The notes beneath the pieces are model-generated. The model had not been told where the DNA came from. It saw only the letters and a list, made by a program, of their open reading frames with translations, and did no database searches. Shown piece by piece: positions 1 to 58,198 of a stretch of 58,198 bases of DNA. Location of the stretch: the NCBI RefSeq assembly GCF_003853705.1, contig NZ_QTQI01000038.1:1-58198 (forward strand), written 5' to 3'. The position numbers and the translations under genes were made by a program. Position 1 is the first letter of the stretch. Every line of letters begins with the position of its first letter. Origin of the DNA: Burkholderia sp. Bp8992. Lineage in GTDB: Bacteria > Pseudomonadota > Gammaproteobacteria > Burkholderiales > Burkholderiaceae.

Positions 1-71
1 AGACTCGAACTCGCACAGCTTTCGCCACTACCCCCTCAAGATAGCGTGTCTACCAATTTCACCACGTCGGC
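1..71 (-). tRNA. tRNA-Leu (GAG), 5' part; 3' end outside the window
   Basis: Read on the minus strand from base 71, the sequence starts GCCGACGTGGTGAAATTGG and gives a D-arm followed by an anticodon stem CTATC/GGTAG. The seven-base loop TTGAGGG puts GAG at the anticodon, hence leucine (CUC/CUU codons). The long variable arm expected of a leucine tRNA and the TTCGAGTCT T-arm start follow. The last bases of the T-arm, the acceptor 3' strand and the CCA end lie beyond the left edge, so the gene is truncated by the window and not broken. Confidence 0.9.
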
Positions 72-86
72 ACTGCAAGGGGCGCA

Positions 87-115
87 ATTCTAACGTCACA
101 TCGCGCATTTGTGAA
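87..115 (-). promoter_or_regulatory. Sigma-70-type promoter of tRNA-Leu
   Basis: On the minus strand TTCACA (110-115) and TAGAAT (87-92) are separated by 17 bp. Each matches the sigma-70 consensus hexamers in five of six positions. Transcription would start near base 80, about 9 nt before the mature tRNA 5' end, a normal distance for a tRNA transcript. Confidence 0.6.
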
Positions 116-212
116 GGGGCCGTGACAAGGTTGTGGTTTTGCTTGAAGGCGATCCCGGTAGAATTCGTCGGATCGGTCTGACGATCATCGCAACCGCAAC
201 CCGTTTTCTCCC

Positions 213-1526
213 GTGACCCACACCCTCGAACAACTGCAGGCCGGACAACTGTCGGGCGCACGGCAACTCAAGCTCGCATGCGGGTTGACCGAATTTCCGC
301 GCGAGATCTTCGAACTTGCCGACACGCTCGAAGTGCTCGACCTGACCGGCAATGCGCTGTCCGCGCTGCCGGACGACCTGCCGCGGCTGCATCGCCTGCG
401 CATCCTGTTTGCGTCCGGCAACCGCTTCACCGCGTTTCCCGACGTGCTTGGCGCGTGCGGGCAACTCGACATGATCGGCTTCAAGGCGAACCGGATCCGC
501 ACGGTGCCGCGCGGTGCATTGCCGCGTGCGCTGCGCTGGCTGATCCTCACCGACAATGCGATCGAGGCGCTGCCTGCCGACATCGGCGACTGTTCGCGGC
601 TGCAGAAGCTCATGCTCGCGGGCAATCGGCTGCGCGCGCTGCCGGCCGAGATGGCCGCCTGTCGTGCGCTCGAACTGGTGCGCCTGTCGGCGAACCGGCT
701 GGACGCGTTGCCCGACTGGCTGCTGCGCCTGCCGCGCCTCGCGTGGCTCGCCGCTGCCGGCAATCCGTTCGGCGCGGCGCCGGAGGCCGCGGCGTCTGCG
801 GGGCCGGACGTCGCGGAGATCGACTGGGCGTCGCTTTCATGTGAACGGAAGCTGGGCGAGGGCGCATCGGGCGTCATTTACCGCGCGCAGTGGCGCGCGC
901 AAGGGCACGCTTCACGAGCCGTCGCGGTCAAGCTGTTCAAAGGCGCGGTGACGAGCGACGGCCTGCCCGATTGCGAAATGGCCGCGTGCCTGCATGCCGG
1001 TCGCCACCCGGACCTGATCCCGGTGATCGGCAAGGTGCGCGGGCATCCGGACGGCACGCACGGTCTCGTGATGGAACTGGTCGATCCGGCGCTCAGGAAT
1101 CTCGCCGGGCCGCCGAGCTTCGCGTCCTGCACGCGCGACGTATATGCGGCCGACGAGAGATTCGCGCCGGCGGAAGCGGTGCGGATCGCGCACGGCATCG
1201 CGTCGGTCGCGGGCCACCTGCATGCGCGCGGCATCATGCATGGCGACCTGTATGCACACAACATCCTGCACGACGGGGCAGGCGGCGCGTTGCTCGGGGA
1301 TTTCGGTGCGGCGTCGCTCTACGACGTGAACGACCGCACGCGCGGCGGCAGGTTCGAACGGATCGAGGTGCGCGCGTTCGGCCATCTGCTCGGCGAGTTG
1401 CTCGAGCGATGCGAGCCGCGCACGGATGCGCTCGATGCGCTCGCGGCGGCCTGCCTGAATGAGGATGTCGACGCGCGTCCGTCGTTCGGCGAGATCGCGA
1501 CGGCGCTCGCCGCGCACACGCGCTGA
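213..1526 (+). CDS. Leucine-rich-repeat protein fused to a eukaryotic-like protein kinase
   Basis: The 437-residue protein starts at a GTG. Residues about 35-195 form six to seven leucine-rich repeats of about 23 residues (LxxLxLxxNxLxxLP pattern). Residues about 208-435 are a protein-kinase domain: glycine loop GEGASGV (215-221), ATP-binding Lys240 in AVAVKLF, catalytic loop HGDLYAHN (343-350) and DFG (363-365). The usual HRD arginine is glycine, so this is a non-RD kinase, and the activation segment is short. There is no signal peptide or membrane span, so it is probably cytosolic. The LRR part presumably recognises a protein partner, but the substrate is unknown. It faces the tRNA gene, with no obvious operon partner. 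Confidence 0.85.
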   Translation: MTHTLEQLQAGQLSGARQLKLACGLTEFPREIFELADTLEVLDLTGNALSALPDDLPRLHRLRILFASGNRFTAFPDVLGACGQLDMIGFKANRIRTVPRGALPRALRWLILTDNAIEALPADIGDCSRLQKLMLAGNRLRALPAEMAACRALELVRLSANRLDALPDWLLRLPRLAWLAAAGNPFGAAPEAAASAGPDVAEIDWASLSCERKLGEGASGVIYRAQWRAQGHASRAVAVKLFKGAVTSDGLPDCEMAACLHAGRHPDLIPVIGKVRGHPDGTHGLVMELVDPALRNLAGPPSFASCTRDVYAADERFAPAEAVRIAHGIASVAGHLHARGIMHGDLYAHNILHDGAGGALLGDFGAASLYDVNDRTRGGRFERIEVRAFGHLLGELLERCEPRTDALDALAAACLNEDVDARPSFGEIATALAAHTR

Positions 1527-1539
1527 CGCGAGCGCCCGC

Positions 1540-2169
1540 TTACGCCTGCCGCGCGGTCAGCAGCTTGATCCCGAGCCCGACGAACAGCAGCCCGCTGGCA
1601 CGTTTGAGCGCACCTACCGCGCCGCTCATGCCGAAACCGCGATGGAACCGGCGCACGCCGGCCGAATAGACGCTGTGAACGACCACGACGGTGCAGGCGA
1701 TCGTCGCGTACATCACGACGAACTGCAGCGCGAGCGGGCGGTCGTGCACGATGAACTGCGGCATGAACGCCGACAGGAAGATCATCGTCTTCGGATTGCT
1801 GCCCGACACGAACAGCGCTTCGCGGAACAGCTTCCTGCGGTCGGGCACGGCGATTTCCGCGGCGCTGCCCGACGCGGCAGCCTTGCGGTCGCCGCGCAGT
1901 TGCCGGACACCCAGAACGATCAGGTACGCGGCGCCGACGATCTTCATCGCGACGAACAGCGGCGGCATCGCGGCCAGCACCGCGCCGACGCCGAGCGCGA
2001 CGAGCAGCACGACCACGCCCTGTGCGACGAGGTTGCCCGCGATCGTCGCGGCGGTGCCGTGCGACCCGTAGCGCACCGTGTTGCGGATCACGAGCAGCAC
2101 GTTCGGCCCCGGCGACAGCGTCGTGGCGAGATAGGCTGCGGCAAACAGCATCCAGGTCTGAATGGACAT
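1540..2169 (-). CDS. LysE/RhtB family amino-acid exporter
   Basis: This 209-aa inner-membrane protein has about six hydrophobic spans. The N-terminal signature MSIQTWMLFAAAYLATTLSPGP carries the family's xxSPGPN motif and is followed by NVLLVIRNT. LysE/RhtB proteins export amino acids such as lysine, homoserine or threonine; the substrate cannot be read from sequence. The reading frame is open further upstream, but that extension is arginine-rich and non-conserved, so the ATG at 2169 immediately before the signature was chosen. The gene converges on the LRR-kinase with 13 bp between stop codons. Confidence 0.88.
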   Translation of the reverse strand: MSIQTWMLFAAAYLATTLSPGPNVLLVIRNTVRYGSHGTAATIAGNLVAQGVVVLLVALGVGAVLAAMPPLFVAMKIVGAAYLIVLGVRQLRGDRKAAASGSAAEIAVPDRRKLFREALFVSGSNPKTMIFLSAFMPQFIVHDRPLALQFVVMYATIACTVVVVHSVYSAGVRRFHRGFGMSGAVGALKRASGLLFVGLGIKLLTARQA

Positions 2170-2267
2170 GCGGCGCTCCGAGTGGCGGTTCCGGCGGTCA
2201 GGATGCACCGATGATGCCACGTCAATAATGGCGCGGACCGCCGCCGGAACCGCGCGGGCGCGGCGCG

Positions 2268-2441
2268 TCAGCGCGCGTCGCGCATGCAGTACGCGGGGAT
2301 CGACGGCGGCGTGTCGATCGCGGTGGGCCGCGTCATCCACGCGATCCATGCGGCCCACAACCCGCAGACGATCAGCACGGCGAGATTCAGCGGCGTCCGG
2401 TAGCGGACGATCAGGTCGGCCAGCGGCAGGCGGTCTTTCAT
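2268..2441 (-). CDS. Small single-span membrane protein of the copper cluster (57 aa)
   Basis: A 57-codon frame starts at an ATG preceded by an AAGGAG ribosome-binding site seven bases upstream and ends in TGA at 2268. It has a charged start (MKDRLPLADLIVRYRTPLN), one hydrophobic segment (LAVLIVCGLWAAWIAWM, about 19-36) and a polar tail with one Cys, predicted periplasmic. It lies 32 bp after the PCu(A)C gene on the same strand, so it is probably cotranscribed. Function is unknown. The strong RBS, codon use and position argue that it is real. A membrane anchor or assembly factor for the copper chaperone is possible but unproven. Confidence 0.65.
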   Translation of the reverse strand: MKDRLPLADLIVRYRTPLNLAVLIVCGLWAAWIAWMTRPTAIDTPPSIPAYCMRDAR

Positions 2442-2473
2442 GTGCGTCTCCTTCGTTCGCGGTAAGGGGCGCG

Positions 2474-2920
2474 TTACTGGCCGGCGTAGGTCGGCGGCTT
2501 CGCGTCGCAGGTGACCGGCACCGTCGAGCCGTCCGCGAAATGCAGCCGGAACGGTACCTTCGCGCCGGGCGCGACGGCGCGGCGCGGCTCCTCCAGCATC
2601 ACGTGATAGCCCTTCGGCTTGAAGACCACCGAGCCGTGCGCGGGGACGACGACCGAGTCGACATGAACCATCTTCGCAGTGCTGCCGTTCGTCTGCGTTT
2701 CATGCACCATCGCCATCCCGTACGCGGGGCTGTCGATGCCCGTCAGCGTGGCGGGTGTGTCGCCGTCGTTCTTCAGCGTGAAGTAGCCGGACGACGGTAC
2801 CGTCGCCGGCATCGCGCGGATCCAGCACGCATCGGCCTGCACGGCCGGCGCAGCGAACGTGGCAGGGGCTTGCAGTGCGAGCAATGCAACGAGCAGGGCG
2901 GTCGGAATCGGGCGTTTCAT
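2474..2920 (-). CDS. Periplasmic copper chaperone PCu(A)C
   Basis: The 148-aa protein has a Sec signal peptide (about 1-23, cleavage near TFA-AP). The copper site matches the PCu(A)C pattern H-x10-M-x21-H-x-M exactly: His73, Met84, His106, Met108. The family binds Cu(I) in the periplasm and delivers it to the CuA site of cytochrome oxidase or to Sco/Cox proteins. The gene sits 42 bp after copC and 32 bp before the 57-aa membrane protein on the same strand, so it is the third gene of a four-gene cluster. No second-domain histidine/methionine tail is present. Confidence 0.9.
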   Translation of the reverse strand: MKRPIPTALLVALLALQAPATFAAPAVQADACWIRAMPATVPSSGYFTLKNDGDTPATLTGIDSPAYGMAMVHETQTNGSTAKMVHVDSVVVPAHGSVVFKPKGYHVMLEEPRRAVAPGAKVPFRLHFADGSTVPVTCDAKPPTYAGQ

Positions 2921-2962
2921 CGTTTGTTCTCCTTATGGTGGGACGCAGGGGGCGCGCGTGCG

Positions 2963-3328
2963 TTACTTCAGCGTGAACGTGTAGCGGCCTTGCGTGCGAT
3001 GGCCGTCGGTTGCGACGGCGACCCACGCGACCGTGTACGTGCCGGCCGCCAGGCTGGCCAGCGCGACCTGCATCCGCTTCCGGTTGCCGGCGTCGACGGC
3101 CGATTTCCCGTCGGCGACCGATTGCCCGCGGCTGTCGGTGACGGCGATCGAGCTGAAGGCCGGTTCGAGCGCTTCGCTGAAATTGATCGTGACTGCGTGC
3201 GGTGCGGCCGACAGCGTGGCGTCGGCGGCCGGGTCCTGCGTTTTCGGCGTGGCATGCGCGTGCGCAGCCTGGATGACGATGAAGCCGAGCGCGGCGAGTG
3301 TGCCGCGAAAGAAAGTGGCGGTGTTCAT
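2963..3328 (-). CDS. copC: CopC-domain periplasmic copper-binding protein
   Basis: The 121-aa protein has a signal peptide ending AHA-HATP, which would leave a mature N-terminal histidine, a copper ligand in CopC. The body is the CopC immunoglobulin-like beta fold: NFSEALEPAFSSI, then a C-terminal VATDGHRTQGRYTFTLK with the conserved Asp-Gly-His copper site. CopC normally works with the membrane protein CopD. No copD is adjacent; a PCu(A)C chaperone and a 57-aa membrane protein follow instead. Upstream is the DUF2946 gene, about 96 bp away on the same strand. Confidence 0.88.
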   Translation of the reverse strand: MNTATFFRGTLAALGFIVIQAAHAHATPKTQDPAADATLSAAPHAVTINFSEALEPAFSSIAVTDSRGQSVADGKSAVDAGNRKRMQVALASLAAGTYTVAWVAVATDGHRTQGRYTFTLK

Positions 3329-3424
3329 GACGGTGATCGTCCTTCGAAACGTGACATGTCACGCACGCGGGCGGCGTGCGCGGGCCGCGCGATGCGCTAC
3401 GGCATCACGCGTGGCGGCAACGGA

Positions 3425-3802
3425 TCAGGACGTGAACGGCGGGGCGCGCGGCTGCGCGGCCGTGAGCGGCAGCGCGCGGCGCAGGCTTTCGAAGCGGGTG
3501 GCCGCGCGGTGCTGGATCACCCGCACGTTGGCCGCGAACGTCAGTTCGGGCGCGGGCAGCCCGGGCGAATGGGCCAGCAGGCTGCAATAGCCGCATGCCT
3601 GGAGATGGGCTTGCAGGCGCTTCGTCGACGCATCGGCCGAGTGGTCGCCGGTGGCCGGCGCGGCCGTGCAGTAGCCGGCCAGCAGCGCGTCGACACGCCC
3701 TTGCGTCGTCAGCGCCTGCGAGATCGCCGGCGCGAGCGCCGTCATCAGGATGGCGAGCATCCCGATCAGACTGCCGATCTTCCGGAGGCGACGACTCAGC
3801 AT
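3425..3802 (-). CDS. DUF2946-family exported protein
   Basis: This 125-residue protein has an N-terminal hydrophobic segment (SLIGMLAILMTALAPAISQAL) and a central motif HLQACGYCSLLAHSP, with the Cys-x2-Cys and His arrangement typical of DUF2946 proteins. These are often found next to TonB-dependent copper receptors or CopC/PCu(A)C genes, and the pattern suggests metal binding. It is the first gene of the minus-strand copper cluster DUF2946-copC-PCu(A)C-small membrane protein. The biochemical role is unknown; periplasmic or membrane-anchored location is inferred from the N-terminus. Confidence 0.75.
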   Translation of the reverse strand: MLSRRLRKIGSLIGMLAILMTALAPAISQALTTQGRVDALLAGYCTAAPATGDHSADASTKRLQAHLQACGYCSLLAHSPGLPAPELTFAANVRVIQHRAATRFESLRRALPLTAAQPRAPPFTS

Positions 3803-3894
3803 GCGATGCGCGGCGGCGGGTGGGCGACGATGGAGCGGATTATGCCACGCACGTCGATTCGCGGGACGGCAGCGGTGTGCGACGAAGCGGCACG

Positions 3895-4389
3895 CTACGC
3901 GTGCTTCGCCAGGTACTTCGTGATCAGCATCATCTGCGCGGTCCAGCCGTGGTCGTTCATCTCGCGCGCCTTCGCACGGCGCGCTTCGATCAACTGGTCG
4001 AAGCCCGTTTCGGTGACCGTGAGCAGCGTGCCGCCGGCCTGGGCGGCGAGCGTGAACGTGACGAGCGTCATCGGCTCCGACGCGTAATCGAAATTCGGGT
4101 CGATCGCGAATGGGTGCCAGCGAAACGAGAACAGTTGCTTCGGTTCAACGCGATCGACGACGATTTCGAACACAGTGCCCGCATAGGGCTCTTGCGCCTT
4201 GGCGACGTCGTCGTCGACGCGGGTCGGCGTGATGCGGCCGAACAGCGGCTGGCCGGCCGCGAAAGGACCGTCGAACGTCACGCCGAACCACTCGCCGAAT
4301 TCGCCGGAATTGCTGACGGCTTCCCAGACGCGGTCTGGCGAAGCCGCGAGCTGGGCGTGTTTCTCGATGCGGTCGGTTTGCTGGGTCAT
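3895..4389 (-). CDS. SRPBCC / AHSA1-like domain protein
   Basis: The 164-residue protein is a single START-like (SRPBCC, Hsp90-activator AHSA1 C-terminal) domain. It begins with IEKHAQLAASPDRVWEAVSN, continues with a FGEWFGVTF segment and ends with a long amphipathic helix (GFDQLIEARRAKAREMNDHGW). Such proteins have a hydrophobic ligand pocket; no substrate is predictable. The ATG at 4389 was chosen because GGAG sits seven bases upstream, although an in-frame ATG lies four codons earlier. The gene is about 60 bp from the ferredoxin gene on the same strand, so the two may be cotranscribed. Confidence 0.8.
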   Translation of the reverse strand: MTQQTDRIEKHAQLAASPDRVWEAVSNSGEFGEWFGVTFDGPFAAGQPLFGRITPTRVDDDVAKAQEPYAGTVFEIVVDRVEPKQLFSFRWHPFAIDPNFDYASEPMTLVTFTLAAQAGGTLLTVTETGFDQLIEARRAKAREMNDHGWTAQMMLITKYLAKHA

Positions 4390-4447
4390 CACGTTCTCCA
4401 TGCAGGATCAGGCGTTGCAGGGCGGCGCGCGCGACCGCACGCCGCAT

Positions 4448-4750
4448 CTAGTCGAGCATGACCGCGTCGGGCACGTCGAGCACGAGGTCCGACGTCGCGA
4501 CGGCCACGCACGGCAGCGTATAGCCGTCGGCCTTTTCCTCGCGGCTCAGTCCCGGCCATTCGATCGTGTAGCGTACGCTGCCGCTGACGATCCGGCAAAG
4601 GCAGCTTCGGCATGTGCCGTTGCGGCACGAGCGCGGCAGCGAGACGCGCGCGAACGCGGCGGCTTCGAGCAGCGTCAGCGAATCGGGGGCGTCGAAGGTC
4701 GTGCCGAGCGGCTCGATGCGCACGAGGGGTGGGTGGTCTGGGTCGGTCAT
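4448..4750 (-). CDS. Plant-type [2Fe-2S] ferredoxin
   Basis: This 100-aa single-domain protein contains the chloroplast-type cluster motif RSCRNGTCRSCLC (Cys-x4-Cys-x2-Cys) and a distal cysteine in YTLPCVAVA, the usual four ligands of a [2Fe-2S] ferredoxin fold. It would carry electrons for an oxygenase or dehydrogenase in the cytoplasm, but no reductase or oxygenase is adjacent. Neighbours on the same strand are the SRPBCC protein downstream and the sigma-54 activator upstream (78 bp). Confidence 0.85.
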   Translation of the reverse strand: MTDPDHPPLVRIEPLGTTFDAPDSLTLLEAAAFARVSLPRSCRNGTCRSCLCRIVSGSVRYTIEWPGLSREEKADGYTLPCVAVATSDLVLDVPDAVMLD

Positions 4751-4828
4751 GACGAATGCGGGCGGCGGTTCGGCGGCAACGCGCCAAGCATACCCGAAGC
4801 GGCCGGCAGCCTCCGCCGGCCGTGGGCG

Positions 4829-6742
4829 TCAGTGCCGCCGCAGGTAGCGGTACACGGTATTGCGCGCGAGGCCGAGCTCGCGCGCGGCCGCCGATACGTT
4901 ACCGCCATGCCGCGCCAGCGCGGCGTCGATCACCGCGGCCTGGTGGCTTTGCAGCGTCGTGCCTTCGCGCGTGCCGGCCAGTGCGGTCGGCATGACCGGC
5001 GCAGCTGCGGCGGGCATGGCCGGCGCGTCGTCGCAGTCGAGCCAGAAATCGTCGGGCAAATGCGCGAGCGCGATTTCGGCTTCGTCTTCGGCGAGCATGC
5101 CGGCCGTGCGCAGCACGTTCGTCATCTGCCGCAGGTTGCCGGGCCAGCGATGGCGCGTGAACGCGTCGAGCACGTCGGCCGCGATACGGCGCGGCATCGG
5201 TTCGCTGCGTGCCAGCCGCGCCAGGATGCGCTCGACGAGCGCGGGCAGGTCGGTACGTGCGGCGAGCGCCGGCAGCGTGACCGCGAGCCCGTTGATCCGG
5301 TAGAACAAATCTTCGCGGAACGTACCGTCCGCGATCATCGCGCGCAGGTCGCGATGGGTCGCGCAGACCACGCGCACGTCGACCGGCACCGCGCGTGCGC
5401 CGCCGAGCGGCATCACCGCGCGTTCCTGCAGCACGCGCATCAGCCGCACCTGCTGCGCGAGCGGCATGTCGCCGATTTCGTCGAGAAACAGCGTGCCGCC
5501 GTCGGCCTGCGCGATCTTGCCGGGGCTGCCGCGCTTGCGCGCGCCCGTGAACGCGCCGTCTTCATAGCCGAACAGTTCGGCCTCGATCAGCGAATCGGGC
5601 AGCGCCGCGCAGTTGACCGCGACGAACGGGCCGTCCGCGCGCGGCGACGCCTGGTGCAGCGCGCGGGCGAGCCATTCCTTGCCGGTGCCCGTCTGGCCGA
5701 GGATCAGCAGCGGCAGGTCGCGCCCGCGGATTTTCGCGACGCGCTCGAGCACGGCGGCCATGCGTGCGTCACCGGTGTCGAGCGTCGCGAACGTGATGGT
5801 GTCGGGGTCCGGCGCGCGTACGCGTGCGGCCGGCGCGGGCGGCGTGACGGCCACGGCCGTCTTCTGCGCTTCCGGGAATTCGCAGCGTGCGAGCACGCGC
5901 ACGCCGGTCGACAACGTCAGACGGAACGTGGCGCCCGGCGCGCGGGCGGCCTGCTGCGCGAGCTGGCCGAAGCGCATGCCGAACAGCGCATCGCAGGCCT
6001 GATGCTGCAGCGCGTCGAACGATGCGCCGAGCTGGAATTGCGCGCTGCGGTTCGCGGCGATCAGCCCGCCGTCGGGGCCGAACGCGACGAGCCCGGCGAA
6101 CAGCGAGTCGACGCAATCCTCGTGTGCGTGAAAGCGCAGCCGCAGCGCTTCGCCGCACTGGTTCGCGAACAGATGGTTCTCGATCAGCTGCGCGGACATC
6201 CGTACGAGCGCGAGCGTATGCGGGCTTGAGCCGCGCGGGTCGCCGCTCACGTCGAGCGTGCCGAGCGTGCGGCCGAACGGATCGACGATCGGCGCGCACG
6301 AGCAGGTGAGGATGTGGTTCGCGCGCAGGAAGTGCTCGGACCCATGCACGACGACGGCCTGGCCCGACGCGAGCGCGGTGCCGATCGCATTGGTGCCGCG
6401 CGCGCCTTCGGCCCACGACACGCCGGTGCACAGCGCGACGCGGTTGGCTTTCTCGATGAAGTCCGCGTCGCCGATGCTGTGCAGGATCACGCCGTCGGCG
6501 TCGGTCAGCAGCACGAGGCTTTGCGTATCGGCGATCTGTGCGTGGAGGTCTTCCATCACCGGGCGCGCGTGCGAGAACAGCGTGTGATTCGTGTCGAGCA
6601 GTTCGCGCAGCGCGAGGCGCGACAGCGGCGCGAAATCGGGGCGTTCGTGCGCGCGCAGGCCGACCGCGGTCGAACGCGCATGCGCCTGCGCGAGCAGGTC
6701 GGTGCGACCCGCGGCGGCGGGCAGCACGAAGGGTTGCGGCAT
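4829..6742 (-). CDS. Sigma-54-dependent activator, AcoR-like (GAF-AAA+-Fis)
   Basis: The 637-residue bacterial enhancer-binding protein has an N-terminal GAF-type sensor (about 60-210, with the [13 protein letters not shown] segment common in AcoR relatives). The AAA+ domain carries Walker A GQTGTGKE (349-356), the sigma-54-contacting GAFTGA loop (396-401) and Walker B TLFLDE. A Fis-type helix-turn-helix ends the protein (about 610-636, [20 protein letters not shown]). AcoR-type proteins sense acetoin, alcohols or related small molecules and activate dehydrogenase genes. No such target is adjacent, so the regulon lies elsewhere or is the ferredoxin/SRPBCC pair. I saw no convincing -24/-12 promoter nearby. 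Confidence 0.9.
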
Positions 6743-7011
6743 GACTTGTCTCCTGTTCCCGGGGCAACCTGGGCCGACCGAATCGGAACCGGCGGCGGAG
6801 TGTGTCTCCGCTCGCGGTGCACCATCCGGCGCAACAGCCGACCGTCCGGGTACGCATCATCATACAAGCGCCACGTGCGATGCGCGACCGCGAACAAAAT
6901 CCCCTTGCTTTTAAGCGCCCGCCTGCAATGATGGAAATGGAGCACGCACGCGCCGTGTTCCGCACTGCAACATGCATGCGACGCGACATGCATCCGTTCG
7001 GGAGACGCATC

Positions 7012-7203
7012 ATGGTTCGGACGGAACTGAGAGTCGTGCTGGCGGCCATCGCCACGTTCATCATGCTGGGCGGCATTGCCGTGGCGATCCACGGATTGCT
7101 GTTCGATCTGACCGATGCGGTGCAATACGGGGCGGCCGCGATTGCGGTGGGCGTCACGACCGCCGCGATCGCGCTCAACATCTGGCCCACCGATCCGCAC
7201 TGA
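7012..7203 (+). CDS. Small membrane protein with two hydrophobic spans (63 aa)
   Basis: The 63-residue frame starts MVRTELRVVLAAIATFIML, preceded by GGGAGA eight bases upstream. Two hydrophobic segments (about 8-30 and 38-57) separated by FDLTDAVQY predict a helical-hairpin inner-membrane protein ending IWPTDPH. Longer in-frame starts exist upstream, but they lack a ribosome site and add a polar, non-coding-looking stretch. It is divergent from the sigma-54 activator. Function is unknown and no conserved motif was recognised. Confidence 0.65.
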   Translation: MVRTELRVVLAAIATFIMLGGIAVAIHGLLFDLTDAVQYGAAAIAVGVTTAAIALNIWPTDPH

Positions 7204-7443
7204 CGCCCGTTTCCGAAACGGTGCCTGATGCCGCGCTGATCTGACGAATGGCGCGTCGGAACGACGCATGCGGGAAAATTTGTCTCCTGCGCGAAACCGT
7301 CTAAAGTGGAAATCAACCGGCATGCATCGACCGCGCCACACTCCGCGGTCGGGGCCTCCGCCGGCGAGCCCGCGTACATTTCGTCCGGCCGGTAGCGGAC
7401 GACGGACGCGGTCATTCGTTTTCTACCGGTCGAGGCAGCTCCC

Positions 7444-7731
7444 ATGCAGATCCATTTCACGAATGAGAAGCCCGAGTATTCGGGGCGTGACCTGATGCTT
7501 GCATTCACGGCACTGGTCAATGGCGAGCGCGTCCAATGTCAGATCACCGCCGAGGCGCTGGAAGACCACTTCGGCGCGGCATCGCCGCGCTTCGAGGACA
7601 TGGTCGGCGCATTCGACCAGCACCGCGACCGTATCGAGGCGGCTGCGCGACGCCTGCTGTCGGAGACGCGCGCGCAGTGCGTGACGCTGCGCAGCGGTTA
7701 CGTGCGCTTCTACGAAGCCAACTGGCGCTGA
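7444..7731 (+). CDS. DUF1488-family protein
   Basis: The 95-residue soluble protein matches the DUF1488 pattern: it begins MQIHFTNEKPEYSGRDLMLAF, has an internal VNGERVQCQITAEALEDHF and an acidic/aromatic C-terminus. DUF1488 proteins are short, cytoplasmic and uncharacterised, and common in Burkholderia and Pseudomonas. No operon partner is visible. It is followed by an approximately 240-bp gap that contains the terminator of the converging permease gene. Confidence 0.8.
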   Translation: MQIHFTNEKPEYSGRDLMLAFTALVNGERVQCQITAEALEDHFGAASPRFEDMVGAFDQHRDRIEAAARRLLSETRAQCVTLRSGYVRFYEANWR

Positions 7732-7916
7732 CGACACGACGCTCGTCTTGCGGCGCGCGCGACCGAGCGCGGCGCACGCGAAGACGTTGCCTTCACGCAA
7801 TGCCGTTCGGCGGGGCCGGGCGGCATTTTCGTATGCGGGCAGCACCGGTTGACCTGGCGCACGCACGGCCCGGTACGGCGATTCTCAGGATCGCAGAAGA
7901 AATCGCGAGGAAAAAG

Positions 7917-7943
7917 AAACGCCACCCGAGGGTGGCGTTTTTT
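7917..7943. terminator. Bidirectional intrinsic terminator
   Basis: A perfect 11-bp stem (AAACGCCACCC, loop GA, GGGTGGCGTTT) is followed by a T run on the plus strand, and by TTTCTTTTT on the minus strand. It lies between the convergent DUF1488 and NCS2 permease genes and can end transcription from both sides. Confidence 0.9.
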
Positions 7944-7971
7944 CATCATGCATCGCGCCGAAGCGCCACCG

Positions 7972-9273
7972 TCATTCGCTGCCGAGATAGAAGAAGCGGA
8001 ACAGGAACACGGCCGCGATGATCCACACGATCGGCTTGACCGTGCGCGCCTGGCCCGTCAGCAGCTTGAGGCCGCCGTATGCGATGAAGCCGAACGCGAC
8101 GCCGTTCGCGATCGAGTACGTGAACGGCATCAGCAGCGCGGTCAGCGCGGCCGGCACGGCTTCCGTCGCATCGTCCCACGGTACTTCGACCATCTCGCGC
8201 AGCATCAGGCACGACACGTACAGCAATGCCGGCGCCGTTGCGTAGGCCGGCACGACGCCGGCGAGCGGGGCGATGAACAGGCACGCGAGGAACAGTATCG
8301 CGACGGTGATCGCCGTCACGCCCGTGCGGCCGCCGGCCTGCACGCCCGACGCGCTTTCGATATACGCGGTGGTCGACGACGTGCCGAGCACCGAGCCCGC
8401 GACGATCGCCGTGCTGTCGGCGAGCAGCGCCTTGTTCAGGCGGTTCATCTTGCCCTCGACGAGCAGGCCCGCGCGGTTCGCGACGCCCATCAGCGTGCCC
8501 GTCGCGTCGAACAGCTCGACGAGGAAGAACACGAGGATCACGTTGATGATGCCGGTCGACAGCGCGGCGCCGATGTCGAGCTTGAACAGCGTCGCATCGA
8601 TCGACGGCGGCGCGGAGAACACGCCGTGGAACTGGTTGCCGGCGAAGAAGAACGACAGGATCGTCACGCCGATGATGCCGATCAGGATCGCGCCGCGCAC
8701 GCGCAGGTGGTCGAGCGTGACGATCGTGAAGAAGCCTACGATCGCGAGGATCGTCTCGTGCTTGTGCAGGTCGCCGAGCGTGACGAGCGTGGCCGGGTTG
8801 CCGACGATCACGCCCGACGTCTTCAGCGAGATGATGCCGAGGAACAGGCCGATACCGGCGGTGATCGAGATCCGCAGCGATTTCGGAATGCCGTTGACGA
8901 TCGCCTCGCGCACGCGGAACAGCGTGACGAGCAGGAACAGGCAGCCGGAGATGAACACGGCGCCGAGCGCGGCCTGCCACGTGAAGCCCATCCCCTTGAC
9001 GACCGTGTACGCGAAATACGCGTTCAGGCCCATGCCGGGTGCGCACGCGATCGGGTAGTTCGCGTACAGCCCCATGATGATCGACGCCAGCGCCGCGACG
9101 AGGCAGGTCGCGACGAACACGGATTCCTTCGGCATGCCGGCATCGCCGAGGATCGCGGGGTTGACGAAGATGATGTAAGCCATCGTCAGGAACGTGGTGA
9201 CGCCCGCGAGTATCTCGGTGCGGAAGTCGGTGCCGGCTTCAGCGAAGCCGAAATACCGCTTGATGGATTCCAT
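7972..9273 (-). CDS. NCS2-family purine (guanine/hypoxanthine-type) permease
   Basis: This 433-aa inner-membrane protein has about 12-14 hydrophobic segments. Signatures of the AzgA/GhxP branch of NCS2 are present: FAEAGTDFRTEILAGVTTFL at the N-terminus, ACAPGMGLNAYFAY, and LVELFDATGTLMGVANRAG in the substrate-binding region. Relatives are proton symporters for adenine, guanine or hypoxanthine. It is a single gene with a long leader region upstream and a strong bidirectional terminator downstream. Confidence 0.9.
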   Translation of the reverse strand: MESIKRYFGFAEAGTDFRTEILAGVTTFLTMAYIIFVNPAILGDAGMPKESVFVATCLVAALASIIMGLYANYPIACAPGMGLNAYFAYTVVKGMGFTWQAALGAVFISGCLFLLVTLFRVREAIVNGIPKSLRISITAGIGLFLGIISLKTSGVIVGNPATLVTLGDLHKHETILAIVGFFTIVTLDHLRVRGAILIGIIGVTILSFFFAGNQFHGVFSAPPSIDATLFKLDIGAALSTGIINVILVFFLVELFDATGTLMGVANRAGLLVEGKMNRLNKALLADSTAIVAGSVLGTSSTTAYIESASGVQAGGRTGVTAITVAILFLACLFIAPLAGVVPAYATAPALLYVSCLMLREMVEVPWDDATEAVPAALTALLMPFTYSIANGVAFGFIAYGGLKLLTGQARTVKPIVWIIAAVFLFRFFYLGSE

Positions 9274-9321
9274 GAAGGCGTTTCTCCGGTCGGATCGTGT
9301 TGATTGTTGTGCCGAATTGTT

Positions 9322-9352
9322 TTACAGGCAGCGCGCGGCCGGCCTAATGTAA
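9322..9352 (-). promoter_or_regulatory. Hairpin in the 5' region of the purine permease gene
   Basis: On the minus strand TTAC-ATT-AGGC pairs with GCCT-GTAA, leaving a three-base bulge and a 12-base GC-rich loop, about 50 bases before the permease ATG. A structured 5' untranslated element is plausible for a purine transporter. I could not match it to a purine riboswitch consensus. Confidence 0.3.
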
Positions 9353-10011
9353 CCAGCCACTATTGCCCGGCTATCGGCGGATTGTAATAGCGCGGATAGC
9401 TCGGACGATATAGTTGGAGGGCACGATCGGTTGCCTGCGCGCGAACGGTCTGGCAGCCCGGCCGCGCGACGAAGGCGCGCATTTTACCGGTTCGCGCGGC
9501 ACGGACCGGCAGAAATGGCGGAAGCGGGCGAAATGAAGGAAGCGGAAGCGGGAGGGACGCGGAAAACCGGCCGATGCGTGCGCAACGGCATGGCGGCCGC
9601 ATCGCGCGTGGCGAGTGCGCGACGACATGCGATGGAAACCGCGCGGACACCCGTGCGCGGCCGGTAAGAATGCCCGGCAGCGGCCCGCAGCGGCCATTCG
9701 TCAGCTCGGGCGGGTGCAGATATCGGGCTATCCTGCGCCGAAGCCGTCCCGTCCGCAACTGTCATTTCGCGATGCGGGCGCGACTGTGGTTTCTGTGTAA
9801 AAGATTGCAAGACCCCATCGCATAAACCGGCAAGTCTTTCTACGATAGATACACCGCGCATGCACACGCCGGCCGGTAATTGCCGACGCGGGGGAGTCGC
9901 AGTCCGTGCAGGCCAGGCGGTGAATGGCGGTCAAGGCCGTTGCGCGTTCGGGCAGGCACGGCCGATTGCGATTGCCCGATGCGGGTTCGTCCGTAAATCA
10001 CGGAGGTCAGC
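9353..10011. other. Gene-free interval upstream of the permease
   Basis: About 660 bp holds no frame with convincing codon bias, ribosome site or recognisable motif on either strand. The short frames here are arginine/proline-rich and overlap one another. It presumably contains the promoter of the permease (leftward) and of the 92-aa gene (rightward). A GGAGG ribosome site sits directly before 10012. Confidence 0.5.
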
Positions 10012-10290
10012 ATGTTGAACTGGATCAGCCGTTGGGCGATGCGACACGCCCCCACGCCGGAAAAAACCGCTGCGTCGATGCTCGTGACGGCGCGCATGGA
10101 ACTGTTCGCAGCCGAACAGCGCGTCATCGATGCGAAATTACAAGCGGATTACTGGCGTACACGAGTGTCATTCCTCGAAGAGGTGCAGAAGCAGGGCATC
10201 GATCCGTGGGTGACCTCGCAGGCAGCGCAACGTCCCGACCTCGATTCCACTCCCCGGAGCACGGGCCCGCGTCTCGCCGCCAGCACCTGA
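10012..10290 (+). CDS. Hypothetical protein with central coiled-coil-like helix (92 aa)
   Basis: The 92-residue protein begins MLNWISRWAMRHAPTPEKTA after a clear GGAGG Shine-Dalgarno sequence. The middle part (about 20-62, ASMLVTARMELFAAEQRVID and on to WRTRVSFLEEVQKQG) is an uninterrupted amphipathic helix with heptad spacing. The tail is Pro/Ser/Thr-rich. There are no cysteines, signal peptide or catalytic motif. It resembles small Burkholderia proteins of unknown function. It converges on the first DUF2917 gene. Confidence 0.7.
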   Translation: MLNWISRWAMRHAPTPEKTAASMLVTARMELFAAEQRVIDAKLQADYWRTRVSFLEEVQKQGIDPWVTSQAAQRPDLDSTPRSTGPRLAAST

Positions 10291-10450
10291 TGCACGCACT
10301 GCATCCGGTCGTTGCGCACGGCGCGCGATCGCTCGCGGCACGCACTTGCGTGCCGCGGCATTCGATGCGCACCTGCGGCGTGCTGCGCCGCGGGTGCGTC
10401 TGTTTCCGGTCGCGGCCGTTCCGCGTCTCGCGTGCTTGACGGCACGTCGC

Positions 10451-10825
10451 TCATCCGCTGCTTCTCCCTACCCCGACGAGCAAACGTTGCACTTGCGCGA
10501 GCGCGCGCCTGAAGCGCTCGCCGCGGCGCACGTACGCGGTCGTGATCGTCGCTTCAGCCGATCGGTCGGCATCGGTGCCGATCCAGATGCGCTCGCCGCG
10601 CGCGATGCGCAGCACGTCGCCGGGGCGCACCCAGTCATCGTCGACGCTTGGCGGGCGCGTGACCCACAGCGCCGCGCCATGCGTGCGGAGCTCCGCATCC
10701 TGCGGCGCGCGCCAGGTCATCGTCGTGCGCGGCGCGACCGCGAAACGGATCACGACAGTCGGTAGTGCGATCGTGCCGGTGCGGCGCCGATCGGGACGGT
10801 CAAACAGCTGGCTTGCCTGGTCCAT
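10451..10825 (-). CDS. DUF2917-family protein, copy 1
   Basis: The 124-residue protein (MDQASQLFDRPDRRRTG...) has the DUF2917 core: a beta-rich segment with TMTWRAPQDAELRTHGAALW, then a WVRPGDVLRIARGERIWIGT motif and a basic C-terminus. DUF2917 proteins are small, cupin-like in pattern and uncharacterised. The second of two nearby ATGs (10825) was chosen because GGAGA lies at ideal distance; an ATG four codons earlier overlaps that site. It is paralogous to 11167-11535 and preceded by a terminator hairpin, a 28-codon leader frame and a TTGACA/CAAAAT promoter, suggesting control by attenuation. Confidence 0.82.
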   Translation of the reverse strand: MDQASQLFDRPDRRRTGTIALPTVVIRFAVAPRTTMTWRAPQDAELRTHGAALWVTRPPSVDDDWVRPGDVLRIARGERIWIGTDADRSAEATITTAYVRRGERFRRALAQVQRLLVGVGRSSG

Positions 10826-10868
10826 CGTCTTCTCCATTCAGTGAGCCGGACGGATGACGCGCACCAGA

Positions 10869-10946
10869 ACAAAAAGGCCTCATCCGTTTCCGGCGAGGCC
10901 TTGTGTGACATGCGGTACTGCTCGATTGCTAACGCACAAGCGCCTC
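10869..10946 (-). promoter_or_regulatory. Attenuator (terminator and antiterminator) before DUF2917 copy 1
   Basis: On the minus strand AAGGCCTC (complement of 10895-10902) pairs with GAGGCCTT (10874-10881) and is followed by a T run: an intrinsic terminator lying before the gene, not after it. The upstream arm, extended as CACAAGGCCTC (10895-10905), can instead pair with GAGGCGCTTGTG (10935-10946) in the end of the leader frame, leaving a single bulged G. The two pairings are mutually exclusive, as in classical transcription attenuation. Confidence 0.6.
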
Positions 10947-11015
10947 CCGTGAATCATTCTTTCGAATGTTCATCGAGCAATGAATCGCGACGGCGATGAG
11001 CTTGAACGTAGGCAT
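10929..11015 (-). CDS. Putative 28-codon leader ORF, copy 1
   Basis: The frame starts ATGCCTACGTTC (MPTFKLIAVA...), has 28 codons and ends ...EALVR-TAG. The paralogous region (11639-11725) has a frame with the same start (MP), exactly the same length and the same ending ALVR-TAG despite a divergent middle. The ATG lies seven bases after the -10 hexamer, so the mRNA may start at or next to the initiation codon and be leaderless. Translation of its last codons would cover the antiterminator strand. No run of a single amino acid is seen. Confidence 0.45.
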   Translation of the reverse strand: MPTFKLIAVAIHCSMNIRKNDSREALVR

Positions 11016-11022
11016 GCGAACG

Positions 11023-11051
11023 ATTTTGTTGTCGGGCTGCGGTGTTGTCAA
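11023..11051 (-). promoter_or_regulatory. Promoter of DUF2917 copy 1 leader
   Basis: On the minus strand TTGACA (11046-11051, perfect consensus) and CAAAAT (11023-11028) are spaced 17 bp apart. The equivalent elements in the duplicated region are TTGACA and CACACT at the same spacing. The predicted start falls at or just before the leader ATG at 11015. Confidence 0.65.
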
Positions 11052-11166
11052 CGACAATTTTCGGGAGATGCGCGGGCGATACGTTGCCGCGCGCGTGCTG
11101 CGTTTCATGAGGGCGCTGCGCACGCGAGTCGAGCGCGCAGCGATGCAAGGTGCGTCACGCGGGACG

Positions 11167-11535
11167 TCATCGACATCGTTCGCCCAGCATCGTGCGCAGC
11201 TGCGCGAGCGCACGCGCAAGCCACGCGTCGCGTTTCATCAGGTACGCAGTCGTGATCGACGCTGCGGCGGGCCGCTCGTCGTCGGTGCTGATCCAGATGC
11301 GATCGCCGCGCTGCACGCGCAGCACGTCGCCGGTTCGAATCCAGTAATCGTCGATGCTGCCCAGCCGCGTGATCCACAGCGTCGCATCGTGCACGCGGAT
11401 CTCGGCGTCGTGCTGGGCACGCCACGCCAGCGTCCTGCGCGGCGCGACCGTGAAATGCAGCTCGACTCTCGGCAATGCGATTGCGTCGGTGCGGCACCGA
11501 TCGCGACAAACAACCAGCCGGCTTGCTTGGTCCAT
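11167..11535 (-). CDS. DUF2917-family protein, copy 2
   Basis: This 122-residue paralogue of 10451-10825 starts MDQASRLVVCRDRCRTDAIA and shares the core TLAWRAQHDAEIRVHDATLW and WIRTGDVLRVQRGDRIWIST motifs, with an overall pattern of alternating beta strands. The start was chosen by the GGAGA site upstream of the ATG at 11535. It has its own promoter, leader frame and terminator/antiterminator. The region between the two copies shows no other gene. Tandem duplication including control DNA suggests dosage or differential-control importance. The biochemical function is unknown. Confidence 0.82.
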   Translation of the reverse strand: MDQASRLVVCRDRCRTDAIALPRVELHFTVAPRRTLAWRAQHDAEIRVHDATLWITRLGSIDDYWIRTGDVLRVQRGDRIWISTDDERPAAASITTAYLMKRDAWLARALAQLRTMLGERCR

Positions 11536-11579
11536 CGTCATCTCCATCCGTTGAGCCGGGCGGGATGACGCGCACCAAA

Positions 11580-11656
11580 ACAAAAGGCCTCATCCGTTTC
11601 CGGCGAGGCCTTGTGACATGCGCAACTGAATCTCGATGCTAACGCACAAGCGCCCC
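11580..11656 (-). promoter_or_regulatory. Attenuator (terminator and antiterminator) before DUF2917 copy 2
   Basis: The terminator stem AAGGCCTC/GAGGCCTT (11605-11612 with 11584-11591) is followed by TTGTTTTG on the minus strand. The alternative pairing uses CACAAGGCCTC (11605-11615) and GGGGCGCTTGTG (11645-11656). Relative to copy 1, one A-U pair becomes G-U, so pairing is kept while sequence drifts. Position and spacing match copy 1. Confidence 0.6.
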
Positions 11657-11725
11657 CGGTGATCGCCACGCATGGGCGTTCACTCGTGTTTTATGCGCGA
11701 TGGCGTTGGGCTTGAGCATAGGCAT
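11639..11725 (-). CDS. Putative 28-codon leader ORF, copy 2
   Basis: The frame starts MPMLKPNAIA and ends GALVR-TAG after 28 codons, the same length and termini as copy 1 (10929-11015). First and last codons are conserved at DNA level while the middle is largely different without any net length change. It begins seven bases after the -10 hexamer. Its last codons form the antiterminator strand of the attenuator at 11580-11656. Confidence 0.45.
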   Translation of the reverse strand: MPMLKPNAIAHKTRVNAHAWRSPGALVR

Positions 11726-11732
11726 GCGAACG

Positions 11733-11761
11733 AGTGTGTCGTGGCGGCGCGGCGCTGTCAA
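11733..11761 (-). promoter_or_regulatory. Promoter of DUF2917 copy 2 leader
   Basis: On the minus strand TTGACA (11756-11761) and CACACT (11733-11738) are spaced 17 bp apart. The -35 is perfect; the -10 is weaker than CAAAAT of copy 1, which may make the two paralogues differ in strength. It lies immediately downstream of the 95-aa gene's stop codon. Confidence 0.5.
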
Positions 11762-11785
11762 CGGAAATTTCGAGATACGTGGCGG

Positions 11786-12073
11786 TTACGCGTCGCGTTG
11801 CGCGAGGCCGTTCACGAGCAGCTCGGACAGCAGGCCGGTCATGCCTTCCGGGTGCGTGGCCGCACGCGCCTTCAGCTGTTCGACGAGCTCGGCGTTGAGC
11901 TTGCACGCGAACGGCACGAGGCCCTGTTCCTGGTCGAGCTTGCGCTGCGCGCGGCGGTCCAGCTTGACCGCTTCTTCGGCACCCTTGCCGAAACGCGCGG
12001 AGCCGGACTGCTTCATCGCGTGCGTCAGCTTGAGCGCCTTGTTCTTTTCGAGATCGGTTTTCTTCATGGCCAT
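11786..12073 (-). CDS. Hypothetical basic protein (95 aa), possibly ribbon-helix-helix-like
   Basis: The 95-residue lysine-rich protein begins MAMKKTDLEKNKALKLTHAM. Its C-terminal half (GLVPFACKLNAELVEQLKAR...GLLSELLVNGLAQ) resembles an antitoxin/ribbon-helix-helix arrangement of a short beta strand followed by two helices. No toxin gene is adjacent. Relatives in Burkholderia are annotated only as hypothetical. It lies upstream of the DUF2917 copy 2 promoter, with only about 25 bp between its stop and that -35 box. Confidence 0.65.
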   Translation of the reverse strand: MAMKKTDLEKNKALKLTHAMKQSGSARFGKGAEEAVKLDRRAQRKLDQEQGLVPFACKLNAELVEQLKARAATHPEGMTGLLSELLVNGLAQRDA

Positions 12074-12152
12074 CGCGGCACCTCCGGGAAATTGAAGCCG
12101 CGATTGTACGCATTTCGGCGGGCGCCGCCCGCCGAACCGGCCGGAAACGCGG

Positions 12153-13058
12153 TCAGGCGCCCTTCGTCGTGCCCCAGTTGCCGCCGTGCGCGGCCGCCTG
12201 CGCGGCCGGCGAGCGCGCGAGGTAGGCGAGCGCCTGCTCGGTCGAACCTTCGTGGTGCGGCGTATAGCCCGGCCTGAAATAGCGCAGCGCCGCGCCGATC
12301 ACCTTCCAGAACGACGGCAGGTGCCCGCGTCGCGAACCCTGCCACCACGCGCGCACGAAGCCCGGATAGCGGCCGGCGTCCGGGTCGCGCCGGTACATGA
12401 ACTTCGCGCCGGTCGTGATGTAGTAGAGCAGCAGCAGGATCACGAACGCCATGTGCACGCAGCGCTCCGGATAGTTGCCGCCCAGGTGCCGGTAGATGTC
12501 GAACGCGACGGTGCGGTGCTCGACTTCCTCGGCGCCGTGCCAGCGCAGCAGGTCGACCATCGTCGGGTCGGCACGGCCTTCGTCGAGCCCGTGCGCGTTG
12601 AGCACCCAGTTGCCGAGATAGCCGAAGAAGTGCTCGAGCGACGCGATGACGGCCAGCTGCTGCCGCAGCCAGAAGCGCGTATGGCCGATCTTCAGCCCGA
12701 GCGGCTGCTCGCCGAGCACGCGCGTGAAGAGGCGGTTGAGCTTCTGCGTGAACGGCTTCGTGTCGATCCCATGCCGGTCGTAGTAGTGCTTCAGCACGCC
12801 GCCGTGCGAGCGTGAATGCACGGCTTCCTGGCGCAGGAAGCCTTCGGCCTCGTCGCGCAGGCGCGCATCGGTGATCAGCGGCAGCGCCTTGTTGTACACG
12901 CGGCAGAACCACAGCTCGCCTTCCGGGAACAGCAGGTTCAGCGTGTTGATGATGTGCGTGCTGCCCGGATCGTTCGGCACCCAGGTAATCGGCGTGTCGC
13001 TGAAGTCGAACTTCACGTGCCGGGCCTTGATCTTGTGATAGTCGGCGGTATCGGTCAT
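12153..13058 (-). CDS. PF10118-type metal-dependent hydrolase-like protein
   Basis: The 301-residue protein carries carboxylate-histidine motifs: FLRQEAVHSRSH (ExxH), ASLEHFFGYL and HGAEEVEHRTVAFD (EExEH). This arrangement resembles a di-iron ferritin-like helical bundle, and proteins of this family (PF10118) are annotated as predicted metal-dependent hydrolases. A hydrophobic segment (MAFVILLLLYYITTG) suggests membrane association. It is the last gene of a minus-strand set M24 peptidase - hydrolase/SDR fusion - this gene, with a 29-bp gap, so very probably one operon. The substrate is unknown; a lipid-related desaturase or oxygenase role is my inference. Confidence 0.78.
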   Translation of the reverse strand: MTDTADYHKIKARHVKFDFSDTPITWVPNDPGSTHIINTLNLLFPEGELWFCRVYNKALPLITDARLRDEAEGFLRQEAVHSRSHGGVLKHYYDRHGIDTKPFTQKLNRLFTRVLGEQPLGLKIGHTRFWLRQQLAVIASLEHFFGYLGNWVLNAHGLDEGRADPTMVDLLRWHGAEEVEHRTVAFDIYRHLGGNYPERCVHMAFVILLLLYYITTGAKFMYRRDPDAGRYPGFVRAWWQGSRRGHLPSFWKVIGAALRYFRPGYTPHHEGSTEQALAYLARSPAAQAAAHGGNWGTTKGA

Positions 13059-13087
13059 GTTGTCTCCCTGTGCGGCGCCATGCGCCG

Positions 13088-14875
13088 TCAATGCGATGCC
13101 ATGCTGACGCGGGCGATCATCCGGCCGAGCCACGGCATGAAGCGGCCGACGAAGCGCATCGCGTGCGCCTCGCCGCCGACGGCGACGACGGGCCGGTTGC
13201 GCAGCACGCCGTCGACCATTGCCTGCGCGACGGTTTCGGGTTTCAGGCCGCGCATCTGGTACAGCTTCGTCGCGCGCTTGCGCAGCCGTGCTTCGTCCTG
13301 GGCGTTGGCGCCCGCGTATTGCGTCGACGCCATGATTCCGGTTTCCGCGAAACCCGGGCACACGGCCGTCACGCCGATGCCTTTCTCCGCGAGTTCCGCG
13401 CGCATGCATTCGCTGAGCATCAGCACGGCGGCCTTGGTCGTTGCGTAGGCGGGCAGGTCGCGCGACGGCCCGAACGCGGCAGCCGACGCGGTGTTGACGA
13501 TGTGCCCGCCGGTGCCGCGCGCGGCCATCTGCTGTGCGAACAGCCGCGAGCCGTGGATCACGCCCCACAGGTTCACGTGCAGGATGCGCTCCCAGTGCCG
13601 CGCGCTCGTGTCGAGGATGCCGCCGGCCATGCCGATGCCGGCGTTGTTGATCACGATGTCCGCGCCGCCGAGTTCGTTGCCGACCCACGTCGCGAGCGCT
13701 TCCATCTCGTCGGCGGACCCGACGTCGACGCGTTTCGCGTGCGCCTGCGCGCCGGTCAATCCGAGCAGCAGCGCGGTGCGTTCGGCGCTCGCGAGGTCGA
13801 TGTCGCACGCGACGACCGTCGCGCCTTCCCGGGCGAACGCGAGCGCCGCGCACCGGCCGATGCCGCTGCCCGCGCCGGTGACGACCGCGACCTTGCCGCT
13901 GAAACGGCCGCTCGTGGCACGGCGGCGCGCGTTCGCGAGCGCGGGCGGCTCGTCGCCGGATTCGACCGCGTCGATCAGTTGTCCGGCGAGTTCCGCGAAG
14001 CGTGCGGGATCGGCAAGCGGCAGCCAGTGGCCGGCCGCGACTTCGCGACGGTAGTACTGCGGCACCCAGCGCGACAGGTTTTCGGACAGCGCGGGGCTCA
14101 CGTACTTGTCGCCGAGCGGCACGATCGTCTGCACGGGCGCGTGCGCATGGCGTTCGCGCGGCGCGAACAGGCAGCGGATGAAGTTCGCGCGATAGAGGCG
14201 CACGCCGCGCGCGCCGTCGTCGGCCTGCGTCGGGCGCGGCGTGGCCGGCGTCTTCTCGAGCCGGCGCAGCAGGCGCGGCCACGCGCGGCCGAGCCACAGC
14301 CGCCAGCCGAGCTCGGGAATGAACGGCAGGTGGAACAGGTACACGTACCACGAGCGCACGAGCTGGCCGCCGAGCTTGGCGAGCGATGCGGGCGTCGGGC
14401 GCAGCACGCGCTCGCGCAGCCAGAAGCCGACGTGGTCGAGGCACGGCCCCGAGCACGACGTGTACGACGCGATGCGGCCGGCGAGACGGGCATCGGTAAC
14501 GAATTCCCAGCCCTGGATCGAGCCCCAGTCGTGCGCGACCAGGTGCACCGCGCGGCCGGGGCAGAGCGCGTCGATCACCGCGACGAAATCGTCGGTCAGT
14601 TTCGCCAGATGATAGTCGGCCGTGCGTTTCGGCACGCCGGACAGGCCCGCGCCGCGCACGTCGTACGCGATCACGTAGTGCTTGCGCGCGAGCAGCGGCG
14701 CGACGTGCTGCCAGACGCTGCTGTCGTCGGGATAGCCGTGCACGAGCACGACCGGCGAGCGGGCGGGGTCGCCCCAGGTCCTGACCGCGAGCGTCAGGTC
14801 GCCGGAGGTGACCGCCGTTTCGCTGTGAACCGATTCGAACAGGGCCAGCGGCGCTTCGTCGGAAAGAGGCTGCAT
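13088..14875 (-). CDS. EphD-like fusion: alpha/beta hydrolase + short-chain dehydrogenase
   Basis: The 595-residue two-domain protein has an epoxide-hydrolase-like alpha/beta hydrolase at residues about 20-305: oxyanion HGYPDD, nucleophile Asp116 in HDWGS, acid Asp256 and His283 in AAGHWLPL. Residues about 325-590 are a classical SDR: TGAGSGIG (333-340), NNAG, Ser464 and Tyr477-x3-Lys481. The architecture matches mycobacterial EphD (Rv2214c), which has been linked to mycolic-acid modification; Burkholderia lacks mycolates, so the substrate must differ. It sits in the middle of a three-gene operon. Both active sites look intact. Confidence 0.88.
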   Translation of the reverse strand: MQPLSDEAPLALFESVHSETAVTSGDLTLAVRTWGDPARSPVVLVHGYPDDSSVWQHVAPLLARKHYVIAYDVRGAGLSGVPKRTADYHLAKLTDDFVAVIDALCPGRAVHLVAHDWGSIQGWEFVTDARLAGRIASYTSCSGPCLDHVGFWLRERVLRPTPASLAKLGGQLVRSWYVYLFHLPFIPELGWRLWLGRAWPRLLRRLEKTPATPRPTQADDGARGVRLYRANFIRCLFAPRERHAHAPVQTIVPLGDKYVSPALSENLSRWVPQYYRREVAAGHWLPLADPARFAELAGQLIDAVESGDEPPALANARRRATSGRFSGKVAVVTGAGSGIGRCAALAFAREGATVVACDIDLASAERTALLLGLTGAQAHAKRVDVGSADEMEALATWVGNELGGADIVINNAGIGMAGGILDTSARHWERILHVNLWGVIHGSRLFAQQMAARGTGGHIVNTASAAAFGPSRDLPAYATTKAAVLMLSECMRAELAEKGIGVTAVCPGFAETGIMASTQYAGANAQDEARLRKRATKLYQMRGLKPETVAQAMVDGVLRNRPVVAVGGEAHAMRFVGRFMPWLGRMIARVSMASH

Positions 14876-14919
14876 CGTGAGTCCGTCGTTCAGGGAGTCG
14901 GGAGGAAGGCGCGGGTGCG

Positions 14920-15819
14920 TCAGGCGGCGGCCGGCACGGTCGCGACGGCCTGCGTGCGTTCGGCCTGGCGGCGCTGCCAGCGGCGCACGTGCGGCAGGTC
15001 GTCGTCGAGCCAGTACGCGTCGTCGTCGGTGATCACGAGCAGTTCCTCGAATTTCGCGCCGACGCCGGCGAAGCCGAGATGCGGCTCGACGGCCCACAGG
15101 CCCGGCACCGGCGCGTGTTCGGAGCGGCGGTCGATCGACCACAGTGGCGACCAGCCCTGCTGCTTCGCCGCGCGGCCCTGGTCGAGCAGCAGGTTGCGCG
15201 TCGCGTTCAGCCCGAAGCGCGCGACGAAGCGCGGCTTCGACAGCTTGTGGATCTTCGCGACGCGATGCGCGAGCACCTTGAACGGATAGGCCTTGTGACG
15301 CGGCTCGACGCCCTGGCGGCGACACAGCGCGTCGACTTCCTGCGCGACCTCGGCCATCGGGCGGCGCGCCTTCACGAGCCGCACGATCATCTCGCGATGG
15401 TCCATCAGGTCGTCCTGCAGCTGTTCCAGGATCGGGTTGTGGCCGAGGCAGTGCGCGTAGCCGACGTCGGCGACGATGCCGTCGAGCACCGGCGCGACGT
15501 CGAGGATCACCGGCATGTCGGTTTCGAGCTGGCGGTTGCTCGGGAAGAACGCGAGATTGAAGCCACCCATGTGCTTGAGGCCCGAGAAGCCTTCGAACGC
15601 GGTGCGGTCGCCGAACCACGCGAACGGCTTGTGCAGCCAGTCGTGCACGCCGTTGTCCTGCAGCCATTCAGTCAGGAGGCGCGCGGCTTCCTTCTCGGTG
15701 ATGCCGGGGTAGAGCATCGCGCCGACGGTTTCGACGCAGCGGTACGCCAGCTGCTGGACCGCGCGGAATTGCGGCAATTCGTCGAGGTGGACTTCCGGCA
15801 GCGGATGGTGGTCGGGCAT
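14920..15819 (-). CDS. M24-family metallopeptidase homologue
   Basis: The 299-residue protein has the pita-bread (creatinase/methionine aminopeptidase) fold. Likely metal ligands are Asp107 (VILDVAP), Asp118 (VADVGYAH), and glutamates in WAVEPHLG and AKFEELLVI. The expected ligand-histidine region is less clear than in aminopeptidases. Members act as Xaa-Pro peptidases or as non-peptidase C-N hydrolases. Start ATG 15819 was preferred to an in-frame one 28 codons upstream because conserved sequence begins here. It is the first gene of the operon with the EphD-like fusion and the PF10118 protein. A double palindrome lies about 120 bp upstream. Confidence 0.82.
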   Translation of the reverse strand: MPDHHPLPEVHLDELPQFRAVQQLAYRCVETVGAMLYPGITEKEAARLLTEWLQDNGVHDWLHKPFAWFGDRTAFEGFSGLKHMGGFNLAFFPSNRQLETDMPVILDVAPVLDGIVADVGYAHCLGHNPILEQLQDDLMDHREMIVRLVKARRPMAEVAQEVDALCRRQGVEPRHKAYPFKVLAHRVAKIHKLSKPRFVARFGLNATRNLLLDQGRAAKQQGWSPLWSIDRRSEHAPVPGLWAVEPHLGFAGVGAKFEELLVITDDDAYWLDDDLPHVRRWQRRQAERTQAVATVPAAA

Positions 15820-15937
15820 GATGCGTCTCCATGTGTCGGCCCGCGTTTGCGTCTCGGCGCGGCGCGGGTCCGGTGCAAGGCGGGGCGCTGATCTGGAATG
15901 CATCCACCGGCGATCCTGGGGCGGATTATTCAGTCAG

Positions 15938-15958
15938 CATTTAATGTGCCATTGAATG
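15938..15958. promoter_or_regulatory. Candidate operator: two CATTNAATG palindromes
   Basis: CATTTAATG (15938-15946) and CATTGAATG (15950-15958) are each palindromic, and their centres are 12 bp apart, close to one helical turn. This is a common layout for a dimeric repressor binding twice. They precede the M24/EphD-like/PF10118 operon. No regulator gene is adjacent. Confidence 0.4.
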
Positions 15959-16237
15959 ATGTAACAATCATAGCCGGTTCGACGTCGTGCGCCAGCCCCC
16001 GGAGGTGAGGATTTCTCCTAATGAAGGGCCGAAATGGAGGGGACGCTCTAGGTTTCGGGCGGTGGGGGCCGGATGGCCGTTGCTGCGCACGCGTCTCGAG
16101 CCGGGGGCGCCGGCCGGCGAGCGCCACGCGAGGCCTGGCGCGGACCCCGGATGTCGTGCCGGATCAACTCTCCGTCGTGTCGCAGCGCGACGCTGTCAAA
16201 TTGCCGAAATAATTTCGTCACATCATCCGCCCCGATT

Positions 16238-16256
16238 CGAAGCCTTTGCGGCTTCG
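16238..16256 (+). other. Stem-loop in the leader of the HAD phosphatase gene
   Basis: CGAAGCC-TTTGC-GGCTTCG forms a perfect 7-bp stem with a five-base loop, about 70 bp before the ATG at 16326. There is no T run after it, so it is not an obvious terminator. It could be an mRNA 5' structure or a protein site. Confidence 0.35.
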
Positions 16257-16325
16257 CAGGGCCGATGTGCCGCGCGTCGCGCGGGGCAGCGACCGAAGCC
16301 GATTCGACATTTCAACGGAGAGACC

Positions 16326-17603
16326 ATGCAACGCCGTCAGTTCATGAACACCCTTGCCGCGGCGACCGCTGCGACGCCGCTGATGCTCAAGGCCGGCCTG
16401 GCCGGCGCGAAGAGCGCAACCGTGCCGGACGCGCTGGACCCGGGCCGCTGGTCGCCGTTCAACGCCGCGCGCCTGCAGGCGGTGCTCGACCAGCATGGCG
16501 TCGCGAGCGCGCGCTACGACGGAAAGCGCCGCCCGTATGCGGTGTTCGACTGGGACAACACGTGCATCATGAACGACTGCGAAGAGGCGTTGCTGATGTA
16601 CCAGATCAACCATCTGCAGTACAAGCTGACGCCGGACGAGTTCGTCGCCGTGATGTGGAAGGACGTGCCCAAGGGCGCGTTCATGAAGGACTACACGACG
16701 ATCGACGGCAAGCCGGTGACGATGGAGGACCTCGCCGCCGACGTGGAGTCCGACTACCGCTGGCTCCATGCGAACTACAAGGGCCTCGGCGGCGACAAGA
16801 GCCTCGACGAGATTCGCGAGACCGACCAGTTCAAGGATTTTCGCGCGAAGCTGTACTTCATGTACGACGCGATCTGCGACACGCATCCGCTCGAAGTCGG
16901 CTACAAGTGGATCATCTACTTCTACAAGAACATGACGACCGCCGAGCTGCAGGCGATGGCGGAAGCGTCGAACAACTACGGGATCGGCGACGCGCTGCGC
17001 AAGGTCCGCTACGAAAGCCCGAAGACGCTGCCGGGCAAGGCCGGCGTGGTGGCCGATACGCATTTCCACGGCATCCGCATTCACGAGGAAATCCGCGCGG
17101 TGATGCATACGCTGCGTGCGAACGGCATCGACGTGTACGTGAGCACCGCGTCGCTCGACGACGTCGTGCGCGTGTTCGCCGGCAATCCGAACTATGGCTA
17201 CGGCGTGCCGCCCGAGAACGTGATCGGCCTGCGTCTCGACATGCAGGACGGCAAGTACACGAGCACCTATCCGGCCGGCTGGCATTTCAACTGGGGGCCC
17301 GGCAAGACGGTGGGCATCCGCAACGTCCTCGCGTCGAAGAAGGGCTACGGCCCGCTGCTGGTGTTCGGCGACAGCGACGGCGACGCGTGGATGCTGCGCG
17401 ATTTCAAGGACACGGCCGCCGGCGTGATCGTCAACCGGATGAAGAAGGGCGAGATCGGCGCGGACAGCAAGCTCGCGGCCGAACAGATCGGCAACCCGGA
17501 CGCGCGCTTCCTGCTGCAGGGCCGCGACGAGCACACGGGCCTGATGATCCCGGACGAGAAGTCGATCAAGTACGGCAAGGCCGAGCGCAAGCTGCTGGCC
17601 TGA
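16326..17603 (+). CDS. Exported HAD-superfamily phosphatase
   Basis: The 425-residue protein begins MQRRQFMNTLAAATAATP, a short twin-arginine-like signal followed by a hydrophobic stretch ending AGLAGA, so export is likely. HAD motifs are visible: DWDNT (nucleophile Asp75, Asp77), VSTAS (motif II) and GDSDGD (motif IV). The nearest named type is the phosphoserine-phosphatase-like branch with a large helical cap (about 95-240). The substrate is unknown; a secreted phosphomonoesterase is a reasonable reading. A GGAGAGACC sequence precedes the ATG. It is a single gene followed by an 11-bp hairpin. Confidence 0.82.
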   Translation: MQRRQFMNTLAAATAATPLMLKAGLAGAKSATVPDALDPGRWSPFNAARLQAVLDQHGVASARYDGKRRPYAVFDWDNTCIMNDCEEALLMYQINHLQYKLTPDEFVAVMWKDVPKGAFMKDYTTIDGKPVTMEDLAADVESDYRWLHANYKGLGGDKSLDEIRETDQFKDFRAKLYFMYDAICDTHPLEVGYKWIIYFYKNMTTAELQAMAEASNNYGIGDALRKVRYESPKTLPGKAGVVADTHFHGIRIHEEIRAVMHTLRANGIDVYVSTASLDDVVRVFAGNPNYGYGVPPENVIGLRLDMQDGKYTSTYPAGWHFNWGPGKTVGIRNVLASKKGYGPLLVFGDSDGDAWMLRDFKDTAAGVIVNRMKKGEIGADSKLAAEQIGNPDARFLLQGRDEHTGLMIPDEKSIKYGKAERKLLA

Positions 17604-17607
17604 CGCG

Positions 17608-17638
17608 GGCCGGGCGGCGGGCAACCGGCCGCCCGGCC
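17608..17638. terminator. GC-rich hairpin between convergent genes
   Basis: A perfect 11-bp stem (GGCCGGGCGGC / GCCGCCCGGCC) with a nine-base loop lies just after the HAD phosphatase stop codon and before the end of the converging slipin gene. There is no T run, so terminator function is probable only by position. Confidence 0.45.
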
Positions 17639-17715
17639 GTCGCAGCTCCGCGCCCATCGGCATCTGTATCTGCATCGGCCGCTGCGGCGCCGTGCGGGCC
17701 GCCATGCGTTGCGTT

Positions 17716-18489
17716 TCAACGCTCGCGCGGCGGGCCCAGCCGATCCAGCAACGCCCCGAGCAGATCGACCGGCAGCGGAAACACGATCGTCGAATTCTTG
17801 TCCGCGGCGATCGTCGTCAGCGTCTGCAGATAGCGCAGCTGCATCGCCTGCGGTTGCAGCGCAAGGCGCTGCGCGGCCTGCAGCAGTTTCTCCGAAGCCT
17901 GCAGTTCGCCTTCCGCGTGAATCACCTTCGCGCGCCGCTCGCGCTCGGCTTCGGCCTGCCGCGCGATCGCGCGGATCATCGTCTCGTTCAGGTCGACGTG
18001 CTTGATCTCGACCGTCGACACCTTGATCCCCCACGCATCGGTCTGCGCGTCGAGCGTTTTCTGGATATCCGCGTTCAGTTGCTCGCGCTCGGCGAGCAGC
18101 GCATCGAGTTCGTGCTTGCCGAGCACCGCGCGCAGCGTCGTCTGCGCGAGCTGGCTCGTCGCCTCGAAGAAGCGCGCGACCTGGATCACGGCCTTCTCCG
18201 GGTCGACGACGCGGAAATACACGACCGCATTGACCTTCACCGACACGTTGTCGCGCGTGATCACGTCCTGTGCGGGCACGTCGAACACGACGGTGCGCAG
18301 GTCGATCCGCACGACCTGCTGGACGATCGGGATGATCAGCACGAGCCCCGGCCCTTTCACTTTCCAGAACCGGCCGAGCATGAACACGACGCCGCGTTCG
18401 TACTCGCGGAAGATGCGGATCGACGACGCGACGAGCACCACGACGAAGACGATCAGGACGCTGCTGAAGCCGAACGTGTAACCGATCAT
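17716..18489 (-). CDS. Slipin / stomatin-like SPFH membrane protein
   Basis: The 257-residue protein has one N-terminal membrane span (about 6-24) and an SPFH/band-7 domain: [35 protein letters not shown], then a long charged coiled-coil helix ([19 protein letters not shown]). Slipins oligomerise at lipid microdomains and are cleaved by the NfeD-type protease encoded beside them. The ATG (18489) overlaps the stop codon of the NfeD gene by four bases (ATGA), so the two are translationally coupled. Confidence 0.92.
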
Positions 18490-20045
18490 GAAGGTTCTCC
18501 CTGGGTTGGCTGCGGTATCGGCATGTCGTAGAGCGGCGCGACGGTCAGCGTCAGCCCCTGGCGGCCGGTGACGCGCACGCGGCAGCCGGCGGCCAGCGGC
18601 GCGCTGCTCGCCACGCGCCAGCGCTCGCCGTGCACGAGCGCCCAGCCGGCGGCCGACGCGGCGGCGCCGGCCGCGCCATGCGGCTGGTCCGGACGGAGGC
18701 CGTCGTCGAGCACTTCGCCGATGCTGCCGAGCATCGCCTCGGCGCCCGTCACGACCGGCCGGCGCCGTGCGCGCAGCGCGACGCTCGACACGCCCGCGAC
18801 GAGCAGCCCGCCGCCGAGCGCGAGGCTCGCGATCACGGGCCACGGGATTCCGTAGCCGGGCACGTCGGTGTCGATCAGCATCAGCGCGCCGATCGTGAAC
18901 GACACGATCCCGCCGAAACCGAGCACGCCGAAGGTCGGCAGGAACGCCTCGGCGACGAGGCAGCCGAGCCCGAGCAGCACGAGGCCGAGGCCCGCGTAGC
19001 TGATCGGCAGCAACTGCATCGCGAACAGCCCGACCAGCAGGCAGATCGTGCCGGCGACGCCCGGCAGCACGAAGCCGGGGTTCGCGAATTCGAAGAAGAG
19101 GCCGTAGATGCCGATCGTCAGCAGGATCAGCGCGACGTTCGGATCGGCGATGATCGCGAGAAAGCGGCTGCGCCAGTCGGGCGCGAGCACGACGAGCGGC
19201 GCATGCGCGGTCGCGAGCCGCACCGTGCCGGCGGTGGTCGTCGCGCCATGGCCGTCGAGCTGGCGCGCGAGGTCGGCAGGGTCCTGCGCGATCAGGTCGA
19301 CCACGTGCTGCGCGCGCGCTTCGCTGGCCGACAGGCTGACGGCTTCGCGTACCGCGCGCTCGGCCCATTCGGCATTGCGTCCGCGCAGCTGCGCGAGGCC
19401 GCGGATATAGGCGGAGGCGTCCTGCATCGCCTTGCGGATTTCGGTCGATTGCGTATCGGTCGGCAGCGCGGCCGCGGTGGCGGATGCATCCGACGCGCCG
19501 GATGCGCCCGCTGCGCCGGTCGGCCGCGGTGCCGCCGGGTTTCCGCCCGGCGGCGCGGCGCCGCCGATGCCGAACTGCACGGGCGACGCCGCGCCGAGAT
19601 TGGTGCCGGGCGCCATCGCCGCGAAGTGGCTCGCGTACACGATATAGGTGCCCGCGCTCGCGGCCCGCGCGCCGCCCGGCGCGACGAACGCGGCGACCGG
19701 CACCGGCGAGCCGAGGATCGCCTTGATGATCTGCCGCATCGACGTGTCGAGCCCGCCGGGCGTGTCGAGCTGCAGGATCGCGAGCGGCGCGTGCTCGCGG
19801 GCGGCGCGATCGAGCGAGCGCACGATGAAATCGGCGCTGGCCGGGCCGATCGCGCCGTTGACGGGGATCACGACGACCGGGCGCGCGCCGGGTGCGTCGG
19901 CCGGCGGCGGCGCGGCGACGGCGGCGCACACGACGAGCAGCGCCGCGAACAGCGCGGCGCGCGCGACCCGCGCGGACAGCGGGTGACGGGGGCGGCCGTC
20001 GGGCGCGGCAGGCGCCGGCGGCGGCTCATGACGGTGAAAGCGCAT
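18486..20045 (-). CDS. NfeD-family membrane serine protease (ClpP-like)
   Basis: The 519-residue protein has a signal segment (about 28-45) and a ClpP/crotonase-like protease domain with QLDTPGGL and the nucleophile serine in [16 protein letters not shown] candidate general-base lysine lies in [15 protein letters not shown], after an Ala/Gly/Pro-rich insert not usual in shorter family members. Four to five membrane spans follow, then a C-terminal NfeD OB-fold (GEVLDDG... [22 protein letters not shown]). It partners the overlapping slipin gene downstream and probably acts in membrane quality control or microdomain organisation. Confidence 0.88.
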
Positions 20046-20168
20046 CGGGACGTCCGGGCGGCGCGCGCGGACGCGCGCCGTCCGGCTCGCGGAAAGGGCG
20101 TGGGCCCGATGCTTAAAGATTAGGCGGTTTCGGCGGAAAGCGCGAAGCCGCGGCCGTGCCGGCCCGAT

Positions 20169-21203
20169 TCAGACCGCGCCGCCGCCGCGCGCGAGTACTT
20201 CGTCGCGATAGTCGGCCGGGCTGCGCCCGCTCCATTTGCGGAACGCGCGGTAGAACGCGCTGGGCTCCGCGAAACCGGTTGCCGCAGCGACATCGGCGAT
20301 CGTGCGCGCGGGGTCGGCCAGCGCCTCGAACGCGAGATCGCGCCGCAGCGTGTCCTTGATCGACTGGTAGGCCTGGCCCTCCTGGTGCAGCTTGCGCCGC
20401 AGCGTGGCCTCGGCCACGTGCAGCCGCGCGGCCATCCCGCCCGCGCCCGGCCAGGCGGCGGGCGGCATCCCGCGCAGCACCGCGCGCACGCGCTGCGCGA
20501 GCGCGTTCGGGTTGCGGTACTTGACGATGAAGCTGGCCGGCGCGTTGCGCAGGAACGTCTTCAGCGTCTTCGCGTTCTGCACGACCGGCAGCGTCGCGAA
20601 TTCGGGATCGAAATCGACATACGAATCGGGCTCGTTGAACCGCATGTCGTCGCAGAACATCGACGGGTATTCGTGGTCGGCGGGCGGCGTGTCGCAGCGG
20701 AAGCTCGCGTGCAGCAGCGGAATGCGGCGCCCGATCAGCCAGCAGGTGAGCCCGTACACGATGATGAAATAGGTCGCGTACGTGAACATCGCGGGCGTCG
20801 CGCCGTTGTTGCGGTGCACGAAGCGCAGCCGCACGCGCTGCGGGTTCGCGTCGAGCTCCGCGTGCAGGTCGTCGAGCACGCAGTGCATGAAATTCACCGC
20901 GCGCGCCATCGCGTGCAGCCCGTCGCGCGCGGACAGCGCGGACTGGCTCATCGCGATGAAGCTGCCGCTGCGCATCGGGTGGCGATCCTGCCCGAAAAAC
21001 TCGTCGTCCATCGTGCGCGCGATCGCATTCCACAGCGCGCCGTACTGCTGCGCGGACACGCGTGCGCGCGGCTGCTCGAGCAGCGCGGGCGCGATGCCGG
21101 CCTGCGCGAGCAGCGGCTCGGCCGCGACGCCGCGCCGCGTGGCGAGCGCGACGCTGTAAGCGACGAGGCTGATCGCCACGGTTCCCTTGTCTTCCTGCTT
21201 CAT
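20169..21203 (-). CDS. AraC-family regulator next to the valine operon
   Basis: The 344-residue protein has an N-terminal sensor of the OruR/ArgR-like Arabinose_bd type (about 10-215) and a C-terminal double helix-turn-helix (about 255-335, LHVAEATLRRKLHQEGQ and TIADVAAATGFAEPSAFYRAFRKWSG). It is transcribed divergently from the acyl-CoA dehydrogenase gene across 137 bp. In Pseudomonas the AraC-type MmsR activates mmsAB, and this gene is placed to do the same. An inverted repeat CGCTCA-N7-TGAGCG lies between the two genes. The inducer is unknown; a valine catabolite is the obvious guess. Confidence 0.88.
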   Translation of the reverse strand: MKQEDKGTVAISLVAYSVALATRRGVAAEPLLAQAGIAPALLEQPRARVSAQQYGALWNAIARTMDDEFFGQDRHPMRSGSFIAMSQSALSARDGLHAMARAVNFMHCVLDDLHAELDANPQRVRLRFVHRNNGATPAMFTYATYFIIVYGLTCWLIGRRIPLLHASFRCDTPPADHEYPSMFCDDMRFNEPDSYVDFDPEFATLPVVQNAKTLKTFLRNAPASFIVKYRNPNALAQRVRAVLRGMPPAAWPGAGGMAARLHVAEATLRRKLHQEGQAYQSIKDTLRRDLAFEALADPARTIADVAAATGFAEPSAFYRAFRKWSGRSPADYRDEVLARGGGAV

Positions 21204-21226
21204 CGGTGTCGCCGGTGTGGCAAAAA

Positions 21227-22474
<1,248 letters not shown>

Positions 22475-22639
22475 CGCGCGCCGGTCGCACCGTTTGAAAC
22501 GTCAGGCAGGGCACGAGGGCAGCGCGGTGAACGCGGCACGCAACGACGTGACCGTGCGCCGTGCAACACGGAACCGGGCATGTGCTGCAGCACAGGCGCC
22601 GGTTGACCGCTGGGCATGGAGACTGGACGGAGACGACAC

Positions 22640-24346
22640 ATGACGGTACAGGCATTCCTGAACGCACGCGACTTTCTGCTGCGCCATCGCACCGACTACG
22701 AGACCGCGTACCGCGATTTCGAATGGCCGGTGCTCGATGCGTTCAACTGGGCGCTCGACTACTTCGACCCGATGGCGCGCGGCAACGACCAGCCCGCGCT
22801 GTGGATCGTCGATGCGGCAACCGGCACGGGCGATCCGTATTCGTTCGCGCAGATGTCCGAGCGTTCGTCGCGGATCGCGAACTGGCTGCGATCGATCGGC
22901 GTCGTACGCGGCGACCGCATCCTGCTGATGCTGCCGAACCGTGTCGAGCTGTGGGACGCGATGCTCGCCGCGATGAAGCTCGGCGCGATCGTGCTGCCTG
23001 CCACCACGCAGCTGTCGCCCGACGACGTGCGCGACCGCGTGCAGATCGGCGGCGCGAAATACGTGATCGTCGACGAGAACGAAACCGCGAAATTCGAACA
23101 GCCCGACCTCGGCCTCGCGCAGAAGATCGTCGCCGGCGCGCCGCGCGCTGGCTGGCTCGCGATGAACGACGGCTACGCGGCGAGCGCCGTATTCGAGCCG
23201 GACGCCGTCACGCACGCCAACGATCCGATGCTGCTGTACTTCACATCGGGCACGACGTCGAAGCCGAAGCTCGTCGAGCACACGCACCGCACCTATCCGG
23301 TCGGCCATCTGTCGACGATGTATTGGGTCGGCCTGCAGCCGGGCGACATCCACTGGAACATCAGCTCGCCGGGGTGGGCGAAGCATGCATGGAGCTGCTT
23401 CTTCGCGCCGTGGAATGCGCAGGCTTGCGTGTTCGCCTTCAACTACGCGCGCTTCGAGCCGAAGGTCGTGCTCGATGCGCTCGTCAAATACCGGGTGACG
23501 ACGCTGTGCGCGCCGCCGACCGTGTGGCGCATGCTCGTGCAGCAGCCGCTCGCGTCGTTCGACGTGAAGCTGCGCGAGATCGTCGGCGCGGGCGAGCCGC
23601 TGAATCCCGAGATCATCGAGCGCGTGAAGAAGGCGTGGAATATTTCGATTCGCGACGGCTACGGCCAGACCGAGACGACCTGCCTGATCGGCAACTCGCC
23701 GGGCCAGCCGGTCGTTGCGGGCTCGATGGGCCGGCCGCTGCCCGGCTACCGGATCGCGCTGCTCGACCCGGACGGCGCGCCGGTGACCGAAGGCGAAGTC
23801 GCGCTGCCGATCGGCGCGGACGTCACGCGCCCGGTCGGGCTGATGACCGGCTACGCGAACAATCCCGACGCGACGGCCCACGCGATGCGCGACGGCCACT
23901 ACCGCACGTCGGACATCGCGATGCGCGGCGACGACGGCTACTACGTGTACATCGGCCGCGCGGACGACGTATTCAAGTCGTCCGACTACCGGGTGAGCCC
24001 GTTCGAACTCGAGAGCGTGCTGATCGAGCATCCGGCGATCGCCGAGGCGGCCGTCGTGCCGAGCCCCGACCCCGTGCGGCTGTCGGTGCCGAAGACCTTC
24101 ATCACGCTGCGGCAGGGCTACGAGGAAAGCCCCGAACTCGCGCTGGAGATCTTCCGTTTCTCGCGCGAGAAGCTCGCGCCGTACAAGCGCATCCGCCGCC
24201 TGCAGTTCGCGGAGCTGCCGAAGACGATCTCGGGGAAGATCCGCCGCGTCGAGCTGCGCCGCCGCGAGATCGAACGCGGCGACGACGCGAGCGCGCGCAT
24301 GCCGGGCGAGTACTGGGAAGAGGATTTTGCTGCTGAACTGAAATGA
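22640..24346 (+). CDS. AMP-binding acyl-CoA synthetase in the valine operon
   Basis: The 568-residue member of the ANL adenylating superfamily has P-loop LLYFTSGTTSKPK, a central GYGQTE motif, then GRADDVFKSSDYRVSPFELE and KTISGKIRR with the C-terminal catalytic lysine. The resemblance is to medium-chain/acetyl-type CoA ligases (ACSM-like). It would activate a short or branched acid such as isobutyrate or propionate to its CoA ester, using ATP and CoA. Start ATG 22640 follows GGAGACGAC. A 165-bp gap separates it from the dehydrogenase gene. Confidence 0.88.
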   Translation: MTVQAFLNARDFLLRHRTDYETAYRDFEWPVLDAFNWALDYFDPMARGNDQPALWIVDAATGTGDPYSFAQMSERSSRIANWLRSIGVVRGDRILLMLPNRVELWDAMLAAMKLGAIVLPATTQLSPDDVRDRVQIGGAKYVIVDENETAKFEQPDLGLAQKIVAGAPRAGWLAMNDGYAASAVFEPDAVTHANDPMLLYFTSGTTSKPKLVEHTHRTYPVGHLSTMYWVGLQPGDIHWNISSPGWAKHAWSCFFAPWNAQACVFAFNYARFEPKVVLDALVKYRVTTLCAPPTVWRMLVQQPLASFDVKLREIVGAGEPLNPEIIERVKKAWNISIRDGYGQTETTCLIGNSPGQPVVAGSMGRPLPGYRIALLDPDGAPVTEGEVALPIGADVTRPVGLMTGYANNPDATAHAMRDGHYRTSDIAMRGDDGYYVYIGRADDVFKSSDYRVSPFELESVLIEHPAIAEAAVVPSPDPVRLSVPKTFITLRQGYEESPELALEIFRFSREKLAPYKRIRRLQFAELPKTISGKIRRVELRRREIERGDDASARMPGEYWEEDFAAELK

Positions 24347-24459
24347 CGTGACCGCGGGCCGCGCGCGCCGCATGTCGCGGCGGCCGCCCGCAGCCGAACT
24401 GAACCGGCCGCGCGGCAACATGACGCTACGCCGCGGCCCACTGCAAGGAGAGAACGCTG

Positions 24460-25989
24460 ATGAACGCGAATCCGACGCCCCGTGAAGGGCAAGACGTGCC
24501 GACGGTCAAGCTGCTGATCGACGGCGCCTTCGTCGAGTCCGCCACCCGCGAGTGGCGCGACATCGTCAACCCGGCGACGCAGCAGGTGCTCGCGCGCGTG
24601 CCGTTCGCGACCGTCGCGGAAGTCGACGCGGCCGTGCAGGCCGCGCATACCGCGTATGCGACGTGGAAGAACACGCCGATTTCCGCGCGCATGCGCATCA
24701 TGCTGAAGTTCCAGGATCTCGTGCGCACGAACCTGCAGCGCATCGCGAAGACGCTGACGGCCGAGCAGGGCAAGACGATCCCCGACGCCGAAGGCGACAT
24801 CTTCCGCGGCCTCGAAGTCGTCGAGCATGCGTGCTCGATCGGCACGCTGCAGCTCGGCGAATTCGCGGAGAACGTCGCGGGCGGCGTCGATACCTACACG
24901 CTGCGCCAGCCGCTCGGCGTGTGCGCGGGCATCACGCCGTTCAACTTCCCCGCGATGATTCCGCTGTGGATGTTCCCGATGGCGATCGTATGCGGCAACA
25001 CGTTCGTGCTGAAGCCGTCGGAACAGGATCCGATGTCGACGATGGAACTCGTCGAACTCGCGATCGAGGCCGGCGTACCGAAAGGCGTGCTGAACGTCGT
25101 GCACGGCGGCAAGGAAGTCGTCGATGCGATCTGCACGCATCCGCTCGTGAAGGCGATCTCGTTCGTCGGCTCGACGGCGGTCGGCACGCACGTGTACAAC
25201 CTCGGCAGCGCGCACGGCAAGCGCGTGCAGTCGATGATGGGCGCGAAGAACCACGCGATCGTCCTGCCTGACGCGAACCGCGAGCAGGCGCTCAATGCGC
25301 TCGTCGGCGCGGGCTTCGGCGCGGCCGGCCAGCGCTGCATGGCGACCTCGGTCGCGGTGCTCGTCGGCCGTGCGCGCGACTGGCTGCCGGACCTCGTCGC
25401 GAAGGCGAAGGCGCTGAAGGTCAATGCGGGCGCGGAAGCCGGCACGGACGTCGGGCCGGTCGTGTCGAAGGCCGCGAAGGAACGCATCCTGTCGCTGGTC
25501 GAGGCGGGCGTGAAGGAAGGCGCGAAGCTCGAACTCGACGGCCGCGGCGTGAAGGTGGACGGCTACGAACACGGCAACTTCATCGGCCCGACGATCTTCT
25601 CGGGCGTGACCACCGACATGTCGGTCTACACGCATGAAATCTTCGGCCCCGTGCTGGTCGTGATGGAAGTCGACACGCTCGACGAAGCGATCGCGCTCGT
25701 CAACGCGAATCCGTTCGGCAACGGCGTCGGCCTGTTCACGCAAAGCGGCGCGGCGGCCCGCAGGTTCCAGAGCGAGATCGACATCGGCCAGGTCGGCATC
25801 AACATCCCGATCCCGGTGCCGGTGCCGTTCTTCAGCTTCACCGGCTCGCGCGGCTCGAAGCTCGGCGACCTCGGCCCGTACGGCAAGCAGGTCGTGCAGT
25901 TCTACACGCAGACCAAGACGGTCACCGCGCGCTGGTTCGACGACGACACGACGGCCGGCCCGGTGAACACGACGATCCGGCTGCATTGA
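24460..25989 (+). CDS. mmsA: CoA-acylating methylmalonate-semialdehyde dehydrogenase
   Basis: The 509-residue aldehyde dehydrogenase has catalytic Cys293 in AAGQRCMATS. At the position where hydrolytic aldehyde dehydrogenases carry a general-base glutamate it has GAKNHAIVLPDA, the hallmark of the CoA-dependent MMSDH branch. It converts methylmalonate semialdehyde (or malonate semialdehyde) with CoA and NAD to propionyl-CoA (or acetyl-CoA) and CO2. It is 18 bp upstream of mmsB, the same pairing as in Pseudomonas. The window also holds the earlier valine steps, which makes the pathway assignment firm. Confidence 0.94.
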   Translation: MNANPTPREGQDVPTVKLLIDGAFVESATREWRDIVNPATQQVLARVPFATVAEVDAAVQAAHTAYATWKNTPISARMRIMLKFQDLVRTNLQRIAKTLTAEQGKTIPDAEGDIFRGLEVVEHACSIGTLQLGEFAENVAGGVDTYTLRQPLGVCAGITPFNFPAMIPLWMFPMAIVCGNTFVLKPSEQDPMSTMELVELAIEAGVPKGVLNVVHGGKEVVDAICTHPLVKAISFVGSTAVGTHVYNLGSAHGKRVQSMMGAKNHAIVLPDANREQALNALVGAGFGAAGQRCMATSVAVLVGRARDWLPDLVAKAKALKVNAGAEAGTDVGPVVSKAAKERILSLVEAGVKEGAKLELDGRGVKVDGYEHGNFIGPTIFSGVTTDMSVYTHEIFGPVLVVMEVDTLDEAIALVNANPFGNGVGLFTQSGAAARRFQSEIDIGQVGINIPIPVPVPFFSFTGSRGSKLGDLGPYGKQVVQFYTQTKTVTARWFDDDTTAGPVNTTIRLH

Positions 25990-26007
25990 GCGACGGAGGA
26001 AACGAAC

Positions 26008-26907
26008 ATGAAAATCGGATTTATCGGCCTCGGCCACATGGGCGCGCCGATGGCGCTGAACCTGCTGAAAGCCGGCCACGACGTGCACGCGTTCGACCTG
26101 AGCGCCGACGCATTGCGCGCGCTGCAGGACGCCGGCGCGCAGGTGGCCGCGTCGCCGCGCGACGCGGCGTCGGGCGCGACGTTCGTGATCACGATGCTGC
26201 CGGCCGCGCCGCACGTGCGCTCGGTGCTGTCCGGCGAGAACGGCGTGCTGGCCGGCCTCGGTGCGGGCGCAACCGTGATCGATTCGAGCACGATCGACCC
26301 GGCCAGCGCGCAGGCGTTCGGCGCGCTGGTGCGCGAGCACGGCGGCGCGTTCGTCGATGCGCCGGTGTCGGGTGGCACCGGCGGTGCGGCAGCCGGCACG
26401 CTGACCTTCATGGTCGGCGGCAGCGACGCGGATTTCGAGCGCGTGAAGCCGGTGCTCGCCGGCATGGGCAAGAACATCGTCCATTGCGGCGCGACGGGCA
26501 TGGGGCAGGTCGCGAAGGTCTGCAACAACCTCGTGCTCGGCATCTCGATGGCGGCCGTGTCCGAGGCGATGTCGCTCGGCGTCGCGCTCGGCATCGATCC
26601 GAAGGTGCTGGCCGGCATCGTCAACACGTCGACGGGCCGCTGCTGGAGTTCGGACACCTACAACCCGTATCCGGGCGTGATCGAGACCGCGCCGTCGTCG
26701 CGCGGCTACTCGGGCGGCTTCGGCACCGACCTGATGCTGAAGGATCTCGGCCTCGCGAACGACGCGGCGAAGCAGGCGCGCCAGCCCGTCTATCTCGGCG
26801 CGCTCGCGCAGCAGCTGTACCAGACGATGAGCAGCCGCGGCGACGGCCAGCTCGATTTCTCGGCGGTGATCCGCCTGTATCAACCGGCAACGAAGAAGGA
26901 CGCATGA
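26008..26907 (+). CDS. mmsB: 3-hydroxyisobutyrate dehydrogenase
   Basis: The 299-residue enzyme has a Rossmann start MKIGFIGLGHMGAPMALNLL, the substrate motif VDAPVSGGTGGAAAGTLTFM and the catalytic-lysine segment GMGQVAKVCNNLVLG. It oxidises 3-hydroxyisobutyrate to methylmalonate semialdehyde with NAD, feeding MmsA encoded just upstream. A GGAGG site precedes the ATG. Its stop codon overlaps the start of the enoyl-CoA hydratase gene (ATGA), indicating translational coupling. Confidence 0.94.
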   Translation: MKIGFIGLGHMGAPMALNLLKAGHDVHAFDLSADALRALQDAGAQVAASPRDAASGATFVITMLPAAPHVRSVLSGENGVLAGLGAGATVIDSSTIDPASAQAFGALVREHGGAFVDAPVSGGTGGAAAGTLTFMVGGSDADFERVKPVLAGMGKNIVHCGATGMGQVAKVCNNLVLGISMAAVSEAMSLGVALGIDPKVLAGIVNTSTGRCWSSDTYNPYPGVIETAPSSRGYSGGFGTDLMLKDLGLANDAAKQARQPVYLGALAQQLYQTMSSRGDGQLDFSAVIRLYQPATKKDA

Positions 26908-27698
26908 TGATCGAACTGGACTACGTCGACGACGGCGCGATCGCGTGCGCGACGCTCAAGCGTCCGCCTGCGAACGCGTTTACCGCGCAAGGGCTGCAGC
27001 AATTGCAGGCAGCCGTCGCGGATCTGAATGCGAACCCGCGCGTGCGCGCACTGGTGATCACCGGCGACGGCCCGAAGTTCTTCAGCGCGGGCGCCGATCT
27101 CAACACGTTCGCCGACGGCGATCGCGCGGTCGCGCGTGAGATGGCGTCGCGCTTCGGTGCGGCGTTCGAGGCGCTGCACGACGCGCGCGTCGTGACGATC
27201 GCCGCGATCAACGGCTATGCGATGGGCGGCGGGCTCGAATGCGCGCTCGCGTGCGACCTGCGGATCGCCGAGACGCATGCGCAGATGGCGCTGCCCGAGC
27301 CGTCGGTCGGCCTGCTGCCGTGCGGGCTCGGCACGCAGACGCTGCCCTGGCTCGTCGGAGAAGGCTGGGCGAAGAAGATCATCCTGACCGGCGCGCGCGT
27401 CGACGCGGCCACCGCGCTGCGGATCGGCCTCGTCGAGGACGTGGTGGAGAGCGGCGGCGCACGCGATGCGGCGCTGGCGCTGGCGCGCAACGTCGCGCGG
27501 CAGAGCCCGCACGCGGTCGCGTACAGCAAGGAACTGATCGGCCTCGCGCGCCGTGGCGTGCCGCGCAGCGCGGCGCTCGCGGTCGAGCGCGAACGCTTCG
27601 TCGACCTGTTCGAGACGAACGATCCGCGCGAAGGCGTGGCCGCGTTCCTCGGCAAGCGCGCGCCGCAGTGGCAGACCGACGGGGAGCCGCAACGATGA
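26904..27698 (+). CDS. Enoyl-CoA hydratase of the valine operon
   Basis: The 264-residue crotonase-fold protein has oxyanion segments FFSAGADLNTFA and AINGYAMGGGLECALACDLRIA, and the catalytic-glutamate region LPEPSVGLLPCGLGTQTLPW. It probably hydrates methacrylyl-CoA to 3-hydroxyisobutyryl-CoA. A second ATG immediately follows the first (26907). The first gives a four-base ATGA overlap with mmsB, and the 3' end repeats the pattern with the next gene, so three genes are translationally chained. Confidence 0.88.
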   Translation: MMIELDYVDDGAIACATLKRPPANAFTAQGLQQLQAAVADLNANPRVRALVITGDGPKFFSAGADLNTFADGDRAVAREMASRFGAAFEALHDARVVTIAAINGYAMGGGLECALACDLRIAETHAQMALPEPSVGLLPCGLGTQTLPWLVGEGWAKKIILTGARVDAATALRIGLVEDVVESGGARDAALALARNVARQSPHAVAYSKELIGLARRGVPRSAALAVERERFVDLFETNDPREGVAAFLGKRAPQWQTDGEPQR

Positions 27699-28834
27699 GC
27701 ACGCCGGTCACGAGTCGCGACGCATTCGCGGAGCACGCGCCCGAGGTGCTGTTCCGCGTGGTGAACCGCGTGGCGCTGATCACGCTGAACCGTCCGGCCG
27801 CGCTCAACGCGCTGTCGTACGCGATGATCGGCGAGCTGGCCGCGCTGTTCGAGCGCTGCCGCGACGACAGCCAGATCGTCGCGGTCGTGCTGCGCGGCGC
27901 GGGCGAGAAGGGTTTCTGCGCGGGCGGCGACGTGCGTGCGCTGTACCGGATGGTCGCGCAGCGCGAAACCTGGCTGCCGTTCTTCGTCGACGAATACCGG
28001 CTCGACTACGCGATTCACACGTTCCCGAAACCGGTGGTCGCGCTGATGGACGGCGTGACGATGGGCGGCGGCATGGGGCTCGCGCAGGGCGCGGCGCTGC
28101 GCGTCGCGACCGAGCGCAGCAGGATCGCGATGCCGGAGACGCGCATCGGCCTCGTGCCCGACGTCGGCGCGACGCATTTCCTGTCGCGCATGCCGGTCGA
28201 ACTCGAGCTGTACGTCGGGCTGACCGGCGCGATGCTGTCGGGTGCCGATGCATTGACCGCGAAGCTCGCGGACCTGTGCGTGCCGTCCGCATGGCTCGAT
28301 ACGTTCGAGACGCGCATCGAAAGCGTCAAGTGGGACGGCGATGCGCTGCCGCTGCTGCGCAAGGTGTTCGAGCCGCCGTGCAACGTGGTGCCGCACGCGG
28401 CGCTCGACAGCCAGATGCCGTGGATCGTCCGTCAGTTCGACAAGCGCTCGACCGTCGAGCGGATCGTCGCGACGCTCACGCAGGATCTCGCGCGTGAAGA
28501 GCTGTCGCGCGAGCACCGTCAATGGCTGCAGGCGACGCTCGATGCGCTCGCGAGCCATTCGCCGACGATGCTCTCGGTGACGCGCGAGGCGCTGCTGCGC
28601 GGCCGGCAGATGACGCTCGCCGAATCGTTCCGGATGGAGCTCGGCATCGTGGCGCGCGCGATCGAGGAGGGCGACTTCTGCGAAGGTGTGCGCGCGCATC
28701 TCGTCGACAAGGATCGCAAGCCGCGCTGGGCGCCCGCGTCGCTCGTCGAAGTGCGTGCCGAACGCGTGCGGCATTTCCTGACGTCGCCGTGGAAGCTGTT
28801 CGCGCATCCGCTCGCCGATCTCGGCGCGGCGTGA
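27695..28834 (+). CDS. 3-hydroxyisobutyryl-CoA hydrolase
   Basis: The 379-residue crotonase-superfamily protein is longer than hydratases, as in the HIBCH family. It has the markers GFCAGGDVRALYRM, DGVTMGGGMGLAQGA and MPETRIGLVPDVGATHFLSR (catalytic glutamate and aspartate), plus the C-terminal extension ending VRHFLTSPWKLFAHPL. It releases free 3-hydroxyisobutyrate from its CoA ester, the step before MmsB. Last gene of the operon, with a four-base overlap to the hydratase and a hairpin terminator seven bases after its stop. Confidence 0.92.
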   Translation: MSTPVTSRDAFAEHAPEVLFRVVNRVALITLNRPAALNALSYAMIGELAALFERCRDDSQIVAVVLRGAGEKGFCAGGDVRALYRMVAQRETWLPFFVDEYRLDYAIHTFPKPVVALMDGVTMGGGMGLAQGAALRVATERSRIAMPETRIGLVPDVGATHFLSRMPVELELYVGLTGAMLSGADALTAKLADLCVPSAWLDTFETRIESVKWDGDALPLLRKVFEPPCNVVPHAALDSQMPWIVRQFDKRSTVERIVATLTQDLAREELSREHRQWLQATLDALASHSPTMLSVTREALLRGRQMTLAESFRMELGIVARAIEEGDFCEGVRAHLVDKDRKPRWAPASLVEVRAERVRHFLTSPWKLFAHPLADLGAA

Positions 28835-28840
28835 TCTCCC

Positions 28841-28863
28841 GACGCGCCGCGCATCGGCGCGTC
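28841..28863. terminator. Hairpin terminator between the valine operon and the LysR gene
   Basis: GACGCGCCG-CGCAT-CGGCGCGTC is a perfect 9-bp stem followed by GGTTTCG. It sits exactly in the 43-bp gap between convergent stop codons, so it can serve both transcripts. The T run is short. Confidence 0.6.
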
Positions 28864-28877
28864 GGTTTCGACTCATC

Positions 28878-29798
28878 TCATCGCACTTCGTCCGGGCGCT
28901 CGATCATCGGCGGAACCGCCTGTGCGAGCGCGTCGATCACGCAGCGCGTCTTGCGCGGCAGGTAGCGCGTCTTCGGCCAGATCGCGTGAATGTCGCCTTC
29001 GCACACGAAGCAGCGATCGAGCACGACGACCATCTCGCCGCGCTTCACGTAATGGTCGAGCAGCCAGCTCGGCACCCATGCGATCCCGAACCCCGACGCA
29101 CCGGCCGCCGCGATCGCCTGCACGTCGTCGAAACTCAGCTGGTGCGGCATGTCGATCCGCACCGTCGTGCCGTCCGGCGCGCGCAAGTCCCACGGTTGAA
29201 CCACGCCCGAGCGTGAATACGCGATCGTCCGGTGATGCTTCAGGTCGTCGAGCGTCTTCGGCACCCCATGGCGCGCGAGATACGACGGCGCCGCGCCGAG
29301 GCTGCCGTATTGCGTGCCGAGCCGGCGCACCGCGAGGCTCGTGCTGTCCGCCAGCGTGCCGATCCGCACCGCGAGGTCGATGCCTTCCTCGACGAGATCG
29401 ACGAAGCGATCGGTGATCGACACGTCGATCCGCAGGTGCGGGTAAGTGCGCGCGAGATCGAGCACGATCGGCGTCACGCAGTGGTGCCCGAACGCGAGCG
29501 GCACGCTCAGCCGCAGCTTGCCGCGCGCTTCGTTGCGGCCGCAATCGAGATCGGCTTCCGCGGCTTCGAGCTCCGCCAGCGCACGCACGCAGCGGTCGTA
29601 ATACGCCTGGCCGTCGTCGGTCAGGCTCTGGCTGCGCGTCGTGCGCTGCAGCAGCCGCGCGCCGAGCCGCTTCTCGAGCCGCGCGATCGCCTTGCCGACC
29701 GCCGAGCGCGTCATGTCGAGCCGCTCCGCCGCGAGCGCGAAGCTGCCCGATTCCACTACCTGGACGAAGGTCGTCACGCCGTCGAGTCTGTCGGTCAT
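28878..29798 (-). CDS. LysR-family transcriptional regulator
   Basis: The 306-residue protein has a winged helix-turn-helix at residues about 1-60 (LDGVTTFVQVVESGSFALAAERLDMTRSAVGKAIARLE) and a PBP2-type effector domain after about 90 (LRLSVPLAFGHHCVTPIVLDL). It is divergent from the MFS exporter gene across 178 bp and probably controls it, as is common for LysR-exporter pairs. ACTATAGT, a palindrome at 29874-29881 inside that gap, may be part of a -10 or a binding site. The effector is unknown. Confidence 0.9.
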   Translation of the reverse strand: MTDRLDGVTTFVQVVESGSFALAAERLDMTRSAVGKAIARLEKRLGARLLQRTTRSQSLTDDGQAYYDRCVRALAELEAAEADLDCGRNEARGKLRLSVPLAFGHHCVTPIVLDLARTYPHLRIDVSITDRFVDLVEEGIDLAVRIGTLADSTSLAVRRLGTQYGSLGAAPSYLARHGVPKTLDDLKHHRTIAYSRSGVVQPWDLRAPDGTTVRIDMPHQLSFDDVQAIAAAGASGFGIAWVPSWLLDHYVKRGEMVVVLDRCFVCEGDIHAIWPKTRYLPRKTRCVIDALAQAVPPMIERPDEVR

Positions 29799-29976
29799 CG
29801 CTGGTTGCGTCGATTGGGTCCTGAAATTCCCCAGTTCGTGGAAATATGCGCGTCAATGGGGCGGGAAATTCTCACTATAGTACCGATTCCCGTCCAGCGT
29901 GCGTTGCCGGCCGCACGCGGGGAATCCTAATCACCTGGAGGCGCGCGGCTCGTGACCGGGCCGCCGCGCAATACGC

Positions 29977-31515
29977 ATGACGCTATCCGACTCCCGCAGG
30001 AATGCGGTCGCACTCGCGGCCGTCTGTCTCACGTCGCTAATGTTCGGCCTCGAAATCTCGAGCGTGCCGGTGATCCTGCCGACGCTCGAACACGTGCTGC
30101 ATGGCGATTTCAACGGCATGCAGTGGATCATGAACGCGTACACGATCGCGTGCACGACGGTGCTGATGGCGGCCGGCACGCTCGCCGACCGGTTCGGCCG
30201 CAAGCGCGTGTACGTGATCGGCACCGCGTTGTTCGGCGCGACGTCGCTGCTGTGCGGGCTCGCGCCGAACGTGCCGGTGCTCGTCGCGGGCCGGCTGCTG
30301 CAGGGTGCGAGCGGCGGCGCGATGCTGATCTGCCAGATTGCCGTGCTGTCGCACCAGTTCCGCGAGGGCCGCGAGCGCGGCCGCGCGTTCGGGATCTGGG
30401 GGATCGTGTTCGGCATCGGGCTCGGCTTCGGACCGATCGTCGGCGGCGCGATCGTCGCGCTGGCGAGCTGGCCGTGGGTGTTCCTCGTCCATGCGCCGCT
30501 TGCGGCCGTCGCGCTCGTGCTGATCGGCGGCGCGGTGCAGGAGTCGCGCGATCCGCATGCGGGCACGCTCGACGTCGCGGGCATCGTCACGCTGTCGCTC
30601 GCGGTGCTCGGCCTCGCGTTCTACATCACGCAAAGTGCGGAACTCGGGCTGACGAGTGCGGCCGGCCTCGGCGTACTCGGCGCGACCGTGCTCGCGGTGA
30701 TCGGTTTCGTCTTCGCGGAGCGCGCCAGCGCGCGGCCGATGTTCGACTTCCAGGTGTTCCGGATCCGCGCGTTCACCGGCGCGATCTTCGGCTCGATGGG
30801 GATGAACTTCAGCTTCTGGCCGTTCATGATCTACCTGCCGATCTGGTTCCAGGTCGCGCTCGGCTACGACAGCGTGACGGCCGGCCTCGCGTTGCTCGCG
30901 TACACGCTGCCGACGCTGGTCGCGCCGCCGCTCGGCGAGCGGCTCGCGCTGCGCTACGGGCCGGGCGTCGTGATTCCGGGCGGCCTGTTCACGATCGCGG
31001 CGGGCTTCGCGCTGATGCGGCTCGGCAGCGCGGCCGAGCATGCGAGCTGGCTGACGATGCTGCCCGGCTGCGTGATCGCCGGCATCGGGCTCGGCTTGAC
31101 GAACACGCCCGTCACGAACACGACGACGGGCGCGGTGCCGAGTTCGCGGGCCGGGATGGCGTCGGGCATCGACATGAGTGCGCGGATGATCTCGCTCGCG
31201 CTGAACATTGCGGCGATGGGCTTCGTGCTGGTCGCGGGGATCGTCGCGAGCCTGAAGGGCGGGGCGGCGGGCGCGATCGGCGATGCCGCGCTGCGCCGGC
31301 TTGCGCAGGAGATCGCGTCGGGCCGCACCGACGGGCTGAACGCGATCGCGCCGGCGCTCGCGCAGGCCGACCCGACCGGTGCTGCATTGCATGCGGCGCT
31401 CGTGCACGGCTTCGGCTGGGTGATGGTGTACGGTGCGGCTGGCGTGGCCGTGCTCGCCACCGCGAGCGCGGTGGCGTTCGCGCCCGCGCGGCGCCGGGCG
31501 GCCGTGTGCGAGTGA
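29977..31515 (+). CDS. MFS drug-exporter-like transporter (DHA2 type, about 14 spans)
   Basis: The 512-residue membrane protein has about 14 hydrophobic helices. The inter-helix motif A appears as TLADRFGRKRVYVIGT, motif B as LLQGASGGAMLICQ, and the motif C-like stretch as GIVFGIGLGFGPIVGGAI, placing it with EmrB/QacA proton-driven exporters. The substrate is unknown. It is divergent from a LysR gene. The neighbouring MacA/MacB/NodT genes are transcribed oppositely and form a separate pump, so there is no membrane-fusion partner of its own. Confidence 0.9.
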   Translation: MTLSDSRRNAVALAAVCLTSLMFGLEISSVPVILPTLEHVLHGDFNGMQWIMNAYTIACTTVLMAAGTLADRFGRKRVYVIGTALFGATSLLCGLAPNVPVLVAGRLLQGASGGAMLICQIAVLSHQFREGRERGRAFGIWGIVFGIGLGFGPIVGGAIVALASWPWVFLVHAPLAAVALVLIGGAVQESRDPHAGTLDVAGIVTLSLAVLGLAFYITQSAELGLTSAAGLGVLGATVLAVIGFVFAERASARPMFDFQVFRIRAFTGAIFGSMGMNFSFWPFMIYLPIWFQVALGYDSVTAGLALLAYTLPTLVAPPLGERLALRYGPGVVIPGGLFTIAAGFALMRLGSAAEHASWLTMLPGCVIAGIGLGLTNTPVTNTTTGAVPSSRAGMASGIDMSARMISLALNIAAMGFVLVAGIVASLKGGAAGAIGDAALRRLAQEIASGRTDGLNAIAPALAQADPTGAALHAALVHGFGWVMVYGAAGVAVLATASAVAFAPARRRAAVCE

Positions 31516-31552
31516 GGCGGTCGACGCGCGGCGTGCGACTTGTGGCGGCCGG

Positions 31553-32932
31553 TCAGGACGTCCCGCCGCCGAGCGCGCGGTACAGCGTCATCTGGTTGTT
31601 GAGCCGGTTCAGGCGCGTCAGTTCATCGGCGCTTTGCGCGTTCCTCAGTACCTGCTGCTGGTCGAGCCATGGCTGCACGGCGGTCGCGCCGGCCGCGAAG
31701 CGCGCGGCGGCCAGCCGCTCGGCACGCTGCGCCTGGGCCAGCGACAGCGCGCGCTGTTCGGCTTCGCGTTCGAGCTGCACGCGCGCCGACAGCGCATTCT
31801 CGACTTCCGCGAGCGCCGTGTAGAGCCGCTGGCGGAAGCCGACTACCGCTTCCTCGTACTGCGACTTCGACACCTTGATCTGCAACTGCATCGTGTTCCA
31901 CTGGATGAACGGCAGCGCGAGGCCGAGCCCGAGCGTGCCGACCGGATTCGTCAGCACGCGCTCGAGGCTCGCGCTCGATGTGCCGGCGCTGCCGGTCAGC
32001 GTGAAGGTCGGGTAGAAGCTCGTGCGTGTCGCATCGACCTGCGCGAGCGATTCGCGCAGCCGGAATTCCGCCGCACGCAGGTCGGGGCGCCGGCCGAGCA
32101 GGCTCGCGGGCAGGCCGGCCGCCACTTCCGGCGGGGCCGCGTCGGGCAGTGCCGATGGCTCGGCCGCGAGCTGCTGCGGCGGCCGGTCGAACAGGATCGC
32201 GAGCGCGTGGCGGTTCTCGGTGCGTTGCTGGATCAACTGCGTCTGCGCGGCGCGTTGCGCGGCGAGGCTCTGTTCGGCCTGCGCGAGATCGAGCCCCGAC
32301 ACGGCACCGGCCGTGTGCCGCGACCGGACGACGGCGAGCGTGCGCACGGCATACGCGATGTTCGCGTCGCCGAGCGCGATCTGCCGGTTCAGGTAGCCGA
32401 GCTGCCAGTACAGCGACGCGGTCGTGCCGATCAACGACAGCCGCGCGGCTTCGAGATCGGCGGCCGTCGCGTCGGCTTCCCAGCGCGCGGCGTCGCGCAG
32501 CGCGGCAAGCCTCCCCCACAGGTCGATTTCATAGCTTAGCGAACCATTGATGCCGCTCGACCGGCTCGTCCGGTGCGTATCGAGCGTGCGCGACACGGCG
32601 CCGTTCGCGCCGAGCGTCACGTTGGGTGTGAGGTTCGTGTCGACGAGCCCGGCCTGCAACTGCGCGCGATAGACGCGGATCGTCGCGATCGCGAGGTCGT
32701 TGTTGGCGCGCAGCGCGTCGTCGATCAACGCGTCGAGTTGCGGATCGCCGAAGCTGCGCCACCAGTCACGCGTGGCGGCCGGCGCATCGGCCGCGACCGG
32801 CGCGGCCCAGTTCGCGGGCATCGCGACGGCCGGCAGCGGGTCGTGGCGTGCGCCCGCGCAGCCGGCGAGCAGCGCGGCCGCGCACGCGAATGCGCCGAGG
32901 CGGTGAAGCGGTGAGGAATGCGTGATGGCCAT
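31553..32932 (-). CDS. NodT-type outer-membrane efflux lipoprotein
   Basis: The 459-residue precursor has a lipoprotein signal and lipobox LLAGC (about residue 25). Two OEP repeats follow, with characteristic segments SYEIDLWGRLAALRDAARWEADAT, GRRPDLRAAEFRLRESLAQVDATR and SLGLALPFIQWNTMQLQIK-like sequence. It forms the TolC-like trimeric channel and serves the macAB genes immediately upstream (6-bp gap after macB), completing a tripartite exporter from inner to outer membrane. Confidence 0.93.
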   Translation of the reverse strand: MAITHSSPLHRLGAFACAAALLAGCAGARHDPLPAVAMPANWAAPVAADAPAATRDWWRSFGDPQLDALIDDALRANNDLAIATIRVYRAQLQAGLVDTNLTPNVTLGANGAVSRTLDTHRTSRSSGINGSLSYEIDLWGRLAALRDAARWEADATAADLEAARLSLIGTTASLYWQLGYLNRQIALGDANIAYAVRTLAVVRSRHTAGAVSGLDLAQAEQSLAAQRAAQTQLIQQRTENRHALAILFDRPPQQLAAEPSALPDAAPPEVAAGLPASLLGRRPDLRAAEFRLRESLAQVDATRTSFYPTFTLTGSAGTSSASLERVLTNPVGTLGLGLALPFIQWNTMQLQIKVSKSQYEEAVVGFRQRLYTALAEVENALSARVQLEREAEQRALSLAQAQRAERLAAARFAAGATAVQPWLDQQQVLRNAQSADELTRLNRLNNQMTLYRALGGGTS

Positions 32933-32938
32933 GTTTCG

Positions 32939-34996
32939 TCAGTCGCGCGCGAGCGCATCGATCGGATCGAGCCGCGACGCGTTGCGCGCGGGCATGAACC
33001 CGAAAATCACACCGGTGAGCGTCGAGCACACGAACGCCGTCACGATCGCGCCGGCCGAGAACACCATCTTCCACTGCGTGACGAACATCGAGAACAGCGC
33101 GCCGAGCCCGAACGACAGCGCGATGCCGATCGTGCCGCCGAGCAGGCAGACGAGCACGGCCTCGACGAGGAACTGTTGCAGGATGTCCGACTGGCGCGCG
33201 CCGACCGCCATCCGGATGCCGATCTCGCGCGTGCGCTCGGTGACCGACACCAGCATGATGTTCATCACGCCGATCCCGCCGACGACGAGCGAGATCACGG
33301 CGATCAGCGACAGCAGCAGCGTCAGCGACTGGCCGGTCTTCTCGACGGTCTTGACCACGCTGTCCATGTTGTACGTGAAGAAGTCCTTGCGCCCGTGGCG
33401 CTGGATCATCAGCTTCTCGAGGCTTTTCTCGGCGGCGGCGCTCGGCTGCCCGTCGCGCACGCGCACGGTGATGCTGTCGAGATGGCGCTGGCCGAACAGG
33501 CGGCCGCTCGCGGTCGTGTACGGCACCCACACGTTCAGGCTCTTCACGCTGCCGAATGCACTCTTCTTGTCGGCGGTCACGCCGATCACGACGCACGGCA
33601 CGTTGTCGGCCAGGATCACTTCGCCCACCGGATTGCGCGTCGCGCCGAACAGCTTGCGGCGCGTGTTCTGGTCGATCACGGCGACCTGCGCCTGGCGGCG
33701 CACTGCATCGTCGTCGAACGCCACGCCGAGCGCGAAACGCATCCCGCGCGTCTGGAAGTAGCTGTCACCGACGCCGCTCACGAGCGCGTGGACGTCGATG
33801 TTGCGGTAGCGCAGCAGCAGCGTGCGCGACGTTTCGGGCGTCGCGCTGTCGACGTACGGCTGCTCGGCGAGCGCGGCGACATCGGCCGGCACGAGCGTCT
33901 GGATCGTGTCCGCGCGGCTGTCGCCCCAGTCGCTGCCCGGATAGAGGCTGATCGTATTGGTGCCGATGCTGCCGATCTCGTCGAGCATGTAGCGCTTCGC
34001 GCCTTCGCCGACCGCGACGATCGACACGACCGACGTGATGCCGATGATGATGCCGAGCATCGTCAGCAGCGTGCGCAGCCTATGTGACACGAGCGCGATC
34101 CACGCCATCCGGCATGCTTCGGCGAAACGGCCGGTGCTGGCCGCGAAGCGCGGGGCGCGTGGGCCGGCATCGGTATCGGTATCGGCACCGGCGCCGGCGG
34201 GTGGTGGTTCATCGTGACGACCGCTTGCTGGCGGCGTGCCGGCTGCCACGGCGGTTGCGGCGGCATCGATCGTCTCGATGCCGGTTTCCGCGAGCGCTTC
34301 CGCGTACTGGCGATTCGGCCGGTCGGCGACGATCTCGCCGTCGCTGATCTCGATGATGCGCCGCGCATGGCGCGCGACGGCCTTGTCGTGCGTGACGATC
34401 ACGATCGTATGGCCGAGCGCGTTCAGCTCGTGCAGGATGCGGATCACGTCCTGGCCGCTCTTCGTGTCGAGCGCGCCGGTCGGTTCGTCGGCGAGGATCA
34501 CCTGGCCGCCGTTCATCAGCGCGCGTGCGATGCTCACGCGCTGCTGCTGGCCGCCGGACAGCTGCCCCGGCCGGTGATGCGCACGATCCGCGAGCCCGAG
34601 GCGCGCGAGCAGTTCGCGTGCGCGTGCGTGCCGCGCCGCGCGCGTGGTGCCCGCGTAGATCGCGGGCATTTCGAGGTTCGCGACCGCGTCGACGTGCGGC
34701 AGCAGGTGATAGCGCTGGAACACGAAGCCGAAGTGCTCGCGCCGCAGCTGCGCGAGCTCGTCGCTGTCGAGCATGTGCGTGTCGCGGCCGCCGACCGTAT
34801 AGATCCCTTCGCTCGGGTGATCGAGGCAGCCGAGGATGTTCATCAGCGTCGACTTGCCCGAGCCCGACGCGCCGACGATCGCGACGATCTCGCCCGCGTC
34901 GATCGACAGGTTCACGTTGTTCAGGACGACGACGTCCTTGTCGCCGGCGGGAAAGCGTCGCGTGACGGCCGAGAGTTTCAGCAGGGGCTGGCTCAT
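32939..34996 (-). CDS. macB: MacB-type ABC exporter (ATPase and permease fused)
   Basis: The 685-residue protein has an N-terminal ATPase with Walker A GASGSGKST, signature LSGGQQQRVSIARAL and Walker B VILADEPTGALD. A variable Ala/Pro-rich linker (about 235-285) follows. The first membrane span (LRTLLTMLGIIIGITSVVSIVAVGEGAK) starts a MacB periplasmic domain and a C-terminal FtsX domain with three spans (VMNIMLVSVTERTREIGIRMAVGAR). MacB drives export of macrolides, toxins, peptides or lipid precursors through MacA and an outer-membrane channel. It begins two bases after the macA stop codon. Confidence 0.94.
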   Translation of the reverse strand: MSQPLLKLSAVTRRFPAGDKDVVVLNNVNLSIDAGEIVAIVGASGSGKSTLMNILGCLDHPSEGIYTVGGRDTHMLDSDELAQLRREHFGFVFQRYHLLPHVDAVANLEMPAIYAGTTRAARHARARELLARLGLADRAHHRPGQLSGGQQQRVSIARALMNGGQVILADEPTGALDTKSGQDVIRILHELNALGHTIVIVTHDKAVARHARRIIEISDGEIVADRPNRQYAEALAETGIETIDAAATAVAAGTPPASGRHDEPPPAGAGADTDTDAGPRAPRFAASTGRFAEACRMAWIALVSHRLRTLLTMLGIIIGITSVVSIVAVGEGAKRYMLDEIGSIGTNTISLYPGSDWGDSRADTIQTLVPADVAALAEQPYVDSATPETSRTLLLRYRNIDVHALVSGVGDSYFQTRGMRFALGVAFDDDAVRRQAQVAVIDQNTRRKLFGATRNPVGEVILADNVPCVVIGVTADKKSAFGSVKSLNVWVPYTTASGRLFGQRHLDSITVRVRDGQPSAAAEKSLEKLMIQRHGRKDFFTYNMDSVVKTVEKTGQSLTLLLSLIAVISLVVGGIGVMNIMLVSVTERTREIGIRMAVGARQSDILQQFLVEAVLVCLLGGTIGIALSFGLGALFSMFVTQWKMVFSAGAIVTAFVCSTLTGVIFGFMPARNASRLDPIDALARD

Positions 34997-34998
34997 CG

Positions 34999-36183
34999 TC
35001 ACAACGCGTCCGACAGCGGTACGTGCTCGTCCGCCGAGGCTTCGCCGATCACCACGCGCTCGCCGGCCTTCAGGCCGGCCAGCACTTCGACGCGCACGTT
35101 GTTGTTGATGCCGATGCGGACATGCCGCGTTTCCGTGCTGCCGTCGGCGCGCAGCACGCGCACCGCATAGGTGCCGTCCTTGCGCTTCTCGCCGAGTGCG
35201 GCGGCCGGAATGCTGAGCGCGTTGCGTGCGTCGCCGAGCACGATGTTGACCTGCGCGGTCATCGCGATGCGCAGCCGGTGCTCGGGATTCGGCACGTCGA
35301 ACAGCGCGTTGTAGAACACTGCGGCGTTCGGCTTTGCGCCGCCTCCGCCGAGCGGGCTTTGTGCGTCGGCGTAGTTCTGCGGCGCCGGTTCGATCGCGCG
35401 CAGTTTGCCGTAATGACGCTTGTCCGGTTCGCCGAGGCTCGTGAAATACGCGGTCTGGCCGGCGCTCACGCGAATCACGTCGGCTTCCGACACCTGCGCC
35501 TTCACGGTCATCGTGTCGAGATTCGCGAGCTTCAGGATCACCGGCGCCTGCTGCTGCGCGATCACGGTCTGGCCTTCCTGCGTGACGATCGCGACGACCT
35601 CGCCGTCGATCGGCGCGACGATGCGCGTATAGCCGAGGTTGGCCTGCGCGGTCTCGATCTGGATGCGGGCCGAACGGATCTGCGCGGCGAGCGACGCGAG
35701 GGTCGCGCGCTGCACGTCGAGCGTCGCCTTTGCGGCCTCGAACGATTCGCGCGACGTCGCGTCGTCGGGCAGCATCGCCTGCTGGCGGCGGAACGCGAGT
35801 TCGGCTTGCGTCAGTTGCGCGGCCGCCGATTGCTGTTGCGCGCGCAGGCTTTCTTCGCTGGCGCGCGCCTGGCGCAGCGCGTTTTCCGAGATCACGGGAT
35901 CGATTTCGGCGAGCCACTGGCCCTTCGTGACCTTGTCGCCGAGCTTGACCTTCAGCGTCTTCAACTGTCCCGACACCTGCGCGCCGACGTCGACCTGCCT
36001 GAACGCCTGCAGCGCGCCGGTCGCGAGCACCGCGTTCTCGAGATCGCCGCGCGTGACGGGCGCGGACAGGTATTGCGGATGCTTGTCGGGCGCGCAGGCC
36101 TTCAGCGTCACGCCGGCGGCGATCGCGACGACGGCGAGGGTGGCCAGCACGATGCGCCGGCAGCGATGGGTCTTCTGGGTCAT
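34999..36183 (-). CDS. macA: MacA-type periplasmic adaptor
   Basis: The 394-residue protein has an N-terminal membrane anchor (about 10-28), lipoyl half-motifs (AVLATGALQAFRQVDVGAQVSGQ and TRIVAPIDGEVVAIVTQEGQ) bracketing a coiled-coil hairpin (about 100-180), then beta-barrel and membrane-proximal domains. The ATG at 36183 was chosen over an upstream in-frame start whose added sequence is Pro/Arg-rich. It is the first gene of macA-macB-nodT. MacA links MacB to the outer-membrane factor and stimulates its ATPase. Confidence 0.93.
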   Translation of the reverse strand: MTQKTHRCRRIVLATLAVVAIAAGVTLKACAPDKHPQYLSAPVTRGDLENAVLATGALQAFRQVDVGAQVSGQLKTLKVKLGDKVTKGQWLAEIDPVISENALRQARASEESLRAQQQSAAAQLTQAELAFRRQQAMLPDDATSRESFEAAKATLDVQRATLASLAAQIRSARIQIETAQANLGYTRIVAPIDGEVVAIVTQEGQTVIAQQQAPVILKLANLDTMTVKAQVSEADVIRVSAGQTAYFTSLGEPDKRHYGKLRAIEPAPQNYADAQSPLGGGGAKPNAAVFYNALFDVPNPEHRLRIAMTAQVNIVLGDARNALSIPAAALGEKRKDGTYAVRVLRADGSTETRHVRIGINNNVRVEVLAGLKAGERVVIGEASADEHVPLSDAL

Positions 36184-36346
36184 GAGAACGCTGCGAGGAT
36201 GAGGCGGCGCCGGCGATGCGTGCCGCCGAGCGGGACGAGGCGGTCGGCGTCGCATGCCGGGCATGTCGCCCGCGACGGCATCCGCATACGCATCGCGCGG
36301 GCGTGCCGAGTCGAATCAGGCGCTCATGGTAAGCGAGGATTTCGCG

Positions 36347-36366
36347 ACAAATCGTGTGGAATTTGT
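36347..36366. promoter_or_regulatory. Dyad ACAAAT-N8-ATTTGT upstream of macA
   Basis: The perfect 6-bp inverted repeat is about 164 bp before the macA start in an A/T-richer patch that likely holds the promoter. It is a possible repressor site. No regulator gene is adjacent apart from the XRE gene about 1 kb away. Confidence 0.3.
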
Positions 36367-36451
36367 GCTGAATTGTGCGAATGCCGTGCCGGAGCGGGGG
36401 CCGGGCTGCAGCATGGTTGCCAATCGTGACGCCGGAGGGGGGAGGCCCGCG

Positions 36452-37027
36452 TTACCTCCGCGCGGCGTCGATCCTGCGCTGCGTATCGGCGTCGACGATC
36501 TCGCGGATCGCGCTGAACAGTGGTGCAGCGTCGGTATAGCGCCGGCCGTAGCCGAGATTGAACGCGTAGTCGAAATCGGGCGGATTGCTGCCCTGGATGT
36601 GCTGCAGGATCGTTTCGAGCTTGTCGAGCGCCTTCGCCGCGCGTGCTTCCGGCGACGCGGCCGCCTCGTATTCGTCCCACAGCGCGACGATCTCGTCGCG
36701 CCGCGTGCGGTCGAGCGATGCCGTCAGCGTCAGCAGGTCGTCGCGTTCGTGCGCGCTCTTGTCGGGGTGCGCGGCCTGCTCGATTGCGGGGATGTCGCCG
36801 TGCAGCGCCTCGCCGAGATCGTGGACGACGCACAGCTTCAGCAGCTTCAGCGTGTCGATGCCGGGCAGTGCGTCGGCGAACACGAGCGCCATCAGGCACA
36901 GCCGCCAGCTGTGCTCGGCCGTGCTTTCGGGGCGGCCGCCCGACGTATGGCCGCTGCGCAGCACGTCCTTCAGGCGTTCGGCTTCGCGCAGGAAATCGAG
37001 CCGTGCGCGGATCGTATCGGGGTTCAT
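36452..37027 (-). CDS. HD-domain phosphohydrolase (YfbR/HDDC2-like)
   Basis: The 191-residue protein has the HD metal motif spread over STAEHSWRLCLM (His), VVHDLGEALHGD (His-Asp) and KALDKLETILQ (Asp). Relatives are 5'-deoxynucleotidases, but the substrate is not assured. The ATG at 37027 follows AAGGAG by six bases and is better than an in-frame start 19 codons upstream. It lies 78 bp downstream of the XRE regulator gene on the same strand and may be cotranscribed with it. Confidence 0.85.
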   Translation of the reverse strand: MNPDTIRARLDFLREAERLKDVLRSGHTSGGRPESTAEHSWRLCLMALVFADALPGIDTLKLLKLCVVHDLGEALHGDIPAIEQAAHPDKSAHERDDLLTLTASLDRTRRDEIVALWDEYEAAASPEARAAKALDKLETILQHIQGSNPPDFDYAFNLGYGRRYTDAAPLFSAIREIVDADTQRRIDAARR

Positions 37028-37105
37028 GGTCGGCTCCTTGCGATGAGCCGCCAAGCGTACGCCGGCCGCGTACGGTTCGTCCACGCATGAAATATGCGCG
37101 GGGTG

Positions 37106-37672
37106 TCAGTGCGCGTCGAGCGTTTCCACCAGCCGCACCGCCGCACCGTCCGACAGCGTCATCCGTGTCCATCGGCACCGGCTGCCGCGAATCGGCACGA
37201 CGCGCGACGCATTCGCGCCGGTGTCGAACTCGACGCTCGGCGGCCCTGCGCGGTCGTGCCAGCCGAGCGGGTCGAGCGCGGCTTCCATGCGGACGATCTC
37301 GGGCGTCGCGTAGCGCCACAGCGACGTGCCGAGCAGCCTCGAAAGCGGTTGCGAGAATTCGGCCGCGCGCGCCGGCGAACTGGCGAGCAGGCGGTGCGTG
37401 AGATCGCACACGAGATGCATGCGGCCCGCGCTGCCGGCGATCAGCCGCGCGAGCGCGTGGTCGCCCGCCGAATCGACGCGCGCGGCGAGCAACCGCTCGG
37501 CCGTCGCGCGCTCGTCGGGCGACATCTGCTGGCGGCCGGCTTCCCAGCGCGAGATCGTCGATTGCGCGACGCCGAACAGTTCGGCCGCATGGCTTTGCTT
37601 GACGCGGTGCAGCGCGCGCCAGCGCTTGAGCTGCGGGCCGAGCGGCGGCGTATGAAGCGGTGAGGCGGTCAT
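37106..37672 (-). CDS. XRE-family regulator with PAS-like C-terminal domain
   Basis: The 188-residue protein has an N-terminal helix-turn-helix of the Cro/C1 type (about 12-55, VKQSHAAELFGVAQSTISRW) followed by a domain of about 110 residues with an aromatic-rich core (LWRYATPEIVRMEAALDPLGW), possibly a small-molecule-binding PAS/GAF fold. It is transcribed ahead of the HD phosphohydrolase gene and after the lipoprotein gene. Targets and ligand are unknown. Confidence 0.78.
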   Translation of the reverse strand: MTASPLHTPPLGPQLKRWRALHRVKQSHAAELFGVAQSTISRWEAGRQQMSPDERATAERLLAARVDSAGDHALARLIAGSAGRMHLVCDLTHRLLASSPARAAEFSQPLSRLLGTSLWRYATPEIVRMEAALDPLGWHDRAGPPSVEFDTGANASRVVPIRGSRCRWTRMTLSDGAAVRLVETLDAH

Positions 37673-37708
37673 GGCGATGCTCCTGTGGCGGCCGTACGGC
37701 GCACGCCG

Positions 37709-38347
37709 TTACATGATCCGGAGGCCGCCGTTCGCCTTGATCGCGATCGCCGCGAACGGCACGAGCACGATGCCACCCAGCACGAGCACGCCGTCGGCGG
37801 CCACGGTGATCGGCGTGGCGAGAATCCGCAGCCCCATGCCGACGACGGACGGCGATTCCCTGATGGTGACCGAGTACGGGCGGTTGAACGGCTGCGCGGC
37901 CGTCTTGTCCTGCTCGACGAAGCCTTCGGTCGAGTAGCGCTTGCCGTCGATGTCGCCTTCGAGCACGAGGCCGGCGGTCTCGCTCACGAAGCCGTCGGCG
38001 GCAGCGGCCCGTCGATCGTCGTCCGAAGCATCTTTCGGCAGCACGATCCGGTAATGCCCGGTGACGCCGCCGCCTCTCGCATGAAAATCGGCAAACGTCG
38101 TGCGCACCGATTTCCGGTAGCCGGACTGCAGTACCGGCCGCAACCGCGCCGGCAGATCGAAGATGTAATGGTAGCGCGTGCCGAGGACGACCAGTTTCTT
38201 GCCGTCTTCGGTAATCATGAATGCGGATACGTTTTCGCTGTAAGCGTCGTTCTTGTACAGCTTCGGCGTGAAACAGCCCGACAGCGCGAGGCTGCTCGCG
38301 GCCATGCCCGCGGCCAGCAGGCGCCGGCGCGTGATCGATATGCTCAT
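37709..38347 (-). CDS. Hypothetical lipoprotein with C-terminal membrane span
   Basis: The 212-residue protein begins MSISITRRRLLAAGMAASSLALSGC, an N-terminal signal with a lipobox (LSGC, Cys25) and a twin-arginine-like RRR. The body has no known motif. The C-terminal half ends in a hydrophobic stretch (GVLVLGGIVLVPFAAIAI, about 187-204). It is probably anchored in the inner or outer membrane. Downstream, 36 bp away, is the XRE gene. Confidence 0.75.
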   Translation of the reverse strand: MSISITRRRLLAAGMAASSLALSGCFTPKLYKNDAYSENVSAFMITEDGKKLVVLGTRYHYIFDLPARLRPVLQSGYRKSVRTTFADFHARGGGVTGHYRIVLPKDASDDDRRAAAADGFVSETAGLVLEGDIDGKRYSTEGFVEQDKTAAQPFNRPYSVTIRESPSVVGMGLRILATPITVAADGVLVLGGIVLVPFAAIAIKANGGLRIM

Positions 38348-38693
38348 TTCTTGTTGTCCCGTCTGTGCGGTTCGGTTCTATTCAGAGGCTTTCGCCCTCG
38401 GAAGCCGGATTCTCGCGTATCCGCGGCAGGTTGTCGAACGGGAAATCTGTCATGGCAGCGTGCGGCCCGATCGGCCCGCGCCCCGCCGAAAACGTTTCCG
38501 TCGCGCTTTCAACCGGCTCCTTCATATCTTATTATTCGGCCAGAGCGGCGCGTGCCGGCCGCCATCGGTCATGTCGATGGCATGACACGCCGGCAACGAT
38601 GACCGCCTTCCGGCCGCCGCGTCGCACGACGCGCGGTCGACATGACAGGGAGCGCGAGGCCGCGCGTATCCCGAAAAATGACACGAGGGCGCG
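38348..38693. other. Intergenic interval, divergent
   Basis: About 346 bp separates the lipoprotein (leftward) and the HdeD-like fusion (rightward). A short A/T-rich patch (TTCATATCTTATTATTCGG near 38520-38538) is the most promoter-like part. I see no gene, and no repeat or hairpin of note. Confidence 0.4.
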
Positions 38694-40097
38694 ATGGTAC
38701 GACTGGTGTTGCTGTTGCTGGGCATCGAATATCTGCGAACCCGCTGGCGCGGGCTGACCGTGCTCGGCTGGGTGTGGGTGGCAGCAGGCGTCGGCATCTT
38801 CGTCGACGCGCTCGACGGCGCGCTGCATTTCCCGATCGAGCTGTTCGCGTGGTTGTTCCTGATCGAGGGGCTCGCGACGCTCGCGGTGGCCGGCAGCGGC
38901 GTCGGCGGGCAGCGCATCCTGCGCTACGTGAAGGGCGTCGTGGCCGTGGTGGCCGCGGGGCTCGTGTTCGCCGGCCATCACCACGGCCACTTCCTGCTGT
39001 CGATGATCTTCGGCACGCTGTTCCTCGTCGACGGGCTGCTGCAGTGCACGTCCGCGTGGATGGTGCGCTACCGCCGCTGGAACGTCGCGTTCGCGTGGGG
39101 CGTCGTCGAGATCCTGCTGGCGGTCTTCTTCTTCCAGCCGTACCCGACGCATTACGCGGGCACCGTACCGTACTGCCTCGGCCTGCTGCTGATGTTCGGC
39201 GGGATGCACATGCTGAGCCTCGCCGCGCGCGTGCGGCGGCTGACGCGCAATCCCGCGTTCGCGACGTCGCCCGCGCCGGCGCTCGTGCCCGATCTCGACG
39301 ATCCGCGCGAGCAGCCGCGGTTCACGCAATCCGAATGGGACGGCCCGCCGGCCGACGGCGAGCACGCGCTCACCGTGCACGTGTGGACGCCGACCGGCAC
39401 GTCGAAGGCCGAAGCGCAGCGCTATCCGGTGATCGACCGCTACATCGCGGCGGTCGACGTCAATGGCGTGATCTCGACCGGGCATGCGGCGCTGGAGTCG
39501 CCGGAAGGCATCTACATCAGCCTGTACCCCGGCGTTGAAATCGATCGTTCTCCGGACGAATTCACGCGCATCCTGCGCGCGACGCGCGAGAACGACGTGC
39601 CGGGCCTGTTCCAGCCCGACTATGCGACCGAGTCGATCGCGTGGTGCCCGTCGACCGTGCGCGTGCGCATCCGCAACTACGATCCGGCGAAGCTCGATGC
39701 GTTCTGGTCGTCGTACCGGCAGAACGTGACGTACAACCTCACATACCGCAACTGTTCGAGCACCGTGTCGAATGCGCTCGAAGCCGCACTCGACGGCGCG
39801 GTATGGCGGCTGAAGGGCGCACGGGCCGGGTGGGGTGCGTTCGTGCGGCTGTTGCTGACGCCCGAGCTGTGGGTGGCCGCGCAGATCCGCAAACGTGCGG
39901 TGACGATGGCGTGGACGCCCGGCCTCACGCTCGACTACGCACGCGCGCTCAGCATGCTCGCCGATCCGCGGCCGTTCGCGTGGTGGAAGGTCGCGCGCTC
40001 GGCGGTGAGCGCGATCATGGCATCGCGCCGCACGTGGCGCGAGCAGGACAACGCGGCGCTGTCGCCCGGCGGATCGGAGGCGGCGTCGATGAAGTGA
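38694..40097 (+). CDS. HdeD-like membrane domain fused to a possible permuted papain-fold domain
   Basis: The 467-residue protein has about six membrane spans at residues 1-180, arranged like the acid-resistance protein HdeD (repeated short spans with internal GxxxFxxxGLL segments). After a linker, residues about 220-400 form a soluble domain with His264 in GVISTGHAALESPEGIYISLYPG and Cys354 in YNLTYRNCSSTVSNALE. The order His-then-Cys is that of permuted NlpC/P60-like (YiiX/LRAT) proteins. The catalytic role is inferred from motif order only. GAGG precedes the ATG. It is a single gene. Confidence 0.75.
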   Translation: MVRLVLLLLGIEYLRTRWRGLTVLGWVWVAAGVGIFVDALDGALHFPIELFAWLFLIEGLATLAVAGSGVGGQRILRYVKGVVAVVAAGLVFAGHHHGHFLLSMIFGTLFLVDGLLQCTSAWMVRYRRWNVAFAWGVVEILLAVFFFQPYPTHYAGTVPYCLGLLLMFGGMHMLSLAARVRRLTRNPAFATSPAPALVPDLDDPREQPRFTQSEWDGPPADGEHALTVHVWTPTGTSKAEAQRYPVIDRYIAAVDVNGVISTGHAALESPEGIYISLYPGVEIDRSPDEFTRILRATRENDVPGLFQPDYATESIAWCPSTVRVRIRNYDPAKLDAFWSSYRQNVTYNLTYRNCSSTVSNALEAALDGAVWRLKGARAGWGAFVRLLLTPELWVAAQIRKRAVTMAWTPGLTLDYARALSMLADPRPFAWWKVARSAVSAIMASRRTWREQDNAALSPGGSEAASMK

Positions 40098-40191
40098 AGC
40101 GCGTGGCGCCGGACGAGGGCCCGGCGTCACAGGGGCCGCCACCGTGCGGCCCGGTGAGTATGCCCGCCATGACAACCCACAGACGACAACA

Positions 40192-40770
40192 ATGAACGAG
40201 ACGAGAGCTTTCCGCACCCTGATTCCCGTGGCGCTCGTGCTGGCCGGCGCGGGCCTCGCGCAGGCGGGCACGGACGAAGTGCCGCGCATGAGCAATGACG
40301 TGTACCGGACATCGGTATCGTTCTGCTCGAACGTTGCGGCCGCCGAGAAGATCGCGTGCCAGGGCGACATGATCGCCGCGGGCAGCCGGATCGTCGCGGC
40401 GATCGGCGGCCTGCCGCCGGCGTCCGCCACGGCGATCGACGAAGGCGCGCGCAACAAGCTGCCGCCGGAGGAGCGCAAGGGGCTCGCGCCCGTCGAGCCG
40501 GGCGCGATCGACAAGGACGACGACGTGGCCGGGCTCGCCGGCATGGTGCGCCTCTGCGACGTGTACGAATCCGAGCCGGCGTCGCGCGCGCGGCATCACG
40601 CGGCGCTGCAGCAGAAGGCGCCCGATGCCGCGCCGCGTGTCGAGGCGCTGCTGGCCGATGCGTCGACGGCGGCCCGCCAGCGCGTCAGTATCGGCGTGTG
40701 GCAGATACTCGCGCTCGAAGGCCCCGAAGCGTCCGCTCGCGCGTGCACGCAGCTCGGTAGCGGGTCGTAG
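40192..40770 (+). CDS. Hypothetical secreted protein (192 aa)
   Basis: The protein has a Sec signal peptide (about 1-25, VALVLAGAGLAQAG) and a helical body with four scattered cysteines (SFCSNVAAAEKIACQGD, RLCDVYE, RACTQLG) that could form two disulfides. No known domain was recognised. It lies 94 bp after the HdeD-like gene on the same strand; cotranscription is possible. Confidence 0.65.
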   Translation: MNETRAFRTLIPVALVLAGAGLAQAGTDEVPRMSNDVYRTSVSFCSNVAAAEKIACQGDMIAAGSRIVAAIGGLPPASATAIDEGARNKLPPEERKGLAPVEPGAIDKDDDVAGLAGMVRLCDVYESEPASRARHHAALQQKAPDAAPRVEALLADASTAARQRVSIGVWQILALEGPEASARACTQLGSGS

Positions 40771-40968
40771 CGCCCGCTTGCCGGCATCGCTAGCGACGGA
40801 AGGCAACGGTTGGTACCGGTCCCGCGCGTAGCGGAGGCGGCGGTGCGTGCGAATTCTTTCGTCCACCTTCACATTCGTGCCACGTTGCGGCAGCAACAAT
40901 CGCGGGCAGACATTCGACAACCGTGCGGCGCATCCCGCGACCGCATGCCTTTTCCGAGGAAACACGCC

Positions 40969-41700
40969 ATGCTCAAGACGCTCGCCCGCGCCGCTGCCGC
41001 ACTCGCCGTCGCTTCCGTTTCACTGCACGCCGCCGCGCAGACCAGCTACGACTACCTGTTGCTTGCCGCATCGTGGGAGCCCGGCTTCTGCGCGTCGCAC
41101 GACACGCCGGAGTGCACGAACCTCGCCGGCTCGTATGCGGCGACGAGCCTCTCGCTGCATGGCCTGTGGCCGAACCGCTATGACGGCAACCAGCCGTTCT
41201 ACTGCGGCGTGCCGCAGAACGACATCGACCTCGACAACGCGCACCAGTGGTGCAGCATGGACGCCTACCCGATCAGCAGCGCGACGCGCAATACGCTGTC
41301 GACGTACATGCCGGGCGTCGCGTCGTGTCTCGACAAGCACGAGTGGTTCAAGCACGGTACCTGCTCGAACTCGGCGACGCCCGATGCGTACTGGAATCAG
41401 GCGTCGGGCATGATCAGCCGGCTCGGCAATACGTCGTTCAACGCGTTCCTGCAGACGAACGCGGGCAAGACGGTCACGCGTAACCAGTTGCTGTCGGCAT
41501 TCGAAGGCGCGTTCGGCAGCAACACGCGCAGCGCGGTGTCGCTGAAATGCACGAAGACGAACGGCGTGAGCTACTTCACCGAAGCGTGGATCGCGGTGAA
41601 GACGGACGCGGCCGCGCAGTTCCCGAGCGCAGCGTCGCTCGTGACGGACGGCAACACGCAGGGCACGTGCCCGACGTCGGGGGTGTTTATCGCGAAGTAA
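40969..41700 (+). CDS. Secreted ribonuclease T2
   Basis: The 243-residue precursor has a signal peptide ending AAAQ (about 23). Both T2 active-site boxes are present: LSLHGLWP (CAS I) and KHEWFKHGTC (CAS II), with several cysteines expected for disulfides. The enzyme cleaves single-stranded RNA without base specificity via 2',3'-cyclic phosphates, in the periplasm or outside the cell, for scavenging or defence. A short A/T-rich promoter-like stretch precedes it. A perfect palindrome follows the stop. Confidence 0.93.
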   Translation: MLKTLARAAAALAVASVSLHAAAQTSYDYLLLAASWEPGFCASHDTPECTNLAGSYAATSLSLHGLWPNRYDGNQPFYCGVPQNDIDLDNAHQWCSMDAYPISSATRNTLSTYMPGVASCLDKHEWFKHGTCSNSATPDAYWNQASGMISRLGNTSFNAFLQTNAGKTVTRNQLLSAFEGAFGSNTRSAVSLKCTKTNGVSYFTEAWIAVKTDAAAQFPSAASLVTDGNTQGTCPTSGVFIAK

Positions 41701-41713
41701 GGCGGATGCGGCT

Positions 41714-41737
41714 GACGTGCGCGATATCGCGCACGTC
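41714..41737. terminator. 24-bp perfect palindrome after RNase T2
   Basis: GACGTGCGCGAT is followed immediately by its exact reverse complement. In RNA it would form a stem of about 10 bp with a tight loop, between the convergent RNase T2 and isochorismatase-like genes. There is no T run, so termination is likely by position only. Confidence 0.5.
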
Positions 41738-41833
41738 GCGGCCGATCCGGGTATTCGGGGATGTCGGGCACGCCGCTGAAAGCGCGCAATGCCGCATCGA
41801 CCTCATTCTGGCAGCGGTTCGGCTCGTCCGTCG

Positions 41834-42457
41834 CTATGCCAGCAACCGCAACGCATCCACGAGCCACAGCACCGTCGTGCGCGATTCGAACGCGGTGGCG
41901 AACAGATGCTCGTGGACGATCGGGTCCGGGTCGTAGCAGCAATCCTTAACCGTGTAGAGGCGGAAATCCGCGTCGCTCGCGTGGGCGATCGACGACAGCA
42001 TCACGCCGGTCGACGCAATGCCGACCATGATCAGCGAATCGATGCCTTGCGCGACCAGCCGTGCCTGCAGATCGGTGCCGAAGAACACGCTGGCGCGATG
42101 CGCGACGATCAGCGGCTCGTCGGGCTGCTTGCCCAGTTCGGGACACGGGGCATCGTCGATGAAGAGGCCCAGTTGCTTGATGCCCTGACCGTTCTTGTTG
42201 AGCGGGCTGACTTCCGGATAGCCGGGGCTGAAGCGGAGGTTCGCGAACCAGGCGCCGACGCCGGCGGCTCGTGCAGCGTCGCACAGACGACGCGTATTGG
42301 CGAGCAATTCAGGCGCAACCGACGGGAAGAGGCCGAGGATGTCGGTCTGGTAATGCATGACGAGCAGCGCGGTTTTCGACGGCACGATGGCGGGAATCGG
42401 TGCGGAGGCGCCGGGGCCTGAGGTCGTTGCGACTGCTGGTGCGTTGTCCGGATGCAT
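41834..42457 (-). CDS. Isochorismatase-fold protein with altered active site
   Basis: The 207-residue cysteine-hydrolase fold protein starts MHPDNAPAVATTSG. The usual catalytic Asp of the LLVxDMQ motif is replaced by His in ALLVMHYQTD. The Lys region reads IVAHRASVFFGTDL. The GxxTxxCV nucleophile segment reads GIASTGVMLSS, with no Cys. The overall fold is clear from these conserved frames. ATG 42457 was chosen because upstream in-frame sequence is unlike any family member. It may be a binding or non-cysteine variant. Single gene. Confidence 0.8.
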   Translation of the reverse strand: MHPDNAPAVATTSGPGASAPIPAIVPSKTALLVMHYQTDILGLFPSVAPELLANTRRLCDAARAAGVGAWFANLRFSPGYPEVSPLNKNGQGIKQLGLFIDDAPCPELGKQPDEPLIVAHRASVFFGTDLQARLVAQGIDSLIMVGIASTGVMLSSIAHASDADFRLYTVKDCCYDPDPIVHEHLFATAFESRTTVLWLVDALRLLA

Positions 42458-42595
42458 GCGTGATGTTCTCCAGTAACCGCTGCGGGGCGTCAGAAAATCT
42501 GATCGTTCTGCATACGTCGTCAACCATGCCGTTTGCTCGCGGCTCGTAGCCTCGCGTGAGGATATCCGTGAGCGCGGCGGGCAACAAGCAAGCAT

Positions 42596-42970
42596 TCAGC
42601 TTTTCAAGATCAAGCCACTCAGGTATTGATTCAAATCGCGAAAATCCTTAACCGTCCAGGAGTGGGGCGGTAGCTTTACGCCGTTTTCTCGCAAGGTTTT
42701 GGGAATCAGGTCGCCATTCGGGCGAAGTATGACTGACGAGACGATGACGCCCGGATAGTCGCCAAGCCGTTTTTTGAAGGCGGGCGTCGTAAGGTCGGGT
42801 GTGGGTGGGTTGCTTTTGTTGGCCAACGGCCCCGTTCCTTTGGCATCTGCTCCGTGGCACATGGCACATCTCGCGAGGAAGATCCTTTTCCCGTTGTCAC
42901 TGTCCGCAAAGGTCGGTGATGCTTGGGCCAGTAATGAAATCCCTAGCGAGGCGACGACGAATATTTTCAT
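42596..42970 (-). CDS. Small periplasmic c-type cytochrome
   Basis: The 124-residue protein has a signal peptide (about 1-22, ending TFA) and one class-I cytochrome c domain: heme motif RCAMCH (Cys35, Cys38, His39) and a possible axial Met or alternative in the region ILRPNGDLIP. The gene is distinctly richer in A and T than its neighbours, and its ATG lacks a strong ribosome site (it follows an A-rich stretch). It is probably an electron carrier for an oxidase or dehydrogenase, but no partner is beside it. It may be acquired DNA. Confidence 0.85.
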   Translation of the reverse strand: MKIFVVASLGISLLAQASPTFADSDNGKRIFLARCAMCHGADAKGTGPLANKSNPPTPDLTTPAFKKRLGDYPGVIVSSVILRPNGDLIPKTLRENGVKLPPHSWTVKDFRDLNQYLSGLILKS

Positions 42971-43047
42971 TTTTTTGATTTTGTTTTATGAACTTGTGAA
43001 TGTCTCTTTGGGGTCGACTGCTGCCGAATGACGAATTCTCGATCGAG

Positions 43048-43160
43048 CACGCCGATATTCACCTGCCGCAGTCACGCCAGATGACGCGCGCTCGATTTCG
43101 CGACTTCAGAAAATCGACCGCCCAGTATAAGTCGTCAACCATTCCAGCGCCAACCAGGCA
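43048..43160 (-). pseudogene. Remnant of a glutaminase gene 3' end (left copy of the imperfect repeat)
   Basis: Over about 110 bp this stretch aligns with 44608-44720, 1560 bp away, including the last codons of glutaminase. Here the minus strand still encodes ALEWLTTYTGRSIF-stop, identical to the glutaminase C-terminus, but the upstream sequence is not in frame with a glutaminase and no complete gene is present. It is a decayed or duplicated gene end. The gap 42971-43313 otherwise holds no convincing gene. Confidence 0.6.
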
Positions 43161-43313
43161 GACGAGCGCCACGCGGCTGTCGGCGATGGGGTTTCCGCCT
43201 GGAGCGGTCAATCGACGATCCGGTTGAAATCCTCGACAATACGTAAGACGTCTTGGTCTCGTTGTGCGAGATCGCGAACGCGTTACCTCAGTCGTCCAAC
43301 CGGTCCTCGCAGA

Positions 43314-44036
43314 ATGCCATGCCAATTACCGCTCGTCTTTTTGCCCGCAATGCCCTGCGACGGACGCATGTATGCCGATCAACTCGAAGGGTTGAGCGAT
43401 CTGGTCGTACCGTCCGTCCGGATGCTGGCCTATCCTACGTTCGCTGAAAGCGCCGAGAGGCTGCTTGCTTCTATTGATGGCCCGTTCATCATTGCAGGCA
43501 CGGCCTACGGTGGCTGTATTGCGATGGAAGTAGTCGCGCGGGCGGCCCAGCGCGTGCGTGGACTGTGGTTGATGAACTGTCAGCCCGGATTACATCCGTA
43601 TCCGGATCGTGTTCGCGACACCAGCCGAAGGATTCTGGTGGGGGAGCATGAACAAGTTATCGCCGAGTTTGCCGAAAATGCCATTCCCCCTGTAGATGTC
43701 AGGTCAAGAGCAGCGTTTGTTCAAATGGCTCGCGATACAGGTGCTGACATGTTCGCACGACAATCCGATGCGACTTTGACTCGCTCGGATCATTGGTCGA
43801 CGCTGGCCACGAGTGCGATTCCGACACTTCTCATATGGGGCGAGGCAGACCGTTTCGTTCCGGTCGATGTCGGCCGTCGGATCGCCAAGCTGATGCCGCA
43901 TGCCCGCTTCGAGACGCTGGAAGGATGCGGGCACTTTCCGACGCTGGAGCGGCCGTCGCTTTGTACCGACATTGCTCGGCGCTGGCTGATAGAGCGGGTT
44001 ATCGGTAACCCCGTCGACGGCATCGCAGCCAGATGA
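43314..44036 (+). CDS. Alpha/beta hydrolase-fold protein lacking the serine nucleophile
   Basis: The 240-residue protein has hydrolase-fold markers: LPAMPCDGRMYADQL, the nucleophile elbow IAGTAYGG (62-66 region), LLIWGEADRFVP (Asp179) and EGCGHFPTLERP (His207). The elbow has Ala64 (codon GCC) where Gly-x-Ser-x-Gly hydrolases have Ser, so normal esterase chemistry is not expected. The ATG at 43314 has no strong Shine-Dalgarno sequence, and an upstream extension looks non-coding. Codon use is less G/C-biased than that of neighbours, and the gene lies between the two glutaminase-end repeats. Confidence 0.75.
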   Translation: MPCQLPLVFLPAMPCDGRMYADQLEGLSDLVVPSVRMLAYPTFAESAERLLASIDGPFIIAGTAYGGCIAMEVVARAAQRVRGLWLMNCQPGLHPYPDRVRDTSRRILVGEHEQVIAEFAENAIPPVDVRSRAAFVQMARDTGADMFARQSDATLTRSDHWSTLATSAIPTLLIWGEADRFVPVDVGRRIAKLMPHARFETLEGCGHFPTLERPSLCTDIARRWLIERVIGNPVDGIAAR

Positions 44037-44132
44037 GAGAACCCCGAAACTGTCGGGCGAGAACCGGCCATTCTTGGTCGCTCAATAAGGTTGTATCGTT
44101 CGTCGATAATCGATTCTGTCTCTACCCTCTAC

Positions 44133-44582
44133 ATGACCACTATTTACGACACCATCGTCTGGTTGCAGTCGAATACCAGTGCGGAGCAATTTCCGATCGC
44201 TGAATTTTCTGCCGACACCGACATGGCGACCATGGGATGGGTGTCCTTGACGAGCACAGATCGACCGGAAATCGTCGTTACGCAGGTAACGGCAGAAGAG
44301 TTCCGCGCGATAGCGGATGGTACGGACGGTTATCTTGCTATTGAACGCCGGGTAAACGCCGCGCTTAAGCGGTCCGATTTCAAGTGCTCATGGCTGGCGC
44401 GTGTTGAAGAAGTTGGCTCGAACGTCGCAGGCGGGTCGTTCCAGACGTTTCGGGAGACGTATCGGCCACCAAAATTGTTTTTCCGAGACATTCTTCACAG
44501 TGACTCACTGGCGCAGGAGGTCAGTCGTACGACTCGCTCCGAGTTCGAGCGTAACGGTGGAAAAGTCACTGTTCTCCAGTGA
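44133..44582 (+). CDS. Hypothetical protein (149 aa)
   Basis: The protein begins MTTIYDTIVWLQSNTSAEQF, is soluble and mixed alpha/beta, with no cysteine motif, signal or membrane span. I do not recognise a family. The ATG at 44133 is preferred to an upstream TTG at 44091. The gene is A/T-richer than the surrounding genome and sits inside the 1.56-kb interval flanked by glutaminase-end repeats, consistent with recently acquired DNA. Confidence 0.55.
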   Translation: MTTIYDTIVWLQSNTSAEQFPIAEFSADTDMATMGWVSLTSTDRPEIVVTQVTAEEFRAIADGTDGYLAIERRVNAALKRSDFKCSWLARVEEVGSNVAGGSFQTFRETYRPPKLFFRDILHSDSLAQEVSRTTRSEFERNGGKVTVLQ

Positions 44583-44607
44583 CCCGTCCAGCAACCCGGC
44601 GCACCGC

Positions 44608-44720
44608 CGCGCCGATATGAATCGACCGCCGTTGCGCCAGGTGAGGCATGCCTCACCCCAACGCCTCAAAAAATCGACCTTCCCGTATAAGTCGTCAACC
44701 ACTCCAGCGCCAGCGTCCCC
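44608..44720. repeat. Right copy of the imperfect direct repeat (glutaminase 3' end)
   Basis: Aligns with 43048-43160 at a constant offset of 1560 bp; the best block is AAATCGACC...CGTATAAGTCGTCAACC (from 44671). The two differ at many positions, so the duplication is not recent. The interval between the copies holds two genes of unlike composition. Confidence 0.55.
44640..44657. terminator. 18-bp perfect palindrome after glutaminase
   Basis: GGTGAGGCATGCCTCACC, a perfect inverted repeat, lies nine bases beyond the glutaminase stop codon. It probably folds as a 7-bp stem with a CATG loop. No T run is seen. The left repeat copy does not preserve it. Confidence 0.4.
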
Positions 44721-45580
44721 GCCAGCGAGTTCCCGTTCGCATCGAGCCCCGGCGCCCACACGCACACGGCCATCTCACCCGGCAGCACCGCGACGATCCC
44801 GCCGCCGACGCCGCTCTTCGCCGGCAGCCCGACGCGATACACGAAATCGCCGGCCGCATCGTAGGTGCCGCAGGTCAGCATCAGCGCCGACAGCCGCTTC
44901 GCCGAACTCGAATCGACGACCCGCTCGCCCGTCACCGGTGCGACGCCGCCGTTCGCAAGAAACAGCGCGGCGCTGGCCAGCTCGACGCAGTTCATCTCGA
45001 TCGCACACTGGCGGCAATACGCGTCGATCACGGTATCGGGCGGCATCTGCATGTTGCCGAAGCTCGCCATGAAATGCGCCATCGCACGATTGCGCTCCGC
45101 GTGCTGCAACTCCGACAGCGCGACCCGCGAGTCGTAGTCGATGTCGTTCGCGCCGATCAGCCGCCGCACGAACTCGACGAGCGCCGTCTCGGCCTTCACG
45201 AAGCGGCGGCACAGGACGTCGGTGACGACCAGCGCGCCCGCGTTGATGAACGGATTGCGCGGCTTGCCGCGCTCGCTTTCGAGCTGGACGAGCGAATTGA
45301 ACGCGGTGCCGGACGGCTCGCGGCCGACCCGTTCCCACAGCTCGTCGCCCAGCAGCTGGAACGCGAGCGTGCACGCGAACAGCTTCGAGATGCTCTGGAT
45401 CGAGAAGCGCTCGCGCGCGTCGCCGACCGTGTAAACGTTTCCGTCGAGCGTCACGACGGCCATCCCGAACTTGTCGGCAGGCACTTTCGCGAGTTCGGGA
45501 ATATAGTCGGCAACCCGTCCCTGGCCGATCCAGGGGGCGAGTTCGGTATGGATGCGTTCGAGAATCGATTGGTAATTCAT
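44666..45580 (-). CDS. glsA: Glutaminase (serine-type, GlsA/YbaS family)
   Basis: The 304-residue protein has the beta-lactamase-like glutaminase fold. SIQSISKLFA contains the catalytic Ser-x-x-Lys, and conserved segments NPFINAGALVVTD and GVGGGIVAVLPGEMAVCVWAP follow. It hydrolyses glutamine to glutamate and ammonia in the cytoplasm and supports acid resistance in some bacteria. The ATG at 45580 was used; a GTG sits one codon before. It is divergent from the response-regulator gene. Its 3' end is duplicated 1.56 kb away. Confidence 0.94.
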   Translation of the reverse strand: MNYQSILERIHTELAPWIGQGRVADYIPELAKVPADKFGMAVVTLDGNVYTVGDARERFSIQSISKLFACTLAFQLLGDELWERVGREPSGTAFNSLVQLESERGKPRNPFINAGALVVTDVLCRRFVKAETALVEFVRRLIGANDIDYDSRVALSELQHAERNRAMAHFMASFGNMQMPPDTVIDAYCRQCAIEMNCVELASAALFLANGGVAPVTGERVVDSSSAKRLSALMLTCGTYDAAGDFVYRVGLPAKSGVGGGIVAVLPGEMAVCVWAPGLDANGNSLAGTLALEWLTTYTGRSIF

Positions 45581-45804
45581 CACGTCGGGCGGGGTAGAAG
45601 CAGAGCCGGGGATTCCGGCGAGCCCGTATGGAACCGCCCCGGCGCCGATTCGTCAAGCGCGGCCTGCATCGCGCCCTTATTTTCAAGACCGGCAAACAGG
45701 CAAGCGGCGGGCGCAGTATCATGCGGTACGTTTCGGCCGAGGGCCGGCGTCCGGCACGGGCCGGCGCCGTCGCCGCGGCCTTCCTGATGATCCGACCGCT
45801 GCCC

Positions 45805-46515
45805 ATGTCTTTTCGTATCCTGCTCGTCGAAGACGACACCCGCCTGTCCACGCTGATCGCCGGCTACCTGCGCAAGAACGACTACGAAGTCGACACTGTG
45901 CTGCATGGCGACGCCGCGGTGCCGGCGATCCTGTCCATTCGTCCCGATCTCGTCATCCTCGACGTGAACCTGCCGGGCAAGGACGGCTTCGAAATCTGCC
46001 GCGAGGCGCGCAAGCAGTACGACGGCGTGATCATCATGGTGACGGCGCGCGACGAGCCGTTCGACGAACTGCTCGGCCTCGAATTCGGCGCGGACGACTA
46101 CGTGCACAAGCCGGTCGAGCCGCGCATCCTGCTCGCGCGGATCAAGGCGCAGCTGCGCCGCGCGCCCGTGCGCGCGACCGAGAATGCCGCGCCGCAGCCC
46201 GAGCGCTACGCGTTCGGCAAGTTCTCGATCGATCGCACCGACCGCACCGTCGTGCTGCCCGACGGCAGCACGCCCGACCTGACGTCGGCCGAATTCGACC
46301 TGCTGTGGGCGCTCGTGTGCCATGCGGGCGAAGTCGTCAGCCGCGACGACCTGATGCTGCAGTTGCGCGGCGTCGAATTCGACGGCCTCGACCGCACGAT
46401 CGACGGGCGCATCTCGAAGCTGCGTCGCAAGCTGCGCGACGACGCGAGCAACCCGCAGCGGATCAAGACGATCCGCAGCAAGGGTTATCAATTCAGCAAG
46501 CACGCGTGGGAATGA
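45805..46515 (+). CDS. OmpR-type response regulator (RstA-like)
   Basis: The 236-residue protein has a receiver domain with ILLVEDD acidic pocket, phospho-acceptor Asp in LVILDVNLPG, Thr in MVTARDE and Lys in HKPVEP. A winged-helix DNA-binding domain follows (about 125-235, LTSAEFDLLWALVCHAGEVVSRDDL). The ATG at 45805 opens the conserved MSFRILLVEDD; the upstream frame is unlike a receiver. It is followed 64 bp later by its histidine kinase. Confidence 0.93.
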   Translation: MSFRILLVEDDTRLSTLIAGYLRKNDYEVDTVLHGDAAVPAILSIRPDLVILDVNLPGKDGFEICREARKQYDGVIIMVTARDEPFDELLGLEFGADDYVHKPVEPRILLARIKAQLRRAPVRATENAAPQPERYAFGKFSIDRTDRTVVLPDGSTPDLTSAEFDLLWALVCHAGEVVSRDDLMLQLRGVEFDGLDRTIDGRISKLRRKLRDDASNPQRIKTIRSKGYQFSKHAWE

Positions 46516-46579
46516 CGCCGCCCGCGCGCGACGCCGTCACGTTCCGCGCGGGCATTCCGCCCGCCGGCCGGGAGCCGCG

Positions 46580-47710
46580 ATGATTCGACGAACCCGTTCG
46601 CACCCCGATGCACCGCCGCTGCCGACGCTGCGCTACGTCAAATGGCGCTGGCTGCATTTCCGCCGCGCATGGACCGACACGCGCGCCGACCGTATACCGA
46701 GCTGGTCGCGCCTGTATGTGCGCACCTACCTGCACCTGCTCGGCCTCGTCCTGCTGACCGCGCTGGTGCCGGCGCTCGCGCTGTGCGTCGAATTGTCGCC
46801 GCAAATCGTGTGGCATGCGTTCGACTCGCTGCCGGGCGATATCTGGATCGTGCTCGCGTTCGTGTTCGCCGCGCCCGCGCTCGCCGCGTACCGGTGGATG
46901 CGGCCCGTCTGGTCGGATCTGGTGATGGTGCGCGAACGCGCGATCGACTTCACGGGCGGGCGCTTCAACACGCGTGCACGTGAATCGCACAGCGTGATCA
47001 TCGGCCCGCTCGCGCGCACGCTGAATGCGCTCGCGATGCGCATGGAGCGGCTGATCGCCGCGCAGCGCGACCTGACGAACGGCATTTCGCACGAGCTGCG
47101 CACGCCGCTCGCGCGCGTGCGCTTCGCGCTCGAAATGCTGCGCGAGCCGAGTTCCGCGGCCGAGTACCAGGGCGCGCTCGAGAGCATCGCGCAGGACGTG
47201 ACCGAGCTCGAGGAGCTGATCGACATGAGCCTCACGTACGCGCGGCTCGAATACAGCTCGCTGCAGTCGAACCTCGAGATGACCGCGCCCGTCGCGTGGT
47301 TCGAGCATCAGGTCGACGACGCGCAACTGCTGTATCCGGAACGCGCGATCGAGTCGCGCATCGCGATCACGTCGGACCTGCGCGTGAAGATGGACCGGCG
47401 GCTGATGTCGTATGCGATGCGCAACCTGCTGCGCAACGCGAGCAAGTACGCGAGATCGCGAATCGTCGTCGGGATCTCGCTCGTGCACGGCAACATCGGC
47501 ATCTTCGTCGAGGATGATGGCCCCGGCGTGCCCGAGAGCGAGCGCGAACGGATCTTCGATGCCTTCGTGCGCCTCGACCGCCGCACCGGCGGCTACGGGT
47601 TAGGCCTGTCGATCACGCGGCAGGTGCTCCATGCGCACAACGGCCGGATCGCGGTTGTCGATCCGGTCGAGCTCGGCGGCGCGCGCTTCGAAATCAGCTG
47701 GCCGGTCTAG
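46580..47710 (+). CDS. Sensor histidine kinase (RstB-like) with a very short sensor loop
   Basis: The 376-residue kinase has two membrane spans (about 49-72 and 88-108) joined by only about 15-18 periplasmic residues (SPQIVWHAFDSLPGD), then a HAMP-like linker. The H box is ISHELRTPLARVRFALEML, N box MRNLLRNASKYA, G1 EDDGPGVP and G2 GYGLGLSI. It partners the upstream regulator. The tiny loop suggests sensing within the membrane or through an accessory protein, not by a periplasmic ligand domain. Confidence 0.92.
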   Translation: MIRRTRSHPDAPPLPTLRYVKWRWLHFRRAWTDTRADRIPSWSRLYVRTYLHLLGLVLLTALVPALALCVELSPQIVWHAFDSLPGDIWIVLAFVFAAPALAAYRWMRPVWSDLVMVRERAIDFTGGRFNTRARESHSVIIGPLARTLNALAMRMERLIAAQRDLTNGISHELRTPLARVRFALEMLREPSSAAEYQGALESIAQDVTELEELIDMSLTYARLEYSSLQSNLEMTAPVAWFEHQVDDAQLLYPERAIESRIAITSDLRVKMDRRLMSYAMRNLLRNASKYARSRIVVGISLVHGNIGIFVEDDGPGVPESERERIFDAFVRLDRRTGGYGLGLSITRQVLHAHNGRIAVVDPVELGGARFEISWPV

Positions 47711-47914
47711 CAATTCCGCGCGCGAGGTCCGATCCTCGATCGCCGCGATGGCGGCGCGCTTCGATTGGACGCGCGTCGCCGACGATTCCTGCCGTCCCTT
47801 TCCCTCGTTGATGCCTTTTTTAGCCGCAATCGGACGAAGATTCGTTTGCGGCATGCGCACGCTTTGCATTACGATTGCATTTGCAACTATAAATCGTGTG
47901 CGAGGTCACGCATC

Positions 47915-48541
47915 ATGCGGCTGCTGAACATCGTGTCTTCTCCGCGCGGCGTCCGGTCGGCGTCAATCGCGGTCGCCAGTGCGTTTGTCGATGCGTGCCG
48001 CAACGCGAACGCGCTGCTCGACGTCGATACGCTGAATGTCTGGGACGCGGACTTGCCGGACTTCGACAGCGAGGCGATCGGCGCGAAGTACAAAGGCGTC
48101 GCCAACGAACCGATGAATGCCGCCGAGCAGTCGGCCTGGCTGCGGATTCAGTCGCTAGTGAAGCGGTTTCAGGAGGCGGACCGGATCGTTGTCGGCGTGC
48201 CGATGTGGAATTTCGGTTATCCGTACAAACTCAAGCAACTGATCGATCTCGTCAGCCAGCGGAACATGCTGTTCACGTTCGACGGTGCCGCCTATGGCCC
48301 GCTGCTGAAGATTCCGCGCGCGCTGGTCATCCATGTTCGCGGACAGAGCGGGGAAACCGGTGCGGGGCGTCTCGACACCCCCGGGTTCGGGCATCAGGCC
48401 GATTACATCGAATTCTGGCTGAAGTTCATCGGCGTGGACGAGGTCAGGAGCCTGACCGTCGAACACACGTGGAATGCGAGGGCGCGCGACAGCATCGAGC
48501 GGGCGCAAGCGCGGGCGGTGGCGATGGCCGCGGAATTCTGA
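47915..48541 (+). CDS. FMN-dependent NADH azoreductase
   Basis: The 208-residue flavodoxin-like protein starts MRLLNIVSSPRGVRSASIAVA (phosphate-binding loop) and has VGVPMWNFGYPYKLKQLIDLV, the FMN-binding segment typical of AzoR. It reduces quinones and azo compounds using NADH in the cytoplasm. The upstream stretch is A/T-rich (ATTTGCAACTATAAATCG) and promoter-like. A strong hairpin terminator lies 37 bp after the stop. Confidence 0.9.
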   Translation: MRLLNIVSSPRGVRSASIAVASAFVDACRNANALLDVDTLNVWDADLPDFDSEAIGAKYKGVANEPMNAAEQSAWLRIQSLVKRFQEADRIVVGVPMWNFGYPYKLKQLIDLVSQRNMLFTFDGAAYGPLLKIPRALVIHVRGQSGETGAGRLDTPGFGHQADYIEFWLKFIGVDEVRSLTVEHTWNARARDSIERAQARAVAMAAEF

Positions 48542-48577
48542 TCGGGAGTTCGAAGGCAGGACGGCAACGCGGCAACA

Positions 48578-48601
48578 CGGATGCCGCCGAAGCGGCATCC
48601 G
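48578..48601. terminator. Hairpin between azoreductase and patatin genes
   Basis: CGGATGCCGC-CGAA-GCGGCATCCG is a perfect 10-bp stem with a stable CGAA tetraloop, in the 67-bp gap between convergent genes. A weak T-rich stretch follows on the minus strand only. Confidence 0.6.
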
Positions 48602-48608
48602 CGCATGC

Positions 48609-51011
48609 TCAGTACGTACGGCCGAGCTGCAGATAGAAGTTGCGCCGGCCGCTCGGCGCAAGCGCCACGCCGATATAGACGGGCCCGAACGCGGTCGACA
48701 GGCTCGTGAAGAACGTATAGCTCTGCTTGAGTGCGCCGCCGCCGATCTGCTGCCCGCTCGACCACACGTTGCCGACTTCCGCGCTGGCGCCGATCGACAG
48801 CGCCTTGACCGGCGACGCGTTGAACGTCATCAACTGGTTCATGTAGGTTACCTGCGCATACGCGAGCTCGTTGCCGTTCAGCTGGTCGGCCGCATACGCG
48901 GACAGGTGCTGGAAGCCGCCGAGCGTGAAATTGAACGCGTTGATCAGGTTGGTGCCGCCGATGCTCTTGCCGCCTTCGATCGTCGCGCTGATGCTGTGCC
49001 GGCCGAACTGCTGCGCGACCATCGCCTTGCCGTAGATCTCGGTGTAGGGCGCGTTGTTGATGCTGTCGTCGAACGACGACGCCGAGCCCCCGTTGCGCGA
49101 CACCAGCGAGCGTTCGATACGCAGCTCGGTGAAATAACCCTTGCGCGGGAACAGCGGATCGTCGAGCTGGTCGATGACGAGCCGCGCGCGCGCGGTCAGC
49201 GCCTGCGACGTGAAGCTTGGCCACAGCAGCGTCTGGCCGCTCCCGTCGTCCAACGGCACGTTGTAGGTCGGCGAACCGTGTCCGGTCACGTAACCGACGC
49301 CGATCCGGAAATCGCCGAGCCGCCCGATCGGCAGGCCGAGATCGAGCCCGGCGCGTGCCGTCTGCATCAGGTACTGCGTGATCTTCACGTTGCCGCTGTC
49401 GTCGTACAGGTTCGCGTAGCGGCGCTGGTATTCCGCGTAGGGCGACAGGTAGACGCCGTAGGCGGCCGGCAGCGGCTGGCGCAATTCGATGCGCGCCGAC
49501 TGCAGGTCGCTGCCGATCGTCGTGTCCGCGCGGAATTCGAGCCCCGATTCGGTGAGCCAGGGCCGCCGGTAGCCGACGTGCAGGCGGAAGCCGCCCTCGT
49601 CGGTCGAGCTGCTCGACATGCCGAGCCCGAACAGCAGGAAATTCGGCCCCCAGTACTTCTCGCGCGCGTTGATCTCGAGCACGTTGTCGTCGCCGTGGCT
49701 CACGATCTGCTGCGTGACGCTCTCGAAATTGCCGCCCGTCGTGAGCCCGAGCAGGTCCTGGCTGACGGTCTGCGGATCGTAGGTATCGCCGGGCTTCACG
49801 TGCAGCGCATTGCTGACGACGCGCTTCGGCACGCCGCCGCTGGTCTGGATGTCGATGCGCGTGATCCGGATCGGCGGCGGCAGCGGCTGCGCGTGCGCCG
49901 ACCGGTAGGCGGCGTACTGCTCCGGCGTGAGCGCGAAACGCTGCAGCTTCGGCAGCGCGGCGGTCGCGGCGGCCGCGCCGGCGGCGATCGCCTGCTTCGC
50001 GTTCTGGAAATCGGTGAACGCGAGCGCGCCGAGGTCCGGCGTGAGCAGCACGTCCCGTGCGTCGAGCTGCTTGCGCTGCGCGGTCACGTTCTGGCGAATC
50101 AGGATGCCGACCATCTGCTGCATCACGTCGGCGGGCGACGCAAGCGCATCGAGCGGGCGCAGTTGCGAGCCGATGTCGACCGCGATCACGACGTTCGCGC
50201 CCATCTGCCGCGCGGTGTCGACGGGCAGGTTGCTGACGAGCCCGCCGTCCACGAGCGCGCGCCCGTTGATCTCGGCCGGCGCGAACAGGCCCGGCATCGC
50301 CATGCTCGCGCGGATCGCGAGCGGCAGCGAGCCGTGGTCGAGCACGACCATCTGGCCCGTCTGCAGGTCGGTCGCGACCGCGCGGTACGGGATCGGCAGG
50401 CGATCGAACGGCTGGTTGGTCGGCACGGCGGCCGTCCAGTTCGCGAGCAGCGCCTGCAACCGGTTGCCCTGCACGAGGCCGACCGGCGCCTTCACGCCCT
50501 TCTTGCCGAAGCCGAGCGTCAGCCCGTTGATGTACAGGCGTTCGTCTTCCCGGCTCGTTTGCGGCAGGTCCGCGCGGTCCGTCACGTCGAACGCGATATC
50601 CGCGAGGTTGACCTCCGACAGCCGCTTCTGCATCTCGCCGGCCGCCATCCCGCTCGCGTACAGGCCGCCGACCACGGCGCCCATGCTGGTGCCCGCGATG
50701 CAGTCGATCGGGATCCGGTTGTCCTCCAATACCTTCAGGACACCGAGGTGTGCGTAACCGCGCGCGCCGCCGCCGGACAGCACGAGGCCGATCGACGGCC
50801 GGCCGGCCGGGCCGCCGTCGGCCGTGCAGGCGTCCGCGGGCGCAGCGGGCCTGGCCGCGGGCGTGCCGGCTGCCGCGGCCGAGGCGGCGGGGGCAGCAGT
50901 GGGTTCGGTGGCCGGCAGCGGCTGCGCGGCGACCGTGCAGCACCAGAAGGCGACGAGCGTCGTGCAGAGCGGGCGCACCCGCGCCCAGCGGGAGGAAACG
51001 GTCGCTGTCAT
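48609..51011 (-). CDS. Type Vd (PlpD-like) patatin autotransporter
   Basis: The 800-residue protein has a signal peptide (cleavage near VAAQ) and a patatin phospholipase domain at residues about 70-300: oxyanion GGGARG (80-85), nucleophile Ser109 in GTSMG and Asp255 in DGG. A single POTRA-like segment follows (about 385-460, IRITRIDIQTSGGVPKRVVS). The C-terminus is a beta-barrel of BamA/Omp85 type (about 475-800), ending in an aromatic residue (LQLGRTY). The organisation matches PlpD of Pseudomonas, whose lipase domain is translocated by its own barrel. Both catalytic residues are present. Confidence 0.92.
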   Translation of the reverse strand: MTATVSSRWARVRPLCTTLVAFWCCTVAAQPLPATEPTAAPAASAAAAGTPAARPAAPADACTADGGPAGRPSIGLVLSGGGARGYAHLGVLKVLEDNRIPIDCIAGTSMGAVVGGLYASGMAAGEMQKRLSEVNLADIAFDVTDRADLPQTSREDERLYINGLTLGFGKKGVKAPVGLVQGNRLQALLANWTAAVPTNQPFDRLPIPYRAVATDLQTGQMVVLDHGSLPLAIRASMAMPGLFAPAEINGRALVDGGLVSNLPVDTARQMGANVVIAVDIGSQLRPLDALASPADVMQQMVGILIRQNVTAQRKQLDARDVLLTPDLGALAFTDFQNAKQAIAAGAAAATAALPKLQRFALTPEQYAAYRSAHAQPLPPPIRITRIDIQTSGGVPKRVVSNALHVKPGDTYDPQTVSQDLLGLTTGGNFESVTQQIVSHGDDNVLEINAREKYWGPNFLLFGLGMSSSSTDEGGFRLHVGYRRPWLTESGLEFRADTTIGSDLQSARIELRQPLPAAYGVYLSPYAEYQRRYANLYDDSGNVKITQYLMQTARAGLDLGLPIGRLGDFRIGVGYVTGHGSPTYNVPLDDGSGQTLLWPSFTSQALTARARLVIDQLDDPLFPRKGYFTELRIERSLVSRNGGSASSFDDSINNAPYTEIYGKAMVAQQFGRHSISATIEGGKSIGGTNLINAFNFTLGGFQHLSAYAADQLNGNELAYAQVTYMNQLMTFNASPVKALSIGASAEVGNVWSSGQQIGGGALKQSYTFFTSLSTAFGPVYIGVALAPSGRRNFYLQLGRTY

Positions 51012-51281
51012 GGTGAAAATACCTGGCGTGATCGGGCGTCTGAGGCCTGCCGGGAGCAGGCAAGACCGAGAGATTACCGTGTTTTACACGCGCAACGCGA
51101 GAGGCCGTTGTGCAGCCTGAGGCATCCGAAATGTCATTTTCGGCAATATCGTCGCGAAAAAATCATCGGAATTGCCTAAAGTATCGGAACGATTTGCCGC
51201 TAAGCTCGTGATGGGGCGGCATGGACGCGCCGCGAAAACGCGGCGCGGCTGTCCCGGCCCGTTCCTTCACAAAGGTTTGAT

Positions 51282-52316
51282 ATGTCGACACCGCTGTTCG
51301 GAAAGTTGTTTGCGCAACCCGTTGCGATCGACCCTGGAACGGCGAGTACGCAGATTTATACGCACGAGCGCGGTGTGGTGCTGAACCAGCCGTCGGTCGT
51401 CTGCTTCCGCAAGGGCGGTGCGACCGACGCGCGGCCGACGCTCGAGGCCGTCGGCGAGCTCGCGAAGGCGCTGCTCGGCCGCGAACCGGGGCATCTCGAA
51501 GCCGTGCGGCCGATGCGGCACGGTGTGATCGCCGACGCGCACGCGGCCGAGCAGATGATCCGCAGCTTCATCGACATGTCGCGCACGCGGTCGCGCTTCG
51601 GCCGCCGGGTCGAGGTCACGCTGTGCGTGCCGTCCGACGCGACGGCCGTCGAGCGCCGCGCGATTCGCGAGGCCGCGTTCGCGGCCGGTGCATCGGACGT
51701 CGAACTGATCGAGGAGTCGCTCGCGGCCGGGCTCGGCGCCGGCCTGCCGGTAACCGAGCCGGTCGGCTCGATGGTCATCGACATCGGCGGCGGGACGACC
51801 GAAGTCGCGGTGATCGCGCTCGGCGGGATCGTCTATCGCGAGGCGATCCGCGTCGGCGGCAGCCAGTTCGACGCGGCGATCGTCAACCATGTCCGCAACC
51901 TGTATGGCGTGCTGCTCGGCGAGCAGACGGCCGAGCACGTGAAGAAGACGATCGGCTCGGCCACCAGCGCGGTGCCGCGCACGTCGACGCGTGCGGTGGG
52001 GCGCAGCATCGGCGACGGCCTGCCGCGCTCGGTCGAGCTGTCCAACCACGACGTCGCGGACGCGCTGGCCGCGCCGCTGAAGCAGGTGATCGGTGCGGTG
52101 AAGTCGGTGCTGGAAAACGCGCCGGCCGAGCTCGTGACCGACATCGCCAATCGCGGCGTGGTGCTGACGGGCGGCGGCGCGCTGCTCGCCGACCTCGAGC
52201 GCCTGCTCTACGACGAGACGGGGCTGGTCGCCCGGATCGCCGACGAACCGGCCACCTGCGCGGTGCGCGGCGCCGGCGAGGCGATGGGGCGGCTGTCGAT
52301 GTGTCCGGCCGACTGA
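51282..52316 (+). CDS. MreB-like actin homologue, stand-alone
   Basis: The 344-residue protein is a full-length MreB fold: phosphate 1 motif AIDPGTASTQIYTHERG (canonical MreB has DLGTANTLI), then PMRHGVIADAHAAEQMI, LIEESLAAGLGAGLPV, VIDIGGGTTEVAVIALGGI and VLTGGGALLADLERLL. The Asp-Pro-Gly start and other changes show a divergent paralogue. No mreC, mreD or pbp2 is beside it, unlike the usual shape-determining operon. It is followed 209 bp later by a YdcF-type gene. It probably polymerises at the membrane; its cellular role is unknown. Confidence 0.88.
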   Translation: MSTPLFGKLFAQPVAIDPGTASTQIYTHERGVVLNQPSVVCFRKGGATDARPTLEAVGELAKALLGREPGHLEAVRPMRHGVIADAHAAEQMIRSFIDMSRTRSRFGRRVEVTLCVPSDATAVERRAIREAAFAAGASDVELIEESLAAGLGAGLPVTEPVGSMVIDIGGGTTEVAVIALGGIVYREAIRVGGSQFDAAIVNHVRNLYGVLLGEQTAEHVKKTIGSATSAVPRTSTRAVGRSIGDGLPRSVELSNHDVADALAAPLKQVIGAVKSVLENAPAELVTDIANRGVVLTGGGALLADLERLLYDETGLVARIADEPATCAVRGAGEAMGRLSMCPAD

Positions 52317-52525
52317 GCCGGTTCCGCGGCCGGTCGCGCAGGCTTTCGCACTCTTTCGGTCTCCCTCTTGCCGCCACGCACTGCGTCGGTCGTCGTGTCG
52401 AACGGCCGCCGACCTTCCGGCATCGATCCGCCGCGTGGACAGGCGCGAGCGCGCCATGCTAGGGTGTTGCGCCCGTCCGGGGCCGGGCGAGCCGGCACGC
52501 CCGCCGACCTGAGAGACCGACAACC

Positions 52526-53185
52526 TTGAAATATCGAACCAAACGGGGCTTCGCGGCCCGAGCGGGCCGCCTGCTGGCCGTGTTCGCGTGCCTCTGGATC
52601 GCGGCGGCCGTTGCGATCGTCGTCCACGGGATGCGGATGCCGAGTGAACCGGCGGACGTCGCCGTGATCTTCGGCAACGCGCTCGACGATACCGGCGCGC
52701 CGAAGCCCGTGCTCGCGGCCCGGCTCGATGTCGGCGTGCGCTGCTACCGCGCGGGGCAGTGCCCGGCGTTTCTGGTCAGCGGCGCGATCGACGGTCCCGG
52801 GCTGAACGAGGCGACGGCCATGCGCGACTATCTCGTCGCGCGCGGCGTGCCGGCCGACCGGATCGCGGTCGACGACCAGGGCGACAACACGCTCGCGACC
52901 GCGCAGCACACGCTCGCTTACCTGCAGGCGCACAAGCTGTCGCGCGTGCTGATCGTCAGCCAGTACTACCACCTCGCGCGGGCCCGGCTCGCGTTCGAGC
53001 GCGTCGGCATCGCGCGGGCGAACATCTCTGCCGCGTATCCGCACCGCTTCCAGTTGCGTGATGTCTATTCGAGCTGGCGCGAAGTGCCGGCATACGCGAT
53101 GTATGCGGTGCGGCTGTGGGTGAATCCCGATGCGCGGCCGCTATCGTTCCGGCCGATGCTTTATCTGATGAGCCTGTTTTCGTAA
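52526..53185 (+). CDS. YdcF/SanA-like (DUF218) membrane protein
   Basis: The 219-residue protein has an N-terminal membrane anchor (about 15-37) and a DUF218 domain with AVIFGNAL, PVLAARLDVGVRCYR, FLVSGAIDG, EATAMRDYLVARGVP, QGDNTLATAQHTLAY and VSQYYHLARARLAFER. SanA and YdcF relatives affect envelope permeability or bind S-adenosylmethionine. It lies after the mreB-like gene, so an envelope role is consistent. It is followed by a terminator hairpin with a T-rich tail. Confidence 0.88.
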   Translation: MKYRTKRGFAARAGRLLAVFACLWIAAAVAIVVHGMRMPSEPADVAVIFGNALDDTGAPKPVLAARLDVGVRCYRAGQCPAFLVSGAIDGPGLNEATAMRDYLVARGVPADRIAVDDQGDNTLATAQHTLAYLQAHKLSRVLIVSQYYHLARARLAFERVGIARANISAAYPHRFQLRDVYSSWREVPAYAMYAVRLWVNPDARPLSFRPMLYLMSLFS

Positions 53186-53240
53186 CGCGCCGCGCCGCGG
53201 GGCGAATGCTTCCGGCGCGCGTCGTTCTCTCTCTTTTTTC
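53186..53240 (+). terminator. Hairpin with T-rich tail after the YdcF-like gene
   Basis: CGCGCCG (53186-53192) pairs with CGGCGCG (53213-53219) across a GC-rich loop and is followed by TTCTCTCTCTTTTTT. Stem and loop are not compact, so the call is moderate. Confidence 0.45.
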
Positions 53241-53305
53241 CGGTTTCCTGTCGTTTCCTCTCCGCAGCACGAATATATTCGACACTCGGCAGGCGATAAC
53301 GATTC

Positions 53306-53328
53306 GCATTGCAATTTTGATGCAATGC
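53306..53328. promoter_or_regulatory. Perfect dyad GCATTGCA-N7-TGCAATGC
   Basis: Two 8-bp arms in exact inverted repeat with a 7-bp A/T spacer lie 570 bp before the autotransporter ATG and 120 bp after the YdcF stop. The layout suits a dimeric regulator. No regulator gene is nearby. Confidence 0.4.
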
Positions 53329-53811
53329 AGAAATCCGGATAAATCCATCAGGCTCCATAAAATCCCGATTTTCTCCGGTAATTAAGTGAGTGCTGATTAT
53401 CCGCGTAGGCGATTTTCGGGAATTTGAATATTGCACTGCGGGATTCATATACCTTGAATCGAGAATGCGCATCAGCGTTTTCACGGATGCGGCGATTCCG
53501 CTCTTTCTGCGAAAAATCAAATAACAAAGACGAAAAACATGCAGAGGCGCCGCCGGACGTCTCTCGGTGGGTAAAAAATACATGCTTGCCGGCCCTTGAT
53601 CCGATGGCTAAACATCGACTGGAAAACGGTTCGAGTTTGATATAGCCTTGTCTGATAAAAGCAGGGCAGTAATCAAATCAACCAGAAAGTCGCTGCAGAA
53701 AAACAGGGGCCACCATCATGTCATTCGACTAGTCTTGCGTCTGCCATCCCGATCCCGGGCTGATTGAAAATTCATCCTTGAATAAACCGACGTTGCATCG
53801 CGACTGCCGGG

Positions 53812-53829
53812 GCGGACGCTTTTGTCCGC
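53812..53829 (+). other. Stem-loop in the autotransporter 5' untranslated region
   Basis: GCGGAC-GCTTTT-GTCCGC forms a 6-bp stem, about 68 bases before the ATG, followed by GATTTTC. It could act as a 5' structure or weak attenuator. Confidence 0.35.
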
Positions 53830-53896
53830 GATTTTCTGCTGCGCGCCGTTCGGTGCGGCTGCCATACCCATATCAAAACCAAAAACGAGGGAAAGC

Positions 53897-56800
53897 ATGA
53901 ATCTTGCGCGTTCGAAAAAAGCCGGTGAGCCGTTTCCGAGACTGCTGTTGCCCACGGGCGTTTTCCTGGCACTGTCCGGCGCGGGTATCGTGCCTGCCCA
54001 TGCGACCTGCAGCCAGGCGGGCACGACGGTGACCTGTTCCGGCGTCGCGAACCCGCTGGCGCCGAGTTACTCGAGCAACCTCAACAATGTGAACGCGACC
54101 GTCAACCCCGGCGCAAGCGTCGGCGTGCTGCTTGGCGTCGGCGGCACGGCGATGTCGCTGACGGGCAACAACGCCACGCTGACCAACAACGGCACGATCG
54201 ACCCGTCCGCGCTCGGCTCGGGGCTCGGCATACTGTCGAGCGGCGCGGTGATCGGCAACGCGGCGGCGAGCTCGGTCAACATCACCAACAACGGCGTGAT
54301 GAACGGCTCGACCGGCGTGGCGATCAGTGGCGTGACGGGCATGGCGCTGTCGGTCCAGAACGGCACGGGCGGCGTTTCCAACATCACGAACACCGGTTCG
54401 ATCGGTTCCACCCCGCTGGTCGGTGCGACGTTGGTCGGCGCGGATGCGCCCGTGGTCGCTGCGTACGGCGGCGGCCAGGTCAACGTGACGAACAGCGGGA
54501 CGATCACCGGGCGGGTGTCGTTGGGCTCGAACAACTCGCCAGGGGCGGGCAATACGTTCACCAACTCGGGCGTGATCAACGGCAGCGTGTCGATGGGTGC
54601 GAACAGCACGAACACGTTTACCGCGGTCACCGGCTCGTCGGTCAACACGGCAGGCGGCACTGGCGGAGCGTTCAACATCACGGTCGGTCCGGTCACGCTC
54701 GGTGTCGCGGCGACCGGCGTCGTCGACGGCGGCGCGGGCGGCAACAACACGCTCGTCCTGCAGCAGGGCGCTCCCGCGAACGGCACGATCGCGGCCAACA
54801 ACTACATCAACTTCAATCACCTCGACGTCACGAGCGGCAACTGGACGATCAACGGTGCGTCCACCGCGCAGGACGCGACGCTGGCGGGCGGCGTCGCGAT
54901 CATCAACGACAACGCGTCGCTCGGCACGGGCACCGTCACGGCCATCGGCGGCGCGCTGCAGGCCGGCACGGCGGGGCTCAACGTCGCCAACGGCGTGACG
55001 ATCGGCGCGGGCGGGCTGACGGTGCAGGGCGCGACCGGGCTTACGCTGTCGGGCGCGGTGTCGGGCGGCGGCGCGCTGACAAAGAACGATGGCGGCGTGC
55101 TGACGCTGTCCGGCGCGAATACCTACACGGGCGGCACGAACCTGAACGGCGGCGGCCTCACGGTCGGCAACAACTCGGCGCTCGGCACGGGTGCGCTCAA
55201 CGTCAACGCGTCGGCGTCGCTCGACACGAGCACGAACGTGACGCTCGGCAATGCGGTCAATCTTGCGACGGGTACGACACTGACAGTTGGCGGCAGCAAC
55301 AATCTCGGGCTCACCGGCACGATCTCCGGGGCCGGCGGCCTCGTGAAGAACGGCGCGGCGACCACGACGCTGACCGGCACGAACACGTACACCGGCGACA
55401 CGACGATCAATTCCGGTACGCTCGCGCTGAGCGGAAACGGCAGCCTTGCGTCGACCGGCACCGTGAACCTGACCGGCGCGGGCGCGACGTTCGACCTGAG
55501 CGGTGCGTCGGGCGCGCGGACGATCGGCTCGCTGGCAGGCGCGGCGGGCACGAACGTGGCTCTCGGCAGCAACGGATTGACGATCAACGCCACCGGCAAC
55601 GCGACCTATGCCGGCACGATCGGCGGCGCGGGCAGCGTGACGCTGTCGGGCGCCGGCACGCAATCGCTGACCGGCACGAACGTGTACACGGGCGGGACCA
55701 ACCTGAACGGCGGCAACCTCGCCGTCGGCAGCAACACGGCGCTCGGCAGCGGCACGGTGAACGTGAACGCTTCGTCGTCGCTCGACGCGACCACCAACGT
55801 GTCGCTCGCGAATGCCGTCAACCTCGCGACGGGCACGACGCTGACGCTCGCCGGCAGCACCGCGCTCGGGCTGGGCGGCACGATCTCGGGCGGCGGCGGC
55901 CTCGTGAAGAACGGCGCGGCGACCACGACGCTGTCCGGCGCGAATACCTACTCGGGCGGTACGACGCTGAACGCCGGCGGCCTGGTGCTCGGCAACGCGT
56001 CGGCACTCGGCACCGGCGCACTGACCGTCGGCGGCTCGGCGACGCTCGATACGAACGCGAATCTCACGGTCGGCAATGCGATCGATATCGGGACGGGCAA
56101 TACGCTGACGCTCGGCGGCAGCAACGCGCTCGGGCTGAGCGGCGTGATTTCCGGTGCGGGTGCGCTCGTGAAGAACGGCGCGTCGACCACGACGCTGACG
56201 GGCGCGAACACGTACACGGGCGGCACGACGATCAACGCCGGCACGCTGGCGATCGGCGCGGGCGGCAGCCTGTCGTCCACGGGCACGGTGAACCTGGTCA
56301 ATCCGGGTGCCGCGCTCGACATCAGCGCGGGCGGTGCACAGTCGATCGGCGCGTTGTCGGGCAGCGCCGGCACGAGCGTGAATCTCGGCGCCAGCGCGCT
56401 GACGCTGGGCGGCACCGCCAGCGGCACGTTCGGCGGCGTGATCGGCGGCACGGGGAGCCTGACGCTCGCGGGCACCGGCACGCAGACGCTGAACGGCGCG
56501 AACATCTACACGGGCGGCACGAACCTCAATAGCGGCAGCCTCGTCCTCGGCAACAACGGGGCGCTTGGCACCGGCGCGCTGAACGTCGGCGGCGCGGCGA
56601 CGCTCGATACGAACGCCAGCCTGTCGGTGGCCAACGCAGTCAACCTCGGCACGGGTGCGGCGCTGACGCTGGGCGGCAGCAACAACCTCGCGCTGGGCGG
56701 TGTGATTGCCGGCACGGGCAGCCTCGTGAAGAACGGCGCGGCGACCACGACGCTGACGGGCGCGAACACCTACACGGGCGGCACGACGATCAACGGCGGC

Positions 56801-58198
56801 ACGCTGGCGATCGGTGCGGGCGGCAGTCTCGCATCGACCGGCACGATGAACCTCGCGGGCATCGGTGCGACGCTGGACCTGAGCGCCGCGACGGGCGGCC
56901 AGACGCTCGGTGCACTGTCGGGTGTCACGGGCGCGAGCATCAACCTCGGCGGCAACGCACTGACGCTGGGCGGGACCGCCAGCGGCACGTTCAGCGGTGC
57001 GATCAGCGGCACGGGCAGCCTGACGCTCGCGGGTACCGGCACGCAGACGCTGAACGGCGTGAGCACCTATTCCGGCGGCACGAACCTCAATAGCGGCGGC
57101 GTGGTGCTCGGCAACAATTCGGCGCTGGGCACCGGCACGGTAAACGTCGGCGGTGCGGCGACGCTCGATACGAACGCCAGCCTGTCGGTGGCCAACGCGG
57201 TCAACCTCGGCACGGGTGCGGCGCTCACGTTGGGCGGCAGCAATGCGCTCGACCTGAGTGGTGCGATTTCCGGCGCGGGCAGTCTCGTGAAGAACGGCGC
57301 GGCGACGACCACGCTGACCGGCGCGAATACGTATACGGGCGGCACGACGATCAACGCCGGCACGCTGGCGTTGGGTGCGGGCGGCAGCCTTGCATCGACC
57401 GGCGCGATGAACCTCGCGGGCACGGGCGCGACGCTCGATCTGAGCGCCGCGACGGGCGCACAAACGCTCGGCGCATTGTCGGGCGTCGCGGGCACGAACC
57501 TCAACCTCGGCGGCAACGCGCTGACGCTGGGCGGGACCGCCAGCGGCACGTTCAGCGGTGCGATCGGCGGCACGGGCAGCCTGACGCTCGCGGGCACCGG
57601 CACGCAGACGCTGTCCGGCGCGAACACCTATACGGGCGGTACGACGATCAACGCGGGCAGCACGCTCGCACTCGGCGCGGGCGGCAGCCTGGCGTCGACC
57701 GGTACGGTAAATCTGGCCGGGACAGGCGCGACGTTCAACCTGGGCGGCGCGACGGGCGCGCAGACGATCGGTGCGCTGACCGGTGCGGGCGGCACGAACG
57801 TGAACCTGGGCGGCAACGGGCTGACGCTGAGCAGCGCGGGCAACTACGCGTTCGGCGGTGCGATCGGCGGTACGGGCGGCCTGACGCTGGCCGGCGCGGG
57901 TACGCAGACGCTGACGGGCGCGAACACCTACACGGGCGGCACGACGATCGGCGGCAGCAGCACGCTCGCACTCGGCGCAGGCGGCAGCCTCGCGGCGACG
58001 GGTGCCGTGAATCTCGCGGCCGCGGGCGCGACGTTCAACCTGAGCGGCGCGTCGGGCGCGCAGACGATCGGCGCGCTGACCGGCGCGGGCGGAACGAACG
58101 TGACCCTCGGCGCGAATGCGCTGACAGTGAACGGCAGCGGCAACAACACGTTCGGCGGCGCGATCGGCGGCACGGGCGCGGTGACGTTCGCGGGCACC
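53897..58198 (+). CDS. Giant autotransporter adhesin with two alternating repeat types (5' part)
   Basis: The open frame runs from the ATG at 53897 (GAGGGAAAGC before it) to the right edge without a stop: 1434 codons, incomplete. The start has a basic segment and signal peptide ending PAHA-TC (about 37). Residues about 40-410 are Asn/Thr/Gly-rich passenger with NxG loops, typical of a beta-helix. From about 410 there are tandem repeats of autotransporter-associated beta-strand type with cores GAATTTLTGANTYTGGTT and GGAIGGTGSLTLAGTGTQTL. A C-terminal beta-barrel translocator is expected beyond the window. The role is probably surface adhesion or biofilm. The opposite strand is open only because of composition. 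Confidence 0.85.
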   Translation, partial: MNLARSKKAGEPFPRLLLPTGVFLALSGAGIVPAHATCSQAGTTVTCSGVANPLAPSYSSNLNNVNATVNPGASVGVLLGVGGTAMSLTGNNATLTNNGTIDPSALGSGLGILSSGAVIGNAAASSVNITNNGVMNGSTGVAISGVTGMALSVQNGTGGVSNITNTGSIGSTPLVGATLVGADAPVVAAYGGGQVNVTNSGTITGRVSLGSNNSPGAGNTFTNSGVINGSVSMGANSTNTFTAVTGSSVNTAGGTGGAFNITVGPVTLGVAATGVVDGGAGGNNTLVLQQGAPANGTIAANNYINFNHLDVTSGNWTINGASTAQDATLAGGVAIINDNASLGTGTVTAIGGALQAGTAGLNVANGVTIGAGGLTVQGATGLTLSGAVSGGGALTKNDGGVLTLSGANTYTGGTNLNGGGLTVGNNSALGTGALNVNASASLDTSTNVTLGNAVNLATGTTLTVGGSNNLGLTGTISGAGGLVKNGAATTTLTGTNTYTGDTTINSGTLALSGNGSLASTGTVNLTGAGATFDLSGASGARTIGSLAGAAGTNVALGSNGLTINATGNATYAGTIGGAGSVTLSGAGTQSLTGTNVYTGGTNLNGGNLAVGSNTALGSGTVNVNASSSLDATTNVSLANAVNLATGTTLTLAGSTALGLGGTISGGGGLVKNGAATTTLSGANTYSGGTTLNAGGLVLGNASALGTGALTVGGSATLDTNANLTVGNAIDIGTGNTLTLGGSNALGLSGVISGAGALVKNGASTTTLTGANTYTGGTTINAGTLAIGAGGSLSSTGTVNLVNPGAALDISAGGAQSIGALSGSAGTSVNLGASALTLGGTASGTFGGVIGGTGSLTLAGTGTQTLNGANIYTGGTNLNSGSLVLGNNGALGTGALNVGGAATLDTNASLSVANAVNLGTGAALTLGGSNNLALGGVIAGTGSLVKNGAATTTLTGANTYTGGTTINGGTLAIGAGGSLASTGTMNLAGIGATLDLSAATGGQTLGALSGVTGASINLGGNALTLGGTASGTFSGAISGTGSLTLAGTGTQTLNGVSTYSGGTNLNSGGVVLGNNSALGTGTVNVGGAATLDTNASLSVANAVNLGTGAALTLGGSNALDLSGAISGAGSLVKNGAATTTLTGANTYTGGTTINAGTLALGAGGSLASTGAMNLAGTGATLDLSAATGAQTLGALSGVAGTNLNLGGNALTLGGTASGTFSGAIGGTGSLTLAGTGTQTLSGANTYTGGTTINAGSTLALGAGGSLASTGTVNLAGTGATFNLGGATGAQTIGALTGAGGTNVNLGGNGLTLSSAGNYAFGGAIGGTGGLTLAGAGTQTLTGANTYTGGTTIGGSSTLALGAGGSLAATGAVNLAAAGATFNLSGASGAQTIGALTGAGGTNVTLGANALTVNGSGNNTFGGAIGGTGAVTFAGT
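55130..58198 (+). repeat. Two interleaved repeat families inside the autotransporter
   Basis: Type A units (about 88 residues; ...NSALGTGxLNV, SLDTxxNV, NAVNLxTG, LVKNGAATTTLTGANTYTGGT) start near 55130, 55696, 55967, 56521 and 57081. Type B units (about 97 residues; TINAGTLAIGAGGSLASTG, GATLDLSAATGAQTLGAL, GGTASGTFSGAIGGTG, GTQTLxGANTYTGGT) start near 55398, 56228, 56788, 57345, 57642 and 57942. The order is A-B-A-A-B-A-B-A-B-B-B. The middle copies are nearly identical in DNA, which implies recent homogenisation. Confidence 0.8.

Follow-up and report, generated by a model that had tools for sequence, protein, structure and literature searches.

The stretch analysed here, called the window, comprises 58,198 nucleotides of a contig from Burkholderia sp. 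Bp8992, and it carries two tandem modules on its minus strand, each of which ends in a gene of the DUF2917 family (Table 1). The parts come in the same order in both copies: TTGACA, a 17-nt spacer, a weak -10, 7 nt, an ATG, 28 codons and TAG, followed after about 23 nt by CACAAGGCCTC, which runs into an intrinsic terminator, and then by the DUF2917 gene. A first-pass annotation had already described this order, and its coordinates and pairings were right for both copies, as was the start of the frame seven bases after the -10 (CAAAAT and CACACT, respectively). It had also proposed that CACAAGGCCTC pairs with the last codons of the leader, with one A-U becoming G-U in copy 2, and the pairing is as claimed, with one bulged G in addition. 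The start codon of the copy 1 gene is probably the ATG at 10825, behind GGAGA.

Table 1. Parts of the two modules in the window, numbered from its first nucleotide.
Feature	Position	Strand	Remark
Copy 1, -35 TTGACA (predicted)	11046..11051	-	Same hexamer in 92/93 relatives with promoter and start
Copy 1, -10 CAAAAT, weak (predicted)	11023..11028	-	17 nt from -35; 7 nt to ATG
Copy 1, leader ORF, 28 codons + TAG, MPTFKLIAVAIHCSMNIRKNDSREALVR	10929..11015	-	Frame kept in relatives
Copy 1, P1 stem closing the three-way junction with P2 and P3	10932..11009	-	Fold and covariation; sequesters the antiterminator strand
Copy 1, antiterminator 5' strand, GAGGCGCTTGTG	10935..10946	-	Equivalent pairing in relatives
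Copy 1, antiterminator 3' strand = terminator 5' arm, CACAAGGCCTC	10895..10905	-	
Copy 1, intrinsic terminator	10871..10902	-	End about 10871
Copy 1, DUF2917 gene	10451..10837	-	Pfam DUF2917 E 3.5e-12; cupin-like model
Copy 2, -35 TTGACA (predicted)	11756..11761	-	
Copy 2, -10 CACACT, weak (predicted)	11733..11738	-	7 nt to ATG
Copy 2, leader ORF, 28 codons + TAG, MPMLKPNAIAHKTRVNAHAWRSPGALVR	11639..11725	-	
Copy 2, antiterminator 5' strand, GGGGCGCTTGTG	11645..11656	-	
Copy 2, antiterminator 3' strand = terminator 5' arm, CACAAGGCCTC	11605..11615	-	
Copy 2, intrinsic terminator	11581..11612	-	End about 11581
Copy 2, DUF2917 gene	11167..11541	-	Pfam E 6.5e-16

With at most one mismatch, CACAAGGCCTC is found at four sites in the window, against a mean of 0.63 in 100 shuffles. 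The two exact sites by themselves could be accounted for by tandem duplication, and the weight of the evidence comes from relatives. The closest comparison genome has 30% of the window's sampled words in common. The leader RNAs of both copies fold better than their shuffles (z -3.3 and -2.1). Two other frames border the modules. On the plus strand, a 92-aa open frame at 10012-10290 is convergent with the DUF2917 genes and gave no Pfam or NCBIfam match, and just upstream of copy 2, at 11786-12073 on the minus strand, a protein of 95 aa is encoded whose NCBIfam match, to a LexA regulated protein, is weak and stays below threshold.

Both window genes score above the curated cut-off of DUF2917 (PF11142). 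The predicted structure, whose mean pLDDT of 75 rises to about 90 in the core, is an all-beta domain followed by a C-terminal helix. Cupins are among the best fold matches of this model, with E-values of about 1e-5 to 2e-4 and a query TM of about 0.46-0.65, other folds, e.g. a vitamin K carboxylase domain, scoring like the cupins. The model is consistent with a cupin-like fold. No histidine is invariant in the DUF2917 alignment, which makes it doubtful that these proteins bind metal as cupins usually do. The best sequence match to a solved structure had an E-value of 0.012 and was dismissed as not meaningful.

DUF2917 is present in 60 of the 61 sampled genomes of the genus, mostly as several paralogues, and in one example genome (G002) one of the three paralogues, on contig 2, has a leader nearby. 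When the best 80 of 104 relatives were taken as named loci, the leader was found upstream in all 80, which by their record titles span the genera Burkholderia, Paraburkholderia, Caballeronia, Trinickia and Pararobbsia and hold 94 leaders in total; the closest relative of the copy 1 gene among them is from Burkholderia sp. MS389 (98% identity), and Paraburkholderia xenovorans LB400 has the element at locus L284. A covariance model built from 32 Burkholderia leaders has matches in 108 of 299 genomes of the family and in 9 of its 25 genera at E 0.001, the weak ones including leaders of a threonine type that are discussed below. The module had been described as occurring twice; both copies are real, yet they are not a local pair, and the element is deeply conserved, family-wide and found before other genes as well.

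Farther away the matches are few. The covariance model R2, built from 34 non-redundant leaders, has matches in 18 of 399 genomes of the order, and outside the family of the window its E-value falls below 1e-7 solely at the threonine leader L165 (f5), with L169-L178 and L182 lying outside the loci inspected; L166 (f5) is likewise a threonine leader. L167 and L168 were rejected as full elements, their sequences looking like terminators only. Thirteen weak R2 matches on the minus strand (E 0.001-0.009, mostly at about 1430-1535, over the terminator and the gene start; L244, L245, L248, L252, L254, L256, L257, L263, L264, L266, L267, L276 and L289) probably reflect the symmetry of the terminator and were set aside from the counts of named loci. 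As to how the leaders were gathered, the first Burkholderia set was collected by a motif that includes the stop codon, and later sets came from searches with a covariance model or with the protein, the models themselves being built from earlier members; the named set overlaps the genomes used in model building. The 34 non-redundant leaders include seven that do not stand before DUF2917 (L102, L106, L112, L121, L129, L138 and L144). The leader counts exclude L140, L039 near 1049 and the threonine-type leaders L153-L157 and L160, and L139 is also outside the analysis.

The first-pass annotation had proposed looking in related genomes for a conserved leader frame and for covariation of the stems, and both are there. 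In 92 of the 94 named leaders the ATG is kept and opens a frame that runs for 26-34 codons before it meets a stop in the usual position or close to it; in L246 and L275 the stop codon lies some codons beyond that position. A -35 and an ATG are present together in 93 of the 94, the hexamer being TTGACA in 92 and TTGACG in one, and the distance from the start of the -35 to the ATG is 35, 36 or 37 nt in 2, 66 and 25 of them, which puts the ATG about 6-7 nt after a -10 resembling CACACT or CAAACT. None of these 93 leaders has a Shine-Dalgarno match. Among the 34 non-redundant leaders no in-frame stop interrupts the claimed frame, compared with 27 and 18 leaders interrupted in the other two frames and 13.7 of 34 expected after dinucleotide shuffling. 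A MAFFT alignment of the 34, which is blind to frame, places net gaps of 3, 9, 15 or 18 bases in the ORF relative to the 28-codon form, and irregular gaps downstream of it; in two of the 34 the stop is TGA in place of TAG. In L240 a TTG stands where the ATG should be and the frame is otherwise open. The frame is lost by a shift in L274, of the named set, and also, as its sequence was read, in L195, which lies outside that set; both loci retain the RNA parts and the start of the downstream gene, and they are natural tests of whether translation matters.

The peptide itself shows no clear purifying selection. Its pN/pS reaches 1.75 among 41 distinct Burkholderia leaders, 0.85 among 16 of the Caballeronia type and 0.69 among 7 of the Paraburkholderia type, compared with 0.42 in ten DUF2917 genes. 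Peptide conservation was ruled out by these values as evidence of coding, and the evidence of frame was used in its place. A frame that is conserved together with a peptide that is conserved much less is the pattern expected from a device that positions a ribosome.

The same frame is also a structured RNA. It forms a three-way junction, in which P1 pairs the first with the last codons, P2 often reads AUCGC/GCGAU and has a loop that varies, and P3 is a long hairpin of the second half of the frame, although the minimum-energy folds of some individual leaders show fewer than all three stems. The alternative folds described earlier, antiterminator and terminator, were right, but the junction had been left out of that description. 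In an alignment of the 34 leaders 82.4% of the cells pair, compared with 76.5% after shuffling and 32-42% after sliding; there are 84 cells with compensatory double changes against 33 in shuffled alignments, and a covariation score of 0.250 against 0.156 that none of 500 shuffles reached. The structure was derived from this same alignment, and the pairing counts favour it for that reason.

An alignment-free swap test, in which the pairing of each leader's own strand was compared with that of strands from other leaders over 20,000 permutations, phylogeny being ignored, gave 8 permutations reaching the native value for P1 and none for P3, the antiterminator and the terminator, with three control pairings non-significant (z +0.6, -0.5 and -0.6). 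With 27 non-redundant named leaders the numbers were 78 of 20,000 for P1, 0 for P3 and 9 for the antiterminator, and two control pairings gave z -1.1 and -1.2. Terminator, antiterminator, P1 and P3 thus covary in related genomes. Per locus the antiterminator signal is modest: no foreign strand pairs as well as a leader's own in just 3 of the 34, on average 35% of foreign leaders pair equally well, and in L104, L106 and L144 the pairing is worse than in shuffled leaders. The letters differ between groups, GAGGC.CUUGUG with CACAAGGCCUC in Burkholderia, GGCC.UUGGG with CCCAAGGCC in the Paraburkholderia type and GGGUC.UCGGGA with UUCCGA.GGCCC in the Caballeronia type. An initial RNAalifold consensus from close relatives (alignment A1) had suggested another pairing, for which support was poor (covariation term only -0.86), and was rejected; model R1, which rested on it, was superseded by alignment A2 and model R2 after wider sampling.

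A short conserved ORF after a promoter, an intrinsic terminator between leader and gene, a covarying antiterminator that excludes the terminator, and protector pairing by P1 and P3 are what one looks for in an attenuator, and all are found here. These parts, with their conservation, covariation and frame, can be read directly from the sequences. No Rfam 15 family, and no known riboswitch among them, reaches threshold on the window at 10300-12400 or on the element in the eight relatives scanned, where the only features to do so are the tRNA genes at L103.

How a ribosome might act on these folds was modelled by masking its footprint at successive codons of 36 leaders, both window copies included, and reading out the fraction of the terminator 5' arm that is paired with the leader at the point where the terminator is about to be completed; kinetics are ignored in this model. 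The median is 0.14 without a ribosome, which is low because the leader frame folds on itself, and it is 0.59-0.71 with the P site at codons 1-13, 0.47 and 0.40 at codons 15 and 17, 0.08-0.16 from codon 19 onward and 0.13 at the stop. Predicted readthrough thus depends on where the ribosome stands. The earlier proposal that a ribosome reaching the stop codon hides the antiterminator strand agrees with these medians, and so does the proposal that stalling favours readthrough, in so far as a ribosome early in the frame frees the antiterminator. That absent translation would likewise favour readthrough is unsupported for the family. The spread is considerable, the protector losing to the antiterminator (above 0.5) in 8 of the 36 unoccupied leaders, including both window copies, and the antiterminator staying above 0.5 with a ribosome at the stop in three (L141, L152 and window copy 2, at 0.54). 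For the window copies the model points both ways on absent translation: the truncated RNAs give 0.85 for copy 1 and 0.75 for copy 2, but at full length the terminated fold is the most stable, with -53.3 against -48.0 kcal/mol when the antiterminator is forced in copy 1 and -54.5 against -50.1 kcal/mol in copy 2. Since the two predictions conflict, the untranslated outcome in the window should depend on the speed of folding.

The same chassis stands before genes other than DUF2917. A redoxin gene follows it at L102 (619-766; by Pfam) and L201 (by reading), with His-rich leaders that contain the segments HHRPAHAH and RHHAHTHW, and GNAT acetyltransferase genes follow it at L106 and L129. At L112, L120 and L121 the leader precedes a short protein beginning MDERSP, which had no Pfam match in the one tested, that of L112. 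A similar His-rich leader is seen at L144, with a YunG-like frame downstream. Together with the Thr-run leaders described next, these loci suggest that the chassis moves between genes, and they support the idea of a device read by ribosomes.

A further group has runs of Thr codons in the leader (L153, L154, L165, L166, L202 and L204, and L155, L156, L160, L164, L180, L181, L183, L208 and L210) and stands before isochorismatase-like genes, by reading, and threonyl-tRNA-synthetase-like genes, by Pfam in the case of L156. Their ATG lies 35-37 nt after the -35, a spacing identical to that of the DUF2917 leaders in L153-L156, L160, L164-L166, L181 and L183, and several have ends of the GGSSG type that resemble those of DUF2917 leaders, but they differ by having evident Thr control codons and weaker model matches. 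They are probably Thr attenuators, and their likeness to the DUF2917 leaders is possibly convergent. The Threonine operon leader model of Rfam (RF00506) has no match in the window at 10300-12400 or in the DUF2917 loci scanned, and stays below threshold in both scanned Thr-run loci, L165 and L181, its one sub-threshold match being at L165. As internal controls for the mask model, three of four Thr leaders behave as predicted: the permissive window of L154, L155 and L160 covers the Thr codons or adjoins them. L156 fits less well, because its window is broad (codons 1-11) and the value at the stop is 0.60.

Taken as a whole, we consider it probable that the DUF2917 element attenuates transcription by means of a ribosome. 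Its leader ORF, which has no run of control codons, would be leaderless or nearly so. RNA polymerase would start at or just before the leader ATG, and a ribosome would bind at the 5' AUG with no Shine-Dalgarno sequence to guide it. If the frame is not translated, the three-way junction would hold the antiterminator strand and the terminator would form. A ribosome that lingers or stalls within roughly the first half of the frame, with its P site at codons 1-13 and ideally at about 9-13, would open P1 and P3, so that the end of the frame can pair with the 5' arm of the terminator and transcription continues into the DUF2917 gene, and a ribosome that has reached the leader stop would hide the antiterminator strand and transcription would end. 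We infer that translation starts at the AUG and that the switch operates in the cell, and the nature of its signal is likewise inferred.

Regarding that signal, codon positions 10-16 of 53 distinct 28-codon leaders are mostly A, I, a mix of H/K/N, P/R, V/M and N/R. The table of these positions shows no run of one control amino acid, and an amino-acid signal was rejected as no single codon is common to them. The most likely signal would be a slowing of elongation early in the frame, or slow decoding around codons 10-14. Our preferred guess is that the element senses slow early elongation or else the leaderless initiation as such, and it may also be a sensor of a single codon. It is tempting to go one step further, to a possibility that we hold to be rather doubtful: that the ribosome on the leaderless AUG is itself the sensor, its loading and slow early elongation turning on whatever gene lies downstream in an uncoded manner, and that the chassis has been passed among DUF2917, redoxin and GNAT genes, with Thr codons either gained, which would make it an amino-acid sensor, or lost.

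Much of the RNA evidence would also suit a riboswitch or a leader bound by protein, where the three-way junction is stabilised by a ligand and the frame is incidental: the junction covaries, the P2 stem recurs, the peptide is weakly conserved, and L274 and L195 have kept the RNA parts though the frame is lost. An incidental frame would however not be expected to keep its net gaps to multiples of three and be free of in-frame stops in 34 leaders, to retain its stop as TGA in two of them, or to begin at a constant spacing from the promoter. Comparable leaders that carry Thr runs stand before a threonyl-tRNA-synthetase-like gene, and the element matches no Rfam family at threshold, and we find such a switch unlikely.

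The strength of the terminator raises the question of whether the product is rather a terminated transcript of about 140 nt, or the 28-residue peptide, acting in trans with readthrough as a by-product. There is precedent in the rnTrpL and peTrpL of S. meliloti (PMC7298713), and many short 5'UTR RNAs are reported for B. cenocepacia in PMC5688073. The element nevertheless accompanies its gene at 80 of 80 loci (the best 80 of 104), a covarying antiterminator is sensible mainly for control in cis, and the peptide is hardly conserved, which makes a function in trans quite improbable. If the terminator were a constitutive and partial one, and the leader merely insulated or stabilised the mRNA, neither the missing control-codon run nor the 8 of 36 leaders that favour the antiterminator without a ribosome would be surprising. 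Such an arrangement does not call for a covarying antiterminator that is mutually exclusive with the terminator, or for modelled medians that change with the position of the ribosome, and we give it very little credence.

An attenuator that is read by ribosomes, as we prefer, resembles the classical trp, his and thr attenuators of Proteobacteria (PMC2965389) in its short ORF, its choice between protector, antiterminator and terminator, and its stop codon beside the antiterminator strand. It differs from them in that there is no run of a single amino acid, the start is leaderless or nearly so, the whole frame lies inside a three-way junction, and the gene is not known to be biosynthetic. In S. 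meliloti the attenuated rnTrpL transcript begins with the ATG of the leader ORF, according to PMC7298713, and shares this start with the DUF2917 element as proposed here; trpL is different in being a 14-aa Trp leader before trpE(G), and no sequence relation was seen. Leaders of the erm type sense slowed translation without amino-acid specificity or a run of control codons, as described in PMC2965389, and are a plausible model for the type of signal; the likeness ends there, as ermC controls translation and not termination.

For B. cenocepacia J2315, PMC4603805 reports leaderless transcripts, with 72 genes whose start site coincides exactly with the annotated start and a further 42 in which it lies within 10 nt, tRNAs making up 24 of the total, and PMC5688073 gives 82 short 5'UTR RNAs from processing or attenuation, in the Table S3 of which the 5'UTR of the element may be listed. 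Together with the S. meliloti attenuator, these leaderless transcripts and 5'UTR RNAs are precedents for the parts of the element. A candidate from 2010, 'Burkholderiales-1' (PMC2864571, where it has no Rfam number), may be identical with the element. No attenuator before DUF2917 is reported among the literature matches listed, one of which names DUF2917 itself; neither the combination of parts nor the family of DUF2917 elements was found there.

If the reading is right, there is a conserved attenuator family without an Rfam 15 match in bacteria where regulation in the 5' UTR is poorly catalogued, and it offers a handle on what the DUF2917 proteins respond to. Leaderless translation behaves differently under stress. 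The combination of leaderless initiation with attenuation would make leaderless translation testable as a sensor, and the Thr-run relatives provide a ready comparison between amino-acid-coded and uncoded versions on a similar chassis.

A diverged third copy is seen at L039, about 1049, and at L140. It starts with GTG and has kept the terminator, without a stop at the usual place; DUF2917 was sought directly behind it and not found, and a small secreted-looking protein lies farther downstream. Both are probably decaying copies.
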